Shown: positions 1 through 46,988 of the stretch, one piece after another
Layout: every line of letters begins with the position of its first letter
Numbering within the stretch: position 1 is the stretch's first letter
Assembly: GCA_030681615.1 (NCBI GenBank)
Contig: JAUXSA010000095.1
Span: forward strand, 1 to 46,988
Length of the DNA stretch: 46,988 nt
From: Bacteroidota bacterium
GTDB lineage: Bacteria; Bacteroidota; Bacteroidia; B-17B0; Aurantibacillaceae
Direction: 5' to 3'
The notes under the pieces: generated by a model
Database searches by the model: none
What the model was told of the DNA's origin: nothing
Seen by the model: only the letters and a program-made list of their open reading frames with translations
Position numbers and translations under genes: made by a program

Positions 1-34
1 AGAACTTAATTTGCAATTTTAATAAAAAAAGATC

Positions 35-274
35 ATGAATAAATTCAGACTTTTAAATCAAATCGCCTTTGTTTTGTTATTGGTGTTATCAGTTTCTTGT
101 AATAATGAAGAACCACGGAAAAAATGTGCCAGATCATTTGAAGTTAATGTTGCAAACAAATTGGATACAATAAATAGAAAAGACTGCGATGGTTTGAAGC
201 AAGGAATTTGGATATCACATGAACTAAAGGACACTGTTTATTATCACAATGATACTTTGGTTGCAAATAATTAA
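35..274 (+). CDS. small lipoprotein of unknown function
   Basis: A 79-residue protein with a short basic N-terminus, a hydrophobic stretch and a lipobox ending VLSVSC (Cys22), so it is probably a lipoprotein. The mature part is only about 57 residues and contains DCDGLKQGIW, which resembles the D-x-x-G-x-K-x-G-x-W turn of MORN/YwqK-type repeat proteins, but a single such turn is weak evidence. Its stop codon overlaps the stop of the convergent clpX gene by four bases (TTAA). It could be a shortened relative of longer repeat lipoproteins. The function is unknown. Confidence 0.6.
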   Translation: MNKFRLLNQIAFVLLLVLSVSCNNEEPRKKCARSFEVNVANKLDTINRKDCDGLKQGIWISHELKDTVYYHNDTLVANN

Positions 275-1515
275 GCAACTTTTAGCTGACTTAATTTTGC
301 TTTTTTGAGTTTATCCAAAGCGTAATCCATAGTAACGGTAAATTGTTTTACCGGTTTGTCTTCGCTTGGTAAGCTATACATAATGTCGGTCATGATGGCT
401 TCGCAAAGGCCTCTTAAGCCACGCGCGCCTAATTTAAATTCAAGGGCTTTATCTACAATTAAATTTAAAACATCATCATCAATATCCAGTTTAGTGCCTT
501 CCATTTTAAACAATTGTTTGTATTGTTTAATTAATGCATTTTTTGGATCAGTTAAAATTTGACGAAGCGCGCTTCTGTCTAACGGTTTTAAATACGTTAA
601 CACCGGTAAACGACCAATTAATTCAGGAATTAATCCGAAAGATTTAAGATCCTGTGGAGAAACGTATTGTAATAAATTTCCTTTATCAAATTCTTCATCG
701 TTAACAGATGAAGCGTAACCAACAGCTTGTGTATTTAAACGTTGTGCAATCTTTTTCTCGATGCCATCAAACGCGCCACCACAAATAAATAAAATATTTT
801 TTGTGTTAACCGCTATCATTTTTGCATCAGGATGTTTTCGTCCACCCTGCGGCGGAACATTTACGATCGTTCCTTCCAATAACTTTAACATCGCTTGTTG
901 AACACCTTCGCCACTCACATCACGGGTAATTGAAGGATTGTCACTTTTACGAGCGATCTTATCCAACTCATCAATAAATACAATTCCTTTTTCTGCTGCC
1001 GCTACATCGTAATCTGCCGCTTGTAATAAACGTGTTAATATACTTTCTACATCTTCGCCAACATAACCTGCTTCTGTGAGAACTGTTGCATCAGCAATAC
1101 AAAATGGAACATTTAGCATAGTAGCAATAGTGCGGGCCAATAAAGTTTTACCAGTTCCGGTTTCGCCAACTAAAATTAAATTTGATTTATCTATCTCAAC
1201 TTCATCTTTAATATTTTTTTGTGTGTGCGAGATACGTTTAAAGTGATTGTAAACGGCAACGGCTAATACTTTTTTAGCATCATCCTGTCCGATAACATAC
1301 TCATCCAGTTTTTCTTTTATGGCTGCCGGCTTTAATAAATTAAGCGCCTGCTGAAGCTGTTGCTTCTGCTCGCCCATAGCTTCTTCTTTAATTAAATTAA
1401 AAGCCTGATTAATACAATTATCACAAATGTGACCATTGATACCTGCGATCAAAATTTTTGCTTCTTTTTTATCTCTTCCGCACATTGAGCAGCGCAGAGC
1501 TGTTTCTTTTGCCAT
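271..1515 (-). CDS. clpX: ATP-dependent Clp protease ATP-binding subunit ClpX
   Basis: AAA+ unfoldase that recognises tagged proteins and feeds them to the ClpP peptidase in the cytoplasm. The N-terminal zinc-binding domain has Cys9, Cys12, Cys31 and Cys34. The Walker A motif GETGTGKT is at residues 117-124, the pore loop GYVG at about 150-153, Walker B with DELD at about 182-185, and a sensor-2 GARGLR motif lies near the C-terminus. Its 414 residues are normal for the family. It is the last gene of a probable dxs - AHSA1-like - clpX run, with a 31-base gap upstream. No clpP is in the window. Confidence 0.97.
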
Positions 1516-1546
1516 TGTATTAAATTAATAGAGAACTTTTGTATTC

Positions 1547-1939
1547 TTATTTATCAAAATATTTTTTCATGAATGTAAAATAATGGTCTTTCCATCCTTT
1601 CTTATACATCTCTCCCTGGTCGTCAGGTATATTCGTATGGGTTATCGTCAATAATGTAAAATCATCTTTATATGTAAAAAATAATTCAATTGTCGAATCC
1701 TCATCTGTTTCTGCAAAATCGGTAGTACGCCATTTTTGAATTATTCTTTTATGAGGAAAGATCTCAACATTTGTTCCCGTTATATAACCATCCCATGCTG
1801 AAAATTTTCCGCCTTCACTTGTACTTGTTTTTGCTACTGCGCCGCCGGTAAAAGCCGCATGCGTTTTATCATCCAACCATCCCGAGAACACTTCTTTTGG
1901 AGTACAATTTAATTTTACTGATACTTTTATCTTTTCCAC
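1547..1939 (-). CDS. SRPBCC / AHSA1-like domain protein
   Basis: A 130-residue single-domain protein of the START/AHSA1 (Aha1 C-terminal-like) fold. The pattern is typical: an N-terminal strand, then TPKEVFSGWLDDKTHAAFTGG, a central WDGYITG, the IIQKWRTTDF strand, and a C-terminal helix containing the GWKDHYFTFMKKYF pattern. Members of this family bind hydrophobic ligands, but the ligand here cannot be inferred. The start is a GTG codon; no in-frame ATG would keep the first strand. It sits 15 bases after dxs and 31 bases before clpX, which suggests co-transcription. Confidence 0.85.
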   Translation of the reverse strand: MEKIKVSVKLNCTPKEVFSGWLDDKTHAAFTGGAVAKTSTSEGGKFSAWDGYITGTNVEIFPHKRIIQKWRTTDFAETDEDSTIELFFTYKDDFTLLTITHTNIPDDQGEMYKKGWKDHYFTFMKKYFDK

Positions 1940-1954
1940 TTTTCTATCTAAATT

Positions 1955-3910
1955 TTATGCGTGATTTTTTAAGTCTTCTTTTTTCTCTTTTAAAATTTCA
2001 ATTACAGAGGCCGCGATCTTGTTTGGAGAAAATCCACACTCTTCATACAACTCTAACTGTTCGCCATGCTCAATAAAATTATCAGGAATTCCCAATCTTA
2101 CTAATTGAGCTGAGTAATTATTATCTGCCATGAACTCTAATACTGCACTTCCCATGCCACCCATTATACAACCATCCTCTACCGTAATTATTTTTTTGTA
2201 TTTGCTAAATACCTCATGCAACAACGCTTCGTCAATTGGTTTTACAAAACGCATATCGTAATGTGCAGGTTCTATGCCTTGTTCTTTTAATTTTTCAATT
2301 GCTGTTGTAACCAAATTACCCGGGTGACCGATAGATAAGATAGCAACTTTTGTTCCATCCTTTATTTTTCTTCCTTGCCCAACTTCAATTTTCTTAAATG
2401 GTGTTTTCCAATCTACCATCACACCTTGTCCACGAGGATAACGAATACTAAACGGACCTTTTACTTCATCCAACTGCGCCGTGTACATTAAATTTCGTAA
2501 TTCTCCTTCGTTCATCGGTGCACTCACGATCATGTTTGGAATGCAACGGAAATAAGCAAGGTCAAAAGCACCGTGATGTGTAGGACCATCAGCTCCTGCC
2601 AATCCTCCCCTGTCCAGACAAAAAATAACTTTTAAATTCTGTAAAGCAACATCGTGCAACACTTGATCATAAGCGCGTTGCATGAACGATGAATAAATAT
2701 TGCAATAAGGAATTAAACCCTGTGTAGCTAAACCTGCGCTGAAGGTAACAGCATGCTGCTCTGCAATACCAACATCAAACGCACGATCGGGCATTGCTTT
2801 CATCATAATGTTCAACGAACAACCTGATGGCATTGCCGGTGTTATACCGGTAATTTTTAAATTCTTTTCTGCCAGCTCTACCATGGTGTGACCAAACACA
2901 TCCTGATACTTTGGTGGCTGCGGCGTTTTTGGAACTACTTTAATGATCTCGCCCGTTTCTTTATTGAAAAGACCCGGAGAGTGCCATACAGTTTCATTTC
3001 CTTCTTCGCTAAATTTATAACCTTTACCTTTTTTGGTAAGAACGTGTAATAATTTTGGGCCCGGAATATCTTTAAGATCGGCCAATACTTTTGTTAAGCG
3101 AACCACATCATGTCCATCAACCGGACCAAAATAACGGAACTTTAACGATTCAAATAAATTACTCTGCTTTAGTAAAGATGTTTTAACAGCGTTCTCTACT
3201 TTACTTGCAATTTCCTGAGCGTTGGGACCAAACTTGCTTATTTTACCAAGTAATTCCCACACTTTATCTTTTGCTTTGTTATAGGTATGCGATGTGGTAA
3301 TGTCAGTCAAATATTCTTTTAAAGCGCCAACATTGGGATCGATGCTCATGCAATTATCGTTTAAAACAACCAAAAGATTTGCATTTGTAACGCCTGCATG
3401 ATTTAAACCTTCGAAGGCTAAACCTGCTGTCATAGAGCCATCGCCAATTACAGCAATGTGATTTTTATCTTTTAAATTATTGTATTTGCTGGCAACTGCC
3501 ATCCCAAGTGCGGCACTGATAGAGGTAGATGAATGGCCAACGCCAAAAGTATCGTACTCGCTTTCGCTGCGTTTTGGGAAGCCGCTAAGACCTTTGTAAA
3601 TGCGATTTGTGTGGAATGTATCTCTACGGCCGGTTAAAATTTTATGTCCGTAAGCCTGGTGGCCTACATCCCAAACCAACTGATCGTATGGCGTATTAAA
3701 TATATAATGAAGGGCGACGGTTAATTCTACAACGCCCAAAGAGGCACCAAAGTGACCGCCCTTAACAGAAACAAGGTCAATAATATACTGACGAAGTTCT
3801 GCGCTAATTTGTTCTAATTGATCTTCGGTTAATTTTTTTAGATCGGAAGGTGAATTTATCTTAGCTAGTAATTCTCCTGGAATAAAACCTGAACCTTTTA
3901 CAATTTCCAT
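1955..3910 (-). CDS. dxs: 1-deoxy-D-xylulose-5-phosphate synthase
   Basis: A thiamine-diphosphate enzyme that condenses pyruvate and glyceraldehyde 3-phosphate, the first step of the MEP isoprenoid pathway. Diagnostic stretches are GGHFGASLGVVELTVALHY, the GHQAYGHK segment near residue 82, the ThDP-binding IGDGSMTAGLAFEGLNHAG near residue 155, the transketolase pyrimidine domain with GIAEQHAVTFSAGLA, and DRGGLAGADGPTHHG. The 651-residue length is slightly long for the family (about 620). It looks like the first gene of the run to clpX. A TATATTTG box lies only five bases before the ATG, so transcription from it would give an almost leaderless mRNA. Confidence 0.97.
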   Translation of the reverse strand: MEIVKGSGFIPGELLAKINSPSDLKKLTEDQLEQISAELRQYIIDLVSVKGGHFGASLGVVELTVALHYIFNTPYDQLVWDVGHQAYGHKILTGRRDTFHTNRIYKGLSGFPKRSESEYDTFGVGHSSTSISAALGMAVASKYNNLKDKNHIAVIGDGSMTAGLAFEGLNHAGVTNANLLVVLNDNCMSIDPNVGALKEYLTDITTSHTYNKAKDKVWELLGKISKFGPNAQEIASKVENAVKTSLLKQSNLFESLKFRYFGPVDGHDVVRLTKVLADLKDIPGPKLLHVLTKKGKGYKFSEEGNETVWHSPGLFNKETGEIIKVVPKTPQPPKYQDVFGHTMVELAEKNLKITGITPAMPSGCSLNIMMKAMPDRAFDVGIAEQHAVTFSAGLATQGLIPYCNIYSSFMQRAYDQVLHDVALQNLKVIFCLDRGGLAGADGPTHHGAFDLAYFRCIPNMIVSAPMNEGELRNLMYTAQLDEVKGPFSIRYPRGQGVMVDWKTPFKKIEVGQGRKIKDGTKVAILSIGHPGNLVTTAIEKLKEQGIEPAHYDMRFVKPIDEALLHEVFSKYKKIITVEDGCIMGGMGSAVLEFMADNNYSAQLVRLGIPDNFIEHGEQLELYEECGFSPNKIAASVIEILKEKKEDLKNHA

Positions 3911-4020
3911 TGATACAAATATAAAAAAAATTATTAAAAATTTAACGGAAAGCTGCTACTGAAATTGCTTAAAGTCTTATATAATTAACGTTTTTTCTAC
4001 CAATTCGGATCCAAATTCGA

Positions 4021-4794
4021 TTAAAGTTTCAATGTTTCCCTTAATTTAGAATATCCCGCCCGGCTGAGGGGAATTTTTGCCCCATTTTTGAGTAATGCTA
4101 AATTATTGTTTTTATCCAGTGCTTCTATTTTTGTGAGATAATTTAGGTTTAAAATAAACGACCGGTGAACCCTTACAAATTGATTTGGATCTAAAACCTC
4201 TTCGTAATAAGTCATGGTCTTCTTTTTTAAATAGAAGGTTTCGCTATTAAATATTTTTACATAATCGTCGTACGCTTCGATGCAAATAATTTGTGAGGTT
4301 GGTAAAATAAGAATGCTTGTTCCATTTTTCACAACCACTCGGTGCGCCTCTTCTGTATGCTTTTTTGAAATGGATTCCAGTTGTTCAATCCCCCTTGCCC
4401 CCTTCTCCAAGGGGGAATTAGTACTTTCCTTCTCCAAAGGGGAATTGGTCTCGAAGAATTTTTTAACAGCTTTTTCAAACCGTTCCTGGTTAAAGGGTTT
4501 TAATAAATAATCTACCGCGTTTTGCTCAAAAGCTTTTAAAGCATATTCATCAAAAGCGGTTGTAAAAATTACAGCGGGTTTTTTTTCTAATAACTCTAAC
4601 GTTTCAAAGCCATTGATCTTTGGCATTTGAATGTCTAAAAATATTAAAGCCGGATCGTGTTGCTGAATAGCTTTAACCGCTTCAAAACCGTCACCACATT
4701 CAGCAACTATCTCTATTTGTTTAAAAGCCGAAAGATATTCCTTTACAATTTGTCGCGCCAGGGGCTCATCGTCTATTAAAATTACTTTGATCAT
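4021..4794 (-). CDS. LytTR-family response regulator with repeat-expanded linker
   Basis: A CheY-like receiver spans about residues 1-112, with acidic residues D8-D9-E10, phospho-acceptor Asp54 in FLDIQMP, Thr78-79 and the conserved Lys99-Pro100. A C-terminal LytTR DNA-binding domain covers about 150-257 and includes the RVHRSFILNL motif. The linker contains two tandem copies of NSPLEK (from Asn117 and Asn126), translated from a palindromic GC-rich nucleotide repeat that looks unlike the surrounding sequence. The ATG overlaps the stop of the kinase gene by four bases (ATGA), so the pair is translationally coupled. It probably regulates its own operon or cell-envelope genes; its targets are unknown. 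Confidence 0.93.
   Translation of the reverse strand: MIKVILIDDEPLARQIVKEYLSAFKQIEIVAECGDGFEAVKAIQQHDPALIFLDIQMPKINGFETLELLEKKPAVIFTTAFDEYALKAFEQNAVDYLLKPFNQERFEKAVKKFFETNSPLEKESTNSPLEKGARGIEQLESISKKHTEEAHRVVVKNGTSILILPTSQIICIEAYDDYVKIFNSETFYLKKKTMTYYEEVLDPNQFVRVHRSFILNLNYLTKIEALDKNNNLALLKNGAKIPLSRAGYSKLRETLKL
4391..4446. repeat. tandem palindromic GC-rich repeat inside a coding region
   Basis: Two copies of a unit that on the minus strand reads AATTCCCCYTTGGAGAAGG. The first-listed copy forms a hairpin at 4398-4415 with a perfect 7-bp stem (CCCCCTT/AAGGGGG) and a 4-base loop. The second, at about 4425-4443, has a weaker stem. The region is much richer in G+C than its surroundings and has a length divisible by three, so it keeps the LytTR regulator frame open. 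From memory, similar CCCCTTTGGAG-type repeats are scattered between genes in Bacteroidota; this was not searched. Confidence 0.75.
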
Positions 4795-5828
4795 ACCTGT
4801 GGGATTAAAATAATGGTTTTAAAAATTGAATTTTCTTTTTCAATGATCAAGAGATCTGTTCTGTGATAAATTAAGTGCAAGCGTTTTTGAATGAGTGAGA
4901 GCCCAAAACCTTCGCCCTTTTTGGCTTGCGAGGTTTCTTCATCAAAAGGATTTTGCACAATGATCTTTAATAAATTATTCTGAAGTTGCGCGCTTACCGA
5001 GATCTCTACGTTTTCTAACACATTATATAAGCCAAATTTTACGGCATTCTCAACAATGGGTTGAAGTAAAAGTGGTGGCAATTTTAAATTTAAAGTATCT
5101 TCATTAATATTAAAATTAACTGCTAAGCGGTGACCAAATCGTACTTTTTCAATTTCGAGATACAGTTTTAATAGATTTATTTCTTCGTTGAATGCCACGT
5201 TTTTATTCTCATCTTTTTTTAAAGTGCCTCGTAAAAAATCAGATAAATTAAGGATCATTTTGCGGGCCTGTTGAGGCTCGGAAACAACCAGGGCGTTAAT
5301 AGAATTTAAACTGTTGAACAAAAAATGTGGCTGTAATTGTTGTCTTAACTTTATTAATTCGGCCTGTCGCAACGTATTTTCTGCATCAAATTTAAGATCG
5401 CTTCGTTCGCTTTGTCGTCTTATAAAATACAAAGACCATAATACAACTGAAAAAAAACTCATCTGTAAAAAAGCAACAACAATACGTATAATAATAGTTT
5501 TAGTGAACATGGCCTCAAAATCAGAAACTACATATATACTATTCAAGATCAATCGTTCAGAAAAAACAATGCCCCCAATTAAAATAAAAATAAAAATGGT
5601 GCGCGTTCCAAAATTATTAAAATAGCCACCGCTGTATTTCTGCACAAAAAATATGATAGAAACACCTGTTAATATCAGAGCTAAAGAAACCGATGCATCA
5701 ATAAACGCGAAATTTAAATTATTAAAGATCTGAAAAATTACAAAGCACTGCAAACCCCACCAGATAATGAACCAGGCAATAAGTGCAATGATCAATTGCA
5801 TTCTTGATGGAAGTTTTTCAGCCGTCAT
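4791..5828 (-). CDS. LytS-type sensor histidine kinase
   Basis: A 345-residue membrane kinase with about four N-terminal transmembrane segments (within residues 10-140). A short coiled segment follows, then the His_kinase domain with QPHFLFNSLNSINAL, where His167 is the likely phospho-acceptor. The ATPase part has PPLLLQPIVENAVKFGL (N box) and KGEGFGLSLIQKRL (G box). No extracellular sensory domain is visible, so it probably senses through its membrane part or a partner such as the LiaF-like protein upstream. It is four bases downstream of the DUF4288-like gene and overlaps the regulator gene by four bases. Confidence 0.93.
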   Translation of the reverse strand: MTAEKLPSRMQLIIALIAWFIIWWGLQCFVIFQIFNNLNFAFIDASVSLALILTGVSIIFFVQKYSGGYFNNFGTRTIFIFILIGGIVFSERLILNSIYVVSDFEAMFTKTIIIRIVVAFLQMSFFSVVLWSLYFIRRQSERSDLKFDAENTLRQAELIKLRQQLQPHFLFNSLNSINALVVSEPQQARKMILNLSDFLRGTLKKDENKNVAFNEEINLLKLYLEIEKVRFGHRLAVNFNINEDTLNLKLPPLLLQPIVENAVKFGLYNVLENVEISVSAQLQNNLLKIIVQNPFDEETSQAKKGEGFGLSLIQKRLHLIYHRTDLLIIEKENSIFKTIILIPQV

Positions 5829-5832
5829 CTAA

Positions 5833-6180
5833 TTAATAAAAAGACAGGCTCTTTGCCTGGATGCCCATTGCTTTTTGTAACACCGAATTTATAAAATTTT
5901 CTTTTTCTTTTGTTTCAATCGTGTTTGAATATATTTCAACACCATCCGAAAGTTCGTTAATTAAATTCAATTCGCTGGCATCAATAAAACGCCAGTTAAC
6001 CAATTTATTATTGTTATTATAAAAAGAACTTTGCAGGCTTTTGCCAAGACTCTTTGCTTTATAATAAGCCTCTTCTTCGTTAGTTGCTTTTATTAACCGT
6101 AACTGTTCGTCAAACTCGGCTTTTACCGTTGATTCGCTAACGTCGATGCTAAAAACTAATTTTGTTAAATACCAATTCAT
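5833..6180 (-). CDS. DUF4288-like small protein
   Basis: A 115-residue soluble protein with no signal peptide. The opening NWYLTKLVFSIDV, the FDEQLRLIKATNEEEAYYKAKSLGK segment and the WRFIDASEL stretch resemble the DUF4288 family as I recall it; that call is tentative. The function is unknown. It is packed 17 bases after the LiaF-like gene and four bases before the kinase gene, so it is very likely part of the same regulatory operon and may be an accessory protein of the sensor. Confidence 0.7.
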   Translation of the reverse strand: MNWYLTKLVFSIDVSESTVKAEFDEQLRLIKATNEEEAYYKAKSLGKSLQSSFYNNNNKLVNWRFIDASELNLINELSDGVEIYSNTIETKEKENFINSVLQKAMGIQAKSLSFY

Positions 6181-6197
6181 ACTTTTATTTTTTAATA

Positions 6198-6983
6198 TTA
6201 ATAAGACACTATTTCTATTCCCGACATAAAAATATGTCCGTTAAGGATCAATGTTTTTTTCTGAGCAACGTCATTAACGCTAAGCAGTGGACGTTTATCT
6301 TCAATACCCGCAAATACACATTCGATATCAGATTTAATGATCCAGTGTGGAGGAATGACCAACTTAACGCCGCCAAACTGCTGCTTAATAGTAAGTACGG
6401 CTTCAGTTACTATCTCCGCCTGCATTAAATTTAATTTACAACCACCAAATGTGTTTTTTATTTCACCGCCTTTAAAATCTTTACTAAAAACATTTTTATC
6501 TGTACCGGCAAAAACGTTATTGGCAAAAATATAATCTTCGCTACTGGATGTATGTGTTGTTTCGCTTGCAAAACTGTTAAAACGATTCTTATGATGTCCG
6601 AATTTTCCGTAATCGTGGCATTTATTTTTTGGCTTAAAAATTAAAATAATCCCAATAATAAATAAGATGATAGGTATCTTATAATGTATAATTGTGAATT
6701 CCGGAAATGCATAGCTTGCCAAGAACAATGCGCCAATTAAAATTAATATTAGTCCTTTTACGCTACGAAAATTATTTTTAACAAGAGCAATGATACCAAA
6801 GGCAATTAAAATAGTTGGCCATGTAAAAAACCAATCAGGGATTAAATATCCCATTTGTTTGAACATATATACCAGGCCGGCAATTATTACGAAAATACCT
6901 GCAATTACATGGCCTCTTCTTTGCTTCTTTTGCCAATCGTTAAATTCAGGGTCGTTCTTGTACTGTTCTTCTAAAGTTGTCAT
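6198..6983 (-). CDS. LiaF-like membrane protein
   Basis: The N-terminal half (to about residue 125) has four hydrophobic segments in the style of the LiaI/LiaF-TM (DUF5668) domain, including RRGHVIAGIFVIIAGLVYM and PTILIAFGIIALV. After a polar linker the C-terminal half has the repetitive beta pattern VFAGTDKNVFSKDFKGGEIKNTFGG and the VIPPHW segment typical of the LiaF C-terminal domain. LiaF proteins inhibit a cell-envelope stress kinase in Firmicutes; the equivalent role here is inferred from the adjoining kinase. I chose the ATG at 6983 (261 residues); the alternative is a GTG ten codons upstream at 7013. Confidence 0.85.
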   Translation of the reverse strand: MTTLEEQYKNDPEFNDWQKKQRRGHVIAGIFVIIAGLVYMFKQMGYLIPDWFFTWPTILIAFGIIALVKNNFRSVKGLILILIGALFLASYAFPEFTIIHYKIPIILFIIGIILIFKPKNKCHDYGKFGHHKNRFNSFASETTHTSSSEDYIFANNVFAGTDKNVFSKDFKGGEIKNTFGGCKLNLMQAEIVTEAVLTIKQQFGGVKLVIPPHWIIKSDIECVFAGIEDKRPLLSVNDVAQKKTLILNGHIFMSGIEIVSY

Positions 6984-7110
6984 TGTATTTAAATTTTCAT
7001 CAAATGTAAGCACGCACTAATAGCTGCAAAACAGTAAATCGGTGAACGGAATTAAACAGAAGGTGAATGACGAAAGTAAGGGGTAGATGTTATTGTTGTG
7101 ATAATTAAAA

Positions 7111-7179
7111 AGCCACAGATTTTTCTGATTCACACAGACGTTTTTTATTTTATCTGCGTTATCCGTGAAATCTGCGGCT
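7111..7179. repeat. imperfect inverted repeat of the CCACAGATTT type
   Basis: An intergenic element whose ends AGCCACAGATTT (7111-7122) and AAATCTGCGGCT (7168-7179) are inverted copies with one difference, which would be a G-U pair in RNA. The similarity continues inward, giving two roughly 28-base arms around an AT-rich centre. It lies in the 210-base gap between the LiaF-like operon and the upstream TPR/PD40 gene, downstream of the latter. Such CACAGATTT/ATCTGCG elements are, as I recall, common intergenic repeats in Bacteroidota. No coding potential was seen. Confidence 0.6.
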
Positions 7180-7193
7180 AAAAAATGTACAGC

Positions 7194-8843
7194 TTACTTC
7201 TTAAGTAAATATCCTTTTTCGAGTGAGATAGTTTCTTTATCGCTTTGTTTAAGAACTATATCTTCGGTGATCTCTTTAAAGCCTTTTTTATTAATGGTCA
7301 ATTTATAATTACCGCCCTTTAATGTAAAAAAGTATTCGCCGTTCTCGTTAGTTGTTGTAGAAGACACTTTTACTCCTGCACCATCTGTTAGAACTACCTC
7401 AACATCGGGCAAGCCGTACCCTTCATAACCATCGCGTACAGTGCCTTTTAAAATACTTAAACCATTACTTTTAATTTTTTTACCGTCTTTTTCAAGAATG
7501 GCGTAATCTTTTAGATCTATTTTGTAAATATCGCTTTCGCCTAATCCACCTGGCCTATCGCTTGATATGTAAGCATATTTAGCATCAGCGCTTAACGTTA
7601 ACTGACCTTCTTTGCCAATAGTATTAATAGGATAACCTACGTTTACAGGGGTGCTCCATTTACCACCTTCGAAAACAGTTTTAAATACATCGTAACTACC
7701 CATACTTCCAGGTCCATCGCTACAAAAGAAAAGTGTTTTGCCATCCGGCGCCAGAAACATCCCTGCTTCATCATAGCTTGTGTTTACTGTAGGCCCAAGG
7801 TTTACAGGTTTGCCATATTCTTTTTTATTTATTTTTTCTACCATGTAAATATCGCTTCGTCCCATACCACCATCGCGCTCGCTAAAGAAAAATAATTTTT
7901 TTCCATCAGGCGAAATACAGGCCCCACCTTCCCAATAGCTTGATGCTACAGGCTTACCAATAGGCTCAGGAGTTTTCCATTTACCGTTATTTATTTTACT
8001 GACAAAAACATCACCACCGCGTGATTCTTTATCCTTAATGTCGTTCTTATAAATAAAAATTTGTTTTCCATCGGGCGAAATACTACTTACCGCATCGTGT
8101 GCTTTCGTATTTACAGAGCCTGGAACCTCAGCTGCTTTAGCAAAGTTCTTAGTTGCAGAATCGTAACCGGCAATATAAATATCTTCAAAATATTTTCCGT
8201 CACCTTCAACATCCACAACTGCGTTAGTGCCTTCAGGGCGGTTAGTTGTAAATACTAATTTAGTTCCATCAGCGGTAAGACAAGGGTTTTTATCGTTGAA
8301 TTTACTGTTGATCTCTGTTCCTAAATTCTCAACAGTAACGTCTAATGGTGCAGTTGTCATGGCCTTTGCGTTTTGCGCTTGCTTTAAATAAAGATCGGCA
8401 TCTTCTGTATTTTCTTTCTCAGGATTTGGAGCTGATTTAAAAGCAGTGATCTCTTCAATAGCTTTATCAAAATTACTTTCCGAATGATAAATTCGTCCAA
8501 GCGTAATGTGTGCTTCAGGTTTTTCTGTAGCGTTAGTTTCGAGGCTTTTTAACAAATATTCTTTTGCTTTATCATTTTGTTTTAAATTAAAATGACAAAA
8601 ACCTATATAATACAATACAGAAGCATTTTTCGGATTATTTTTCTCAACCTCTCGGTAAGTATTAAGTGCGCCAACAAAATCGCCGGCATACATTTTTTGC
8701 TTGGCTATAACTATTTTCGCAGCATCTCCGGCATCGGTAAAGACATTGGTCTTTTTATCCTTTTTGTCTTTGTTTTCTGTTTCGGTTGTTTGAGCAGTTG
8801 ACACTAAAGATAGTGCCATAAATATGATTAAATATTTCTTCAT
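7194..8843 (-). CDS. TPR/PD40/carboxypeptidase-regulatory-like protein, PorE-like without OmpA
   Basis: A 549-residue exported protein. The start was set at the ATG at 8843, where MKKYLIIFMALSLVSTAQ forms a signal peptide; the reading frame remains open eleven codons further upstream. The domain order is TPR repeats (about 40-150), WD40-like PD40 beta-propeller repeats with ISPDGKQIF, LAPDGKTLFF and LSADAKYAYISSDRPGG motifs (about 180-440), then a CarboxypepD_reg-like beta-sandwich (about 465-540). This is the order found in the T9SS protein PorE, but the C-terminal OmpA peptidoglycan-binding domain is absent and the protein ends right after the sandwich. It is a single gene, divergent from the copper-oxygenase gene. 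Confidence 0.85.
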   Translation of the reverse strand: MKKYLIIFMALSLVSTAQTTETENKDKKDKKTNVFTDAGDAAKIVIAKQKMYAGDFVGALNTYREVEKNNPKNASVLYYIGFCHFNLKQNDKAKEYLLKSLETNATEKPEAHITLGRIYHSESNFDKAIEEITAFKSAPNPEKENTEDADLYLKQAQNAKAMTTAPLDVTVENLGTEINSKFNDKNPCLTADGTKLVFTTNRPEGTNAVVDVEGDGKYFEDIYIAGYDSATKNFAKAAEVPGSVNTKAHDAVSSISPDGKQIFIYKNDIKDKESRGGDVFVSKINNGKWKTPEPIGKPVASSYWEGGACISPDGKKLFFFSERDGGMGRSDIYMVEKINKKEYGKPVNLGPTVNTSYDEAGMFLAPDGKTLFFCSDGPGSMGSYDVFKTVFEGGKWSTPVNVGYPINTIGKEGQLTLSADAKYAYISSDRPGGLGESDIYKIDLKDYAILEKDGKKIKSNGLSILKGTVRDGYEGYGLPDVEVVLTDGAGVKVSSTTTNENGEYFFTLKGGNYKLTINKKGFKEITEDIVLKQSDKETISLEKGYLLKK

Positions 8844-8956
8844 AATGTATACTTTGTAACGAAATCTAAAATACAAATAAAATTTTAACGAAGCGTGTTA
8901 TTTTATAGAAAAGTTTTTTTAACTTTACTAGTAAAACCTTATCACAGAAATACTAA

Positions 8957-10567
8957 ATGCCCATGAATTTTAAATTAAAATTGCTTTACAGTATTATGCT
9001 AATGTGCTTTACCACATTAACAGCAGTGGCACAAACATGGGCAGATGATATTGCTCCAATTTTATACTCTAATTGTACAAGTTGCCATCATACCGGTGGT
9101 TTAGCGCCTAATTCATTAATGAGTTATACCGATGCCTATAATTATAGGTCGATGATCAAGACGTATGTTGAATCTAAATACATGCCGCCATGGCCGCCAG
9201 ACGCACAGTACAAACATTTGGCACATGAAAGGGTATTGTCGCCATCCGATATAAACAAGATCAGTCAATGGGTTTCAGGTGGAGGTGTTCAGGGCAATAC
9301 GGCCAATGCGCCAACACCACCAACCTATACAAATAGCTCAACACAGCTAAGCTCTGTAGATTTTACCGGCAAAATGCAGAGTTATATGGTTAATACCGGT
9401 TCTGATCTTTACAGATGTTTTGTTATCAATACGAATTTTAGCGTAGATAAATTTGCGGCAGAAATTGAAGTAAAACCGGGCAATGCAAGCATTGTTCACC
9501 ACGTTTTGGTATTTGAAGATACGACCGCGTTAATAAAACAAAAAGACAGTGCTGATGCCGGCGCCGGCTACACCAGTTTTTTTGGAACCGGCAGTAACGA
9601 TTCGAGATTAGTTGGCGAATGGGTTCCGGGTACTGCGCCAATAAAATTCCCAAGTTTAATGGGTGTTAGATTAAGAAAAAATACAAGAATTATTTTGCAG
9701 ATCCATTATCCAAAAGGAACCTATTTAAAATTAGACAGCACACGTGTTAATATAAAATTTGCCACAAATACTACTTCACCGCTTTTCCGGGAAGTTTTTT
9801 TAGCGCCATTGTTATCAGAAAGTAATCTCATTAATGGGCCGTTAAGTATACCGCCAAACGTTGTAAAAACATTTACCTCAGCGGCCACCATGACCACCAG
9901 TGCCTCTTTGCCTTACCCGGCAATTACATTGTTATCTATAGCGCCGCACATGCATTTGATAGGCGATAAAATGAAAGTTTTTGCACTTGAGAATAGCACA
10001 GCAGATACAATTCCGCTGATCAATATTCCGAAATGGGATTTTAAATGGCAAGGCATTTATAATTTCAGAAATCCTATGAAAATTCCTTTAGGCAGTACCT
10101 TAGTTTGCCAATCTGCTTATGATAACCGCGCGAGTAATTTAAACAATCCTAACTCTCCACCCTTAACAGTAAACCAGGGAGAATCTACCTCTGATGAAAT
10201 GTGCCTGGTATTTTTTGCGTTCACTTATTATTTTCCGGGAGATGAAAATATCATAATAGATAATTCGCCAATTGCAGGTATAAATGAATTACAAAAAGAT
10301 ATTGTAAATACGTTGCAGTTGTTTAATGTTTTTCCAAATCCTGCAAAAAACCAAGCGCAGTTAAGTTATTTTGCGCCGACTAATTATTTAGCAAAAGCTA
10401 AAATTATTAATATAGAAGGCAAGCTTTTAAAAGAATGGCCTGTGAACATGCGTGAAGGATACGGCTCTATACATTTAAATATCGAAGGATTAATTAAAGG
10501 GCAATACTTTTTAACTATCGAAACAAAATCTTTTACTAAAACAAAACAATTTATTATTTATGAATAA
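8957..10567 (+). CDS. secreted cytochrome c / copper type II monooxygenase fusion with T9SS signal
   Basis: A signal peptide (to about residue 25, ...TTLTAVAQ) is followed by a small cytochrome c domain with heme motif CTSCH (Cys40, Cys43, His44) and a conserved MPPWPP segment. Next come two PHM-like copper domains. All candidate copper ligands are present: His181-His182 (VHHVLVFED), His250 (QIHYPKG), His331-x-His333 (PHMHLIG) and Met415 (DEMCLVFF). The last 80 or so residues (FPNPAKNQAQLSY to KQFIIYE) are a T9SS type A sorting domain. It probably acts at the cell surface as a copper oxidoreductase; the substrate is unknown. It overlaps the next cytochrome gene by eight bases. Confidence 0.85.
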   Translation: MPMNFKLKLLYSIMLMCFTTLTAVAQTWADDIAPILYSNCTSCHHTGGLAPNSLMSYTDAYNYRSMIKTYVESKYMPPWPPDAQYKHLAHERVLSPSDINKISQWVSGGGVQGNTANAPTPPTYTNSSTQLSSVDFTGKMQSYMVNTGSDLYRCFVINTNFSVDKFAAEIEVKPGNASIVHHVLVFEDTTALIKQKDSADAGAGYTSFFGTGSNDSRLVGEWVPGTAPIKFPSLMGVRLRKNTRIILQIHYPKGTYLKLDSTRVNIKFATNTTSPLFREVFLAPLLSESNLINGPLSIPPNVVKTFTSAATMTTSASLPYPAITLLSIAPHMHLIGDKMKVFALENSTADTIPLINIPKWDFKWQGIYNFRNPMKIPLGSTLVCQSAYDNRASNLNNPNSPPLTVNQGESTSDEMCLVFFAFTYYFPGDENIIIDNSPIAGINELQKDIVNTLQLFNVFPNPAKNQAQLSYFAPTNYLAKAKIINIEGKLLKEWPVNMREGYGSIHLNIEGLIKGQYFLTIETKSFTKTKQFIIYE

Positions 10568-10931
10568 GATCTCATTTTTATTTACCGGTATATTTATAAT
10601 TGCATTATTAGTTTCTTGCGAGAATAAAATTGGCAAACTGGAACCGAAAACCCCACCTGTTCCTCCATCGGCTTGCGACAGTGTTAAATTTGCCGCTTAC
10701 ATTCATCCGGTTATAATTGCTAATTGCACCAGCAGTGGCTGTCATAATGCGGGCTCAACAAATGGCGATTACACCACTTACGCCGGGGTGTTAGCCAAGG
10801 TTAACGCAAACGGAGCATTTAAAAGCAGAGTGATAAGTGGTGGAACCCCAATGCCGCCTTCAGGAAGACTTGCGCAGGCAAAATTAGACAGTATTCAATG
10901 CTGGTTGGATAAGGGCGCGCCTAATAACTAA
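10560..10931 (+). CDS. cytochrome c-like lipoprotein with CX4CH motif
   Basis: A 123-residue protein with a lipobox ending LLVSC (Cys20) and a compact domain containing CTSSGCH (Cys56, Cys61, His62), a CX4CH heme motif rather than the usual CXXCH. A downstream GTPMPPSGRL supplies a candidate axial methionine, and the C-terminus has the IQCWLDKGAPNN ending common in Bacteroidota and planctomycete lipoprotein cytochromes. It overlaps the copper oxygenase gene by eight bases, so the two are co-translated and it probably exchanges electrons with that enzyme. A strong terminator follows. Confidence 0.85.
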   Translation: MNKISFLFTGIFIIALLVSCENKIGKLEPKTPPVPPSACDSVKFAAYIHPVIIANCTSSGCHNAGSTNGDYTTYAGVLAKVNANGAFKSRVISGGTPMPPSGRLAQAKLDSIQCWLDKGAPNN

Positions 10932-10945
10932 ATAAAAAATTACTC

Positions 10946-10978
10946 AAAAAAAAGCCGCTAAAAATTAGCGGCTTTTTT
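10946..10978. terminator. bidirectional rho-independent terminator
   Basis: A perfect 8-bp stem, GCCGCTAA (10954-10961) and TTAGCGGC (10965-10972), has a 3-base loop and is flanked by an A tract before and a T tract (TTTTTT) after. It works in both orientations and sits between the cytochrome gene and the convergent valS. Confidence 0.95.
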
Positions 10979-10982
10979 AATT

Positions 10983-13628
10983 TTACAACGAAGCCAACTG
11001 CTCTTCGATAGCTTTTATTTTATTTAAAGCATCGCTTTCTTTCTTACGTTCTACTTCAATAATTTCGGGTTTTGCATTAGATACAAAGCGCTCGTTAGAT
11101 AATTTTATTTGCACCGATCTTAAGAAGCCTTTATTGTACTCTAGTTCTTTTGCAAGACGTTCTTTTTCTTCAGCCACATTTATGTTACCTGTAAGTGGAA
11201 CAAAAAACTCTGCATTCATTACCATAAAGCCAAACGCGCCTTCTACTTTATCCTTTGTATAAGAGTATGAAGAAAGATTGGCAAGCTTAATTACAACGCT
11301 ATCAAAGCGCGAGAATTGTTCGCCAACATCTGATCTTTCTTTTACTTCCAGTTTTTCTTTTGGCGAGATATTCTTTTGTTGACGGATATTCCTTACTTGT
11401 GCAACAACTTCTTTCACCACTTCAAAGGCTTGTAATGTTTCTTTGTTCTGCGTGTTTACTGTAGGCCATTCCGCTACAATAATACACTCCATTTCAGCTC
11501 TTTCTTTGGTTAAATGCCAGATCTCTTCTGTAATAAACGGCATCCATGGATGCATGATCTTTAAAAGCGATTCTAAATAATTAATAGTAGCATCAAAAGT
11601 AATTTTATCAATTGGTTGCGCTTTACCATCAACAAATTCGGGTTTAATAACTTCTAAATACCAGGCACAAAAATCATCCCATACTAATTTGTATGTTGCC
11701 ATTAAAGCATCACTCATCCTGTATTTAGAATAATGGTCGTTTATTATTTCTAATTGCTCTGATAAACGATTACTAAACCATTCAATAGCTGTTTTACTTG
11801 CTTCAGGCTGCGAAACGTTAGTGCCCATTTCAAAACCCTGTATCAATCTAAAAGCATTCCAAACTTTATTAGCAAAATTCCTTCCCTGTTCGCAATGGCT
11901 TTCATCAAACAAAATATCGTTACCAGCAGGGGAAGATAATAACAGGCCAACACGCACACCATCTGCGCCATATTTACTTATTAATTCGAGCGGATCGGGA
12001 GAATTACCAAGCTGCTTACTCATTTTTCTGCCTAATTTATCTCTAACAATACCTGTTAAATAAACGTTTGAAAAAGGTTTTAAGCCAGTATATTCTTTTC
12101 CTGCAATTATCATCCTTGCGATCCAGAAAAATAAAATATCCGGACCCGTTACAAGATCGTTAGTTGGATAATAATATTTTAGATCTGCATTTGCTTTTTC
12201 CCATCCGTTCTTAATAATATCCGGATCAAAAACCGTTAAAGGCCACAACCACGAAGAGAACCAGGTATCTAATACGTCTTCGTCCTGTTTAATATCTAGA
12301 AATTTAACCTCAGCATTTTGTTCTTTTAATTTTTCAAATGCTTCTTGTTTAGTTTTGCAAACTACAGTGTTTCCTTTATCATCATACCATGCCGGAATTT
12401 GTTGTCCCCACCATAGCTGGCGGCTAATGCACCAGTCGTGTACATTTTCCATCCAGTGTTTGTATGTATTAATGAATTTTTCAGGGATCAATTTTACATC
12501 ATTGTTTAAAACGGCTTCTAAAGCAGGTTTGCTCATGTCTTCCATTTTTAAGAACCATTGCATACTCAAACGCGGCTCAATTACCGCATCTGTGCGCTCG
12601 CTATAACCAACTTTATTCTTTATCTCTTCAATTTTTTCAACCAAGCCTTGCTCCTGCAGGTCTTTTATAATCTGTTTACGGCAGGCAAACCTATCCATAC
12701 CAACATATGCACCGGCAGCTTCGCTTATCTTTCCATCCTGCGTTAATGCATCAATTACAGGCAATTTGTATTTCTGACCAAGATTAAAGTCGTTAATATC
12801 GTGTGCAGGCGTAACTTTAAGGGCACCGGTACCAAAACTTGCATCAACATATTCATCAAAAATAATTGGCACAACACGATTAACAACAGGTACGATTATA
12901 TTCTTACCTTTTAATTTTGTGTAACGTTCGTCATGAGGATTAACGCATACTGCAGTATCTCCCATTATAGTTTCAGGGCGTGTAGTTGCAACAGTAATAA
13001 ACTCATTTGAGTTCTCAATTTTATATTTTACATATACCAATTTGCTATTGGCCTCTTTATGTATTACCTCTTCATCGCTTACGGCAGTAAGTCCCTGTGG
13101 GTCCCAATTAACCATGCGCACGCCGCGATAGATTTTCTTTTTATTATAAAGGTCAATAAAAACATCAATAACCGCATCGCTTAACTCGGGCTCCATAGTA
13201 AAGCGCGTGCGGCTCCAATCGCAGCTGGCGCCTAAATGTTTTAGCTGTTCTAAAATAATGCCACCATACTTCTCTTTCCAACCCCAGGCATGTTTTAAAA
13301 AGTCTTCGCGTGAAAGATCTGTTTTTTTTATGCCTTGGTCTGCTAATAATTTTACAACTTTAGCTTCAGTGGCAATACTTGCATGGTCGGTGCCGGGCAC
13401 CCAACAGGCGTTGAATCCAAGCATTCGGGCACGGCGGATCAATACATCCTGAATGGTATTATTAAGCATATGCCCCATGTGCAGCACGCCCGTAACATTT
13501 GGTGGCGGGATAACGATGGTGTATGCTTTGCGATGATCGGGAGTTGATTTAAAAAAATTTTTCTCTGTCCAGTACGGATACCACTTGCTTTCAGCTTCCT
13601 GAGGGTTATATGTTTTCGCTATCTCCAT
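10983..13628 (-). CDS. valS: valyl-tRNA synthetase
   Basis: Class I aminoacyl-tRNA synthetase that charges tRNA-Val. The HIGH-type signature is PPPNVTGVLHMGHMLN near residue 40-55; the KMSKS-type motif reads GRKMSKQLGNSPDP. An editing (CP1) domain carries TTRPETIMGDTAV and GTGALKVTPAHD, there is an anticodon-binding helical domain, and a C-terminal coiled coil (about 815-881) is typical of ValRS. The 881 residues match the family. It is a single gene ending at the shared terminator. A TATTTTTG box (13670-13663 on the minus strand) is a plausible -7 element. Confidence 0.97.
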   Translation of the reverse strand: MEIAKTYNPQEAESKWYPYWTEKNFFKSTPDHRKAYTIVIPPPNVTGVLHMGHMLNNTIQDVLIRRARMLGFNACWVPGTDHASIATEAKVVKLLADQGIKKTDLSREDFLKHAWGWKEKYGGIILEQLKHLGASCDWSRTRFTMEPELSDAVIDVFIDLYNKKKIYRGVRMVNWDPQGLTAVSDEEVIHKEANSKLVYVKYKIENSNEFITVATTRPETIMGDTAVCVNPHDERYTKLKGKNIIVPVVNRVVPIIFDEYVDASFGTGALKVTPAHDINDFNLGQKYKLPVIDALTQDGKISEAAGAYVGMDRFACRKQIIKDLQEQGLVEKIEEIKNKVGYSERTDAVIEPRLSMQWFLKMEDMSKPALEAVLNNDVKLIPEKFINTYKHWMENVHDWCISRQLWWGQQIPAWYDDKGNTVVCKTKQEAFEKLKEQNAEVKFLDIKQDEDVLDTWFSSWLWPLTVFDPDIIKNGWEKANADLKYYYPTNDLVTGPDILFFWIARMIIAGKEYTGLKPFSNVYLTGIVRDKLGRKMSKQLGNSPDPLELISKYGADGVRVGLLLSSPAGNDILFDESHCEQGRNFANKVWNAFRLIQGFEMGTNVSQPEASKTAIEWFSNRLSEQLEIINDHYSKYRMSDALMATYKLVWDDFCAWYLEVIKPEFVDGKAQPIDKITFDATINYLESLLKIMHPWMPFITEEIWHLTKERAEMECIIVAEWPTVNTQNKETLQAFEVVKEVVAQVRNIRQQKNISPKEKLEVKERSDVGEQFSRFDSVVIKLANLSSYSYTKDKVEGAFGFMVMNAEFFVPLTGNINVAEEKERLAKELEYNKGFLRSVQIKLSNERFVSNAKPEIIEVERKKESDALNKIKAIEEQLASL

Positions 13629-13662
13629 GTTAAAGTATCAAAAATTATTATGTTAAATTTCG

Positions 13663-13670
13663 CAAAAATA
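13663..13670 (-). promoter_or_regulatory. candidate -7 box for valS
   Basis: The minus strand reads TATTTTTG, matching the Bacteroidota -7 consensus TAnnTTTG, about 35 bases before the valS ATG. No clear TTTG -33 element was found at the expected distance. Confidence 0.35.
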
Positions 13671-13747
13671 CACAAACAATTGGGTTGATGTTATATCTTT
13701 ATGGCACGATTTATGGTATAAATTTACAACAACAAAAAAACTTTATT

Positions 13748-14251
13748 ATGAAAAAATTAATTTTAACATTAGGATTAGTAGCAGGCTTATCTGCATTAAC
13801 TATTGCACAAGAAGTGCACAGTGCAAATGATGGTCACGGCCATGGTGCAGCAACTACAGAAACTCAACCTACTAGTTTAGCTGATATTAAGATGGATAAA
13901 ACCACACACGATTATGGTAACCTTAAACAAGGTGATAACGGTGAGTGCGAGTTCAAGTTCACGAACAACGGTAAAGAGCCTTTGGTAATTACTAATTGTA
14001 TGGGAAGCTGCGGTTGCACTGTACCACAATGTCCTAAAGAACCAATTTTACCAGGTAAAAGCGGTGTAATTAAAGTAAAATATGATACCCAACGTGTTGG
14101 TGGCATTTACAAAACTGTAACTGTTAACTCAAACGCAAAAAGCGGTACTCAAACTTTAACGATTAAAGGTAATATTGACGCAAAACCGGTTGATGTTGCT
14201 TTTCCTGAAAACCAAACACCTACAGGTGCTCCGGTTGAAAAGAAAGGTTAA
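13748..14251 (+). CDS. DUF1573 exported protein (first of three)
   Basis: A 167-residue protein with a signal peptide (MKKLILTLGLVAGLSALTIAQ), a His-rich spacer (GHGHG) and one DUF1573 immunoglobulin-like domain: DYGNLKQGDNGECEFKFTNNGKEPLVI, then SCGCT and PGKSGVIKVKYDT. The ATG at 13748 is chosen over an in-frame ATG at 13685 because the signal peptide begins there. DUF1573 proteins are abundant in Bacteroidota and probably periplasmic or surface, but their role is unknown. The second copy starts 20 bases downstream and shares the GKSGVIKVKYDT block almost exactly. Confidence 0.85.
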   Translation: MKKLILTLGLVAGLSALTIAQEVHSANDGHGHGAATTETQPTSLADIKMDKTTHDYGNLKQGDNGECEFKFTNNGKEPLVITNCMGSCGCTVPQCPKEPILPGKSGVIKVKYDTQRVGGIYKTVTVNSNAKSGTQTLTIKGNIDAKPVDVAFPENQTPTGAPVEKKG

Positions 14252-14271
14252 TATTTAAAACTAATTATAAC

Positions 14272-14712
14272 ATGAAAAAGCTACTTTCTTTATTAGTAAT
14301 GGTATTTGGCTTAACCTTTGGTTTAAGCGCTCAGGAATCTACTATTCCAAACCCTGATCCTAATGCTCCGGACATTAAGTTCGAGAACGAGTTATTAGAT
14401 TATGGTGTTATTGATTACGATGCTAATGGAATTCGTGAATTTAAATTTACTAATTCAGGAAAAACCCCTTTAACTATTACTTCGGTTACTGGTGAGTGTG
14501 GCTGTACTGCTACCACTATTGATGGTAAACCAGGTTGGCCTACAGAGCCCATTTTACCCGGCAAAAGCGGTGTAATTAAGGTAAAGTATGACACCAAACG
14601 TGAAGGTCGTTTTGAAAAGAACGTTACCGTAGCTTCAAACGCTAAGTTTGCAACAAAAAAAATACGCATTAAGGGTGAAATTAAAGCTAAACCTGCAACA
14701 GGTGAAAATTAA
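14272..14712 (+). CDS. DUF1573 exported protein (second of three)
   Basis: A 146-residue paralogue of the preceding gene. A signal peptide (MKKLLSLLVMVFGLTFGLSAQ) precedes one DUF1573 domain with LDYGVIDYDANGIREFKFTNSGKTPLTI, ECGCTATT and PILPGKSGVIKVKYDTKREG. Within the shared block the DNA is also very similar to the first copy, which suggests a recent tandem duplication. A terminator hairpin lies 20 bases after the stop codon. The function is unknown. Confidence 0.85.
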   Translation: MKKLLSLLVMVFGLTFGLSAQESTIPNPDPNAPDIKFENELLDYGVIDYDANGIREFKFTNSGKTPLTITSVTGECGCTATTIDGKPGWPTEPILPGKSGVIKVKYDTKREGRFEKNVTVASNAKFATKKIRIKGEIKAKPATGEN

Positions 14713-14732
14713 CACTCATACATTCTCAAAAG

Positions 14733-14762
14733 ATCCTCTTGGTAAAACCGAGGGGATTTTTT
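14733..14762 (+). terminator. rho-independent terminator between DUF1573 copies 2 and 3
   Basis: A 10-bp stem, ATCCTCTTGG (14733-14742) and CCGAGGGGAT (14748-14757), with two G-U pairs and loop TAAAA, is followed directly by a run of Ts to 14762. The T run lies just where the coding part of the third DUF1573 gene must begin. Confidence 0.8.
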
Positions 14763-14788
14763 GTTTAAGGAAGGCCCTGCTCTTTTTA

Positions 14789-15133
14789 ATGAGCCTTGCT
14801 GTATCTTACAGCTTTTCGCAAGCAAAACTCGAACTAAAAGATGCTAAGCAAAATTTTGGTATGGTAAAAAAAGGAGAAGTGGTAAAACTCGATTATGAGT
14901 TTACAAATACCGGTAACGAGCCTTTAATTATAACAGAAGCCGAAGTAAGTTGTTCCTGCACAACTGTAGATTTTCCAAAACAACCCATTGCGCCTAACCA
15001 AACAGGTAAAGTTGTTGTGAGTTTTGATACCAAAACTGTTTACGACAGGCAGGATAGAGTTGTATTATTAAAAAGTAACGATCCTAAATCGCCTTCAAAA
15101 GTAAGATATAAGGGCTTTGTACTTAGAAAATGA
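14789..15133 (+). CDS. DUF1573 exported protein (third of three), start uncertain
   Basis: One DUF1573 domain (NFGMVKKGEVVKLDYEFTNTGNEPLII, SCSCTTVDF, APNQTGKVVVSFDTKTVYDRQ), more diverged than copies one and two. The ATG at 14789 gives 114 residues but cuts into the signal peptide: a complete one (FCLRKALLFLMSLAVSYSFSQ) starts around 14756-14762, where the only candidate initiators are non-standard (ATT at 14756, CTG at 14777). The open frame also extends to an ATG at 14648 inside the previous gene, but that N-terminus looks unlike a signal peptide. The stop abuts the stop of the convergent SpoU gene (TGATCA). Confidence 0.75.
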   Translation: MSLAVSYSFSQAKLELKDAKQNFGMVKKGEVVKLDYEFTNTGNEPLIITEAEVSCSCTTVDFPKQPIAPNQTGKVVVSFDTKTVYDRQDRVVLLKSNDPKSPSKVRYKGFVLRK

Positions 15134-15901
15134 TCAGGCACTGGTTTTTAATTGCCTGTAAAATTCCGAAACAATAATTGAAGTTGCCATTGCCGCGTTC
15201 AAAGATTCGGTGCCATTATTTTGGTGCGATGGAATGGTAATAGGTTTATTTATGAGCTTTAAATTTGCATCGCTTATCCCGTTAGCCTCGTTACCAATAA
15301 TTATTAATCCGTTACTTAATTTATTATTGTAAATGTTAGCGCCGTTTAAAACGGCTCCATATACATTATCAATACTGTGTTGTTTTAAAAGCGTATCTAA
15401 TTCGCTGTAAACAACATTTACCCGCAAAAAGGCGCCCATAGTGGCCTGTATCACTTTTGGATTATAAAAATCGCAGCTGGCCGGAGAGCAAAAAACATTT
15501 TTTATCCCAAACCAATCGGCCAAACGCACTATTGTCCCAAAATTTCCAGGATCGCGAATGTCATCCATGTATATTGTAAAATCCTTGTTAAAATCAAAAG
15601 CCGAGGATGTATCACTAAAATAATTGCAAAGCGCAAATACCTGATTAGGGTTATTTTGTAGAGAGATTTTTTGCAACTCTCCTTCGGTTATTTCCAAATT
15701 ATCTATCTTATATTGTTGCAATTTCTTATTATAATTTGAAAGAAATTCTTTGGTAGCATACACTTTTGAAACAAGCTCGCTTTTCTGCAGTAAAACCTCC
15801 GAAACTGATTTAACGCCTTCAACAATAAATAATTTTTGATTATCCCTCTGTTTTTTCAGGTGTAATGATTGTATTTCTTTTATTTGATTTTTACTAAGCA
15901 T
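15134..15901 (-). CDS. SpoU/TrmH family RNA 2'-O-methyltransferase
   Basis: A 255-residue SPOUT-knot methyltransferase that would transfer a methyl group from SAM to a ribose 2'-OH in rRNA or tRNA. The three family motifs are visible: IYMDDIRDPGNFGTIVRLAD (motif 1), GLIIIGNEANGIS (motif 2) and NGTESLNAAMATSIIVSEF (motif 3). The N-terminal 100 residues form the usual substrate-binding domain (LKKQRDNQKLFIVEGVKSV). The target nucleotide cannot be told from sequence. It is divergent from the tamL-like gene with only 34 bases between starts. Confidence 0.92.
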   Translation of the reverse strand: MLSKNQIKEIQSLHLKKQRDNQKLFIVEGVKSVSEVLLQKSELVSKVYATKEFLSNYNKKLQQYKIDNLEITEGELQKISLQNNPNQVFALCNYFSDTSSAFDFNKDFTIYMDDIRDPGNFGTIVRLADWFGIKNVFCSPASCDFYNPKVIQATMGAFLRVNVVYSELDTLLKQHSIDNVYGAVLNGANIYNNKLSNGLIIIGNEANGISDANLKLINKPITIPSHQNNGTESLNAAMATSIIVSEFYRQLKTSA

Positions 15902-15935
15902 AATTTACCCTAAATTAGCGTATTTTATTAAGCGC

Positions 15936-18488
15936 TTGTTTAAAGATTTGAAATTATTTACAAAAATACTTAACAGACCCGATCTAAAAAAAACAATACC
16001 CGCTTTTTTAATTTTTTTGTGTGCTCAAATTTTTATTTCGTGTAATCCTACAAAAAAATTATTGCCCAACGAGTATTTGCTTGACAAGGTAGAAGTAATT
16101 AATACTAAAGAAACCAATCAACCAAAAGAAAATTTTGAAGCCTTTTTCAGGCAAAAGCCTAATCGTAAATTATTTAGAAGCATACATTTTTTTGTGTGGT
16201 GGTATAATTTGTTTGATGAAGAAAAGATCAAACAGAAAAAAGTTGCCCGGAATTTAAAATATGACAAGATAAATTCAGACAGGGTTTTACTTTCCGAAAA
16301 AAAGAATGAGGAAAGAGTTAAGAAAGGAAAAAAGCCTAAAACCCCTAAATTAAAAGATAAAACAAGTCAGTTGGTTGTAGAAAGCGTCCGCGATATTGGT
16401 GAGCGTGCAGTAGTATTTGATTCAACATTAACCGAGCAAACACGAATGCAGATGGTTAAATTTTTATTCAGTAAAGGCTATTTTAATAACCGAGTTACCG
16501 ATACCATTGAGTTTAACAAAGATTCAAAACGTGCTACCACTAAATATATTCTTTATCCAAGAGATCCATACACTATCAATAAGATCTCGTATTTAATGGA
16601 GGATGAAAAACTTGGCGCATTGGTGTTAAACGATACAATAAATACATTGCTTAAAGTGGGCATGCAATATGATACCGATAAATTGCAGGCCGAAAGGCAA
16701 CGTATTACAGATTTTGCATCAAATAACGGTTATTTTTATTTTGAACACGCTTACGTAAATTTTGATATCGATTCCAATTTCAACAATCATTCTGTATCGG
16801 TACTTATTAATTTAAAAAAATACGCAAAATCTTATAGCTCTTCTAACGATTCTTTAATATACGTTAATCATCCACGTATGAAAATTGAGAATGTTTATAT
16901 TATTACCGAACCGGTGTATACCGATATAAAAGAAGTAAATTTTAAAGACACCATTAAAACAAAAAGAGAGGGTACTGTTTTTTTATTGAATTCGCACCTG
17001 GCATACAGGCAGCCGATCATCATAAACAATACAGATATTTACAGGGGCCAATGGTTTAGAAAAGATACTTCAGAACAAACCTATAAACAACTATTAGGAC
17101 TTGGGATCTTTAAAAATGTAACGATCAAATTTTTAAAGAATGAAGATCATTCTAGCCGTTTGGATTGTTACATCATTTGTAACCCATTATTGAAACAATC
17201 ATTAACAGCTCAAACAGAAGGAACCAACACGAGTGGTAATTTAGGTATTGATGGAAGTGTTGTTTACCAGAACAAGAATTTTTTCAGAGGCGGCGAATTA
17301 GTAGAGCTTAAATTACAAGCAGCTATTTTAGCTCAAAGGCAGTTAACGAGAGATAGTTCTAATTATGTAAACTCAGTTGAAGATGCTGTGGATCTTAACC
17401 GTTTACAGCGTACTTTTAATACAGTTCAGTTTGGTCCTGAAGCCACATTCTCAGTTCCACGTGCTTTCTTCCCATTCTCATTATTACCATTTAAAAAAGA
17501 TATGTTACCGCGTACTTATGTAAAAACATCGGTTAACTATCAATCAAGCCCGGATTTTAACAGAACGATCACCAATATTGATTATGGTTTTAGTTTTTTA
17601 AGTTATAAGAACAGGCTCAGGCATAATTTTGTTCCTTTTGAAGCTTACCTTGTTCGTGCCAACTTATCACGATCGTATATAAATTATCTTCAAACATTAA
17701 ATGATGCTTTTTTATTAAATTCATTTAATGATCACATTACCACTTTAAGTAAATACAGCATCACGTATACCTCAAAAGAAAATTCTAATACAAGTCGTAA
17801 AACCGTTCATTACATCAGGGCAACCATTTCATCATCAGGAAATATTTTACGCCAGTATTTTAAATCCACAGGTGCAAAAGCAGATACAGCCGGGCGCTAT
17901 CTTTTATTTGGAATTCCTTTTGCACAATTTGTAAAAACAGATATTGATTACAGGATCTATTTTCCTGTTCGAACAAAGAGCAGGCTTGTTTATCGTGTGG
18001 CGGGCGGTATAGGAAAACCCTTACAAAATCTGGGTGTTTTACCATACGAACAAAGTTATTTTAGCGGCGGCCCTAACAGTGTAAGGGCCTGGCGCGCAAG
18101 AACATTAGGGCCTGGCGGATATGATCCACGAACAAGCCAAACCCGTTATGATAAAATAGGTGACATTTTACTGGAAGGAAATGTGGAGTATCGTTTTCAC
18201 ATTATTAAATCTTTTAACGGAGCACTATTTGTAGATGCGGGAAATGTTTGGCGTTTGAATAAAGATGAAACAAAACCTAATGGCGAATTTGTTGTGTCGG
18301 ATTTTGCAGACCAGATCGCTATAGGCGGAGGTATGGGTATCAGATGGGACCTTAGTTTTTTTGTGTTGCGTTTAGATCTTGCTGCACCATTAAAAGACCC
18401 TAAATATCCGGTTGGAGACAGGTGGACATTTAATAAAGAACCCTGGAAACAAATTGTTGCTAACTTTGGTATTGGATACCCGTTTTAA
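15936..18488 (+). CDS. TamL-like lipoprotein outer-membrane assembly protein (Omp85 family)
   Basis: An 850-residue protein with a lipobox ending IFISC (Cys36), POTRA-like repeats (about 190-420) and a C-terminal Omp85 beta-barrel. The barrel contains SYFSGGPNSVRAWRARTLGPGGY near residue 710 (the conserved R-G/R-W segment of BamA-like barrels) and ends ...IVANFGIGYPF with a terminal aromatic residue. A lipid-anchored BamA paralogue of this kind is the TamL type described in Bacteroidota, the partner of TamB; tamB is not in the window. No ATG precedes the signal sequence; the start used is TTG at 15936 (alternative TTG at 15948). Confidence 0.88.
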   Translation: MFKDLKLFTKILNRPDLKKTIPAFLIFLCAQIFISCNPTKKLLPNEYLLDKVEVINTKETNQPKENFEAFFRQKPNRKLFRSIHFFVWWYNLFDEEKIKQKKVARNLKYDKINSDRVLLSEKKNEERVKKGKKPKTPKLKDKTSQLVVESVRDIGERAVVFDSTLTEQTRMQMVKFLFSKGYFNNRVTDTIEFNKDSKRATTKYILYPRDPYTINKISYLMEDEKLGALVLNDTINTLLKVGMQYDTDKLQAERQRITDFASNNGYFYFEHAYVNFDIDSNFNNHSVSVLINLKKYAKSYSSSNDSLIYVNHPRMKIENVYIITEPVYTDIKEVNFKDTIKTKREGTVFLLNSHLAYRQPIIINNTDIYRGQWFRKDTSEQTYKQLLGLGIFKNVTIKFLKNEDHSSRLDCYIICNPLLKQSLTAQTEGTNTSGNLGIDGSVVYQNKNFFRGGELVELKLQAAILAQRQLTRDSSNYVNSVEDAVDLNRLQRTFNTVQFGPEATFSVPRAFFPFSLLPFKKDMLPRTYVKTSVNYQSSPDFNRTITNIDYGFSFLSYKNRLRHNFVPFEAYLVRANLSRSYINYLQTLNDAFLLNSFNDHITTLSKYSITYTSKENSNTSRKTVHYIRATISSSGNILRQYFKSTGAKADTAGRYLLFGIPFAQFVKTDIDYRIYFPVRTKSRLVYRVAGGIGKPLQNLGVLPYEQSYFSGGPNSVRAWRARTLGPGGYDPRTSQTRYDKIGDILLEGNVEYRFHIIKSFNGALFVDAGNVWRLNKDETKPNGEFVVSDFADQIAIGGGMGIRWDLSFFVLRLDLAAPLKDPKYPVGDRWTFNKEPWKQIVANFGIGYPF

Positions 18489-18580
18489 TTTAGTTTAATG
18501 AAATGGCCATGTTTACCACGCAAACACATAATAACTACACTGCCATTCCATATGACAATTAAAAACAATAGCTTAAACCT

Positions 18581-19453
18581 ATGAAAGTTGCAGGATTTAC
18601 CATAATTAGAAACGCTTTAAAATTTGATTACCCGGCTGTGGAGGCCATTACTTCTATTTTACCAATATGCGATAAATTTTTTGTTGGGGTTGGCAACAGC
18701 GATGATGAGACAAGGAAATTAATTGAGAGTATTGCTTCTGATAAAATAATAATTATTGATACGGTTTGGGATGATAGTTTACGCGAAGGCGGTAAAATTT
18801 TATCTATTGAAACAAACAAAGTTTTTGACAACATTCCGAAAGAATTTGATTGGTGCTTTTATATACAGAGTGATGAGTGTGTGCATGAAGAAGATCTACC
18901 AAAAATAAAAAATGCGATGGAGCTTTATGAAGATGATATTGCTGTTGATGGATTGTTATTTGAGTACAAACATTTTTATGGTCAGTACAATTATATTGGC
19001 ATTGGCAGAAGATGGTATAAACATGAAATTCGAATTATAAAAAACAACAAACACATTCGTTCATATAAAGATGCGCAGGGGTTTAGAACAGATAGTGATA
19101 AAAAATTACGCGTTAAAAAAACCGGAGCCTTTATTTATCATTACGGTTGGGTAAAGCCGCCACAAGCCCAGCAGGCTAAACAAGCCAGTTTTCATAAAAT
19201 GTGGCACGATGATGAGTGGATGAAAAGCAACATTCCAAAAGTAGAAGAATTTGATTATAGTAATATTGATCTTTTAGGAGAATACAAAGGCACACATCCA
19301 AAAATTTTTGAAGAACGAATTAAAAAAGCAACCTGGAAATTTGTTTACGATAAAGCAAAAGTAAAAACAAATTTTAAATACCAAATCTTATTTTGGGTAG
19401 AGAAATTAACGGGCTGGCGGGTTGGCGAGAACAGGAACTATAATTTGAAATAA
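18581..19453 (+). CDS. family 2-like glycosyltransferase
   Basis: A 290-residue soluble protein opening with KVAGFTIIRNALKFDYPAVEAITSILPICDKFFVGVGNSDD, the N-terminal nucleotide-binding pattern of GT-A family glycosyltransferases. An acidic DXD-like segment, FYIQSDECVHEEDL, lies near residue 100. A RIIKNNKHIRSYKDAQGFR stretch and a conserved HYGWVKPP follow. It would add a sugar to a surface polysaccharide or lipid, with unknown donor and acceptor. It is 92 bases after the tamL-like gene in the same direction. Confidence 0.8.
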   Translation: MKVAGFTIIRNALKFDYPAVEAITSILPICDKFFVGVGNSDDETRKLIESIASDKIIIIDTVWDDSLREGGKILSIETNKVFDNIPKEFDWCFYIQSDECVHEEDLPKIKNAMELYEDDIAVDGLLFEYKHFYGQYNYIGIGRRWYKHEIRIIKNNKHIRSYKDAQGFRTDSDKKLRVKKTGAFIYHYGWVKPPQAQQAKQASFHKMWHDDEWMKSNIPKVEEFDYSNIDLLGEYKGTHPKIFEERIKKATWKFVYDKAKVKTNFKYQILFWVEKLTGWRVGENRNYNLK

Positions 19454-19480
19454 TGCTAATAAACGCTTAATCTCACTTTA

Positions 19481-19675
19481 CTAAGAAGCCTTGTCTTTTG
19501 TATTTCTTATTAAACTAATTCCGGAAAAAAAGAAGACCGCTCCTAAAATTCCCGAAAAAATAATAGCTTTTATATTTCTTGTATCAGCGCCTCCAGTCAT
19601 AAAAGAGACGCCAGCATAAATGAGCCCAACAACACCTAAAAGGGTTAGAATAATTCCTAGTACACGTTTTTCCAT
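19481..19675 (-). CDS. small two-helix membrane protein
   Basis: A 64-residue protein with two hydrophobic segments (residues 5-25 and 36-56) joined by a short polar loop containing GGADTRN. The start is ATG. It is not recognised as a named family; small proteins of this layout are common in Bacteroidota. It lies alone between the glycosyltransferase and paaD, 112 bases downstream of paaD in the same direction, so it could be read through from the paa operon. Confidence 0.6.
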   Translation of the reverse strand: MEKRVLGIILTLLGVVGLIYAGVSFMTGGADTRNIKAIIFSGILGAVFFFSGISLIRNTKDKAS

Positions 19676-19787
19676 AATTGTTTTTTAATCTGTTGCTATC
19701 ATAACAGTTTAAATGAAAAATTGTTTAGAGAAAACTAAAATGAAATATGGGTTGGTTTACAGCCCACCATTGCTCGGATGCTGGTAG

Positions 19788-20276
19788 TTAAATACACTTA
19801 AAATAATCAAAAGCCTCTAAACAATCATTGCACTTATAAAGTGCTTTGCAAGCCGTGCTTCCAAATTGAGAAACCATAACAGTGTTCTTACTTTTGCATC
19901 TTGGACAAGTAACCTGTTTTGTTTTACCGGTTAAAAAAGATTTATCGCTGGTAGATTCTTCGGGTGGAGCGATACCGTATTTTTGCAATTTTAATTTTGC
20001 TTCTTCGCTTAACCAATCAGTTGTCCATGCAGGATGATAAACCATATTGATCTTTACTGCGTCAAAACCATTTTCCAATAATTTTTTTCGCACATCATCT
20101 TCCATTTGTTTCATGGCGGGGCAACCACTGTATGTTGGTGTAATAACAACTTCAATAGTTTTATCACCGAAAATTTTCACATCTCTAATTACTCCTAATT
20201 CAACAATAGAAATTACCGGTATTTCCGGATCGGGAATTTCTGAAAGCAGGGAAAATATATTTTCTTTTGTTTGCAT
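19788..20276 (-). CDS. paaD: phenylacetyl-CoA epoxidase assembly subunit PaaD
   Basis: An N-terminal MIP18/SufT-like (DUF59) domain (EIPDPEIPVISIVELGVIRDV; TPTYSGCPAMKQMEDDV) is followed by a zinc-ribbon tail with CPRCKSK and CNDCLEAFDYFKC. PaaD is needed to mature or support the PaaABCE epoxidase, probably in metal-centre assembly. I chose ATG at 20276 (162 residues) over the upstream GTG at 20288. It lies downstream of paaC and a 33-codon ORF, separated by about 110 bases that contain a degenerate CACAGAG repeat. Confidence 0.92.
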   Translation of the reverse strand: MQTKENIFSLLSEIPDPEIPVISIVELGVIRDVKIFGDKTIEVVITPTYSGCPAMKQMEDDVRKKLLENGFDAVKINMVYHPAWTTDWLSEEAKLKLQKYGIAPPEESTSDKSFLTGKTKQVTCPRCKSKNTVMVSQFGSTACKALYKCNDCLEAFDYFKCI

Positions 20277-20283
20277 ATTTTTT

Positions 20284-20385
20284 ACCACTGAGAAACTGAG
20301 AAGAATAATTCTTAGTATTTATGTTAATGTTATGTTGCTACTAATTTCGAAAAGGAAAAACTCTGTGTTCTCCGGCCTCTGTGAT
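20284..20385. repeat. degenerate inverted repeat of the CACAGAG type
   Basis: The left arm ACCACTGAGAAACTGAGAAG (from 20284) and the right arm CTCTGTGTTCTCCGGCCTCTGTG (20361-20383) are roughly inverted copies around an AT-rich centre. They lie between the small paa-operon ORF and paaD. As I recall, CACAGAG-rich intergenic repeats of this kind are widespread in Bacteroidota; no search was possible. Confidence 0.45.
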
Positions 20386-20388
20386 TAA

Positions 20389-20490
20389 TTAGAGTATCCA
20401 AATTGCTGCAATGATCATGATCACAATAATCACAATGTATTGCCAAACATCAACAAAATAAGGCGAAAGCTTTTTCCACACATCTTTCAT
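20389..20490 (-). CDS. 33-residue single-helix membrane micro-ORF in the paa operon
   Basis: An ATG at 20490, 13 bases after the paaC stop, opens a 33-codon frame. The product begins MKDVWKKLSPYFVDVWQY and continues as one hydrophobic helix (IVIIVIMIIAAIWIL) to the C-terminus. The charged, amphipathic start followed by a helix of 15 or more residues is unlikely to arise by chance, and the spacing fits an operon gene between paaC and paaD. Its function is unknown; it might tether or stabilise the epoxidase at the membrane, but nothing in the sequence proves that. Confidence 0.5.
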   Translation of the reverse strand: MKDVWKKLSPYFVDVWQYIVIIVIMIIAAIWIL

Positions 20491-20503
20491 CTCGAAAATT
20501 ATT

Positions 20504-21262
20504 TTACCATTTTGCAGTTGGGTGCATGCGTGGTATCGATTGCATTTCTGCTAAAATATAACTTAAATATTCTGTATGTAATCCGTTGCGACTGCCATGT
20601 TGCACATATGTTCCTTCAGGGGCTACCAGGTTTGCTTTTGCAAATAATTGATTAATTTCTTTTTCCCAGTTAGGTTTTAAAGCAGAAAGATCAACCGCAA
20701 TTCCCTCTTTAATTAAGATCGCATCTACTTCATTCATTTCAAATAATTCGCCAACAAAGGGCCAGATCTCATTTAAACCATTTTGCAAACGGTTAAAACT
20801 TTCTTCTGTGCCATTTCCAAAACGGTTTACCCACGCAAAACTATGACGTTTATGGTAGGTGATTTCTTTTATTGATTTAGCTGCAATACCAGCTAACGTC
20901 TCGTCTTTGCTTTTTGCTAATTCAGTATAAAATGCAAGATCAAAACAATCAATTAATGCTTGTCTGATAATTGTTTTTGCATAATCGCCATTTGGTTGTT
21001 CGGTAATTAACGCGTTAAAATATTCCCTGTCGTTCCTAAAAAAGGCGAGTTCGTCTTCTGTTCTTCCTTTGCCTTCTGTTTTTGCGGCATATTCTAACAA
21101 CGCTTTTGCGCGGCCAAAAATGTCTAAAGCAATATTGGTTAAGGCAAGGTCTTCTTCTAAAAAAGGGCCGTGACCTGTCCACTCACTTAAACGTTGTGCA
21201 AGAATTACACTTGTATCGCCAAGTCGTAATGAATAATTAAATAAAGCTTCTTTTGATGTCAT
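20504..21262 (-). CDS. paaC: phenylacetyl-CoA epoxidase subunit PaaC
   Basis: A 252-residue ferritin-like structural subunit of the 1,2-phenylacetyl-CoA epoxidase; it pairs with PaaA but lacks a full di-iron site. Typical segments are YSLRLGDTSVILAQRLSEWTGHGPFLEEDLALTNIALD, the DELAFFRNDREYFNALITEQPNGD stretch and the C-terminal HTEYLSYILAEMQSIPRMHPTAKW ending. It starts 11 bases after the paaB stop. The ATG at 21262 gives the expected N-terminus. Confidence 0.95.
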   Translation of the reverse strand: MTSKEALFNYSLRLGDTSVILAQRLSEWTGHGPFLEEDLALTNIALDIFGRAKALLEYAAKTEGKGRTEDELAFFRNDREYFNALITEQPNGDYAKTIIRQALIDCFDLAFYTELAKSKDETLAGIAAKSIKEITYHKRHSFAWVNRFGNGTEESFNRLQNGLNEIWPFVGELFEMNEVDAILIKEGIAVDLSALKPNWEKEINQLFAKANLVAPEGTYVQHGSRNGLHTEYLSYILAEMQSIPRMHPTAKW

Positions 21263-21273
21263 TGATCTTAAAT

Positions 21274-21564
21274 TTACATGTGGCCAACGCCATCCGGAAT
21301 TTGGTAAAAAGTAGGGTGACGATAAATTTTATCGTTTGCCGGCTCAAAGAACGATCCCATATCTTCGGGACTGCTTGAAACAATAGCACTGCTAGGTACA
21401 ACCCAAAGGGCCATTCCTTCTCCGCGACGCGTGTACAGATCGCGTGCATTTTGCAAGGCCATTTCTTTATCGTAAGCGTGTAAATTGCCGCAATGTACGA
21501 ACGGTTGTCCCGATTTTTTTTGTACAAATACTTCCCATAATGGGCCTTGAGAATCTTTACTCAT
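21274..21564 (-). CDS. paaB: phenylacetyl-CoA epoxidase subunit PaaB
   Basis: A 96-residue small subunit with the family pattern: PLWEVFVQKKSGQPFVHCGNLHAYDKEMALQNARDLYTRRGEGMALWVVP, and the SPEDMGSFFEPANDKIYRHPTFYQIP end. PaaB bridges PaaAC units in the epoxidase complex. It is the second gene of the minus-strand operon, 43 bases after paaA. Confidence 0.96.
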   Translation of the reverse strand: MSKDSQGPLWEVFVQKKSGQPFVHCGNLHAYDKEMALQNARDLYTRRGEGMALWVVPSSAIVSSSPEDMGSFFEPANDKIYRHPTFYQIPDGVGHM

Positions 21565-21607
21565 ATTATTTTTCTGGTACCTAAACCGTTTCTTTAAATT
21601 AATTTAA

Positions 21608-22549
21608 TTACGCTGCTTCGTATTTTTCGTTTTGTTTTTTTGCGTAAGCAGTTGCAGCTTCTCTTACCCATGCTCCTTCGCTGTGTGATTTATTGCGTGA
21701 AGCTAAACGTTCCTTGTTACAAGGGCCGTTTCCTTTTATCACTGCTTTAAATTCTGTCCAATCAGGCTCACTAAAATCATATCCGTTTTTTGCTTCGTTC
21801 CATTTTAAATTTTTATCCGGCGCGGTCAATCCTAAATAGGTTATTTGCGGCATTGTTTGGTTTACAAAACGTTGACGTAATTCATCATTTGTTTCGCGTT
21901 TAATACGCCATTTAATAGCATTTTCGCTATTCGGACTCTCAACATCGGGTGGGCCAAACATCATTAAAGTCGGATACCACCAACGATTTAAAGCATCCTG
22001 TGCCATTTCTTTTTGCGCAGGTGTACCAAAAGCTAAATGGGTCATTATTTCATATCCCTGACGTTGATGAAAACTCTCTTCTTTACAAATACGCACCATT
22101 GCACGGGCATAAGGCCCGTAAGAAGTACGTTGCAACATTACCTGGTTCATAATAGCTGCGCCATCAACCAGCCAGCCCACTGCCCCAACATCAGCCCAGG
22201 TTAAAGTAGGATAATTGAAAATAGAAGAATATTTTGCCTTTCCTGTAAGCAGGGCATCCAGCATCTCATCGCGGCTGGTGCCAAGCGATTCGGCTGCGGT
22301 ATACAAGTATAATCCATGCCCACCCTCGTCCTGCACTTTTGCTAAAAGCACCAATTTAGCGCGTAAGCTTGGGGCACGGGTTATCCAATTACCTTCAGGC
22401 AACATCCCAACAATTTCGCTATGTGCGTGTTGCGAAATTTGACGGATCAAATGTTTACGATAATTATCCGGCATCCAATCTTTTGGCTCAATTATATCGT
22501 TTTTGGCCAACTTAGACTCAAAAAGCTCTTCAAAATTTATAACTCCCAT
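21608..22549 (-). CDS. paaA: phenylacetyl-CoA epoxidase catalytic subunit PaaA
   Basis: The 313-residue di-iron catalytic subunit of the epoxidase, which converts phenylacetyl-CoA to the ring 1,2-epoxide with O2 and electrons from PaaE. Iron-ligand segments are recognisable: [21 protein letters not shown] (E...EGGH) and [16 protein letters not shown] (EExxH). The N-terminus [28 protein letters not shown] and the length fit the family. It is first in the paaABC-(orf)-paaD operon, divergent from paaE. Confidence 0.97.
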
Positions 22550-22575
22550 ATTTTTAATAAGGTATATAGTTCATA

Positions 22576-22607
22576 CAAAGATAGGATTTATGCGGTTTTA
22601 AACCAAA
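22576..22607 (-). promoter_or_regulatory. promoter of the paaABCD operon
   Basis: On the minus strand a TTTG (22607-22604) is followed by a 20-base spacer and TATCTTTG (22583-22576). This matches the Bacteroidota -33 TTTG / -7 TAnnTTTG arrangement and lies 26 bases before the paaA ATG. Short dyads (GGTTTTAAACC and CCAAAAAATTGG, 22595-22614) overlap the -33 region and might be an operator. Confidence 0.65.
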
Positions 22608-22675
22608 AAATTGGCCGATTTAAACATGAGCTTTGTCATATTCTTAAATAAATTTTTTTATCCCTCCTAAAGCCC

Positions 22676-22683
22676 TATTTTTG
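22676..22683 (+). promoter_or_regulatory. candidate -7 box for paaE
   Basis: TATTTTTG matches TAnnTTTG and lies 19 bases before the paaE ATG. A clear TTTG at the -33 position is not present, so the promoter may be weak or activated. Confidence 0.45.
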
Positions 22684-22702
22684 CACACTATTTTATCACA
22701 TT

Positions 22703-23767
22703 ATGGCTCGTTTTCACACCTTAAAAGTTAAAGATATCAAGCGCGAAACTTCGGATGCCGTTTCCGTTGCTTTTGAAGTTCCGCCACAGCAACAACCTGA
22801 ATACCAGTTTAAGCAGGGGCAATATATTACATTAAAAATGACAATTGGAGGTGAAGAGATCCGTCGTTCATATAGTTTATGCTCCAGCCCTTACGAAAAA
22901 GAATTGCGAGTTGCCATAAAAGCGGTAAAAGGCGGTAAAATGTCTACTTATATTAACGGCGAATTAAAAGTTGGAACCAGTATAGAGGTGATGACACCAA
23001 TGGGCACCTTCCATTCAGTTCTTTCAGGTGGAAATAAAAAGAAATATTTATTGTTCGCCGGCGGAAGTGGCATCACGCCTATGATGAGTATAATTAAAAG
23101 TATTTTGTATGTTGAAAAACAAAGCACTGTTACTTTAATTTACGCTAATAAAAATGAAGAAAGCGCCATTTTCAAGTCAGAGTTAGAAACTTTGGTTGGG
23201 GCTAATCCAAATCTAAAAGTGGTTTTTGTTTTTGATATGCCGGTTACTCAAATTTCTGAATTACAAACTGGTTTAATTACAACCGAGAAAGCAAAAGCTT
23301 TAATAGAAAACTATGGCGGCACAAATGCTGACGAGTATTTTATCTGTGGCCCAGGCCCAATGATGGAAAATGTGAAAACCTCATTAGAAGGTTTAAAAAT
23401 TGCCAAAGAAAAAATTCATATCGAATATTTTACCGCTGTTATTGATGCCGTAAATAAAGCTGAGAATAATGCGCTTGGAGCCGATGTAAAATCAAAAATT
23501 ACTGTTTTACAATATGGCATTGAAACTAATTTTGAATTAAAAACCAGCAGCATTAGCCTATTGGACGCCGCCATAGAAGCCGGTGTTGACGCGCCTTTTA
23601 GCTGTAAGGGAGCAGTTTGCTGTACCTGCCGCGCAAAAGTTTTAGAAGGTAAAGTAAAAATGGACGCTAATTTTGCATTAACCGATGCCGAAGTAGAAGA
23701 AGGTTTTATTTTAACCTGTCAATCGCATCCATTAACCGAAAAAGTGGTTATTGATTACGATGCTTAA
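22703..23767 (+). CDS. paaE: phenylacetyl-CoA epoxidase reductase subunit PaaE
   Basis: A 354-residue flavin and iron-sulfur reductase that passes electrons from NAD(P)H to the PaaA di-iron site. An N-terminal FAD domain has RRSYSLCSSP, an NAD-binding domain has LFAGGSGITPMMSII and YFICGPGPMMENV, and the C-terminal plant-type 2Fe-2S ferredoxin domain has Cys301, Cys306 and Cys309 plus the later Cys in LTCQSHP. The domain order is right for PaaE. It is transcribed away from paaABCD instead of ending the operon. Confidence 0.96.
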   Translation: MARFHTLKVKDIKRETSDAVSVAFEVPPQQQPEYQFKQGQYITLKMTIGGEEIRRSYSLCSSPYEKELRVAIKAVKGGKMSTYINGELKVGTSIEVMTPMGTFHSVLSGGNKKKYLLFAGGSGITPMMSIIKSILYVEKQSTVTLIYANKNEESAIFKSELETLVGANPNLKVVFVFDMPVTQISELQTGLITTEKAKALIENYGGTNADEYFICGPGPMMENVKTSLEGLKIAKEKIHIEYFTAVIDAVNKAENNALGADVKSKITVLQYGIETNFELKTSSISLLDAAIEAGVDAPFSCKGAVCCTCRAKVLEGKVKMDANFALTDAEVEEGFILTCQSHPLTEKVVIDYDA

Positions 23768-23839
23768 TTAAAACATTACAATACTTTTTTTCTCATTTAA
23801 TTTTATTTGTTTAACTTGGGTGAGTTAATACAATCAACT

Positions 23840-26734
23840 GTGAAAAATAAATTATTAAAATTATTGCTGCCGGCATTTATTTTTGTTGGCATAAAAAGCT
23901 TTGGTGCTTTTGATAAACCTAAAACATTATTTGAAGAAAACAAAGGGCAGGTGGTTAATGCCGATGGTGTTGTTTTAAACGACGTGTTGTTTCGCGCCAA
24001 CTTGCCGGGAGCATGTATCTGGATAACAGAGAATGGTATTGTTTATAATTTTTATAAAGAAAATAAAAGCAAGAGTGCTGAACCAGGTAAAAAACCTGTA
24101 ACCGAAAGTGTTGATTGGTATCGTAGTGTTATGAATCTAAAGAACGCACGCATCTCTTCAAAAAACTTAACGCCGTTAAAACAAGTTGCTTTTCACTATA
24201 ATTATCAAAAAGCAAATAGTCCGGTTATTGAAACAAATTTATTTGAAGAAGTTCTTTTTTCGAATGTATATGAAGGTATTGACTGGCGCTTGTATATGGA
24301 GAATGGCCTTATTAAACAGGAATTCATAGTAAAACCTTTTGCTAATGCCAACCTTATTGATTTGGATTATACAACTACCGGCGACCTTGATATTAAAGAT
24401 ACAAAGATCTCTTTTTCAAATCCGGTTGGTATTTTTACGGAAGGAGATCTTTATTGTTACCAAGGCTCAAAGAATAAGAGTGTAAAAGCAAAATACAGTT
24501 CAACACAACAGTTTAAAACTATAAATGAAACTAAAATTTACACGCATCACGTAAAAATAGAAACTGCAGATTTTGATCATAGTAAAACATTAGTAATTGA
24601 TCCGATATTAGATTGGTCTACTTTTTATGGTGGAGGCAATGATGAGGACGGAAACGCTATATATAATGATGGCACCAATACCTGGGTTGCGGGACACACC
24701 CTTTCTGTCAACTTTCCTACCAACGATCCCGGTTTACCCACTTATTTTCAGGGCAGCAACGCCGGCGGTTTTGGCGATTGCTTTATTTTAAAATTTAATA
24801 ACCTTGGTAATTTAATTTGGGCAACTTATTTTGGCGGCACAGCAAGCGAAGAAGCAACAGCTATATATAGTAATGGTACCAACTTATGGGTAGCTGGTTA
24901 CACAGGTTCTATTGATTTTCCGTTATTAGACCCAGGAAGCGGCGCATATTTTTCGGGAACAAATGCAGGAACCGCAGATTGTTTTATTTCTAAATTTAAT
25001 GTTGCGGGTACACTTTTATGGAGCACTTATTTTGGTGGTATTACCAACGATAATATTAGTGCCATACATGTAAATAATAACGAATTATTTGTTGGAGGCA
25101 CAAGCGATTCGCCCAATTTCCCGGTATTGAATTCAGGAAATTATTTTCAAAATTATAATGCAGGTAACGATGGTTTTATTTTGAAATTTGGCGCAACAAA
25201 TAATCTTATCTGGTCAACTTTTTTAGCCGGGAGCGGAAATGATCTTATAAGTAGTATACAAACAAACAGTACCAGTTTGTTTATTGGAGGTTATACCAAT
25301 TCTACCGATTTTGTTACACTTAATGCAAGCACTTATTTTCAGGGCACTGTTGCAGGAACCTATGATTGTTTTGTTTCTAAATTTACTTTAAATGGTGCTT
25401 TAAACTGGTCTACTTATTTTGGCGGAAACGCGCATGATAGACTCAATGGATTAACTTTAAGTAATGATGCTTTGTGGCTAACAGGCACTACCAGCTCAAC
25501 CAACATGCCTCTTTTTAATCCCGGCGGATCGAGCTTTAATCAAACAACTAATAATGGTTTTAGTGATGGTTTTGTGTCAAAATTTAGTTTAGGAGGCACC
25601 CTACAATCATCTACTTATTATGGCGGTAACTTTAGTGACTTTTTAACCAGCATTGCCTGTGATGGAAAAAATGTTTTTGTTGGCGGTTATACAAATTCAA
25701 CAAATTTATTTACGCAAAACCCCGGCATAAGCGGTTATTACCAAAATGCCAGTGCTGGGTTTAATGATGGTATTTTATTAAAATTCGATACTGCCTCTGC
25801 CTGCAAATGGGCAAGTTATTATGGTCATGGTTCAAATGATTATATACTTGCAATGGCTTGTAATGGCAGCAAGATCTTTGCAACAGGTTATACTCAATCT
25901 TTCTTTTTGCCAACGTTAAATACAGGTTTTGGTTGTTATTATCAATCAGGAAATGCAACCGGCTTAGATTGTTTTATTACAACATTTAAGAACTGTACGA
26001 GTCCAAGTTTAACCATAACAAACTCTGCCCCATGTACCGGAAACCCACTCAATTTTTCTGTTAATAGTTATCCTGGCGCTACTTACATGTGGTTTGGACC
26101 TTTGGGCTTTAATTCTTCTTTACAAAGTCCAACAATACCTAATGTTACAACTGCTAACTCCGGCAATTATTCATTGATCGTAAATATTCCTAATGGCTGC
26201 GCTAATTCGGCGTTGGTAAGTTTAACGGTTAATCCTCAAGCAACTGTAACGGTAGCCGGTAGTGCAACTATTTGCTCAGGAAGCGCCATAAATTTATCGG
26301 CTGGCAGCGCACAGCAATATTTCTGGCAAGGCCCAAACAGTTATACTTCAAATGTACAAAATCCTGCCATACCCAATGCAGCCACCATCCATACAGGTTA
26401 TTATGTTGTGAAAGGTTATGATTCTAATAATTGTTACAAAGAAGATTCGGTTCATGTATTGGTAAATTTATGTACGGGAATAAACGAAATAAATAATTCT
26501 GCTTCTATTTTTACCTATCCTAATCCAAGCAAAAACATTTTATATGTAGAAGGAATGAATTCTAATTATGATAATGTAATTGTAACAATTATTGATGCGC
26601 AAGGAAAAAAAGTGCGCACCGAACCCTTAAAAAAAGAAATTAATATCTCCGAATTACCTACAGGAATATACGTAGTTAATATAATTTCCGGACATAAAAT
26701 TCTGTTGAGTCAAAAGGTCATCAAAGAAAATTAA
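23840..26734 (+). CDS. T9SS type A cargo protein: DUF7948-like domain plus seven SBBP repeats
   Basis: A 964-residue surface or secreted protein. The GTG at 23840 gives a clean signal peptide (VKNKLLKLLLPAFIFVGIKSFGA); a TTG at 23807 is the upstream alternative. Residues about 30-240 (ENKGQVVN...LFRANLPGACIWITENGIVYNF) look like the DUF7948 domain. Seven SBBP repeats follow (about 257-700), each with a WSTYFGG-like motif and a DCFI-KF strand, consistent with one seven-bladed beta-propeller. Then come one or two Ig-like domains (about 720-880) and a T9SS type A signal (YPNPSKNILYVEG...GIYVVNIISG). Its role is probably adhesion or matrix; the substrate is unknown. Confidence 0.85.
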   Translation: MKNKLLKLLLPAFIFVGIKSFGAFDKPKTLFEENKGQVVNADGVVLNDVLFRANLPGACIWITENGIVYNFYKENKSKSAEPGKKPVTESVDWYRSVMNLKNARISSKNLTPLKQVAFHYNYQKANSPVIETNLFEEVLFSNVYEGIDWRLYMENGLIKQEFIVKPFANANLIDLDYTTTGDLDIKDTKISFSNPVGIFTEGDLYCYQGSKNKSVKAKYSSTQQFKTINETKIYTHHVKIETADFDHSKTLVIDPILDWSTFYGGGNDEDGNAIYNDGTNTWVAGHTLSVNFPTNDPGLPTYFQGSNAGGFGDCFILKFNNLGNLIWATYFGGTASEEATAIYSNGTNLWVAGYTGSIDFPLLDPGSGAYFSGTNAGTADCFISKFNVAGTLLWSTYFGGITNDNISAIHVNNNELFVGGTSDSPNFPVLNSGNYFQNYNAGNDGFILKFGATNNLIWSTFLAGSGNDLISSIQTNSTSLFIGGYTNSTDFVTLNASTYFQGTVAGTYDCFVSKFTLNGALNWSTYFGGNAHDRLNGLTLSNDALWLTGTTSSTNMPLFNPGGSSFNQTTNNGFSDGFVSKFSLGGTLQSSTYYGGNFSDFLTSIACDGKNVFVGGYTNSTNLFTQNPGISGYYQNASAGFNDGILLKFDTASACKWASYYGHGSNDYILAMACNGSKIFATGYTQSFFLPTLNTGFGCYYQSGNATGLDCFITTFKNCTSPSLTITNSAPCTGNPLNFSVNSYPGATYMWFGPLGFNSSLQSPTIPNVTTANSGNYSLIVNIPNGCANSALVSLTVNPQATVTVAGSATICSGSAINLSAGSAQQYFWQGPNSYTSNVQNPAIPNAATIHTGYYVVKGYDSNNCYKEDSVHVLVNLCTGINEINNSASIFTYPNPSKNILYVEGMNSNYDNVIVTIIDAQGKKVRTEPLKKEINISELPTGIYVVNIISGHKILLSQKVIKEN

Positions 26735-27072
26735 TTTATTTTTTTGATCAGGGTTTTTCTGATATCTAATTTGATTTAGAATAATTCTGGGAAATTTTTT
26801 CCCCAGTCGCCGGATCTTGAAACCCTTATAAACAAAGAGCTGTAAGCTTTATTAACAAAATGTGAAGCGTTTGTTAATAACGTTTTATGCTTTCAGAACT
26901 CAAAATTAAATCTTTGATCAAATGAGTGAGAACTTACTTTGACTTAGTGAAAAAACAACCTTCTTTTAAAAGATTGTGCTATTTTTATGGAAGATATTAA
27001 GGCTAATTTTTGTTAACTTACGTATCTAAGAACAAAAGCTAGCTTGTTAATCGAATCTAAAAATTATTGCTT
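26735..27072. other. 338-base intergenic region with inverted repeats
   Basis: No credible ORF is seen. It holds a hairpin CTGGGAAA/TTCCCCAG (26788-26807, one mismatch, loop TTTT) 53 bases after the SBBP gene, which may help end its transcript although no T run follows. It also holds a perfect 11-bp inverted repeat at 26849-26880, annotated separately, and AT-rich sequence leading to the PKD gene. Confidence 0.6.
26849..26880. repeat. perfect 11-bp inverted repeat upstream of the PKD gene
   Basis: TTATTAACAAA (26849-26859) and TTTGTTAATAA (26870-26880) are exact inverted copies with a 10-base spacer. They lie 193 bases before the start of the PKD protein gene. Low GC makes it a poor terminator and it has no T run. 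An operator for a dimeric regulator or an mRNA leader hairpin are possible readings. Confidence 0.6.
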
Positions 27073-30000
27073 ATGAAATATTTTACACGCAACCGATCTA
27101 TTTTTTTGTGCCTCCTCTTCTTAATGAGTTTGCACAATCAATTAAACTCGCACTCTGTGCAAATTGCATACTGTGTTGATTGTAATGGTAACTTAAGGAT
27201 ATTTGTTGAGCATTGGCATGGTACCGCCAACCCAAACACAACAAACATGACGATCAGTTTGAATGTGAACAACAATGTTACTACTCAAACACAATCCCCT
27301 GCCTTTGGTTTAATTAACGTTCCGTTTAGCCAATTACCAGGTTGTGTTACACCTATTACCTCGGTTGCCGGTTGCCCAGGATCAATGAATACATATAATG
27401 ATTGGGTAGTTTATGACTACGTTGGTTTACCTCCAAATGTGCCAATTGCTTTTACAATTATAAGTGGTAATAACTCCTTTACATCTGATGGTTGTGGTAT
27501 GTATCCTTTGACTGTTAACTTTACTATTCCCGGATCAATAACCAGCGGCACACCTGTTACAGTTTGCGCAGGTGCGCAAACAGCTGCTATCCCTGTACCC
27601 GTGGGCACCAACTGGACAAACACTAACCCTGGCATTGGTTTACCTGCAAATGGTACAGGTCCAATTCCACCGTTTACAGCTACAGGCCCGGCAGTAGGTG
27701 TAATTAGTTATACAAATTCATGTGGTGTTAATAATACAACCATCAACGTTGTTCCTTCTATTGTATCCAGCTTTAACAATAATTCAGGTCCCGGGGGTGT
27801 TTGCTTAGGCACTGCTGTTGCTTTTAACAACACATCGCCAAATTCAACAACCTGGCAATGGAATTTTGGAAACGCTGCCACATCTAATTTACAAAATCCA
27901 ACCTATGTTTATCCTGCGCCGGGCACATATACCGTTTCATTGACAGTCTCCAGCGGAACCGCCTCCTGTCCTGGCACAAGCACACAAGTAGTCGTCGTCA
28001 ACCCCATTCCTGTTCCTGCATTTACACTAACGCCAACCTGCGCAAATACACCAACCGTTTCAATTATTAATGGATCTATGATCCAAACGGGAACTATGGG
28101 CTATCAGTGGACCATGACCGGGGCAAACCCAAATACGTCTACACTTCCTGCACCTGTAATAACATATCCTGCAGCAGGTAATTATAATGTAAATCTTTTA
28201 CTTACATCTGTTGCTGGTTGCACAGCTACATTAACAAAAACAGTTGCTATTTTTCCAAAACCAACCATTTCGTTTACTGCTAACCCGGTTTGCAGAGGCT
28301 TTGCCAGTGTATTTGTAAATACTAGTAATGTTGCAGCGCCAAGTACCATCACTAACTGGTTCTGGGATTTTAATAATGATAATATTACCGATAATACAAC
28401 CATAGCACCTAATAATACATTTGCTACAGAAGGTGTTTATCCCGTAGAATTAAAAGGATTAACAGGAAATGGCTGTAGAGATTCTTTGCTTGTGAATATT
28501 ACTGTACACGCAACACCAACAGTTGCTTTTAATCCAATAAATAATTGTGCAAATACAAATATTTTATTGAACAATACATCTTCTATTAATCCCCCATCAA
28601 CAATTAATACTTTTGCCTGGAGCTTTGGTGCCAATGCAACCCCGCTTACAAGTAATGTAAGCTCTCCACCAAGCTTATCTTATAGCACACCAGGTATAAA
28701 AACAATTACTTTAGCCCTTACAAGTAATAACAGTTGTACAGCTACGGCTACAAGAACAGTGCAAGTGTATGCATCACCAACGGCTACATTTAATGCCAAC
28801 TCTGTTTGCTCTGGCGTTATAACTACATTTACAGATGCATCAACACCTGTAGGACAAATTACAAACTGGGATTGGGACTTTGATAACAACACAACAATCG
28901 ATGCTACTACCCAAAATCCTACTAATTTATTTCCTTCATCAGGAAATCACATTATAAACCTGATCGTCACTTCTAACAACGGTTGTAAAGATACGCTCAC
29001 GAAAACAATATCTGTTTTTGGAAGGGCTGTTATTGATTTTGGTCCAACCGCTGTATGTTTTAACACGCCAACAGCTTTTACAAATTCTACCTCTACAACC
29101 GTTAATGCAAATACGGGAAGTATTAATAATTCGCTTTGGTTGTTCGGTGACCCCGCAGCTGGCACTTCAACGCTTCAAAATCCTATTTATACTTACACCA
29201 ATGTAGCAAATAGTACAGTTACTACTGTTTACCAGGCAACATTATATGTAACAACTTCCAACGGTTGTAAAGATTCCTTAACAAAACCTGTAACGGTTTA
29301 CAGTATACCAACTGCAGACTTTACTGCAGATTCTGTTTGTTTAGGCTCACCAACACATTTATCAAATGCTGCTAATAATAATGGGCTTCCATTCTTTTTA
29401 TTCGCATGGGATTTTAACGGCGATAATATTTCAGATCTTAATGCAATACCTGCAACTCATATTTTTCCAACATCCGGAAATAACCCTGTAACGTATACGG
29501 TTTTCACTTCCCCTAATGGCGGTTTGTTAACCTGTCCTCATAAGATCACTAAAAACGTTTGGGTTCACCCAACACCTGTTGCTGCCATCACACACACTAA
29601 CAGGTGTGTTGATCTTCAACCAAATTTAATGAATGGTGTGAACTCTACACTTGCCGTTGGAACTATAACCAATTATGCATGGGATTACGGTAATGGAAAT
29701 ACAAATTTAACCAATCCTTTATCACCCACTTCTTTCAGCTATAATGCTGCGGGCAATTATGTTGTAACTTTAACTGTAACCTCAATGGCTGGCTGCGTGC
29801 ACACGGCTACACAAACCGTTGAAGTTTGGGAAAGACCTTATGCTAATTTTTCTTATAGTAAAGTATGCGCCGGAAAACAAACAAAAGTAAAAGGTAATCA
29901 GCTGTCTACCAGTGCTCCCATAGTTACTTACCAGTGGGATATGAATAATACATTATCATCAATTGAAACTACCGGTGCCCTGGTAAACTATACTTTTACC

Positions 30001-30915
30001 AATGGAGGCTTACAGCCTATTAATTTAATTGCAATATCAGATAAAGGTTGTGTAAACACATTTCCTGGAAATATCTATATTAACTATAACCCTAAACCGA
30101 ATTTTTATGCGCCTAAACGTGCTGGTTGTACTGATCTTTGTATTTCCATCTTTGATAGCACTGCGGTTTTAACCGGGCCTGCAAAAAATTCAGATTGGGA
30201 ATGGGATTTTGGAAACAATCTTACCAACATTAGTAACCAGCCAAACACTCAGTTCACCTGCTTCACAAACTCTTCTAATACAATGATCCAGAATTATAGT
30301 TTAAAATTAATTGTAAGAACGGATAGCGGCTGCGTTGACTCTGTGAAGAAAGAAAAATATGTTAAGGTTTATCCAAAGCCACACGCAAATTTTGATTGGA
30401 AGGGTCAAAGCGGTGATCTGTTAACGCCATATATTGCTTTCCAAAATACTTCAATCGGTTATAATAGTTTCCATTGGTACTATAGTGATGGTGTTAATAT
30501 AACAGATTCTGTAAATCAACATCCGGTGCATTATTACAATACTGATATTCCGCGTGATTTTAATGTTTTTCTTGCTGTAAGGAACCAATATGGCTGTAAA
30601 GATACAATTAACAAGTATGTTGAGATCGGACCTGAATATACATTCTATATACCGAACACATTTACACCAAATGATGATGGCGCCAACGAAACATTTACTG
30701 GCACTGGTATTGGTATTAAAGGATATAAAATGTGGATCTACGACCGTTGGGGTGAGAAATTATATTATACAGAAGACATTAATAAAGGTTGGGATGGTAG
30801 TGTAAAAGGCATACAGGATAAAGATAAAGTAGATGTTTATACCTATAGGGCAATTGTTACCGATCTGTGGAATAAAGAACATGAATATGTTGGACATGTT
30901 ACTCTTCTTAAATAA
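27073..30915 (+). CDS. large PKD-repeat protein with T9SS type B (gliding-motility-associated) C-terminus
   Basis: A 1280-residue exported protein starting at ATG 27073 (the preceding in-frame TTG at 27067 is less likely), with signal peptide KYFTRNRSIFLCLLFLMSLHNQLNS. A unique N-terminal domain (about 25-160) has several Cys. About eleven PKD-like repeats of 85-100 residues follow, each with a W-x-W/F-D-F-G/N motif and a terminal ...GC. The last 90 or so residues (FYIPNTFTPNDDGANETF; WIYDRWGEKLYY; GWDG; YVGHVTLLK) are the CHU_C/T9SS type B sorting domain. It is a likely surface adhesin or matrix protein. Confidence 0.92.
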   Translation: MKYFTRNRSIFLCLLFLMSLHNQLNSHSVQIAYCVDCNGNLRIFVEHWHGTANPNTTNMTISLNVNNNVTTQTQSPAFGLINVPFSQLPGCVTPITSVAGCPGSMNTYNDWVVYDYVGLPPNVPIAFTIISGNNSFTSDGCGMYPLTVNFTIPGSITSGTPVTVCAGAQTAAIPVPVGTNWTNTNPGIGLPANGTGPIPPFTATGPAVGVISYTNSCGVNNTTINVVPSIVSSFNNNSGPGGVCLGTAVAFNNTSPNSTTWQWNFGNAATSNLQNPTYVYPAPGTYTVSLTVSSGTASCPGTSTQVVVVNPIPVPAFTLTPTCANTPTVSIINGSMIQTGTMGYQWTMTGANPNTSTLPAPVITYPAAGNYNVNLLLTSVAGCTATLTKTVAIFPKPTISFTANPVCRGFASVFVNTSNVAAPSTITNWFWDFNNDNITDNTTIAPNNTFATEGVYPVELKGLTGNGCRDSLLVNITVHATPTVAFNPINNCANTNILLNNTSSINPPSTINTFAWSFGANATPLTSNVSSPPSLSYSTPGIKTITLALTSNNSCTATATRTVQVYASPTATFNANSVCSGVITTFTDASTPVGQITNWDWDFDNNTTIDATTQNPTNLFPSSGNHIINLIVTSNNGCKDTLTKTISVFGRAVIDFGPTAVCFNTPTAFTNSTSTTVNANTGSINNSLWLFGDPAAGTSTLQNPIYTYTNVANSTVTTVYQATLYVTTSNGCKDSLTKPVTVYSIPTADFTADSVCLGSPTHLSNAANNNGLPFFLFAWDFNGDNISDLNAIPATHIFPTSGNNPVTYTVFTSPNGGLLTCPHKITKNVWVHPTPVAAITHTNRCVDLQPNLMNGVNSTLAVGTITNYAWDYGNGNTNLTNPLSPTSFSYNAAGNYVVTLTVTSMAGCVHTATQTVEVWERPYANFSYSKVCAGKQTKVKGNQLSTSAPIVTYQWDMNNTLSSIETTGALVNYTFTNGGLQPINLIAISDKGCVNTFPGNIYINYNPKPNFYAPKRAGCTDLCISIFDSTAVLTGPAKNSDWEWDFGNNLTNISNQPNTQFTCFTNSSNTMIQNYSLKLIVRTDSGCVDSVKKEKYVKVYPKPHANFDWKGQSGDLLTPYIAFQNTSIGYNSFHWYYSDGVNITDSVNQHPVHYYNTDIPRDFNVFLAVRNQYGCKDTINKYVEIGPEYTFYIPNTFTPNDDGANETFTGTGIGIKGYKMWIYDRWGEKLYYTEDINKGWDGSVKGIQDKDKVDVYTYRAIVTDLWNKEHEYVGHVTLLK

Positions 30916-30951
30916 CGATCTACTACTGTACAAAAAAATTGAATTCACTAA

Positions 30952-30985
30952 TTTAATGGAGGTCTATTTATAGATCTCCATTAAA
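30952..30985. terminator. 16-bp hairpin between convergent genes, overlapping a 3' coding end
   Basis: Arms 30952-30967 and 30970-30985 (TTTAATGGAGGTCTAT / ATAGATCTCCATTAAA) pair over 16 positions with a single G-U and a 2-base loop. The right arm encodes the last six codons of the minus-strand gene ending at 30964. It lies 37 bases after the PKD gene stop. There is no long T run on either side, so it may act as an mRNA end-protecting hairpin as much as a terminator. Confidence 0.6.
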
Positions 30986-31665
30986 AATCTTCCAAGATCA
31001 TAATTGACCTCTATTGGCTTATTCTTACCGATGGAAATGTTTATTCCACTTTGGGTATTGGTAACATCATTTACATTTTTTTTACCGGAAGGCAAGATAT
31101 AAAAAACCGAAACAGCATCTTTAGGAAAACTATGATTTTGTCGTTTTGAACGCTTTGCGGTAAGTGTAACGTTATAAAGCTTATAAGGCTCAGTGACTAT
31201 AGAAAAATATTTTTTGGAATCAAACTCGATCCTTTTTTGATTGAGATAAAAATAAGCGGTATCGTTTTTTGAATGACTTTGATTAAAAACAAATATCCGA
31301 TTTTTATCATTTTTCTTTTTATTTTCTTTCATGTAATTAACTCCTGTAAAATACATTTTTACCATTATTGCCGAGGTGTTTTCATCTTCATGAAAATTTT
31401 CGATAAAATATAGATTAGCGCCCAGTGTTTTTGCTTTTGCTTTAATAAGGTTATACCATTGTTCCAGCAGAGCGTTATGGTGTTCTCCCGAGATTTTTAC
31501 AGTAGCCACAAACTGTAATTTAGATGTATCGCTAACATCTTCTATGTACTGCATTTCTGTTACAAAATAATCATGCTTATAAGTAGATTGTTCTAATACC
31601 TCAAGGCTTTGCGAAAAAGAAATGTGAAAAAAGAAGTGAAATATTAAAACACAAAAGTATTTCAT
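30964..31665 (-). CDS. secreted protein of unknown function
   Basis: A 233-residue protein with a signal peptide (MKYFCVLIFHFFFHISFSQS). The mature part starts with a region (about 35-110) containing LQFVATVKISGEHHNALLEQWYNLIKAKAKTLGANLYFIENFHED, a helix-strand pattern reminiscent of small periplasmic domains. A Lys-rich and Ser-rich beta region (about 115-233) follows. I do not recognise the family. It is transcribed towards the PKD gene and shares a hairpin with it at the 3' end. Confidence 0.75.
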   Translation of the reverse strand: MKYFCVLIFHFFFHISFSQSLEVLEQSTYKHDYFVTEMQYIEDVSDTSKLQFVATVKISGEHHNALLEQWYNLIKAKAKTLGANLYFIENFHEDENTSAIMVKMYFTGVNYMKENKKKNDKNRIFVFNQSHSKNDTAYFYLNQKRIEFDSKKYFSIVTEPYKLYNVTLTAKRSKRQNHSFPKDAVSVFYILPSGKKNVNDVTNTQSGINISIGKNKPIEVNYDLGRFLMEIYK

Positions 31666-31684
31666 GTATTGAATGTACTACATA

Positions 31685-31718
31685 AAATAAAAAAAGCCAA
31701 ACATTTCTGTCTGGCTTT
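31685..31718 (-). terminator. rho-independent terminator of the AhpC-like gene
   Basis: Arms AAAGCCAAACA (31693-31703) and TGTCTGGCTTT (31708-31718) pair with one A-C mismatch around loop TTTC. On the minus strand the hairpin is followed by a run of Ts (31692-31688 and beyond), just after the peroxiredoxin stop codon. Confidence 0.88.
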
Positions 31719-31738
31719 AAACTGTATGTTTTTAATGA

Positions 31739-32371
31739 TTAGTGTTTGCTCAAATAATCTGCCACACCAGCATGCGTGTCTTTTAACCCTTCGCTGCCTT
31801 TTGTCCAGTTGGCCGGGCAAACCTCTCCATTCTCTTCAAAGAACTGTAAAGCATCTACCATACGCAAAGTTTCGTCAACATTACGTCCCAAAGGCAGATC
31901 GTTAATTAACTGGTGACGCACAACGCCATTCTTATCAATAAGGTATAAACCTCTGAACGCGATCATTGGTCCCGTAGCAATAAGATCGCCCGCCTCATTT
32001 ACATCATAATCACCAAATAAAGTTCCATAATTTAATGAAATTGTTTTTGTGGTATCGGCAACTATAGGGTAAGTAACGCCTTTAATACCACCATCTTTTT
32101 TAGCCATTTGCAACCAGCCCCAGTGGCTTTCTTCCGTATCGGTGCTACAACCAACCACAGCGCAGTTACGGCTTTCAAACTCTTTTAATTTTTCCTGAAA
32201 AGCATGTAATTCTGTTGGGCAAACAAAAGTGAAATCTTTTGGGTAAAAGAAGAACACTACATGTTTTTTTCCCAAATATTGGTCTAAAGAGAAATCTGAC
32301 ACGATATCTCCACCTTTAACAACCGCACCCGCTTTAAACGTTGGTGCTTTTTTTCCTACTAAACTTGACAT
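31739..32371 (-). CDS. 2-Cys peroxiredoxin (AhpC/Prx1 type)
   Basis: A 210-residue thiol peroxidase that reduces H2O2 and organic hydroperoxides. The peroxidatic Cys51 is in DFTFVCPTELHAF and the resolving Cys185 in GEVCPANW, typical of the 2-Cys Prx1/AhpC group. The length and a C-terminal helix suit a decamer-forming enzyme. It is a single gene with its own terminator, divergent from a second, smaller peroxiredoxin. No AhpF reductase is nearby. Oxidative-stress control is likely, but no OxyR or PerR site was recognised. Confidence 0.95.
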   Translation of the reverse strand: MSSLVGKKAPTFKAGAVVKGGDIVSDFSLDQYLGKKHVVFFFYPKDFTFVCPTELHAFQEKLKEFESRNCAVVGCSTDTEESHWGWLQMAKKDGGIKGVTYPIVADTTKTISLNYGTLFGDYDVNEAGDLIATGPMIAFRGLYLIDKNGVVRHQLINDLPLGRNVDETLRMVDALQFFEENGEVCPANWTKGSEGLKDTHAGVADYLSKH

Positions 32372-32478
32372 ATTTATAATTTTTAATTGATTTAATATAT
32401 TGTGTAAAAGTATAAATTACTTTTTAAACGGATTTAAAGTATTATTGTTTAAAATTAACCAAGTTAACAATTATTAGT

Positions 32479-32949
32479 ATGAGTCTTGAAATTAATAAGC
32501 CCGCACCCGATTTTAAATTGTTCGATTCCGAAAAAAAAGAAGTTGCTTTAAGCGATCACAAAGGAAAAAATGTGCTTTTGTTGTTTTTTCCACTGGCATT
32601 TACAGGCACTTGCACCAAAGAACTATGCGGTGTACGCGATAATATAGCTATGTATAATGGCTTAAATGCTATAGTATTAGGTATTTCTATTGATTCGTTA
32701 TTTGTTCTTGGTAAATATAAAGAAGAACAAAAGTTAAATTTTGATCTTTTAAGCGATTTTAATAAGACCGTTTCAATGGCCTATGGCTGTTTATACGCCG
32801 ATTTTATATTCGGTATGAAAGGTGTAAGTAAACGATCGGCTTTTGTGATAGATAAGAGCGGCTTGGTGCAATATGCCGAAATACTTGAAAAAGCAACAGA
32901 CCTTCCTAATTTTGACGCCATAAAAATGTGTTTGGAAAAGTTAAACTAA
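32479..32949 (+). CDS. peroxiredoxin, AhpE/BCP-like
   Basis: A 156-residue thioredoxin-fold peroxidase. Cys45 is the likely peroxidatic residue in FPLAFTGTCTKELC, with Cys50 close enough to form a disulfide. AhpE/BCP relatives usually have a proline before the motif (TPVCT); here it is Gly-Thr. The C-terminal VIDKSGLVQYAEIL matches redoxins. It is divergent from the AhpC-like gene (107 bases between starts) and six bases before rnhB, so it probably heads a two-gene operon. Confidence 0.9.
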   Translation: MSLEINKPAPDFKLFDSEKKEVALSDHKGKNVLLLFFPLAFTGTCTKELCGVRDNIAMYNGLNAIVLGISIDSLFVLGKYKEEQKLNFDLLSDFNKTVSMAYGCLYADFIFGMKGVSKRSAFVIDKSGLVQYAEILEKATDLPNFDAIKMCLEKLN

Positions 32950-32955
32950 ATTATT

Positions 32956-33558
32956 TTGTTAAAGTCTTATTTTAATAAAAACTTAATAGAGGCTGGCTGC
33001 GATGAGGCCGGCAGAGGCTGTTTGGCTGGCCCCGTTTACGCTGCTGCAGTAATTCTACCAAAAAAGTACAAAAACAAATGGCTAAACGACAGCAAAAAAT
33101 TAAGTGATAAAGATCGGTACGAACTGCGCCCCGAAATTGAAGAGAAAGCATTAGCCTGGGCTGTGGGTGTTGTAGATCATAAAGAGATTGATGAGATAAA
33201 TATTTTAAATGCTTCTTTTTTAGGAATGCACCGAGCTGTTGACCAATTGACCGTAGTACCAGAGTTGTTATTAATAGACGGGAATAGATTCAAGATTTAC
33301 AAAAATATTCCTCATCAATGCATCATTAAAGGTGATGCAAAATTCTTAAGCATTGCTGCAGCAAGTATATTGGCAAAAACCTACCGCGACGATTTTATGA
33401 AAGTAGCGGCATTAACTCATCCTGAATATAGCTGGGAAAGTAATATGGGCTATCCAACCAAAAAACACCGCGAAGCAATAAGACAGCATGGTGTAACCCC
33501 AATTCACCGCTTAACATTCCAGTTATTACCTGCCCAGTTAGAATTAGAACTGGAGTAA
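32956..33558 (+). CDS. rnhB: ribonuclease HII
   Basis: A 200-residue nuclease that cuts RNA in RNA-DNA hybrids and at embedded ribonucleotides. The catalytic signature [22 protein letters not shown] has Asp16 and Glu17; further acidic ligands are in LLIDGNRF and the [13 protein letters not shown] segment. The C-terminal [22 protein letters not shown] stretch is typical. The start is TTG at 32956, since no in-frame ATG precedes the catalytic motif. It follows the AhpE-like gene by six bases. Confidence 0.95.
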
Positions 33559-33586
33559 TACACATTGTTTTATGTAAAACTCCTTC

Positions 33587-33613
33587 TTTTAGTAAACTTT
33601 TTAAATACTAAAA
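33587..33613. repeat. 8-bp inverted repeat upstream of the DUF3352-like gene
   Basis: TTTTAGTA (33587-33594) and TACTAAAA (33606-33613) are exact inverted copies with an 11-base spacer, in the 74-base gap after rnhB. A TACTTTAG (33618-33625), close to the TAnnTTTG box, follows. It could be an operator or a weak hairpin at the end of the rnhB transcript. Confidence 0.4.
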
Positions 33614-33632
33614 CTTGTACTTTAGTTAACTC

Positions 33633-36239
33633 GTGGCCCTTCTTAAAAAAATACTTTTTGGTTTATTTGTTGTTTCGGCATTAGTGTTTGCCGTTTGGGC
33701 TTACTTTAATTTAAAGAATAGCAAAAAACCAACAGTAAAAGCACTTTCAGTTTTACCGGATAATTGTTTGGTGTATTTAAACACAAATGATTTTTTTGCA
33801 CTCAATAAAAAAATAAATTCTCAAAGTTTAATTGCCGATAAATTAAAACTGTTTGGCGATGTTAATTTATTTTGCAATACGCTTCATTCTTTTGACTCCC
33901 TTTTTACTGCAAATAGTTTATTAGAAGAAATGGTAAAAAAAGGCAGCATCCATTTTGCCTTATATGAAAATTTAAATTGGGTGGCTGCATTTAATATTAA
34001 GCGTCTTGGCAACCAGGAATTAATAACAAGCGAACTCGCCAAAATGTTGACTGCCCAGAAAGCAGAAAATAACACCTACACCTTTACATTAAATAAAAAA
34101 GACAAATTCTATTTCACATTAAACTCAGGAGTTGCCATTATTTCCAATAATCCAACAACAATTGATCTTGCTTTAAATAATACAACTGTAAAACTTGAGA
34201 AAAACAGCTCGTTCCTGGCTTTTAAAAATACTTTCGAAGAAAACAGCCTTCTTTCAATTTACCTCAACCACAAACTTTATGCAAAAAGTAAGGCTGCTAC
34301 AAAATTAAACTTAACACTTGCATGTAAAACAGGGTATTCATCCGGAAGCTTTAATATCGAACCTTCACAATTAACGCTTAACGGTTATTTAAAGCCCGAT
34401 ACTACTGAAATTATTTCTGCTTTTTACGATCAGGAACCACAAAGCCCGGATTTTTTAAATTTCCTGCCAAATAACACTTCTTCTTTTAAAGCTTATGGTT
34501 TTAGTTCCTTTGAGAACTTAAATACAACTGTAAATAAAAAAAGTGGTAATCCAAATAGTAAATTTTGGAAATTAGTAACCGATACTGCACTTTTTAACAT
34601 CGAAAAGGAGTTTTACCAAAACGCACAAAACTACCTGGTTAATTTTGAATCAAAGATCCCCGGAGAAAAATTCGCACTTCTTAAAATTGTAGATACAACA
34701 AAAGCTATAGAGCATTTAGGTTTTATGAGCGATTCATTGATCTCCGACGACTCAATTTTTATTTATAAGTTAAAAAGCAAAGGTATAAAACAACCTTTAA
34801 AACTATTTGACTCATTTTTAAAAGCCGTAACAAACTATGCAGCTCTTTATCAATCGCATTTAATTTTTTCGGAAAACAAAGAAGAATTGATCAGGTTAAT
34901 TGTCGATCTTAAAAATGAAACCACAGTAACCAAAAACGAAAGTTTTATAGTTTACAAAAATCAAAACCTTTCCGAAGATTTTAATTATTTAGTTTATAAC
35001 ATGCCAAATAAATATAAACGTGAGATCAGCAGTTTTTTTAATTTTGAATTGAAAGATCAAAAAAATCCTTTCGAGAACTTTAAACACTTTTCTTTCTCCC
35101 TTACCAATAACAAAAATAATTTTAAGTTTCGCTGGCAGCTAATGAACGAAGCCGAAATGGTAAATAAAGAGCAAAATGTACTATGGACACTTAACCTGGA
35201 CGCACCATCTACCATGCAAGCCAGTGGTTTTGTAAATCACATTACAAAAGAGAACGAATTGGCCATACAGGACGAAACAAAAATGTTCTACCTCATAAAT
35301 GCAAAAGGAACCATTCTTTGGCAGAAAAAATTGAATGAAAAAATAACATCAAAGATCTTTACCGTAGATATTTTTAAGAACAATAAATACCAGCTACTCT
35401 TTAGCTCTGAAAATTATTTGCATTTAATTGACCGCAACGGCAACTATGTTCAGGGGTATCCTGTTAAACTTCCTGCTGCCGCAAGTTCCGAACTTTCTGT
35501 TTTAGACTATGATAACGATAAAGATTACCGCTTGTTAATTGCTTGCAAAAATAATATGATCTATAACTATTCCATTTTTGGTGTAAAGGTGGACAAGTTT
35601 ACTGCTATTAAAACTGACGCCGAAGTTATGCTACCTGTTCAATATGCAAAGGTGGGCTTAAGCGATTATTTGATAACCGCTGATAAAGAAGGGAAGATCT
35701 ATACTTTTAGCCGCAAAGGTGAAGCGCGAATTGGCTTAAAGAATAAAACCATAGAAAATTGTTCGGCATTTTATGTAGATGCAACCAATAATATTAATTC
35801 AACCTATTTGATTTATATTGATGATAAAAATAACCTGATCAATAAAATTTCTTTCTCTGATAAAAAGGTGATCGAAAAATTGAGTAGCGACCTTGAGCCT
35901 GCTACCGTTAAATTTAGCAACGTAGATGATAACAAGGCAATGGATGTGATCATAACAAAACCTAATACCGTTTTAGCTTATAACTTAAACGGCAACCTGT
36001 TGTTTGAAAAAACAATTGAAAGTGAACTGAGTGAAACTAATTTTTATAGTGACGAGAGTCATTCGTTGTTTTTGTTATTTAGCAATACTAAACAGGAATT
36101 AATTTTATTAGACCAGCTAAAACAAAAATTAAAATCAATTCACGCAACCGCGCAACCTCTAATAAGCAATTTATTTAACAACAATAAAAAGTATTTAATT
36201 GTAACCGACGGCGAACGTTTAAATTGCGTAGCGCTTTAA
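33633..36239 (+). CDS. membrane-anchored DUF3352-like / beta-propeller protein
   Basis: An 868-residue protein with a single N-terminal membrane anchor (ILFGLFVVSALVFAVWAYF), so most of it probably lies in the periplasm. The first half (about 35-480), with VLPDNCLVYLNTNDFFALNKK and repeated amphipathic segments, resembles DUF3352. The second half (about 520-868) is a beta-propeller-like region of repeated LLINAKGTILWQKKL / LHLIDRNGNYVQGYPVKL / AYNLNGNLLFEK strands, as in PQQ-type repeats. The start is GTG at 33633; no ATG fits the anchor. Its stop overlaps the convergent purM stop (TTAA). The function is unknown. Confidence 0.75.
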   Translation: MALLKKILFGLFVVSALVFAVWAYFNLKNSKKPTVKALSVLPDNCLVYLNTNDFFALNKKINSQSLIADKLKLFGDVNLFCNTLHSFDSLFTANSLLEEMVKKGSIHFALYENLNWVAAFNIKRLGNQELITSELAKMLTAQKAENNTYTFTLNKKDKFYFTLNSGVAIISNNPTTIDLALNNTTVKLEKNSSFLAFKNTFEENSLLSIYLNHKLYAKSKAATKLNLTLACKTGYSSGSFNIEPSQLTLNGYLKPDTTEIISAFYDQEPQSPDFLNFLPNNTSSFKAYGFSSFENLNTTVNKKSGNPNSKFWKLVTDTALFNIEKEFYQNAQNYLVNFESKIPGEKFALLKIVDTTKAIEHLGFMSDSLISDDSIFIYKLKSKGIKQPLKLFDSFLKAVTNYAALYQSHLIFSENKEELIRLIVDLKNETTVTKNESFIVYKNQNLSEDFNYLVYNMPNKYKREISSFFNFELKDQKNPFENFKHFSFSLTNNKNNFKFRWQLMNEAEMVNKEQNVLWTLNLDAPSTMQASGFVNHITKENELAIQDETKMFYLINAKGTILWQKKLNEKITSKIFTVDIFKNNKYQLLFSSENYLHLIDRNGNYVQGYPVKLPAAASSELSVLDYDNDKDYRLLIACKNNMIYNYSIFGVKVDKFTAIKTDAEVMLPVQYAKVGLSDYLITADKEGKIYTFSRKGEARIGLKNKTIENCSAFYVDATNNINSTYLIYIDDKNNLINKISFSDKKVIEKLSSDLEPATVKFSNVDDNKAMDVIITKPNTVLAYNLNGNLLFEKTIESELSETNFYSDESHSLFLLFSNTKQELILLDQLKQKLKSIHATAQPLISNLFNNNKKYLIVTDGERLNCVAL

Positions 36240-37438
36240 TAAACAAAAGTGCCAAATTCAGTATTAAGGGTTACTTTTTTACTTTCCCCCTTCTCTACCC
36301 TGCCAATAATTTTTGCATCAACATTAAAGCTTTTACTTATTGCAATGATCTTTTCTGCAAATTGTGCATCAGCATAAATCTCCATGCGGTGGCCCATATT
36401 AAAGACCTTGTACATTTCCTTATAATCTGTATGACTTTGTTCATGTATCGTTTTAAATAATGGTGGCACATCAAATAAATTATCTTTTATTACGTGTAAA
36501 CCTTCATTTAAAAAATGCAATACCTTGGTTTGAGCGCCGCCACTGCAATGCACAAGTCCGTTAATATCCTTACCAAGTTCTGAAATAACTTTTTTAATAA
36601 CGGGCGCATAAGTTCTTGTGGCAGACAATACTAATTTTCCTGCATCAACTTTTTCTTTTATCTGCTTCCCATTAATATCGGTATAACTAACTTCAATTTT
36701 ATCAGTAAGATTCAATCCGCCGGTGTAAACAACACTTTCAGGTAAAGCAGCATCAAAACTCTCAGGGAATTTTTTTGCAAGATTTTTATTGAATACATCA
36801 TGCCTTGCGCTGGTAAGGCCATTACTTCCCATGCCTCCATTATATTCTGTTTCATAGGTAGCTTTGCCATAACTACACAAACCTATTACAACATTGCCGG
36901 CTTTTATAGCATCGTTAGAAATAACTTTGCTGCGTTCCATTCTACAAATAACAGTACTGTCAACAATTAATGTTCTAACCAAGTCACCCACATCCGCAGT
37001 TTCGCCACCGGTAGATGAAATAGAGATGCCGTTCTCCTGTAAATTCTTTAAAACTTCTTCAGTACCATTTATAATTGCCGAGATAACTTCGCCGGGGATC
37101 AAATTTTTATTTCTGCCAATAGTTGACGATAATAAAATATTATCGGTAGCTCCAACGCAAATAAGATCATCCAAATTCATGATCACAGCGTCTTGCGCAA
37201 TTCCCTTCCACACACCAAGATCGCCGGTCTCTTTCCAATACATATAGGCCAGCGCTGATTTAGTTCCAGCTCCATCAGCATGCATCACCAAACAATGGTC
37301 TTTGCTGCCACTTAAATTATCGGGTACTATCTTGCAAAATGCTTTTGGGAACAAACCCTTGTCTAATTTGGCAATTGCGGCATGCACATCTTCTTTAGAA
37401 GCCGAAACACCACGAAGATTATATTTATTATCACTCAT
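36236..37438 (-). CDS. purM: phosphoribosylformylglycinamidine cyclo-ligase (AIR synthase), Bacteroidota type
   Basis: The PurM enzyme closes formylglycinamidine ribonucleotide to aminoimidazole ribonucleotide with ATP in purine synthesis. Visible are the ADGAGTKSALAYMYWKETGDL substrate loop, NLDDLICVGA, STGGETADVGDLVRTLIVDSTV and YNGGMGSNGLTSARHDVF. These agree with the PurM family in its roughly 390-residue Bacteroidota form. I placed the start at ATG 37438 (MSDNKYNLRGVSASKEDVHAA, 400 residues); the open frame upstream to 37627 runs into the divergent mqnA and is not coding. Confidence 0.9.
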   Translation of the reverse strand: MSDNKYNLRGVSASKEDVHAAIAKLDKGLFPKAFCKIVPDNLSGSKDHCLVMHADGAGTKSALAYMYWKETGDLGVWKGIAQDAVIMNLDDLICVGATDNILLSSTIGRNKNLIPGEVISAIINGTEEVLKNLQENGISISSTGGETADVGDLVRTLIVDSTVICRMERSKVISNDAIKAGNVVIGLCSYGKATYETEYNGGMGSNGLTSARHDVFNKNLAKKFPESFDAALPESVVYTGGLNLTDKIEVSYTDINGKQIKEKVDAGKLVLSATRTYAPVIKKVISELGKDINGLVHCSGGAQTKVLHFLNEGLHVIKDNLFDVPPLFKTIHEQSHTDYKEMYKVFNMGHRMEIYADAQFAEKIIAISKSFNVDAKIIGRVEKGESKKVTLNTEFGTFVY

Positions 37439-37447
37439 AACAGACCT

Positions 37448-37455
37448 CAAAGATA
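37448..37455 (-). promoter_or_regulatory. candidate -7 box for purM
   Basis: The minus strand reads TATCTTTG (TAnnTTTG) ten bases before the purM ATG. This would give a very short leader. No matching -33 TTTG is evident. Confidence 0.35.
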
Positions 37456-37459
37456 AATA

Positions 37460-37488
37460 TTTGAATTTATATATATTGTTTATTTTTG
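37460..37488 (+). promoter_or_regulatory. candidate promoter of mqnA
   Basis: TTTG (37460-37463), a 17-base spacer and TATTTTTG (37481-37488) resemble the Bacteroidota -33/-7 pair, with the spacer two to three bases shorter than usual. The mqnA ATG follows 20 bases later. Confidence 0.45.
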
Positions 37489-37507
37489 CACAGTCGCATA
37501 CTGCTCT

Positions 37508-38254
37508 ATGATCAAAATATCTATTGTTAATTATACCAATACGTTGCCCTTTAAATGGGCGCTGAAGCGTAGTGCGCTTATTGGAAAGATAGTGCTGCAT
37601 GAGGATATTCCCAGTATTTGTGCCCAAAAACTAAAATTTAAACAGGTAGACCTGGCTTTGGTGCCTGTAGCGCTTTTAGCAGAATTAGATACTTATTTTA
37701 TTGAGACCGATTTTTGCATTGGCGCTAATGGAAAGGTAGATAGTGTAAAATTATACAGCCAGGTGCCTTTGAATGAAATTAAGACAGTAATGTTAGATTA
37801 TCAGTCAAAATCATCTATTACATTAACAAAAGTGTTGTTTAAATTTTTTTGGAAAGAAAAGGTTGATTATTTTGATGCTAAACCTGGTTTTGAAAATGAG
37901 ATAAAAGATACAAATGCCGCTGTTGTAATTGGCGACAGAACTTTTAATCTGAACGGCAACTATAAATACGAATATGATCTTGCAGAGGAGTGGAAAAAAT
38001 TTACAGGCTTAGCTTTTGTTTTTGCAGCATGGGTAAGCACCGAAAAATTACCAACAGAATTTATACAGGAATTTAATTCTGTTTTAAAATTCGGTATTGA
38101 TAATATTATTGAAGCGATAGATGAGGAAAGCAACGTAAAAGATCTTTCAAAAATTCAAACTATAGAATACTTAACAAAACGCATTGACTATAATTTAGAT
38201 CAAGAGAAAAGAAAAGCGCTGGAATTATTCTTAAGTTATATTAAACAGCTTTAA
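37508..38254 (+). CDS. mqnA: chorismate dehydratase MqnA (futalosine menaquinone pathway)
   Basis: A 248-residue protein of the MqnA/MqnD periplasmic-binding-like fold. It has KISIVNYTNTLPFKWAL at the N-terminus, VDLALVPVALL, YSQVPLNEIKTVMLDYQSKSSITLTKVLF and AAVVIGDRTF, which fit MqnA better than MqnD. MqnA removes water from chorismate to give 3-enolpyruvylbenzoate, the entry step of the futalosine route to menaquinone. It is divergent from purM, and its 3' end overlaps the convergent lipid kinase gene by 14 bases. Other mqn genes are not in the window. Confidence 0.88.
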   Translation: MIKISIVNYTNTLPFKWALKRSALIGKIVLHEDIPSICAQKLKFKQVDLALVPVALLAELDTYFIETDFCIGANGKVDSVKLYSQVPLNEIKTVMLDYQSKSSITLTKVLFKFFWKEKVDYFDAKPGFENEIKDTNAAVVIGDRTFNLNGNYKYEYDLAEEWKKFTGLAFVFAAWVSTEKLPTEFIQEFNSVLKFGIDNIIEAIDEESNVKDLSKIQTIEYLTKRIDYNLDQEKRKALELFLSYIKQL

Positions 38255-39131
38255 ACTTATTGCCAATTATTACATTAAGTGAGTTGGGTTTGTTTTCAAA
38301 AACAACTTCTTTACTTTCCATTTCGGGCTCGCCATCAAAGTGTATCGAATCTTCTTTCTCTCTTGTAATAGTAATTTTATTTGTAGAGAAAGTTTCAATA
38401 TAACTACTTAAATGAGCTTTGCGTTTTAAAACTTTGGTTAAAAGTGCCGGAGCAACAAAACCATTAAATGGACTTACAATGGCTACGTGAAATAAACCAT
38501 CCTGCATACTGGCTTGTGGTGCAATGTAAAAATCATTGCCATACTGCCCGGCGTTAGCCACCGTTATTAAAAATGCTTTTCGTTTTATTGTTTGTCCATT
38601 ATAGGTTAACGTATAATCTTTTGCGCGGTATTTAAATATTTCTCTTAAGGTAATTTTTACATAACTCTGCAAACCACGTTTAGTAGAGGTAGCAAATAAA
38701 TTGCCTATATGTGCGTCAAAACCTATGCCACTTGTACAAAAGAATGGAATACCATTTACTGTTCCATGATCAATTCGTATTTTGTTGCCCTTTGCAATTT
38801 GCCTTATCGCTTCTTCTACTTCCATTGATAATCCCAGGCTCCTTGCTAATCCATTACCAGAACCAGCAGGAACTATCCCCAAAGTAATATTTGTACCGAC
38901 TATACTTTTTGCTACCGCATTCACCGTTCCATCGCCACCTACTGCAATTGCATCGGTATAATCCTGCGAATGTAAAATATCCAACACTTCCTTAAAATGA
39001 TCCCGGTCTTTCCAGATCACGATCTGATAATAAATGTTTTGAGGGAATTCTTTTTTAATGGTATCGATCAACCTCCCTGAAATTTTTTTGCCCGCGTTTG
39101 GGTTAACAATGAATAATAACTTGCGCGGCAT
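38241..39131 (-). CDS. YegS/DagK-type lipid kinase
   Basis: A diacylglycerol-kinase catalytic domain: LLFIVNPNAGKK near the N-terminus, the nucleotide-binding AIAVGGDGTVNAVA, and GIVPAGSGNGLARSLGL. The C-terminal beta-sandwich has IRIDHGTVNGIPFFCTSGIGFDAHIG and SIHFDGEPEM. It would phosphorylate diacylglycerol or a related lipid at the inner membrane. I chose ATG 39131 (296 residues), one base after the preceding stop; the longer form from 39173 adds 14 unconserved-looking residues and overlaps the glycosyltransferase gene by 41 bases. It is the last gene of a three-gene operon. Confidence 0.9.
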   Translation of the reverse strand: MPRKLLFIVNPNAGKKISGRLIDTIKKEFPQNIYYQIVIWKDRDHFKEVLDILHSQDYTDAIAVGGDGTVNAVAKSIVGTNITLGIVPAGSGNGLARSLGLSMEVEEAIRQIAKGNKIRIDHGTVNGIPFFCTSGIGFDAHIGNLFATSTKRGLQSYVKITLREIFKYRAKDYTLTYNGQTIKRKAFLITVANAGQYGNDFYIAPQASMQDGLFHVAIVSPFNGFVAPALLTKVLKRKAHLSSYIETFSTNKITITREKEDSIHFDGEPEMESKEVVFENKPNSLNVIIGNKFKAV

Positions 39132-39132
39132 T

Positions 39133-40233
39133 TCAGATGCTGATGATTTCGTTATAAATTCTGTGTTTTGCATTTGCTATCCAATTTTTAAACCAGGGAT
39201 TTGACCCGTCAAATGTAGTAGAAAAATTGGCAAGTTTTGTTAAGTCGAATTTATCAGAAAAAATTCCTGCTCCGGCCTTATATGCATCCCGCGAATTGCA
39301 AAATTGTTCGTAATGACCGTGAATTGGCACCATTAAAACCGGTTTACCCAGGTACATAGCTTCACAAACACTTTCAAAACCGGCACTGCTGGCTAGGCCG
39401 CGTGCTTTACTCATCATTTCTAAAAACAATGTATCATTTATGGCGTGTACAAATAATTTATCACGGTTAAACTGGTAAGCTGTATGAATTTTATCAGGCT
39501 GATCGGTAAAACAATGGATCTCGGTACCAGGATTTGCTTTATGCCATTCTAAGATCTCTTCAAAATAACCATTGTTAACCAAATACACCAAATAAAAGTC
39601 GTTGTGTTTGGTTTCCAATTCAAAGATCTCTTTTCGTAATAATGGTGGCACAACAACAACATCTTCATTATTAGTATGAATTTTATAAAATGATAAGGCC
39701 AGGTTTTTGGAAGAACCGGTAGCGGTGAGTTTAGTAAAATATTTTATAGCCGCTTTATCCAACCAACGGCCTTCAGGGAATTCAAAATCAGGATGGAAAT
39801 AAATATATTGATGGGCCACGCAGATCATTTTTGCTTTTGGTTTATAAAAGCGATAATACAAACCAATTAAAAGATCAAAAAAATTGATGACCACATCTGG
39901 CTCATGCTCTTTCATTAAAGCATCTATCGTTCTTAAACTTCTTCGGAATGTTTTAATTTTTGTAAAATTATGTACTACGGATTTACCAACATTAATGCTC
40001 TTGTTCTGTTTATCAGTTACAAAATTTGGACTTTGCAATTGAATTATTGGCGCCTTAACTTTTTCAAAGAAAAATTTAGGAATGTCTCTTTTTCCACTTG
40101 AGCCAAGCAGCACGGCACAAACCGTATGCCCTTGTTCTATTAGCATATCGTATATCGTCATGGCTTGCGTCATGTGTCCACGGCCCTCGCCCTGAACAGC
40201 TAAAATGTACTTTTTAGGAGTGTTGTGCATCAT
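39133..40233 (-). CDS. GT-B glycosyltransferase (MurG/MGT-like)
   Basis: A 366-residue GT-B fold protein. The N-terminal domain begins with KKYILAVQGEGRGHMTQAMTIYDMLIEQGHTV, where the GEGRGHM loop matches the G-x-G-x-G-H-x-x donor and acceptor loop of MurG/UGT-like enzymes. The C-terminal domain has ASSAGFESVCEAMYLGKPVLMVPIHGHYEQFCNS, the UDP-sugar-binding signature. It likely transfers a sugar from a nucleotide donor to a lipid. It overlaps the phosphoesterase gene by 20 bases and is immediately followed by the lipid kinase. Confidence 0.85.
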   Translation of the reverse strand: MMHNTPKKYILAVQGEGRGHMTQAMTIYDMLIEQGHTVCAVLLGSSGKRDIPKFFFEKVKAPIIQLQSPNFVTDKQNKSINVGKSVVHNFTKIKTFRRSLRTIDALMKEHEPDVVINFFDLLIGLYYRFYKPKAKMICVAHQYIYFHPDFEFPEGRWLDKAAIKYFTKLTATGSSKNLALSFYKIHTNNEDVVVVPPLLRKEIFELETKHNDFYLVYLVNNGYFEEILEWHKANPGTEIHCFTDQPDKIHTAYQFNRDKLFVHAINDTLFLEMMSKARGLASSAGFESVCEAMYLGKPVLMVPIHGHYEQFCNSRDAYKAGAGIFSDKFDLTKLANFSTTFDGSNPWFKNWIANAKHRIYNEIISI

Positions 40234-41050
40234 TATTTATAGTTACGCCATGTGGCAAAATTTCTTTAATAGCTTCTGATCTGCTTTTTTTAACCTTTGG
40301 AACAAGTTGTGATAACCAATCCTGGTAATAAATAATTTTCCAATTACCCTCGTTATCTTCTACCAACGCCGTTAAACTTTCAACCCAATCGCCCGAGTTC
40401 AAATATTCGATGCCATTAATAGTTTTTATTGCGGGTTGATGAATATGCCCACAAATAACTCCATGACACCTTCGTGATCTAGCCACGTTTGCTAATTCAT
40501 TTTCAAAATCAGAGATAAATGAAACAGCCGATTTTACCTTTGCTTTTACAACCTGCGATAGAGAATAATACGGCAGGCCTCTTTTTTCTCTGTAGGTGTT
40601 GTAATGACGGTTTAACCATAATAAAAAAGTATAACCAACGTCTCCTAATTTCGCTATCCACTTTAGTTTTGTGGTTATATTATCAAACAGGTCGCCATGA
40701 GTAACAAAATATTTTTTTTCCACCCCATGATGGATATAATATTTACGGATGGAAAAATTTCCAACTCGTAAAGGCATAATTTGTTCTAAAAAATCGTCAT
40801 GGTTGCCACGCAGGTAAATTATCTTACATTTCTTTTTACCCGTAAGACTAATTATGTGTTTAAAAAAATTGCTGTGTTGTTTTGTCCATTTACCCGATCT
40901 TCTTAGTTGCCAGCCATCAACAATGTCGCCGTTTAAAATAAGTGTTTCGCATTTGTGATGTTTTAAAAAGTTCACCACTTCTTTTGCCTTACTTGCTTTT
41001 ATCCCTAAATGTATATCGGATAGAACAATGGTCTTGTAGAATGTCTTCAT
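40214..41050 (-). CDS. LpxH-like metallophosphoesterase
   Basis: A 278-residue calcineurin-like phosphoesterase with all metal-binding motifs: DIHLG, GDIVDGW, RGNHDD, THGDLFD and GHIHQP. The insert of roughly 60 residues (TTKLKWIAKLGDVGYTFLLWLNRHYN...) is typical of the LpxH/UDP-2,3-diacylglucosamine pyrophosphatase-like group. The true substrate is open: it could be LpxH itself or a paralogue acting on another lipid-linked pyrophosphate. It heads an overlapping operon with a glycosyltransferase and a lipid kinase, which points to glycolipid or phospholipid synthesis. Confidence 0.88.
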   Translation of the reverse strand: MKTFYKTIVLSDIHLGIKASKAKEVVNFLKHHKCETLILNGDIVDGWQLRRSGKWTKQHSNFFKHIISLTGKKKCKIIYLRGNHDDFLEQIMPLRVGNFSIRKYYIHHGVEKKYFVTHGDLFDNITTKLKWIAKLGDVGYTFLLWLNRHYNTYREKRGLPYYSLSQVVKAKVKSAVSFISDFENELANVARSRRCHGVICGHIHQPAIKTINGIEYLNSGDWVESLTALVEDNEGNWKIIYYQDWLSQLVPKVKKSRSEAIKEILPHGVTINNDAQHS

Positions 41051-41198
41051 TAAAAGAGTTTTACAAATTTGATCTTCTTATATTACTTTAGTGTTGTTTA
41101 CAGATTATTAAAAAATCACTCCGGTGTTAAGCCTTTCACCGAGGGAAGATTAAAACTGTTCACAATTTATTTACAAATCGTGTTAATACAGGTTAAGA

Positions 41199-41232
41199 TT
41201 TGCATAGGCTCGACAAATAATAATTATATTTA
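41199..41232 (+). promoter_or_regulatory. candidate promoter of the ALDH7 gene
   Basis: TTTG (41199-41202), a 22-base spacer and TATATTTA (41225-41232) are near the Bacteroidota consensus. The ATG is 18 bases downstream. The rest of the 200-base gap has one weak hairpin (CGGTG/CACCG, 41122-41141). Confidence 0.35.
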
Positions 41233-41250
41233 GCGCTTTAAAATAATTCT

Positions 41251-42777
41251 ATGCAAAACACATTAAAGGCCTTAGGCATAAAAGAGATAAACGACGGTTG
41301 TTCAACTGGTAAAAATTGGTTCGCTAATGGCGATATCCTCGAATCTTTTAGTCCGGTTGACGGAAAATTAATTGGTAAAGTAAAAACAGCCAACAAGGCA
41401 GATTATCAAAAAGCGGTTTCAGCAGCTTCTGACGCATTTAAATACTGGAGAAATATTCCTGCACCAAAACGTGGAGAATACGTGCGTCAGTTTGGTGATA
41501 AATTACGCGCCAAAAAAACAGAACTTGGTAAATTGGTTTCTTATGAAATGGGAAAATCTTTCCAGGAAGGGTTGGGCGAAGTACAGGAGATGATAGACAT
41601 TTGTGATTTTGCCGTTGGTCTGTCACGCCAGTTATACGGTTTACAATTACATAGCGAACGCCCTAACCACCGTATGATGGAACAATGGCATCCGTTGGGA
41701 ATAGTTGGAATAATTAGCGCTTTTAATTTTCCTGTTGCTGTTTGGGCATGGAACACAACTTTAGCTTGGATCTGCGGTGATGTTTGTATCTGGAAACCAT
41801 CGGAAAAAACACCTTTATGTTCTATTGCCTGCCAGCATATTTGGAATGAAGTAGCAAAAGAAAATAATTTACCTGAAGGAATTTCGTGCCTGATAAATGG
41901 CGATTATAGAATTGGTGAGTACTTAACGGAGGATACACACGTAGCATTGATCTCGGCAACAGGATCTACACGTATGGGAAAAATTGTTGGCGCAAAAGTG
42001 GCGGAACGTTTTGGAAAAAGCATTTTAGAGTTAGGTGGTAATAATGCTATTATTATTACCGAAAATGCAGACCTTGACACAACCCTTGTTGGCGCTGTGT
42101 TTGGAGCGGTTGGAACAGCGGGTCAACGTTGTACTTCAACAAGAAGATTAATTATTCACGAAAATATTTATCAAAAAGTAAAAGATAGTTTAGTAAAAGC
42201 TTATTCGCAATTAAAGATAGGCGATCCTTTGGATGAAAAAAATCATGTTGGTCCGTTAATTGATAAAGATGCAGTGAAAGGCTACATGAATGCGTTAGAA
42301 CATGTAATTACCGAAGGCGGAAAAATTATTGTGCCCGGTGGTGTTTTAGAAGGTAAAGGCTATGAAAGCGGTTGTTATGTAAAACCGGCCATTGCAGAAG
42401 CCAAAAACGAAATGGCCATTGTGCAACACGAAACTTTTGCACCCATTTTATATTTAATGAAATACAAAACTTTAGATGAAGCAATTGCCATACAAAATGG
42501 TGTGCCCCAAGGTTTATCAAGTGCTATTATGACCTTAAATATGCGTGAAGCTGAATTATTTTTAAGCGCTTCGGGAAGCGATTGCGGAATTGCTAACGTA
42601 AATATTGGTACCAGTGGTGCTGAAATTGGTGGCGCTTTCGGAGGCGAAAAAGAAACAGGTGGCGGTCGCGAAAGCGGATCGGATGCCTGGAAAGCTTATA
42701 TGCGCAGGCAAACAAATACTATTAACTGGGGTAACACCTTACCTTTAGCGCAAGGCATCAAATTTGATCTGGGGTAA
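41251..42777 (+). CDS. ALDH7-family aldehyde dehydrogenase (aminoadipic semialdehyde / piperideine-6-carboxylate type)
   Basis: A 508-residue NAD-dependent aldehyde dehydrogenase. It contains [43 protein letters not shown], the catalytic-Glu motif [10 protein letters not shown] and the catalytic Cys in [13 protein letters not shown]. The [42 protein letters not shown] ending is characteristic of the ALDH7 (antiquitin) group, which oxidises 2-aminoadipate semialdehyde in lysine breakdown. That substrate is inferred from the subfamily; no other lysine-degradation gene is nearby. It is a single gene. Confidence 0.88.
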
Positions 42778-42780
42778 TGC

Positions 42781-42818
42781 TTCAACGGGCTCAGCATCCG
42801 GGTATTGAGCTTGTCGAA
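42781..42818. repeat. TTCGACAAGCTCA-type inverted repeat between convergent genes
   Basis: TTCAACGGGCTCA (42781-42793) pairs with TGAGCTTGTCGAA (42806-42818) at 12 of 13 positions, with two G-U pairs, around a 12-base loop. It sits directly after the ALDH7 stop and just before the convergent GNAT gene stop. The right arm matches a TTCGACAAGCTCA repeat that I recall as widely dispersed in bacterial genomes. It may also end transcription, though there is no T run. Confidence 0.6.
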
Positions 42819-42823
42819 AATGA

Positions 42824-44080
42824 TTATTGCTTCTCTACACCCTCTTCTTTAAATGGGTTCCGCGGGATCCATTCTGATGGCTGTAAGAATGAGATGAAAG
42901 GTTTTTGAATTAATTTTGAAATTGTATTCTGAGGTTTGATGTAACAGATCAAATTCTCTGCTTTAGCTCCAACGGTTGTTTTAATTTCTGCAGCCGTTCT
43001 TCCTAAATTTACTTTATTACGTTTGTTTTTGATCGCTTCATCTATCATGGCGTACAATATGTTCTGGTATAAATTAAATTGATTATTTAATTCATAATTA
43101 AAACCAATATAATGTGCTTCTAATGATCCGTCTGGCATTAAAAAGCTACTGGCAAAGGCAATTATCTTATTGTCGTAAAAAAATGCTTTAACAGTAAAAT
43201 CTTTTTCAAAAATAATTTTTACACTGCTAAAATAATTTTTGGGCAATTTTATTAATTTAAATTTAGCTTTCTCAAAAATGCCTTCGTACAATTTGTATAA
43301 TTGTTTTTCGTGCAATTTAATATCATCAACATTTAAATATTTTACTTCAACGCCCTCTAAATTTTTAAAAATAGATTTTGCTCTATTGCGGTATTTTTTT
43401 GAGAACAAACCTACATAAGCGCTCACAGAGTCAACGTTGGCGGGGATCTCAACAATTAAATTTGGTTCTACAAAAAAGTCAGAATAATTCTCGTCATCAA
43501 ATAACTCCTTTGGTTTTAATGGTGCGCGAAAATCTTTAAGCAAAATAGCCGAAATAGTACGTGCCAATTTCTCTTCTTTAGAAACCAGATCTATGATCTT
43601 AAGTAAGATAGTATGCGCTTGTTCTTTATCGATCTTCTTATCAAATAAAAATCCGTATTCGCCGCTTACTAAATTATTTCCACAAGTAAACAAACGCAAC
43701 AATACTTCATCCTTATTAGAATCAATATACTTTTCGAATAAGTTTAAACGTTTTGATTTAATGGTCTCAACTTGTTGATCTAACAATTCACCAAAAACCT
43801 CAGCTTTAAAATCTACAATTTGGAAATAAATAATGCCACATGGTTGTCCTTTATAGTAAACGATCACATAACGTGACATCAATTTAGTATGCTCGCCGGT
43901 CTCAACTATTTTTAAATACTCTATTTCTAAAAAAATTGTGTTCTTTTTGCTAATAGCGTCCCAATCATTTACAGGTAACGCACTTGCTTTTTCGTACAGC
44001 GAAAACGAAAAGTCCTCATCCAGGCTTCTAAATGGCAAAAATCTTTTTTTGGAGGAGACAGGTTTACAAAAGGCGAACAT
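42824..44080 (-). CDS. GNAT / FemAB-like acyltransferase domain protein
   Basis: A 418-residue soluble protein. The C-terminal part (about 250-390) looks like a GNAT or FemAB-like (BioF2-type) acyl-transfer domain: LYKLYEGIFEKAKFKLIKLP, the KAFFYDNKIIAFASSFLMPDGSLEAHYIGF strands, LNNQFNLYQNILYAMIDEAIKNKRNKVNLGRTAAEIK. The N-terminal part (about 1-200) is less typical. The acyl donor and acceptor are unknown. It is convergent with the ALDH7 gene and divergent from deoC. Confidence 0.75.
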   Translation of the reverse strand: MFAFCKPVSSKKRFLPFRSLDEDFSFSLYEKASALPVNDWDAISKKNTIFLEIEYLKIVETGEHTKLMSRYVIVYYKGQPCGIIYFQIVDFKAEVFGELLDQQVETIKSKRLNLFEKYIDSNKDEVLLRLFTCGNNLVSGEYGFLFDKKIDKEQAHTILLKIIDLVSKEEKLARTISAILLKDFRAPLKPKELFDDENYSDFFVEPNLIVEIPANVDSVSAYVGLFSKKYRNRAKSIFKNLEGVEVKYLNVDDIKLHEKQLYKLYEGIFEKAKFKLIKLPKNYFSSVKIIFEKDFTVKAFFYDNKIIAFASSFLMPDGSLEAHYIGFNYELNNQFNLYQNILYAMIDEAIKNKRNKVNLGRTAAEIKTTVGAKAENLICYIKPQNTISKLIQKPFISFLQPSEWIPRNPFKEEGVEKQ

Positions 44081-44194
44081 AATTTAGTTAAAATTACTAA
44101 TTTAATTCGTTTTTGTAAGCTAAACTGTTTATTAAAAAACATTAAATATTTTTAAACTACGGTTTTAAAATTGAGTATATTTAAATCATCAATT

Positions 44195-45091
44195 ATGAAG
44201 TTAGACTTTAAAAATACACCGACTATTGACCAGGTTGGAATTGAAGAGCGGGTTGCTCGTTTTAATACGCGCAGTATAAAAAAAGAGACAAAGTTAATTG
44301 GCTTGAAACTGGCCTTGAATATGATAGACCTTACTACCCTTGAGGGTAAGGACACCGAAGGCAAAGTAAAACAAATGTGTTACAAGGCCATGCATGTTTC
44401 AGATGATCTGCCGGGCTTACCAACCGTGGCGGCAGTTTGCGTGTATCCAAACCATGTTAAAACAGCTAAACAGGTTTTAAAAGATAGTAAAGTAAAGATC
44501 GCTTCGGTTGCAACAGCATTTCCAAGCGGGAATTCTACTTTAGCAATTAAATTAGATGATACTAAACTTGCTATAGATAGCGGCGCTGATGAAGTAGATA
44601 TGGTTATTAGCCGAGGTGAATTCTTAAAAGGCAATTACAATTTTGTGTTTGACGAAATTGCCGCTATTAAAAATGCCTGTGGCAAAGCAAGACTTAAAGT
44701 TATTCTAGAAACAGGCGAGCTTTCTACATTGGATAATGTTAGAAAAGCAAGCGATATTGCAATCTTAGCAGGCGCAGATTTTATAAAGACCTCTACCGGA
44801 AAAATTCAACCCGCTGCAACTATGCCGGTTACTTTAGTAATGCTGGAAGCAATTAAAGATCATTATTTAAAAACAAATGTAATGATAGGCATGAAACCTG
44901 CCGGTGGCATTTCCACCGCAAAAAGTGCTTTACAATATTTGGTAATGCTTAACGAAACCCTAGGACCAAAATGGATGAATAACGAATGGTTTAGGTTTGG
45001 AGCGAGTAGTTTAGCAAATGACATTGTTTTGCAACTGGGTAAAGAACAAAAAGGTGTTTATTATAGTAAGGATTATATTAGTATTGATTAA
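44195..45091 (+). CDS. deoC: deoxyribose-phosphate aldolase
   Basis: A class I aldolase splitting 2-deoxyribose 5-phosphate into acetaldehyde and glyceraldehyde 3-phosphate. The TIM-barrel motifs are VAAVCVYPNHVKTAKQVL, KIASVATAFPSGNST, GADEVDMVISRGEFLKGN, KVILETGEL and the Schiff-base lysine segment GADFIKTSTGK, with GMKPAGGIST near the end. The ATG at 44195 (298 residues) is preferred to the TTG at 44171. The roughly 300-residue form is usual in Bacteroidota. It is 39 bases before an aldehyde dehydrogenase, which could oxidise the acetaldehyde product. Confidence 0.95.
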   Translation: MKLDFKNTPTIDQVGIEERVARFNTRSIKKETKLIGLKLALNMIDLTTLEGKDTEGKVKQMCYKAMHVSDDLPGLPTVAAVCVYPNHVKTAKQVLKDSKVKIASVATAFPSGNSTLAIKLDDTKLAIDSGADEVDMVISRGEFLKGNYNFVFDEIAAIKNACGKARLKVILETGELSTLDNVRKASDIAILAGADFIKTSTGKIQPAATMPVTLVMLEAIKDHYLKTNVMIGMKPAGGISTAKSALQYLVMLNETLGPKWMNNEWFRFGASSLANDIVLQLGKEQKGVYYSKDYISID

Positions 45092-45095
45092 TTTT

Positions 45096-45128
45096 TGATT
45101 TAAGATACAAGATTTAGGATTTAAGAAT
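45096..45128 (+). repeat. short tandem GATTTAAGA-like repeats in the deoC-ALDH gap
   Basis: The 39-base gap contains GATTTAAGATACAA, then GATTTAGGA and TTTAAGAATTT, three degenerate copies of a GATTTAAGA unit. Runs of this unit occur between genes in some Bacteroidota as I recall. The effect, if any, is unknown. Confidence 0.4.
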
Positions 45129-45130
45129 TT

Positions 45131-46588
45131 ATGGAAAAAGAAACAGTTTCAAATTTTAAATGGGAATATTCTCCGGCGCCGGAAGCAAAGGACCACATTA
45201 AACTTAAACCACAATACGATCTTTTTATAAATGGGAAATTTGTAAAACCAAACAGCAAAAAATATTTTGATTCATACAGCCCTGGCAGTGGAGAAAAATT
45301 AGCAAGTGTGGCACAAGCCAATGCTAAAGATGTAGATACTGCGGTTATTGCAGCTAAAAATGCTTACGATAAAGTCTGGAAAAAAATGCCAGCAAAAGAG
45401 CGGGCAAAATATATTTTCAGAATTGCAAGAGTAATTCAGGAACGCGCACGCGAATTAGCAGTAATAGAAAGTATGGATGGTGGCAAACCAATTCGTGAAA
45501 GCAGGGATTTTGATATACCAACAGCAGCTAATCACTTTTTTTATTACGCAGGTTGGGCCGATAAATTAGAGTATGCTTTTCCAAACCGCAAACCTGAATC
45601 GCTTGGTGTTGCCGCTCAAATTATTCCGTGGAATTTTCCATTATTAATGGCCGCGTGGAAAATTGCTCCGGCTTTAGCAACAGGCAATACTGTTGTTTTA
45701 AAACCTGCAGAGAGCACATCTTTAACCGCATTAAAATTAGCAGAGATCATCCAGGAATGTGATCTTCCGCCGGGTGTGGTTAATATTATTACAGGTTTTG
45801 GAGATACTGGCGCTGCAATGGTGGCACATCCACTAGTTAACAAAATTGCATTTACAGGAAGTACAGATGTTGGAAAAATTATTCAGAAAGCGATTGCAGG
45901 AACAAACAAAAAAGCAACATTAGAATTAGGTGGAAAAGCCGCAAATATTGTGTTTGATGATGCACCAATTAACCAGGCCGTGGAAGGAATTGTGAACGGA
46001 ATATTTTTTAACCAGGGACATGTGTGTTGCGCTGGCTCGCGTTTATTTGTTCAGGAAAATGTTGCCGAAGAAGTAATCCAGAAATTAAAAGCACGTATGC
46101 AAACTTTAATTGTTGGCGATCCATTAGATAAGAACACAGACATTGGCGCTATTAACAGTAAAGAGCAATTAGATAAAATAAATGAGTATTTAAAAATTGG
46201 AGTAAAAGAAGGTTTAGAATTATATCAAACATCGGCTGCCATTCCAAAAAAAGGTTTTTATTGCAAGCCAACTTTATTCATTGGCGCGGCACAAAGTAAT
46301 CGTGTTGTGCAGGAAGAAATATTTGGCCCGGTATTAACTATTCAAACCTTCAGGACCATTGAAGAGGTAATTGAAAAAGCAAATAATATTCCTTATGGTC
46401 TTAGCGCCGGCGTTTGGACCGATAAGGGTTCTAAGATCTTTAACCTTACTACAAAATTACGCGCTGGTGTTATTTGGGCTAATACTTATAATAAATTCGA
46501 TCCAACATCGCCTTTTGGCGGTTATAAAGAAAGTGGTTTTGGCAGAGAGGGTGGTTTGCACGGGCTAATGCCTTATTTAAAGTTTTAG
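45131..46588 (+). CDS. aldehyde dehydrogenase family protein
   Basis: A 485-residue NAD(P)-dependent aldehyde dehydrogenase. Motifs: IIPWNFPLLMAAWKIAPALATGNTVVLKPAE, FTGSTDVGK, catalytic Glu in ATLELGGKAANIVFDD, and the catalytic Cys pair in FNQGHVCCAGSRLF. EEIFGPVLTIQTFRTIEE and PFGGYKESGFGREGG close the protein. The substrate is unproven, but the position directly behind deoC suggests oxidation of acetaldehyde or another product of deoxynucleoside breakdown. deoC-ALDH pairs occur in other bacteria. Confidence 0.9.
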   Translation: MEKETVSNFKWEYSPAPEAKDHIKLKPQYDLFINGKFVKPNSKKYFDSYSPGSGEKLASVAQANAKDVDTAVIAAKNAYDKVWKKMPAKERAKYIFRIARVIQERARELAVIESMDGGKPIRESRDFDIPTAANHFFYYAGWADKLEYAFPNRKPESLGVAAQIIPWNFPLLMAAWKIAPALATGNTVVLKPAESTSLTALKLAEIIQECDLPPGVVNIITGFGDTGAAMVAHPLVNKIAFTGSTDVGKIIQKAIAGTNKKATLELGGKAANIVFDDAPINQAVEGIVNGIFFNQGHVCCAGSRLFVQENVAEEVIQKLKARMQTLIVGDPLDKNTDIGAINSKEQLDKINEYLKIGVKEGLELYQTSAAIPKKGFYCKPTLFIGAAQSNRVVQEEIFGPVLTIQTFRTIEEVIEKANNIPYGLSAGVWTDKGSKIFNLTTKLRAGVIWANTYNKFDPTSPFGGYKESGFGREGGLHGLMPYLKF

Positions 46589-46592
46589 GGTT

Positions 46593-46988
46593 TTGATAAT
46601 TTCTCAAAAACAAAATTCTACTTTTCTTTTTTGTGCGGTTATAGCACTTTTTCATTTTTTTCTCGGTCTTATTGGAATTCTTAATCACGAGATTTGGTCA
46701 GACGAGGCGCATCATTTTTTATTAGCCCGTGACAGCTCCACTCTATTTGAATTATACAAGAACGCAGCGTATGATGGTCATCCTTTACTTTGGGATACCT
46801 TATTATTTTTTATTACGCGTTTTAGCTCTTCTGTAATTTACATGCAACTGCTAAACATAATAATTATGTTGGGCACTGTGTTTTTATTTTTGAAACATGC
46901 GCCTTTCAAAAAGATCATCTCCGTTTTGATCGTGTTTGGGTATTTTTTTATTTACGAATACCACATTATCAGCAGAAATTATGCTATA
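46593..46988 (+). CDS. GT-C type membrane glycosyltransferase, 5' part only
   Basis: The reading frame is open from a TTG at 46593, four bases after the ALDH stop, to the window edge (132 codons). It begins MIISQKQNSTFLFCAVIALF (TTG read as Met), a membrane segment, and then has a luminal loop NHEIWSDEAHHFLLARDSS followed by DGHPLLWDTLLFFITRF and two more hydrophobic segments. The E-x-W-x-D-E start of the first loop and the GHPLL motif are typical of PMT/ArnT-like GT-C enzymes that use polyprenyl-linked sugars. The 3' part is beyond the window. No in-frame ATG precedes the first helix. Confidence 0.7.
   Translation, partial: MIISQKQNSTFLFCAVIALFHFFLGLIGILNHEIWSDEAHHFLLARDSSTLFELYKNAAYDGHPLLWDTLLFFITRFSSSVIYMQLLNIIIMLGTVFLFLKHAPFKKIISVLIVFGYFFIYEYHIISRNYAI

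Follow-up and report, generated by a model that had tools for sequence, protein, structure and literature searches.

The P0001–P0002 locus

The window, by which we mean the whole 46,988-nucleotide stretch of Bacteroidota DNA that was analyzed, carries two consecutive open reading frames on its forward strand. An earlier reading, made from the sequence alone, had described them as genes overlapping by eight bases. We confirmed both frames: 8957-10567, encoding P0001, and 10560-10931, encoding P0002, share 8 bases. The neighbors on either side (7194-8876 and 10983-13628) lie on the opposite strand, and P0001 and P0002 look like a two-gene unit. A likely terminator of this unit, a hairpin with a T-run at 10954-10978, was recognized by inspection and is missing from the list of the consensus terminator scan. 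Searching the window against Rfam at gathering scores gave no match. The features of the locus are as follows.

8957-10567, plus strand: P0001, a cytochrome c–PHM-like dicopper monooxygenase–T9SS type A protein of 536 amino acids, ATG start (open reading frame, Pfam, NCBIfam, model)
8957-9034, plus strand: likely signal peptide of P0001, residues 1-26 (hydrophobic stretch ending AVAQ, by inspection)
9035-9277, plus strand: monoheme cytochrome c domain of P0001, about residues 27-107 (CxxCH/Met76 conservation; model matches)
9074-9088, plus strand: heme-attachment motif CTSCH of P0001, residues 40-44 (sequence; conservation)
9182-9184, plus strand: Met76 of P0001, candidate axial heme ligand in an MPPW motif (Met in the best 80 relatives)
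9350-9766, plus strand: CuH domain of P0001, about residues 132-270, with His181, His182 and His250 (alignment, structure match)
9788-10243, plus strand: CuM domain of P0001, about residues 278-429, with His331, His333 and Met415 (Pfam, alignment, structure match)
10313-10564, plus strand: T9SS type A C-terminal sorting domain of P0001, about residues 453-536 (Pfam, NCBIfam, fold)
10560-10931, plus strand: P0002, a monoheme lipoprotein of 123 amino acids, ATG start (open reading frame; lipobox LVSC by inspection)
10725-10745, plus strand: heme motif CX4CH (CTSSGCH) of P0002, residues 56-62 (sequence)
10954-10978, plus strand: hairpin and T-run, likely terminator of the two-gene unit (by inspection)

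Within the likely signal peptide, residues 5-22 are helical in the AlphaFold model of P0001.

The copper core of P0001 resembles PHM and DBH

The C-terminal copper profile of Pfam, Cu2_monoox_C (PF03712), matches P0001 at residues 297-422 with 37.7 bits, above its cut-off of 23, and the N-terminal profile, Cu2_monooxygen (PF01082), reaches 26.1 bits at residues 139-252, below its cut-off of 30. We therefore also searched all PDB sequences, using hmmsearch and a family profile of 66 members (A2). The best match was DBH (E 1.9e-8); PHM entries came next, starting at E 5.5e-8. In both PHM alignments shown, the family motifs VHH, QiHY, HmH and dEM align on VHH, QVHY, HTH and DEM of rat PHM, so that all six copper ligand positions are in register; the DBH alignment shown stops before the Met. 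The ligand set named in the sequence-only reading proved exact in its numbering. His181, His182 and His250 of P0001 stand opposite VHH and QVHY of the PHM CuH site, and His331, His333 and Met415 stand opposite HTH and DEM of the CuM site. We take the CuM ligands of PHM to be His242, His244 and Met314. In a study of mutants, the CuH site of PHM is formed by His107, His108 and His172 (PMC6123673).

An AlphaFold2 model of P0001 generated with the A2 alignment has a mean pLDDT of 91.1 and a pTM of 0.77. When this model was compared with the PDB using Foldseek, ranks 1-31 were all PHM or DBH chains (E 1.2e-15 to 8.2e-12), followed by a drop to a different protein at E 1.6e-7. Superposition with VIA-align gave Z scores of 18.5-23.0 against PHM over about residues 132-429, with 15-17% identity in the aligned core, and a Z of 22.3 against DBH chain A over 302 residues (rmsd 3.5). 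The earlier suggestion that the His and Met residues make up a PHM-like copper site agrees with these comparisons, in that the ligands fall at PHM positions in the sequence alignment and the predicted fold is PHM-like. The lowest rmsd values to PHM (2.6-2.7) belong to citrate forms of PHM mutants; several other rows have Z scores within 1 of these, and we attach no further meaning to the lowest values.

Because the alignment is in PHM register and the ligands are kept in the best 80 relatives (see below), the copper-core match is not a product of chance. Alignment and model thus support residues ~132-429 of P0001 as a PHM/DBH-type dicopper core, which would be expected to hold copper at both sites.

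The N-terminal domain is a likely cytochrome c

The CTSCH motif of the heme domain claimed from the sequence was found at residues 40-44. The identity of the domain is supported, and its structural match is modest. Cytochrome_CBB3 matches P0001 at residues 33-89 with 20.8 bits, below the Pfam cut-off of 27. Folded alone, the domain has a pLDDT of 82.6, and its top VIA-align match is PccH (Z 7.4, rmsd 1.7, 73 residues), followed by hydrazine synthase (Z 5.4) and domain 3 of PgcA (Z 3.3), all of which are heme c proteins. Foldseek with the domain alone gave no match under E 1 (best E 1.1). From the model, a cytochrome c fold is likely. With a CxxCH attachment motif and a candidate axial Met, the domain presumably carries heme.

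Heme and copper domains occur together in a large bacterial family

To describe the family, we scanned contigs with a second alignment (A1), which yielded at least 579 confirmed relatives among at least 591 candidate stretches; the best 80 were kept. These 80 are Bacteroidota by database label, including one Candidatus Kapaibacterium, which NCBI places in Bacteroidota, and one locus (L075) labeled just "bacterium". All six copper ligands and Met76 are retained in 80 of 80, as read from open reading frames without motif pre-selection; relatives lacking the copper ligands were sought among them and none was found. CxxCH is present in all 79 relatives whose sequence reaches that site, a conservation that is partly due to selection because one of the two scan patterns contained the heme motif. 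Trp79 occurs in 77 of the 80 and is replaced by Phe in three. Within the order to which the window belongs, matches with an E value of at most 1e-10 occur in 84 of 87 genomes (its own counted). The heme motif, Met76 and the copper ligands are kept in 31 of 31 aligned order members and in a paralogue from the same genome as the window, using open reading frames pre-selected by CxxCH.

We also used a bait without heme, searching 392 genomes sampled across the phylum with PF03712 and checking 29 new loci for heme. PF03712 matched in 36 of the 392 genomes, a count from an insensitive search in which many members, the window's genome apart, score near the cut-off. In 28 of the 29 loci, the reading frame of the copper core also encodes a c-type heme motif on the N-terminal side of the core. 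The motifs are of two kinds: 15 are like that of the window (CxxCH followed by MPP), and 13 are of a second kind in which MPL replaces MPP and the attachment motif is CX4CH in nine and CxxCH in four. The 12 second-kind members displayed all have a lipoprotein-like start by inspection. The sole heme-less locus, L140, encodes a protein with its own lipoprotein-like signal, and its 3.3 kb contain no open reading frame of at least 60 amino acids with a heme motif. A search of a plasmid collection gave one match, a PHM-like open reading frame without CxxCH on a replicon of the actinomycete Nonomuraea gerenzanensis; a phage collection gave none. L140 and the Nonomuraea frame indicate that the PHM-like core does not strictly require heme. 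In Bacteroidota, the core nearly always has a c-type heme motif, and P0001 belongs to a large bacterial family and is not a one-off. The idea that cytochromes supply the electrons is strengthened to the extent of this co-occurrence; the flow itself is something we infer.

A phylum frequency of 201 of 392 genomes, obtained by an alignment search that scored three candidates per genome, was discarded: the T9SS tail dominates that search, and most displayed rows match the tail alone.

P0002, a heme lipoprotein, is paired with the copper gene in one clade

The gene following P0001 had been called a heme lipoprotein. This holds, with a heme motif of CX4CH rather than CxxCH. Compared by hhalign, the P0002 family matches the P0001 heme domain at E 4.2e-13 and the second-kind heme domain at E 1.1e-11, and the P0001 heme-domain alignment matches the single P0002 sequence at E 9e-7. 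These sequence comparisons indicate that P0002 is homologous to the heme domain fused in P0001.

A P0002-type gene adjoins the copper gene in eight of nine orthologues of at least 59% identity, the window counted, all from one genus (present in G000, G034, G026, G012, G015, G024, G033 and G009; absent in G010). The lipoprotein frame overlaps the copper gene in all eight, and its heme spacing varies among CX4CH, CX2CH (L009) and CX5CH (L008). We surveyed the neighbors of the best 80 loci using open reading frames of at least 80 amino acids and E 1e-5. Under these settings, no lipoprotein gene was found adjoining more distant members, and further matches were limited to L045 (1.5 kb away), L062 (7.8 kb) and L086 (6.1 kb), the last falling inside a 459-amino-acid frame. 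Thus the pairing, for which a check across Bacteroidota had been advised, is found in one clade of one genus and not in the wider family. Since no lipoprotein adjoins the copper gene in G010 or in the distant members, the enzyme cannot depend on it. The window's genome encodes three more P0002 relatives, all on contig C149. Close to two of them lie genes for a di-heme oxidoreductase, a Rieske protein and a CHRD protein with a T9SS tail. A sensible reading of P0002 is that of a clade-specific extra electron relay.

Export route and heme maturation

The T9SS type A sorting domain reported at the C terminus of P0001 was borne out by two profile collections and by fold. Por_Secre_tail matches residues 458-534 above the Pfam cut-off, NCBIfam TIGR04183 (T9SS sorting domain) also scores above its cut-off, and residues 453-535 superimpose on the C-terminal domain of mirolase (8qb1) with a VIA-align Z of 11.8 and an rmsd of 1.6 over 77 residues. 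The same genome encodes SprA (SprA_N, E 1.1e-158) and has two Cytochrom_C_asm matches, one with internal stops, indicating that the cell probably has both a T9SS route and the means to attach heme c. It also encodes a tail-less lipoprotein copy of the copper protein, directly after a DUF420 gene. The existence of tail-less members indicates that T9SS export belongs to one branch and is not the core of the family.

Gene neighborhoods of other branches

Other family members are lipoproteins or lie beside redoxins, DUF420 genes or fatty-acid hydroxylases. Nine of the best 80 loci have a fatty-acid-hydroxylase gene: in eight it immediately precedes the copper gene in the same orientation, and in the ninth (L085) the two are joined in a single reading frame. 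No further match to this gene occurs in the set, and the one member tested is PF04116. Five of the 80 (L106, L111, L112, L117 and L118) have a redoxin no more than about 215 bases away, and in L086 and L087 it is 5-7 kb off. L106 and L112 are from Hymenobacter, and their copies appear T9SS-tailed by inspection.

We examined another 17 loci (L037 and L178-L193), whose copies are tail-less or paralogous. In five of them (L179, L180, L181, L183 and L184) the gene immediately before the copper gene encodes a redoxin; L178 has its redoxin on the opposite strand, and L185 has a fused one (E 5e-20). The seed of the redoxin profile includes L178-L181, L183 and L184 and excludes L185. A DUF420 gene adjoins the copy in L037, L190 and L192, and lies 0.7 kb away in L188 and 2.0 kb away in L186. 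SusC/SusD-, regulator- and haloperoxidase-like genes, named by inspection, surround some of these loci.

We rejected assigning a substrate from neighborhood because no single pattern holds across loci. The window copy has no fatty-acid hydroxylase, redoxin or DUF420 neighbor, and so no substrate is drawn from them.

Comparison with known systems

The PHM/DBH family makes amidated peptide hormones and noradrenaline, and its animal enzymes rely on vitamin C. Rat PHM (PDB 1PHM and relatives) shares with P0001 the two-domain copper core, the six ligands in register and the fold, but lacks the fused c-type heme domain and the T9SS tail. Conversely, no Pfam match to the amidating-lyase (PAL) domain was found within P0001. 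DBH, tyramine beta-hydroxylase and MOXD resemble P0001 in having an extra domain N-terminal to CuH. According to one study, this domain in DBH is a DOMON domain with the cytochrome fold of cellobiose dehydrogenase and no heme ligands, for which a regulatory role was proposed (PMC4846438). P0001 has a c-type heme motif and a conserved Met where DBH has this heme-less domain, and no DOMON match was found in P0001 by Pfam at E values up to 1.

In the CDH and LPMO system, a heme domain feeds single electrons to a secreted copper monooxygenase. The likeness to P0001 is in logic only, as the copper enzyme differs. An LPMO reading of P0001 itself was dropped: the rows for GbpA (2xwx, 8gul) cover just the sorting domain, at about residues 448-536. 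Type A cargo of the T9SS shares the C-terminal sorting domain with P0001, by cut-off and by fold. Relatives in Planctomycetes or Acidobacteria may have a redoxin-cytochrome-PHM layout.

In the portions of the open-access literature covered, we found no T9SS cargo described as uniting heme and PHM-like copper domains. A search by title and start of abstract found no paper on a bacterial family member, which argues only weakly that none exists. The papers found to mention PF03712, PF01082 or Pfam's description deal, by their titles, with animals, one fungus or a prediction method, and excerpts of PMC6529398 do not mention bacteria. P0001 is a heme-fused variation on a known kind of enzyme, the PHM/DBH kind, and leads to a large family that we did not find described. 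What the sequence-only reading observed was correct in almost all details. Its interpretation was partly supported, being right in kind and too narrow in scope, since P0001 is a branch of that family.

Proposed function

Our proposal builds on computed features: domains, ligands, fold, conservation and gene pairing. With slightly better than even confidence, we propose that P0001 is a secreted, surface-located, O2-dependent dicopper hydroxylase fed by a c-type heme and not by ascorbate. P0001 would be made with a signal peptide, and heme c would be joined to CTSCH in the periplasm. Copper would be bound at CuH (His181, His182, His250) and CuM (His331, His333, Met415), and the folded protein would exit via the type IX system through its C-terminal domain. 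The respiratory chain may then supply the fused heme with single electrons, in this clade probably relayed by P0002, and the heme may pass them on to CuH. CuM would activate O2, leading to hydroxylation of a C-H bond in an extracellular substrate. The heme would take the role that ascorbate plays for PHM and DBH. The place that DOMON holds in DBH is occupied here by a c-type heme motif, together with a conserved Met. A heme acting as one-electron donor to CuH is the most economical account.

More tentatively, and with somewhat less than even confidence, we suggest that the PHM-type enzymes of Bacteroidota form a large self-sufficient heme-dicopper class, in which a c-type cytochrome of one of two kinds replaces ascorbate and wires extracellular C-H hydroxylation to the respiratory chain. 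The branch in the window would add T9SS display at the surface and a lipoprotein heme relay. The P0001 family would offer a concrete and testable answer to how PHM-like enzymes outside animals obtain their electrons, with the donor domain covalently attached. It would further provide a bacterial model, with heme as the reporter, of how electrons pass between the PHM/DBH copper sites, and would be a class of oxidative enzyme deployed at the Bacteroidota surface.

Alternative functions

Electrons might instead flow in the reverse direction, with the copper centre oxidizing an external substrate or metal and passing electrons through the heme to the respiratory chain, as in a surface dehydrogenase or an electron-uptake protein. 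Structurally, the heme domain comes closest to PccH, a monoheme cytochrome of Geobacter sulfurreducens linked to electron uptake, and related heme lipoproteins in the window's genome have a di-heme oxidoreductase and a Rieske protein nearby. We nevertheless consider reverse flow unlikely, since both PHM copper sites are intact in 80 of the best 80 relatives, as O2-activating monooxygenation needs, and the best-matching solved relatives are monooxygenases.

Improbable as well is a non-catalytic role in capturing copper and delivering it to respiratory oxidases, with the heme as a redox switch. DUF420 and Sco-like proteins serve oxidase assembly, and among the 17 tail-less or paralogous loci DUF420 is nearby in five and a redoxin is beside or fused to the copper gene in seven. 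However, the window copy has neither neighbor, the T9SS branch is exported away from the oxidases, and two intact PHM-like sites exceed the need of a chaperone.

We likewise give little credence to P0001 being an ordinary ascorbate- or quinol-dependent PHM-like monooxygenase in which the heme acts in sensing or as a structural element. Some PHM-like cores must use other reductants, because heme-less ones exist (L140 and Nonomuraea), yet the heme motif, of two kinds, is found in 28 of the 29 phylum loci, and the Met is conserved in the window's kind.

A bacterial peptide-amidating enzyme with true PHM function would have the same fold and copper sites, but is very improbable because the positions of PHM Arg240 and Asn316, which we take to be the anchors of the peptide carboxylate, are never Arg or Asn in the 66 aligned members; the substrate of P0001 is thus probably not peptidyl-glycine. 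The correspondence for these residues was taken from the PHM–family profile alignment. At the position of Tyr318, 49 of the 66 members have Tyr and 17 have Phe, which does not speak against amidation. Elsewhere in the family, Cys154 of the CuH domain is kept in 57 of the 66 members, and the other copper-domain cysteines of P0001 are unconserved.

Conserved cysteine and heme motifs

Within the CuH domain of the first protein, Cys154 (window:9416-9418) is conserved in 57 of the 66 aligned family members, and no conserved partner cysteine was found within the copper domains of this set. A second kind of PHM-like protein carries an N-terminal CX4CH heme motif (CATSGCH, for example) in place of CxxCH, and is encoded at L120, L121, L126, L127, L129, L133, L139, L141 and L144 (L-numbers denote genome loci with relatives of the first protein or of the lipoprotein). 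The orthologue of the window lipoprotein at L008:3047-3439 has a heme-like motif of unusual spacing, CX5CH (CALGTGCH), and its heme binding is putative. Two heme lipoproteins resembling that of the window are encoded in a cluster on contig C149 of the same assembly (L038:4958-10627). The cluster also contains genes for a Rieske protein, for an oxidoreductase of the di-heme type (DHOR) and for a protein with four CHRD repeats and a T9SS tail.

Fusions and gene neighbors

At L085:9194-11575, a single open frame of 793 aa joins a fatty-acid hydroxylase (PF04116), a heme motif in the middle and a PHM-T9SS protein. A similar hydroxylase is encoded as a separate gene directly upstream at 8 other loci (L046, L053, L079, L088, L093, L095, L097 and L099). 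Among cytochrome-PHM genes without a T9SS sorting domain, those of L179, L180, L181, L183 and L184 are directly preceded by a redoxin gene whose product has a C-terminal GC motif, while at L185 the redoxin is fused at the N-terminus, yielding redoxin-cytochrome-PHM as one protein. On contig C54 of the same assembly, a DUF420 gene lies directly before a tail-less lipoprotein cytochrome-PHM paralogue (L037:9102-11134). The cytochrome-PHM copy is overlapped by a DUF420 gene at L190 and L192, and DUF420 genes are found 0.7 kb (L188) and 2.0 kb (L186) from the copy.

Other predicted type IX cargo in the window

Two further large proteins bear type IX secretion signals, one combining DUF7948 with Por_Secre_tail (window:23807-26734) and the other PKD repeats with a CHU_C signal (window:27067-30915).
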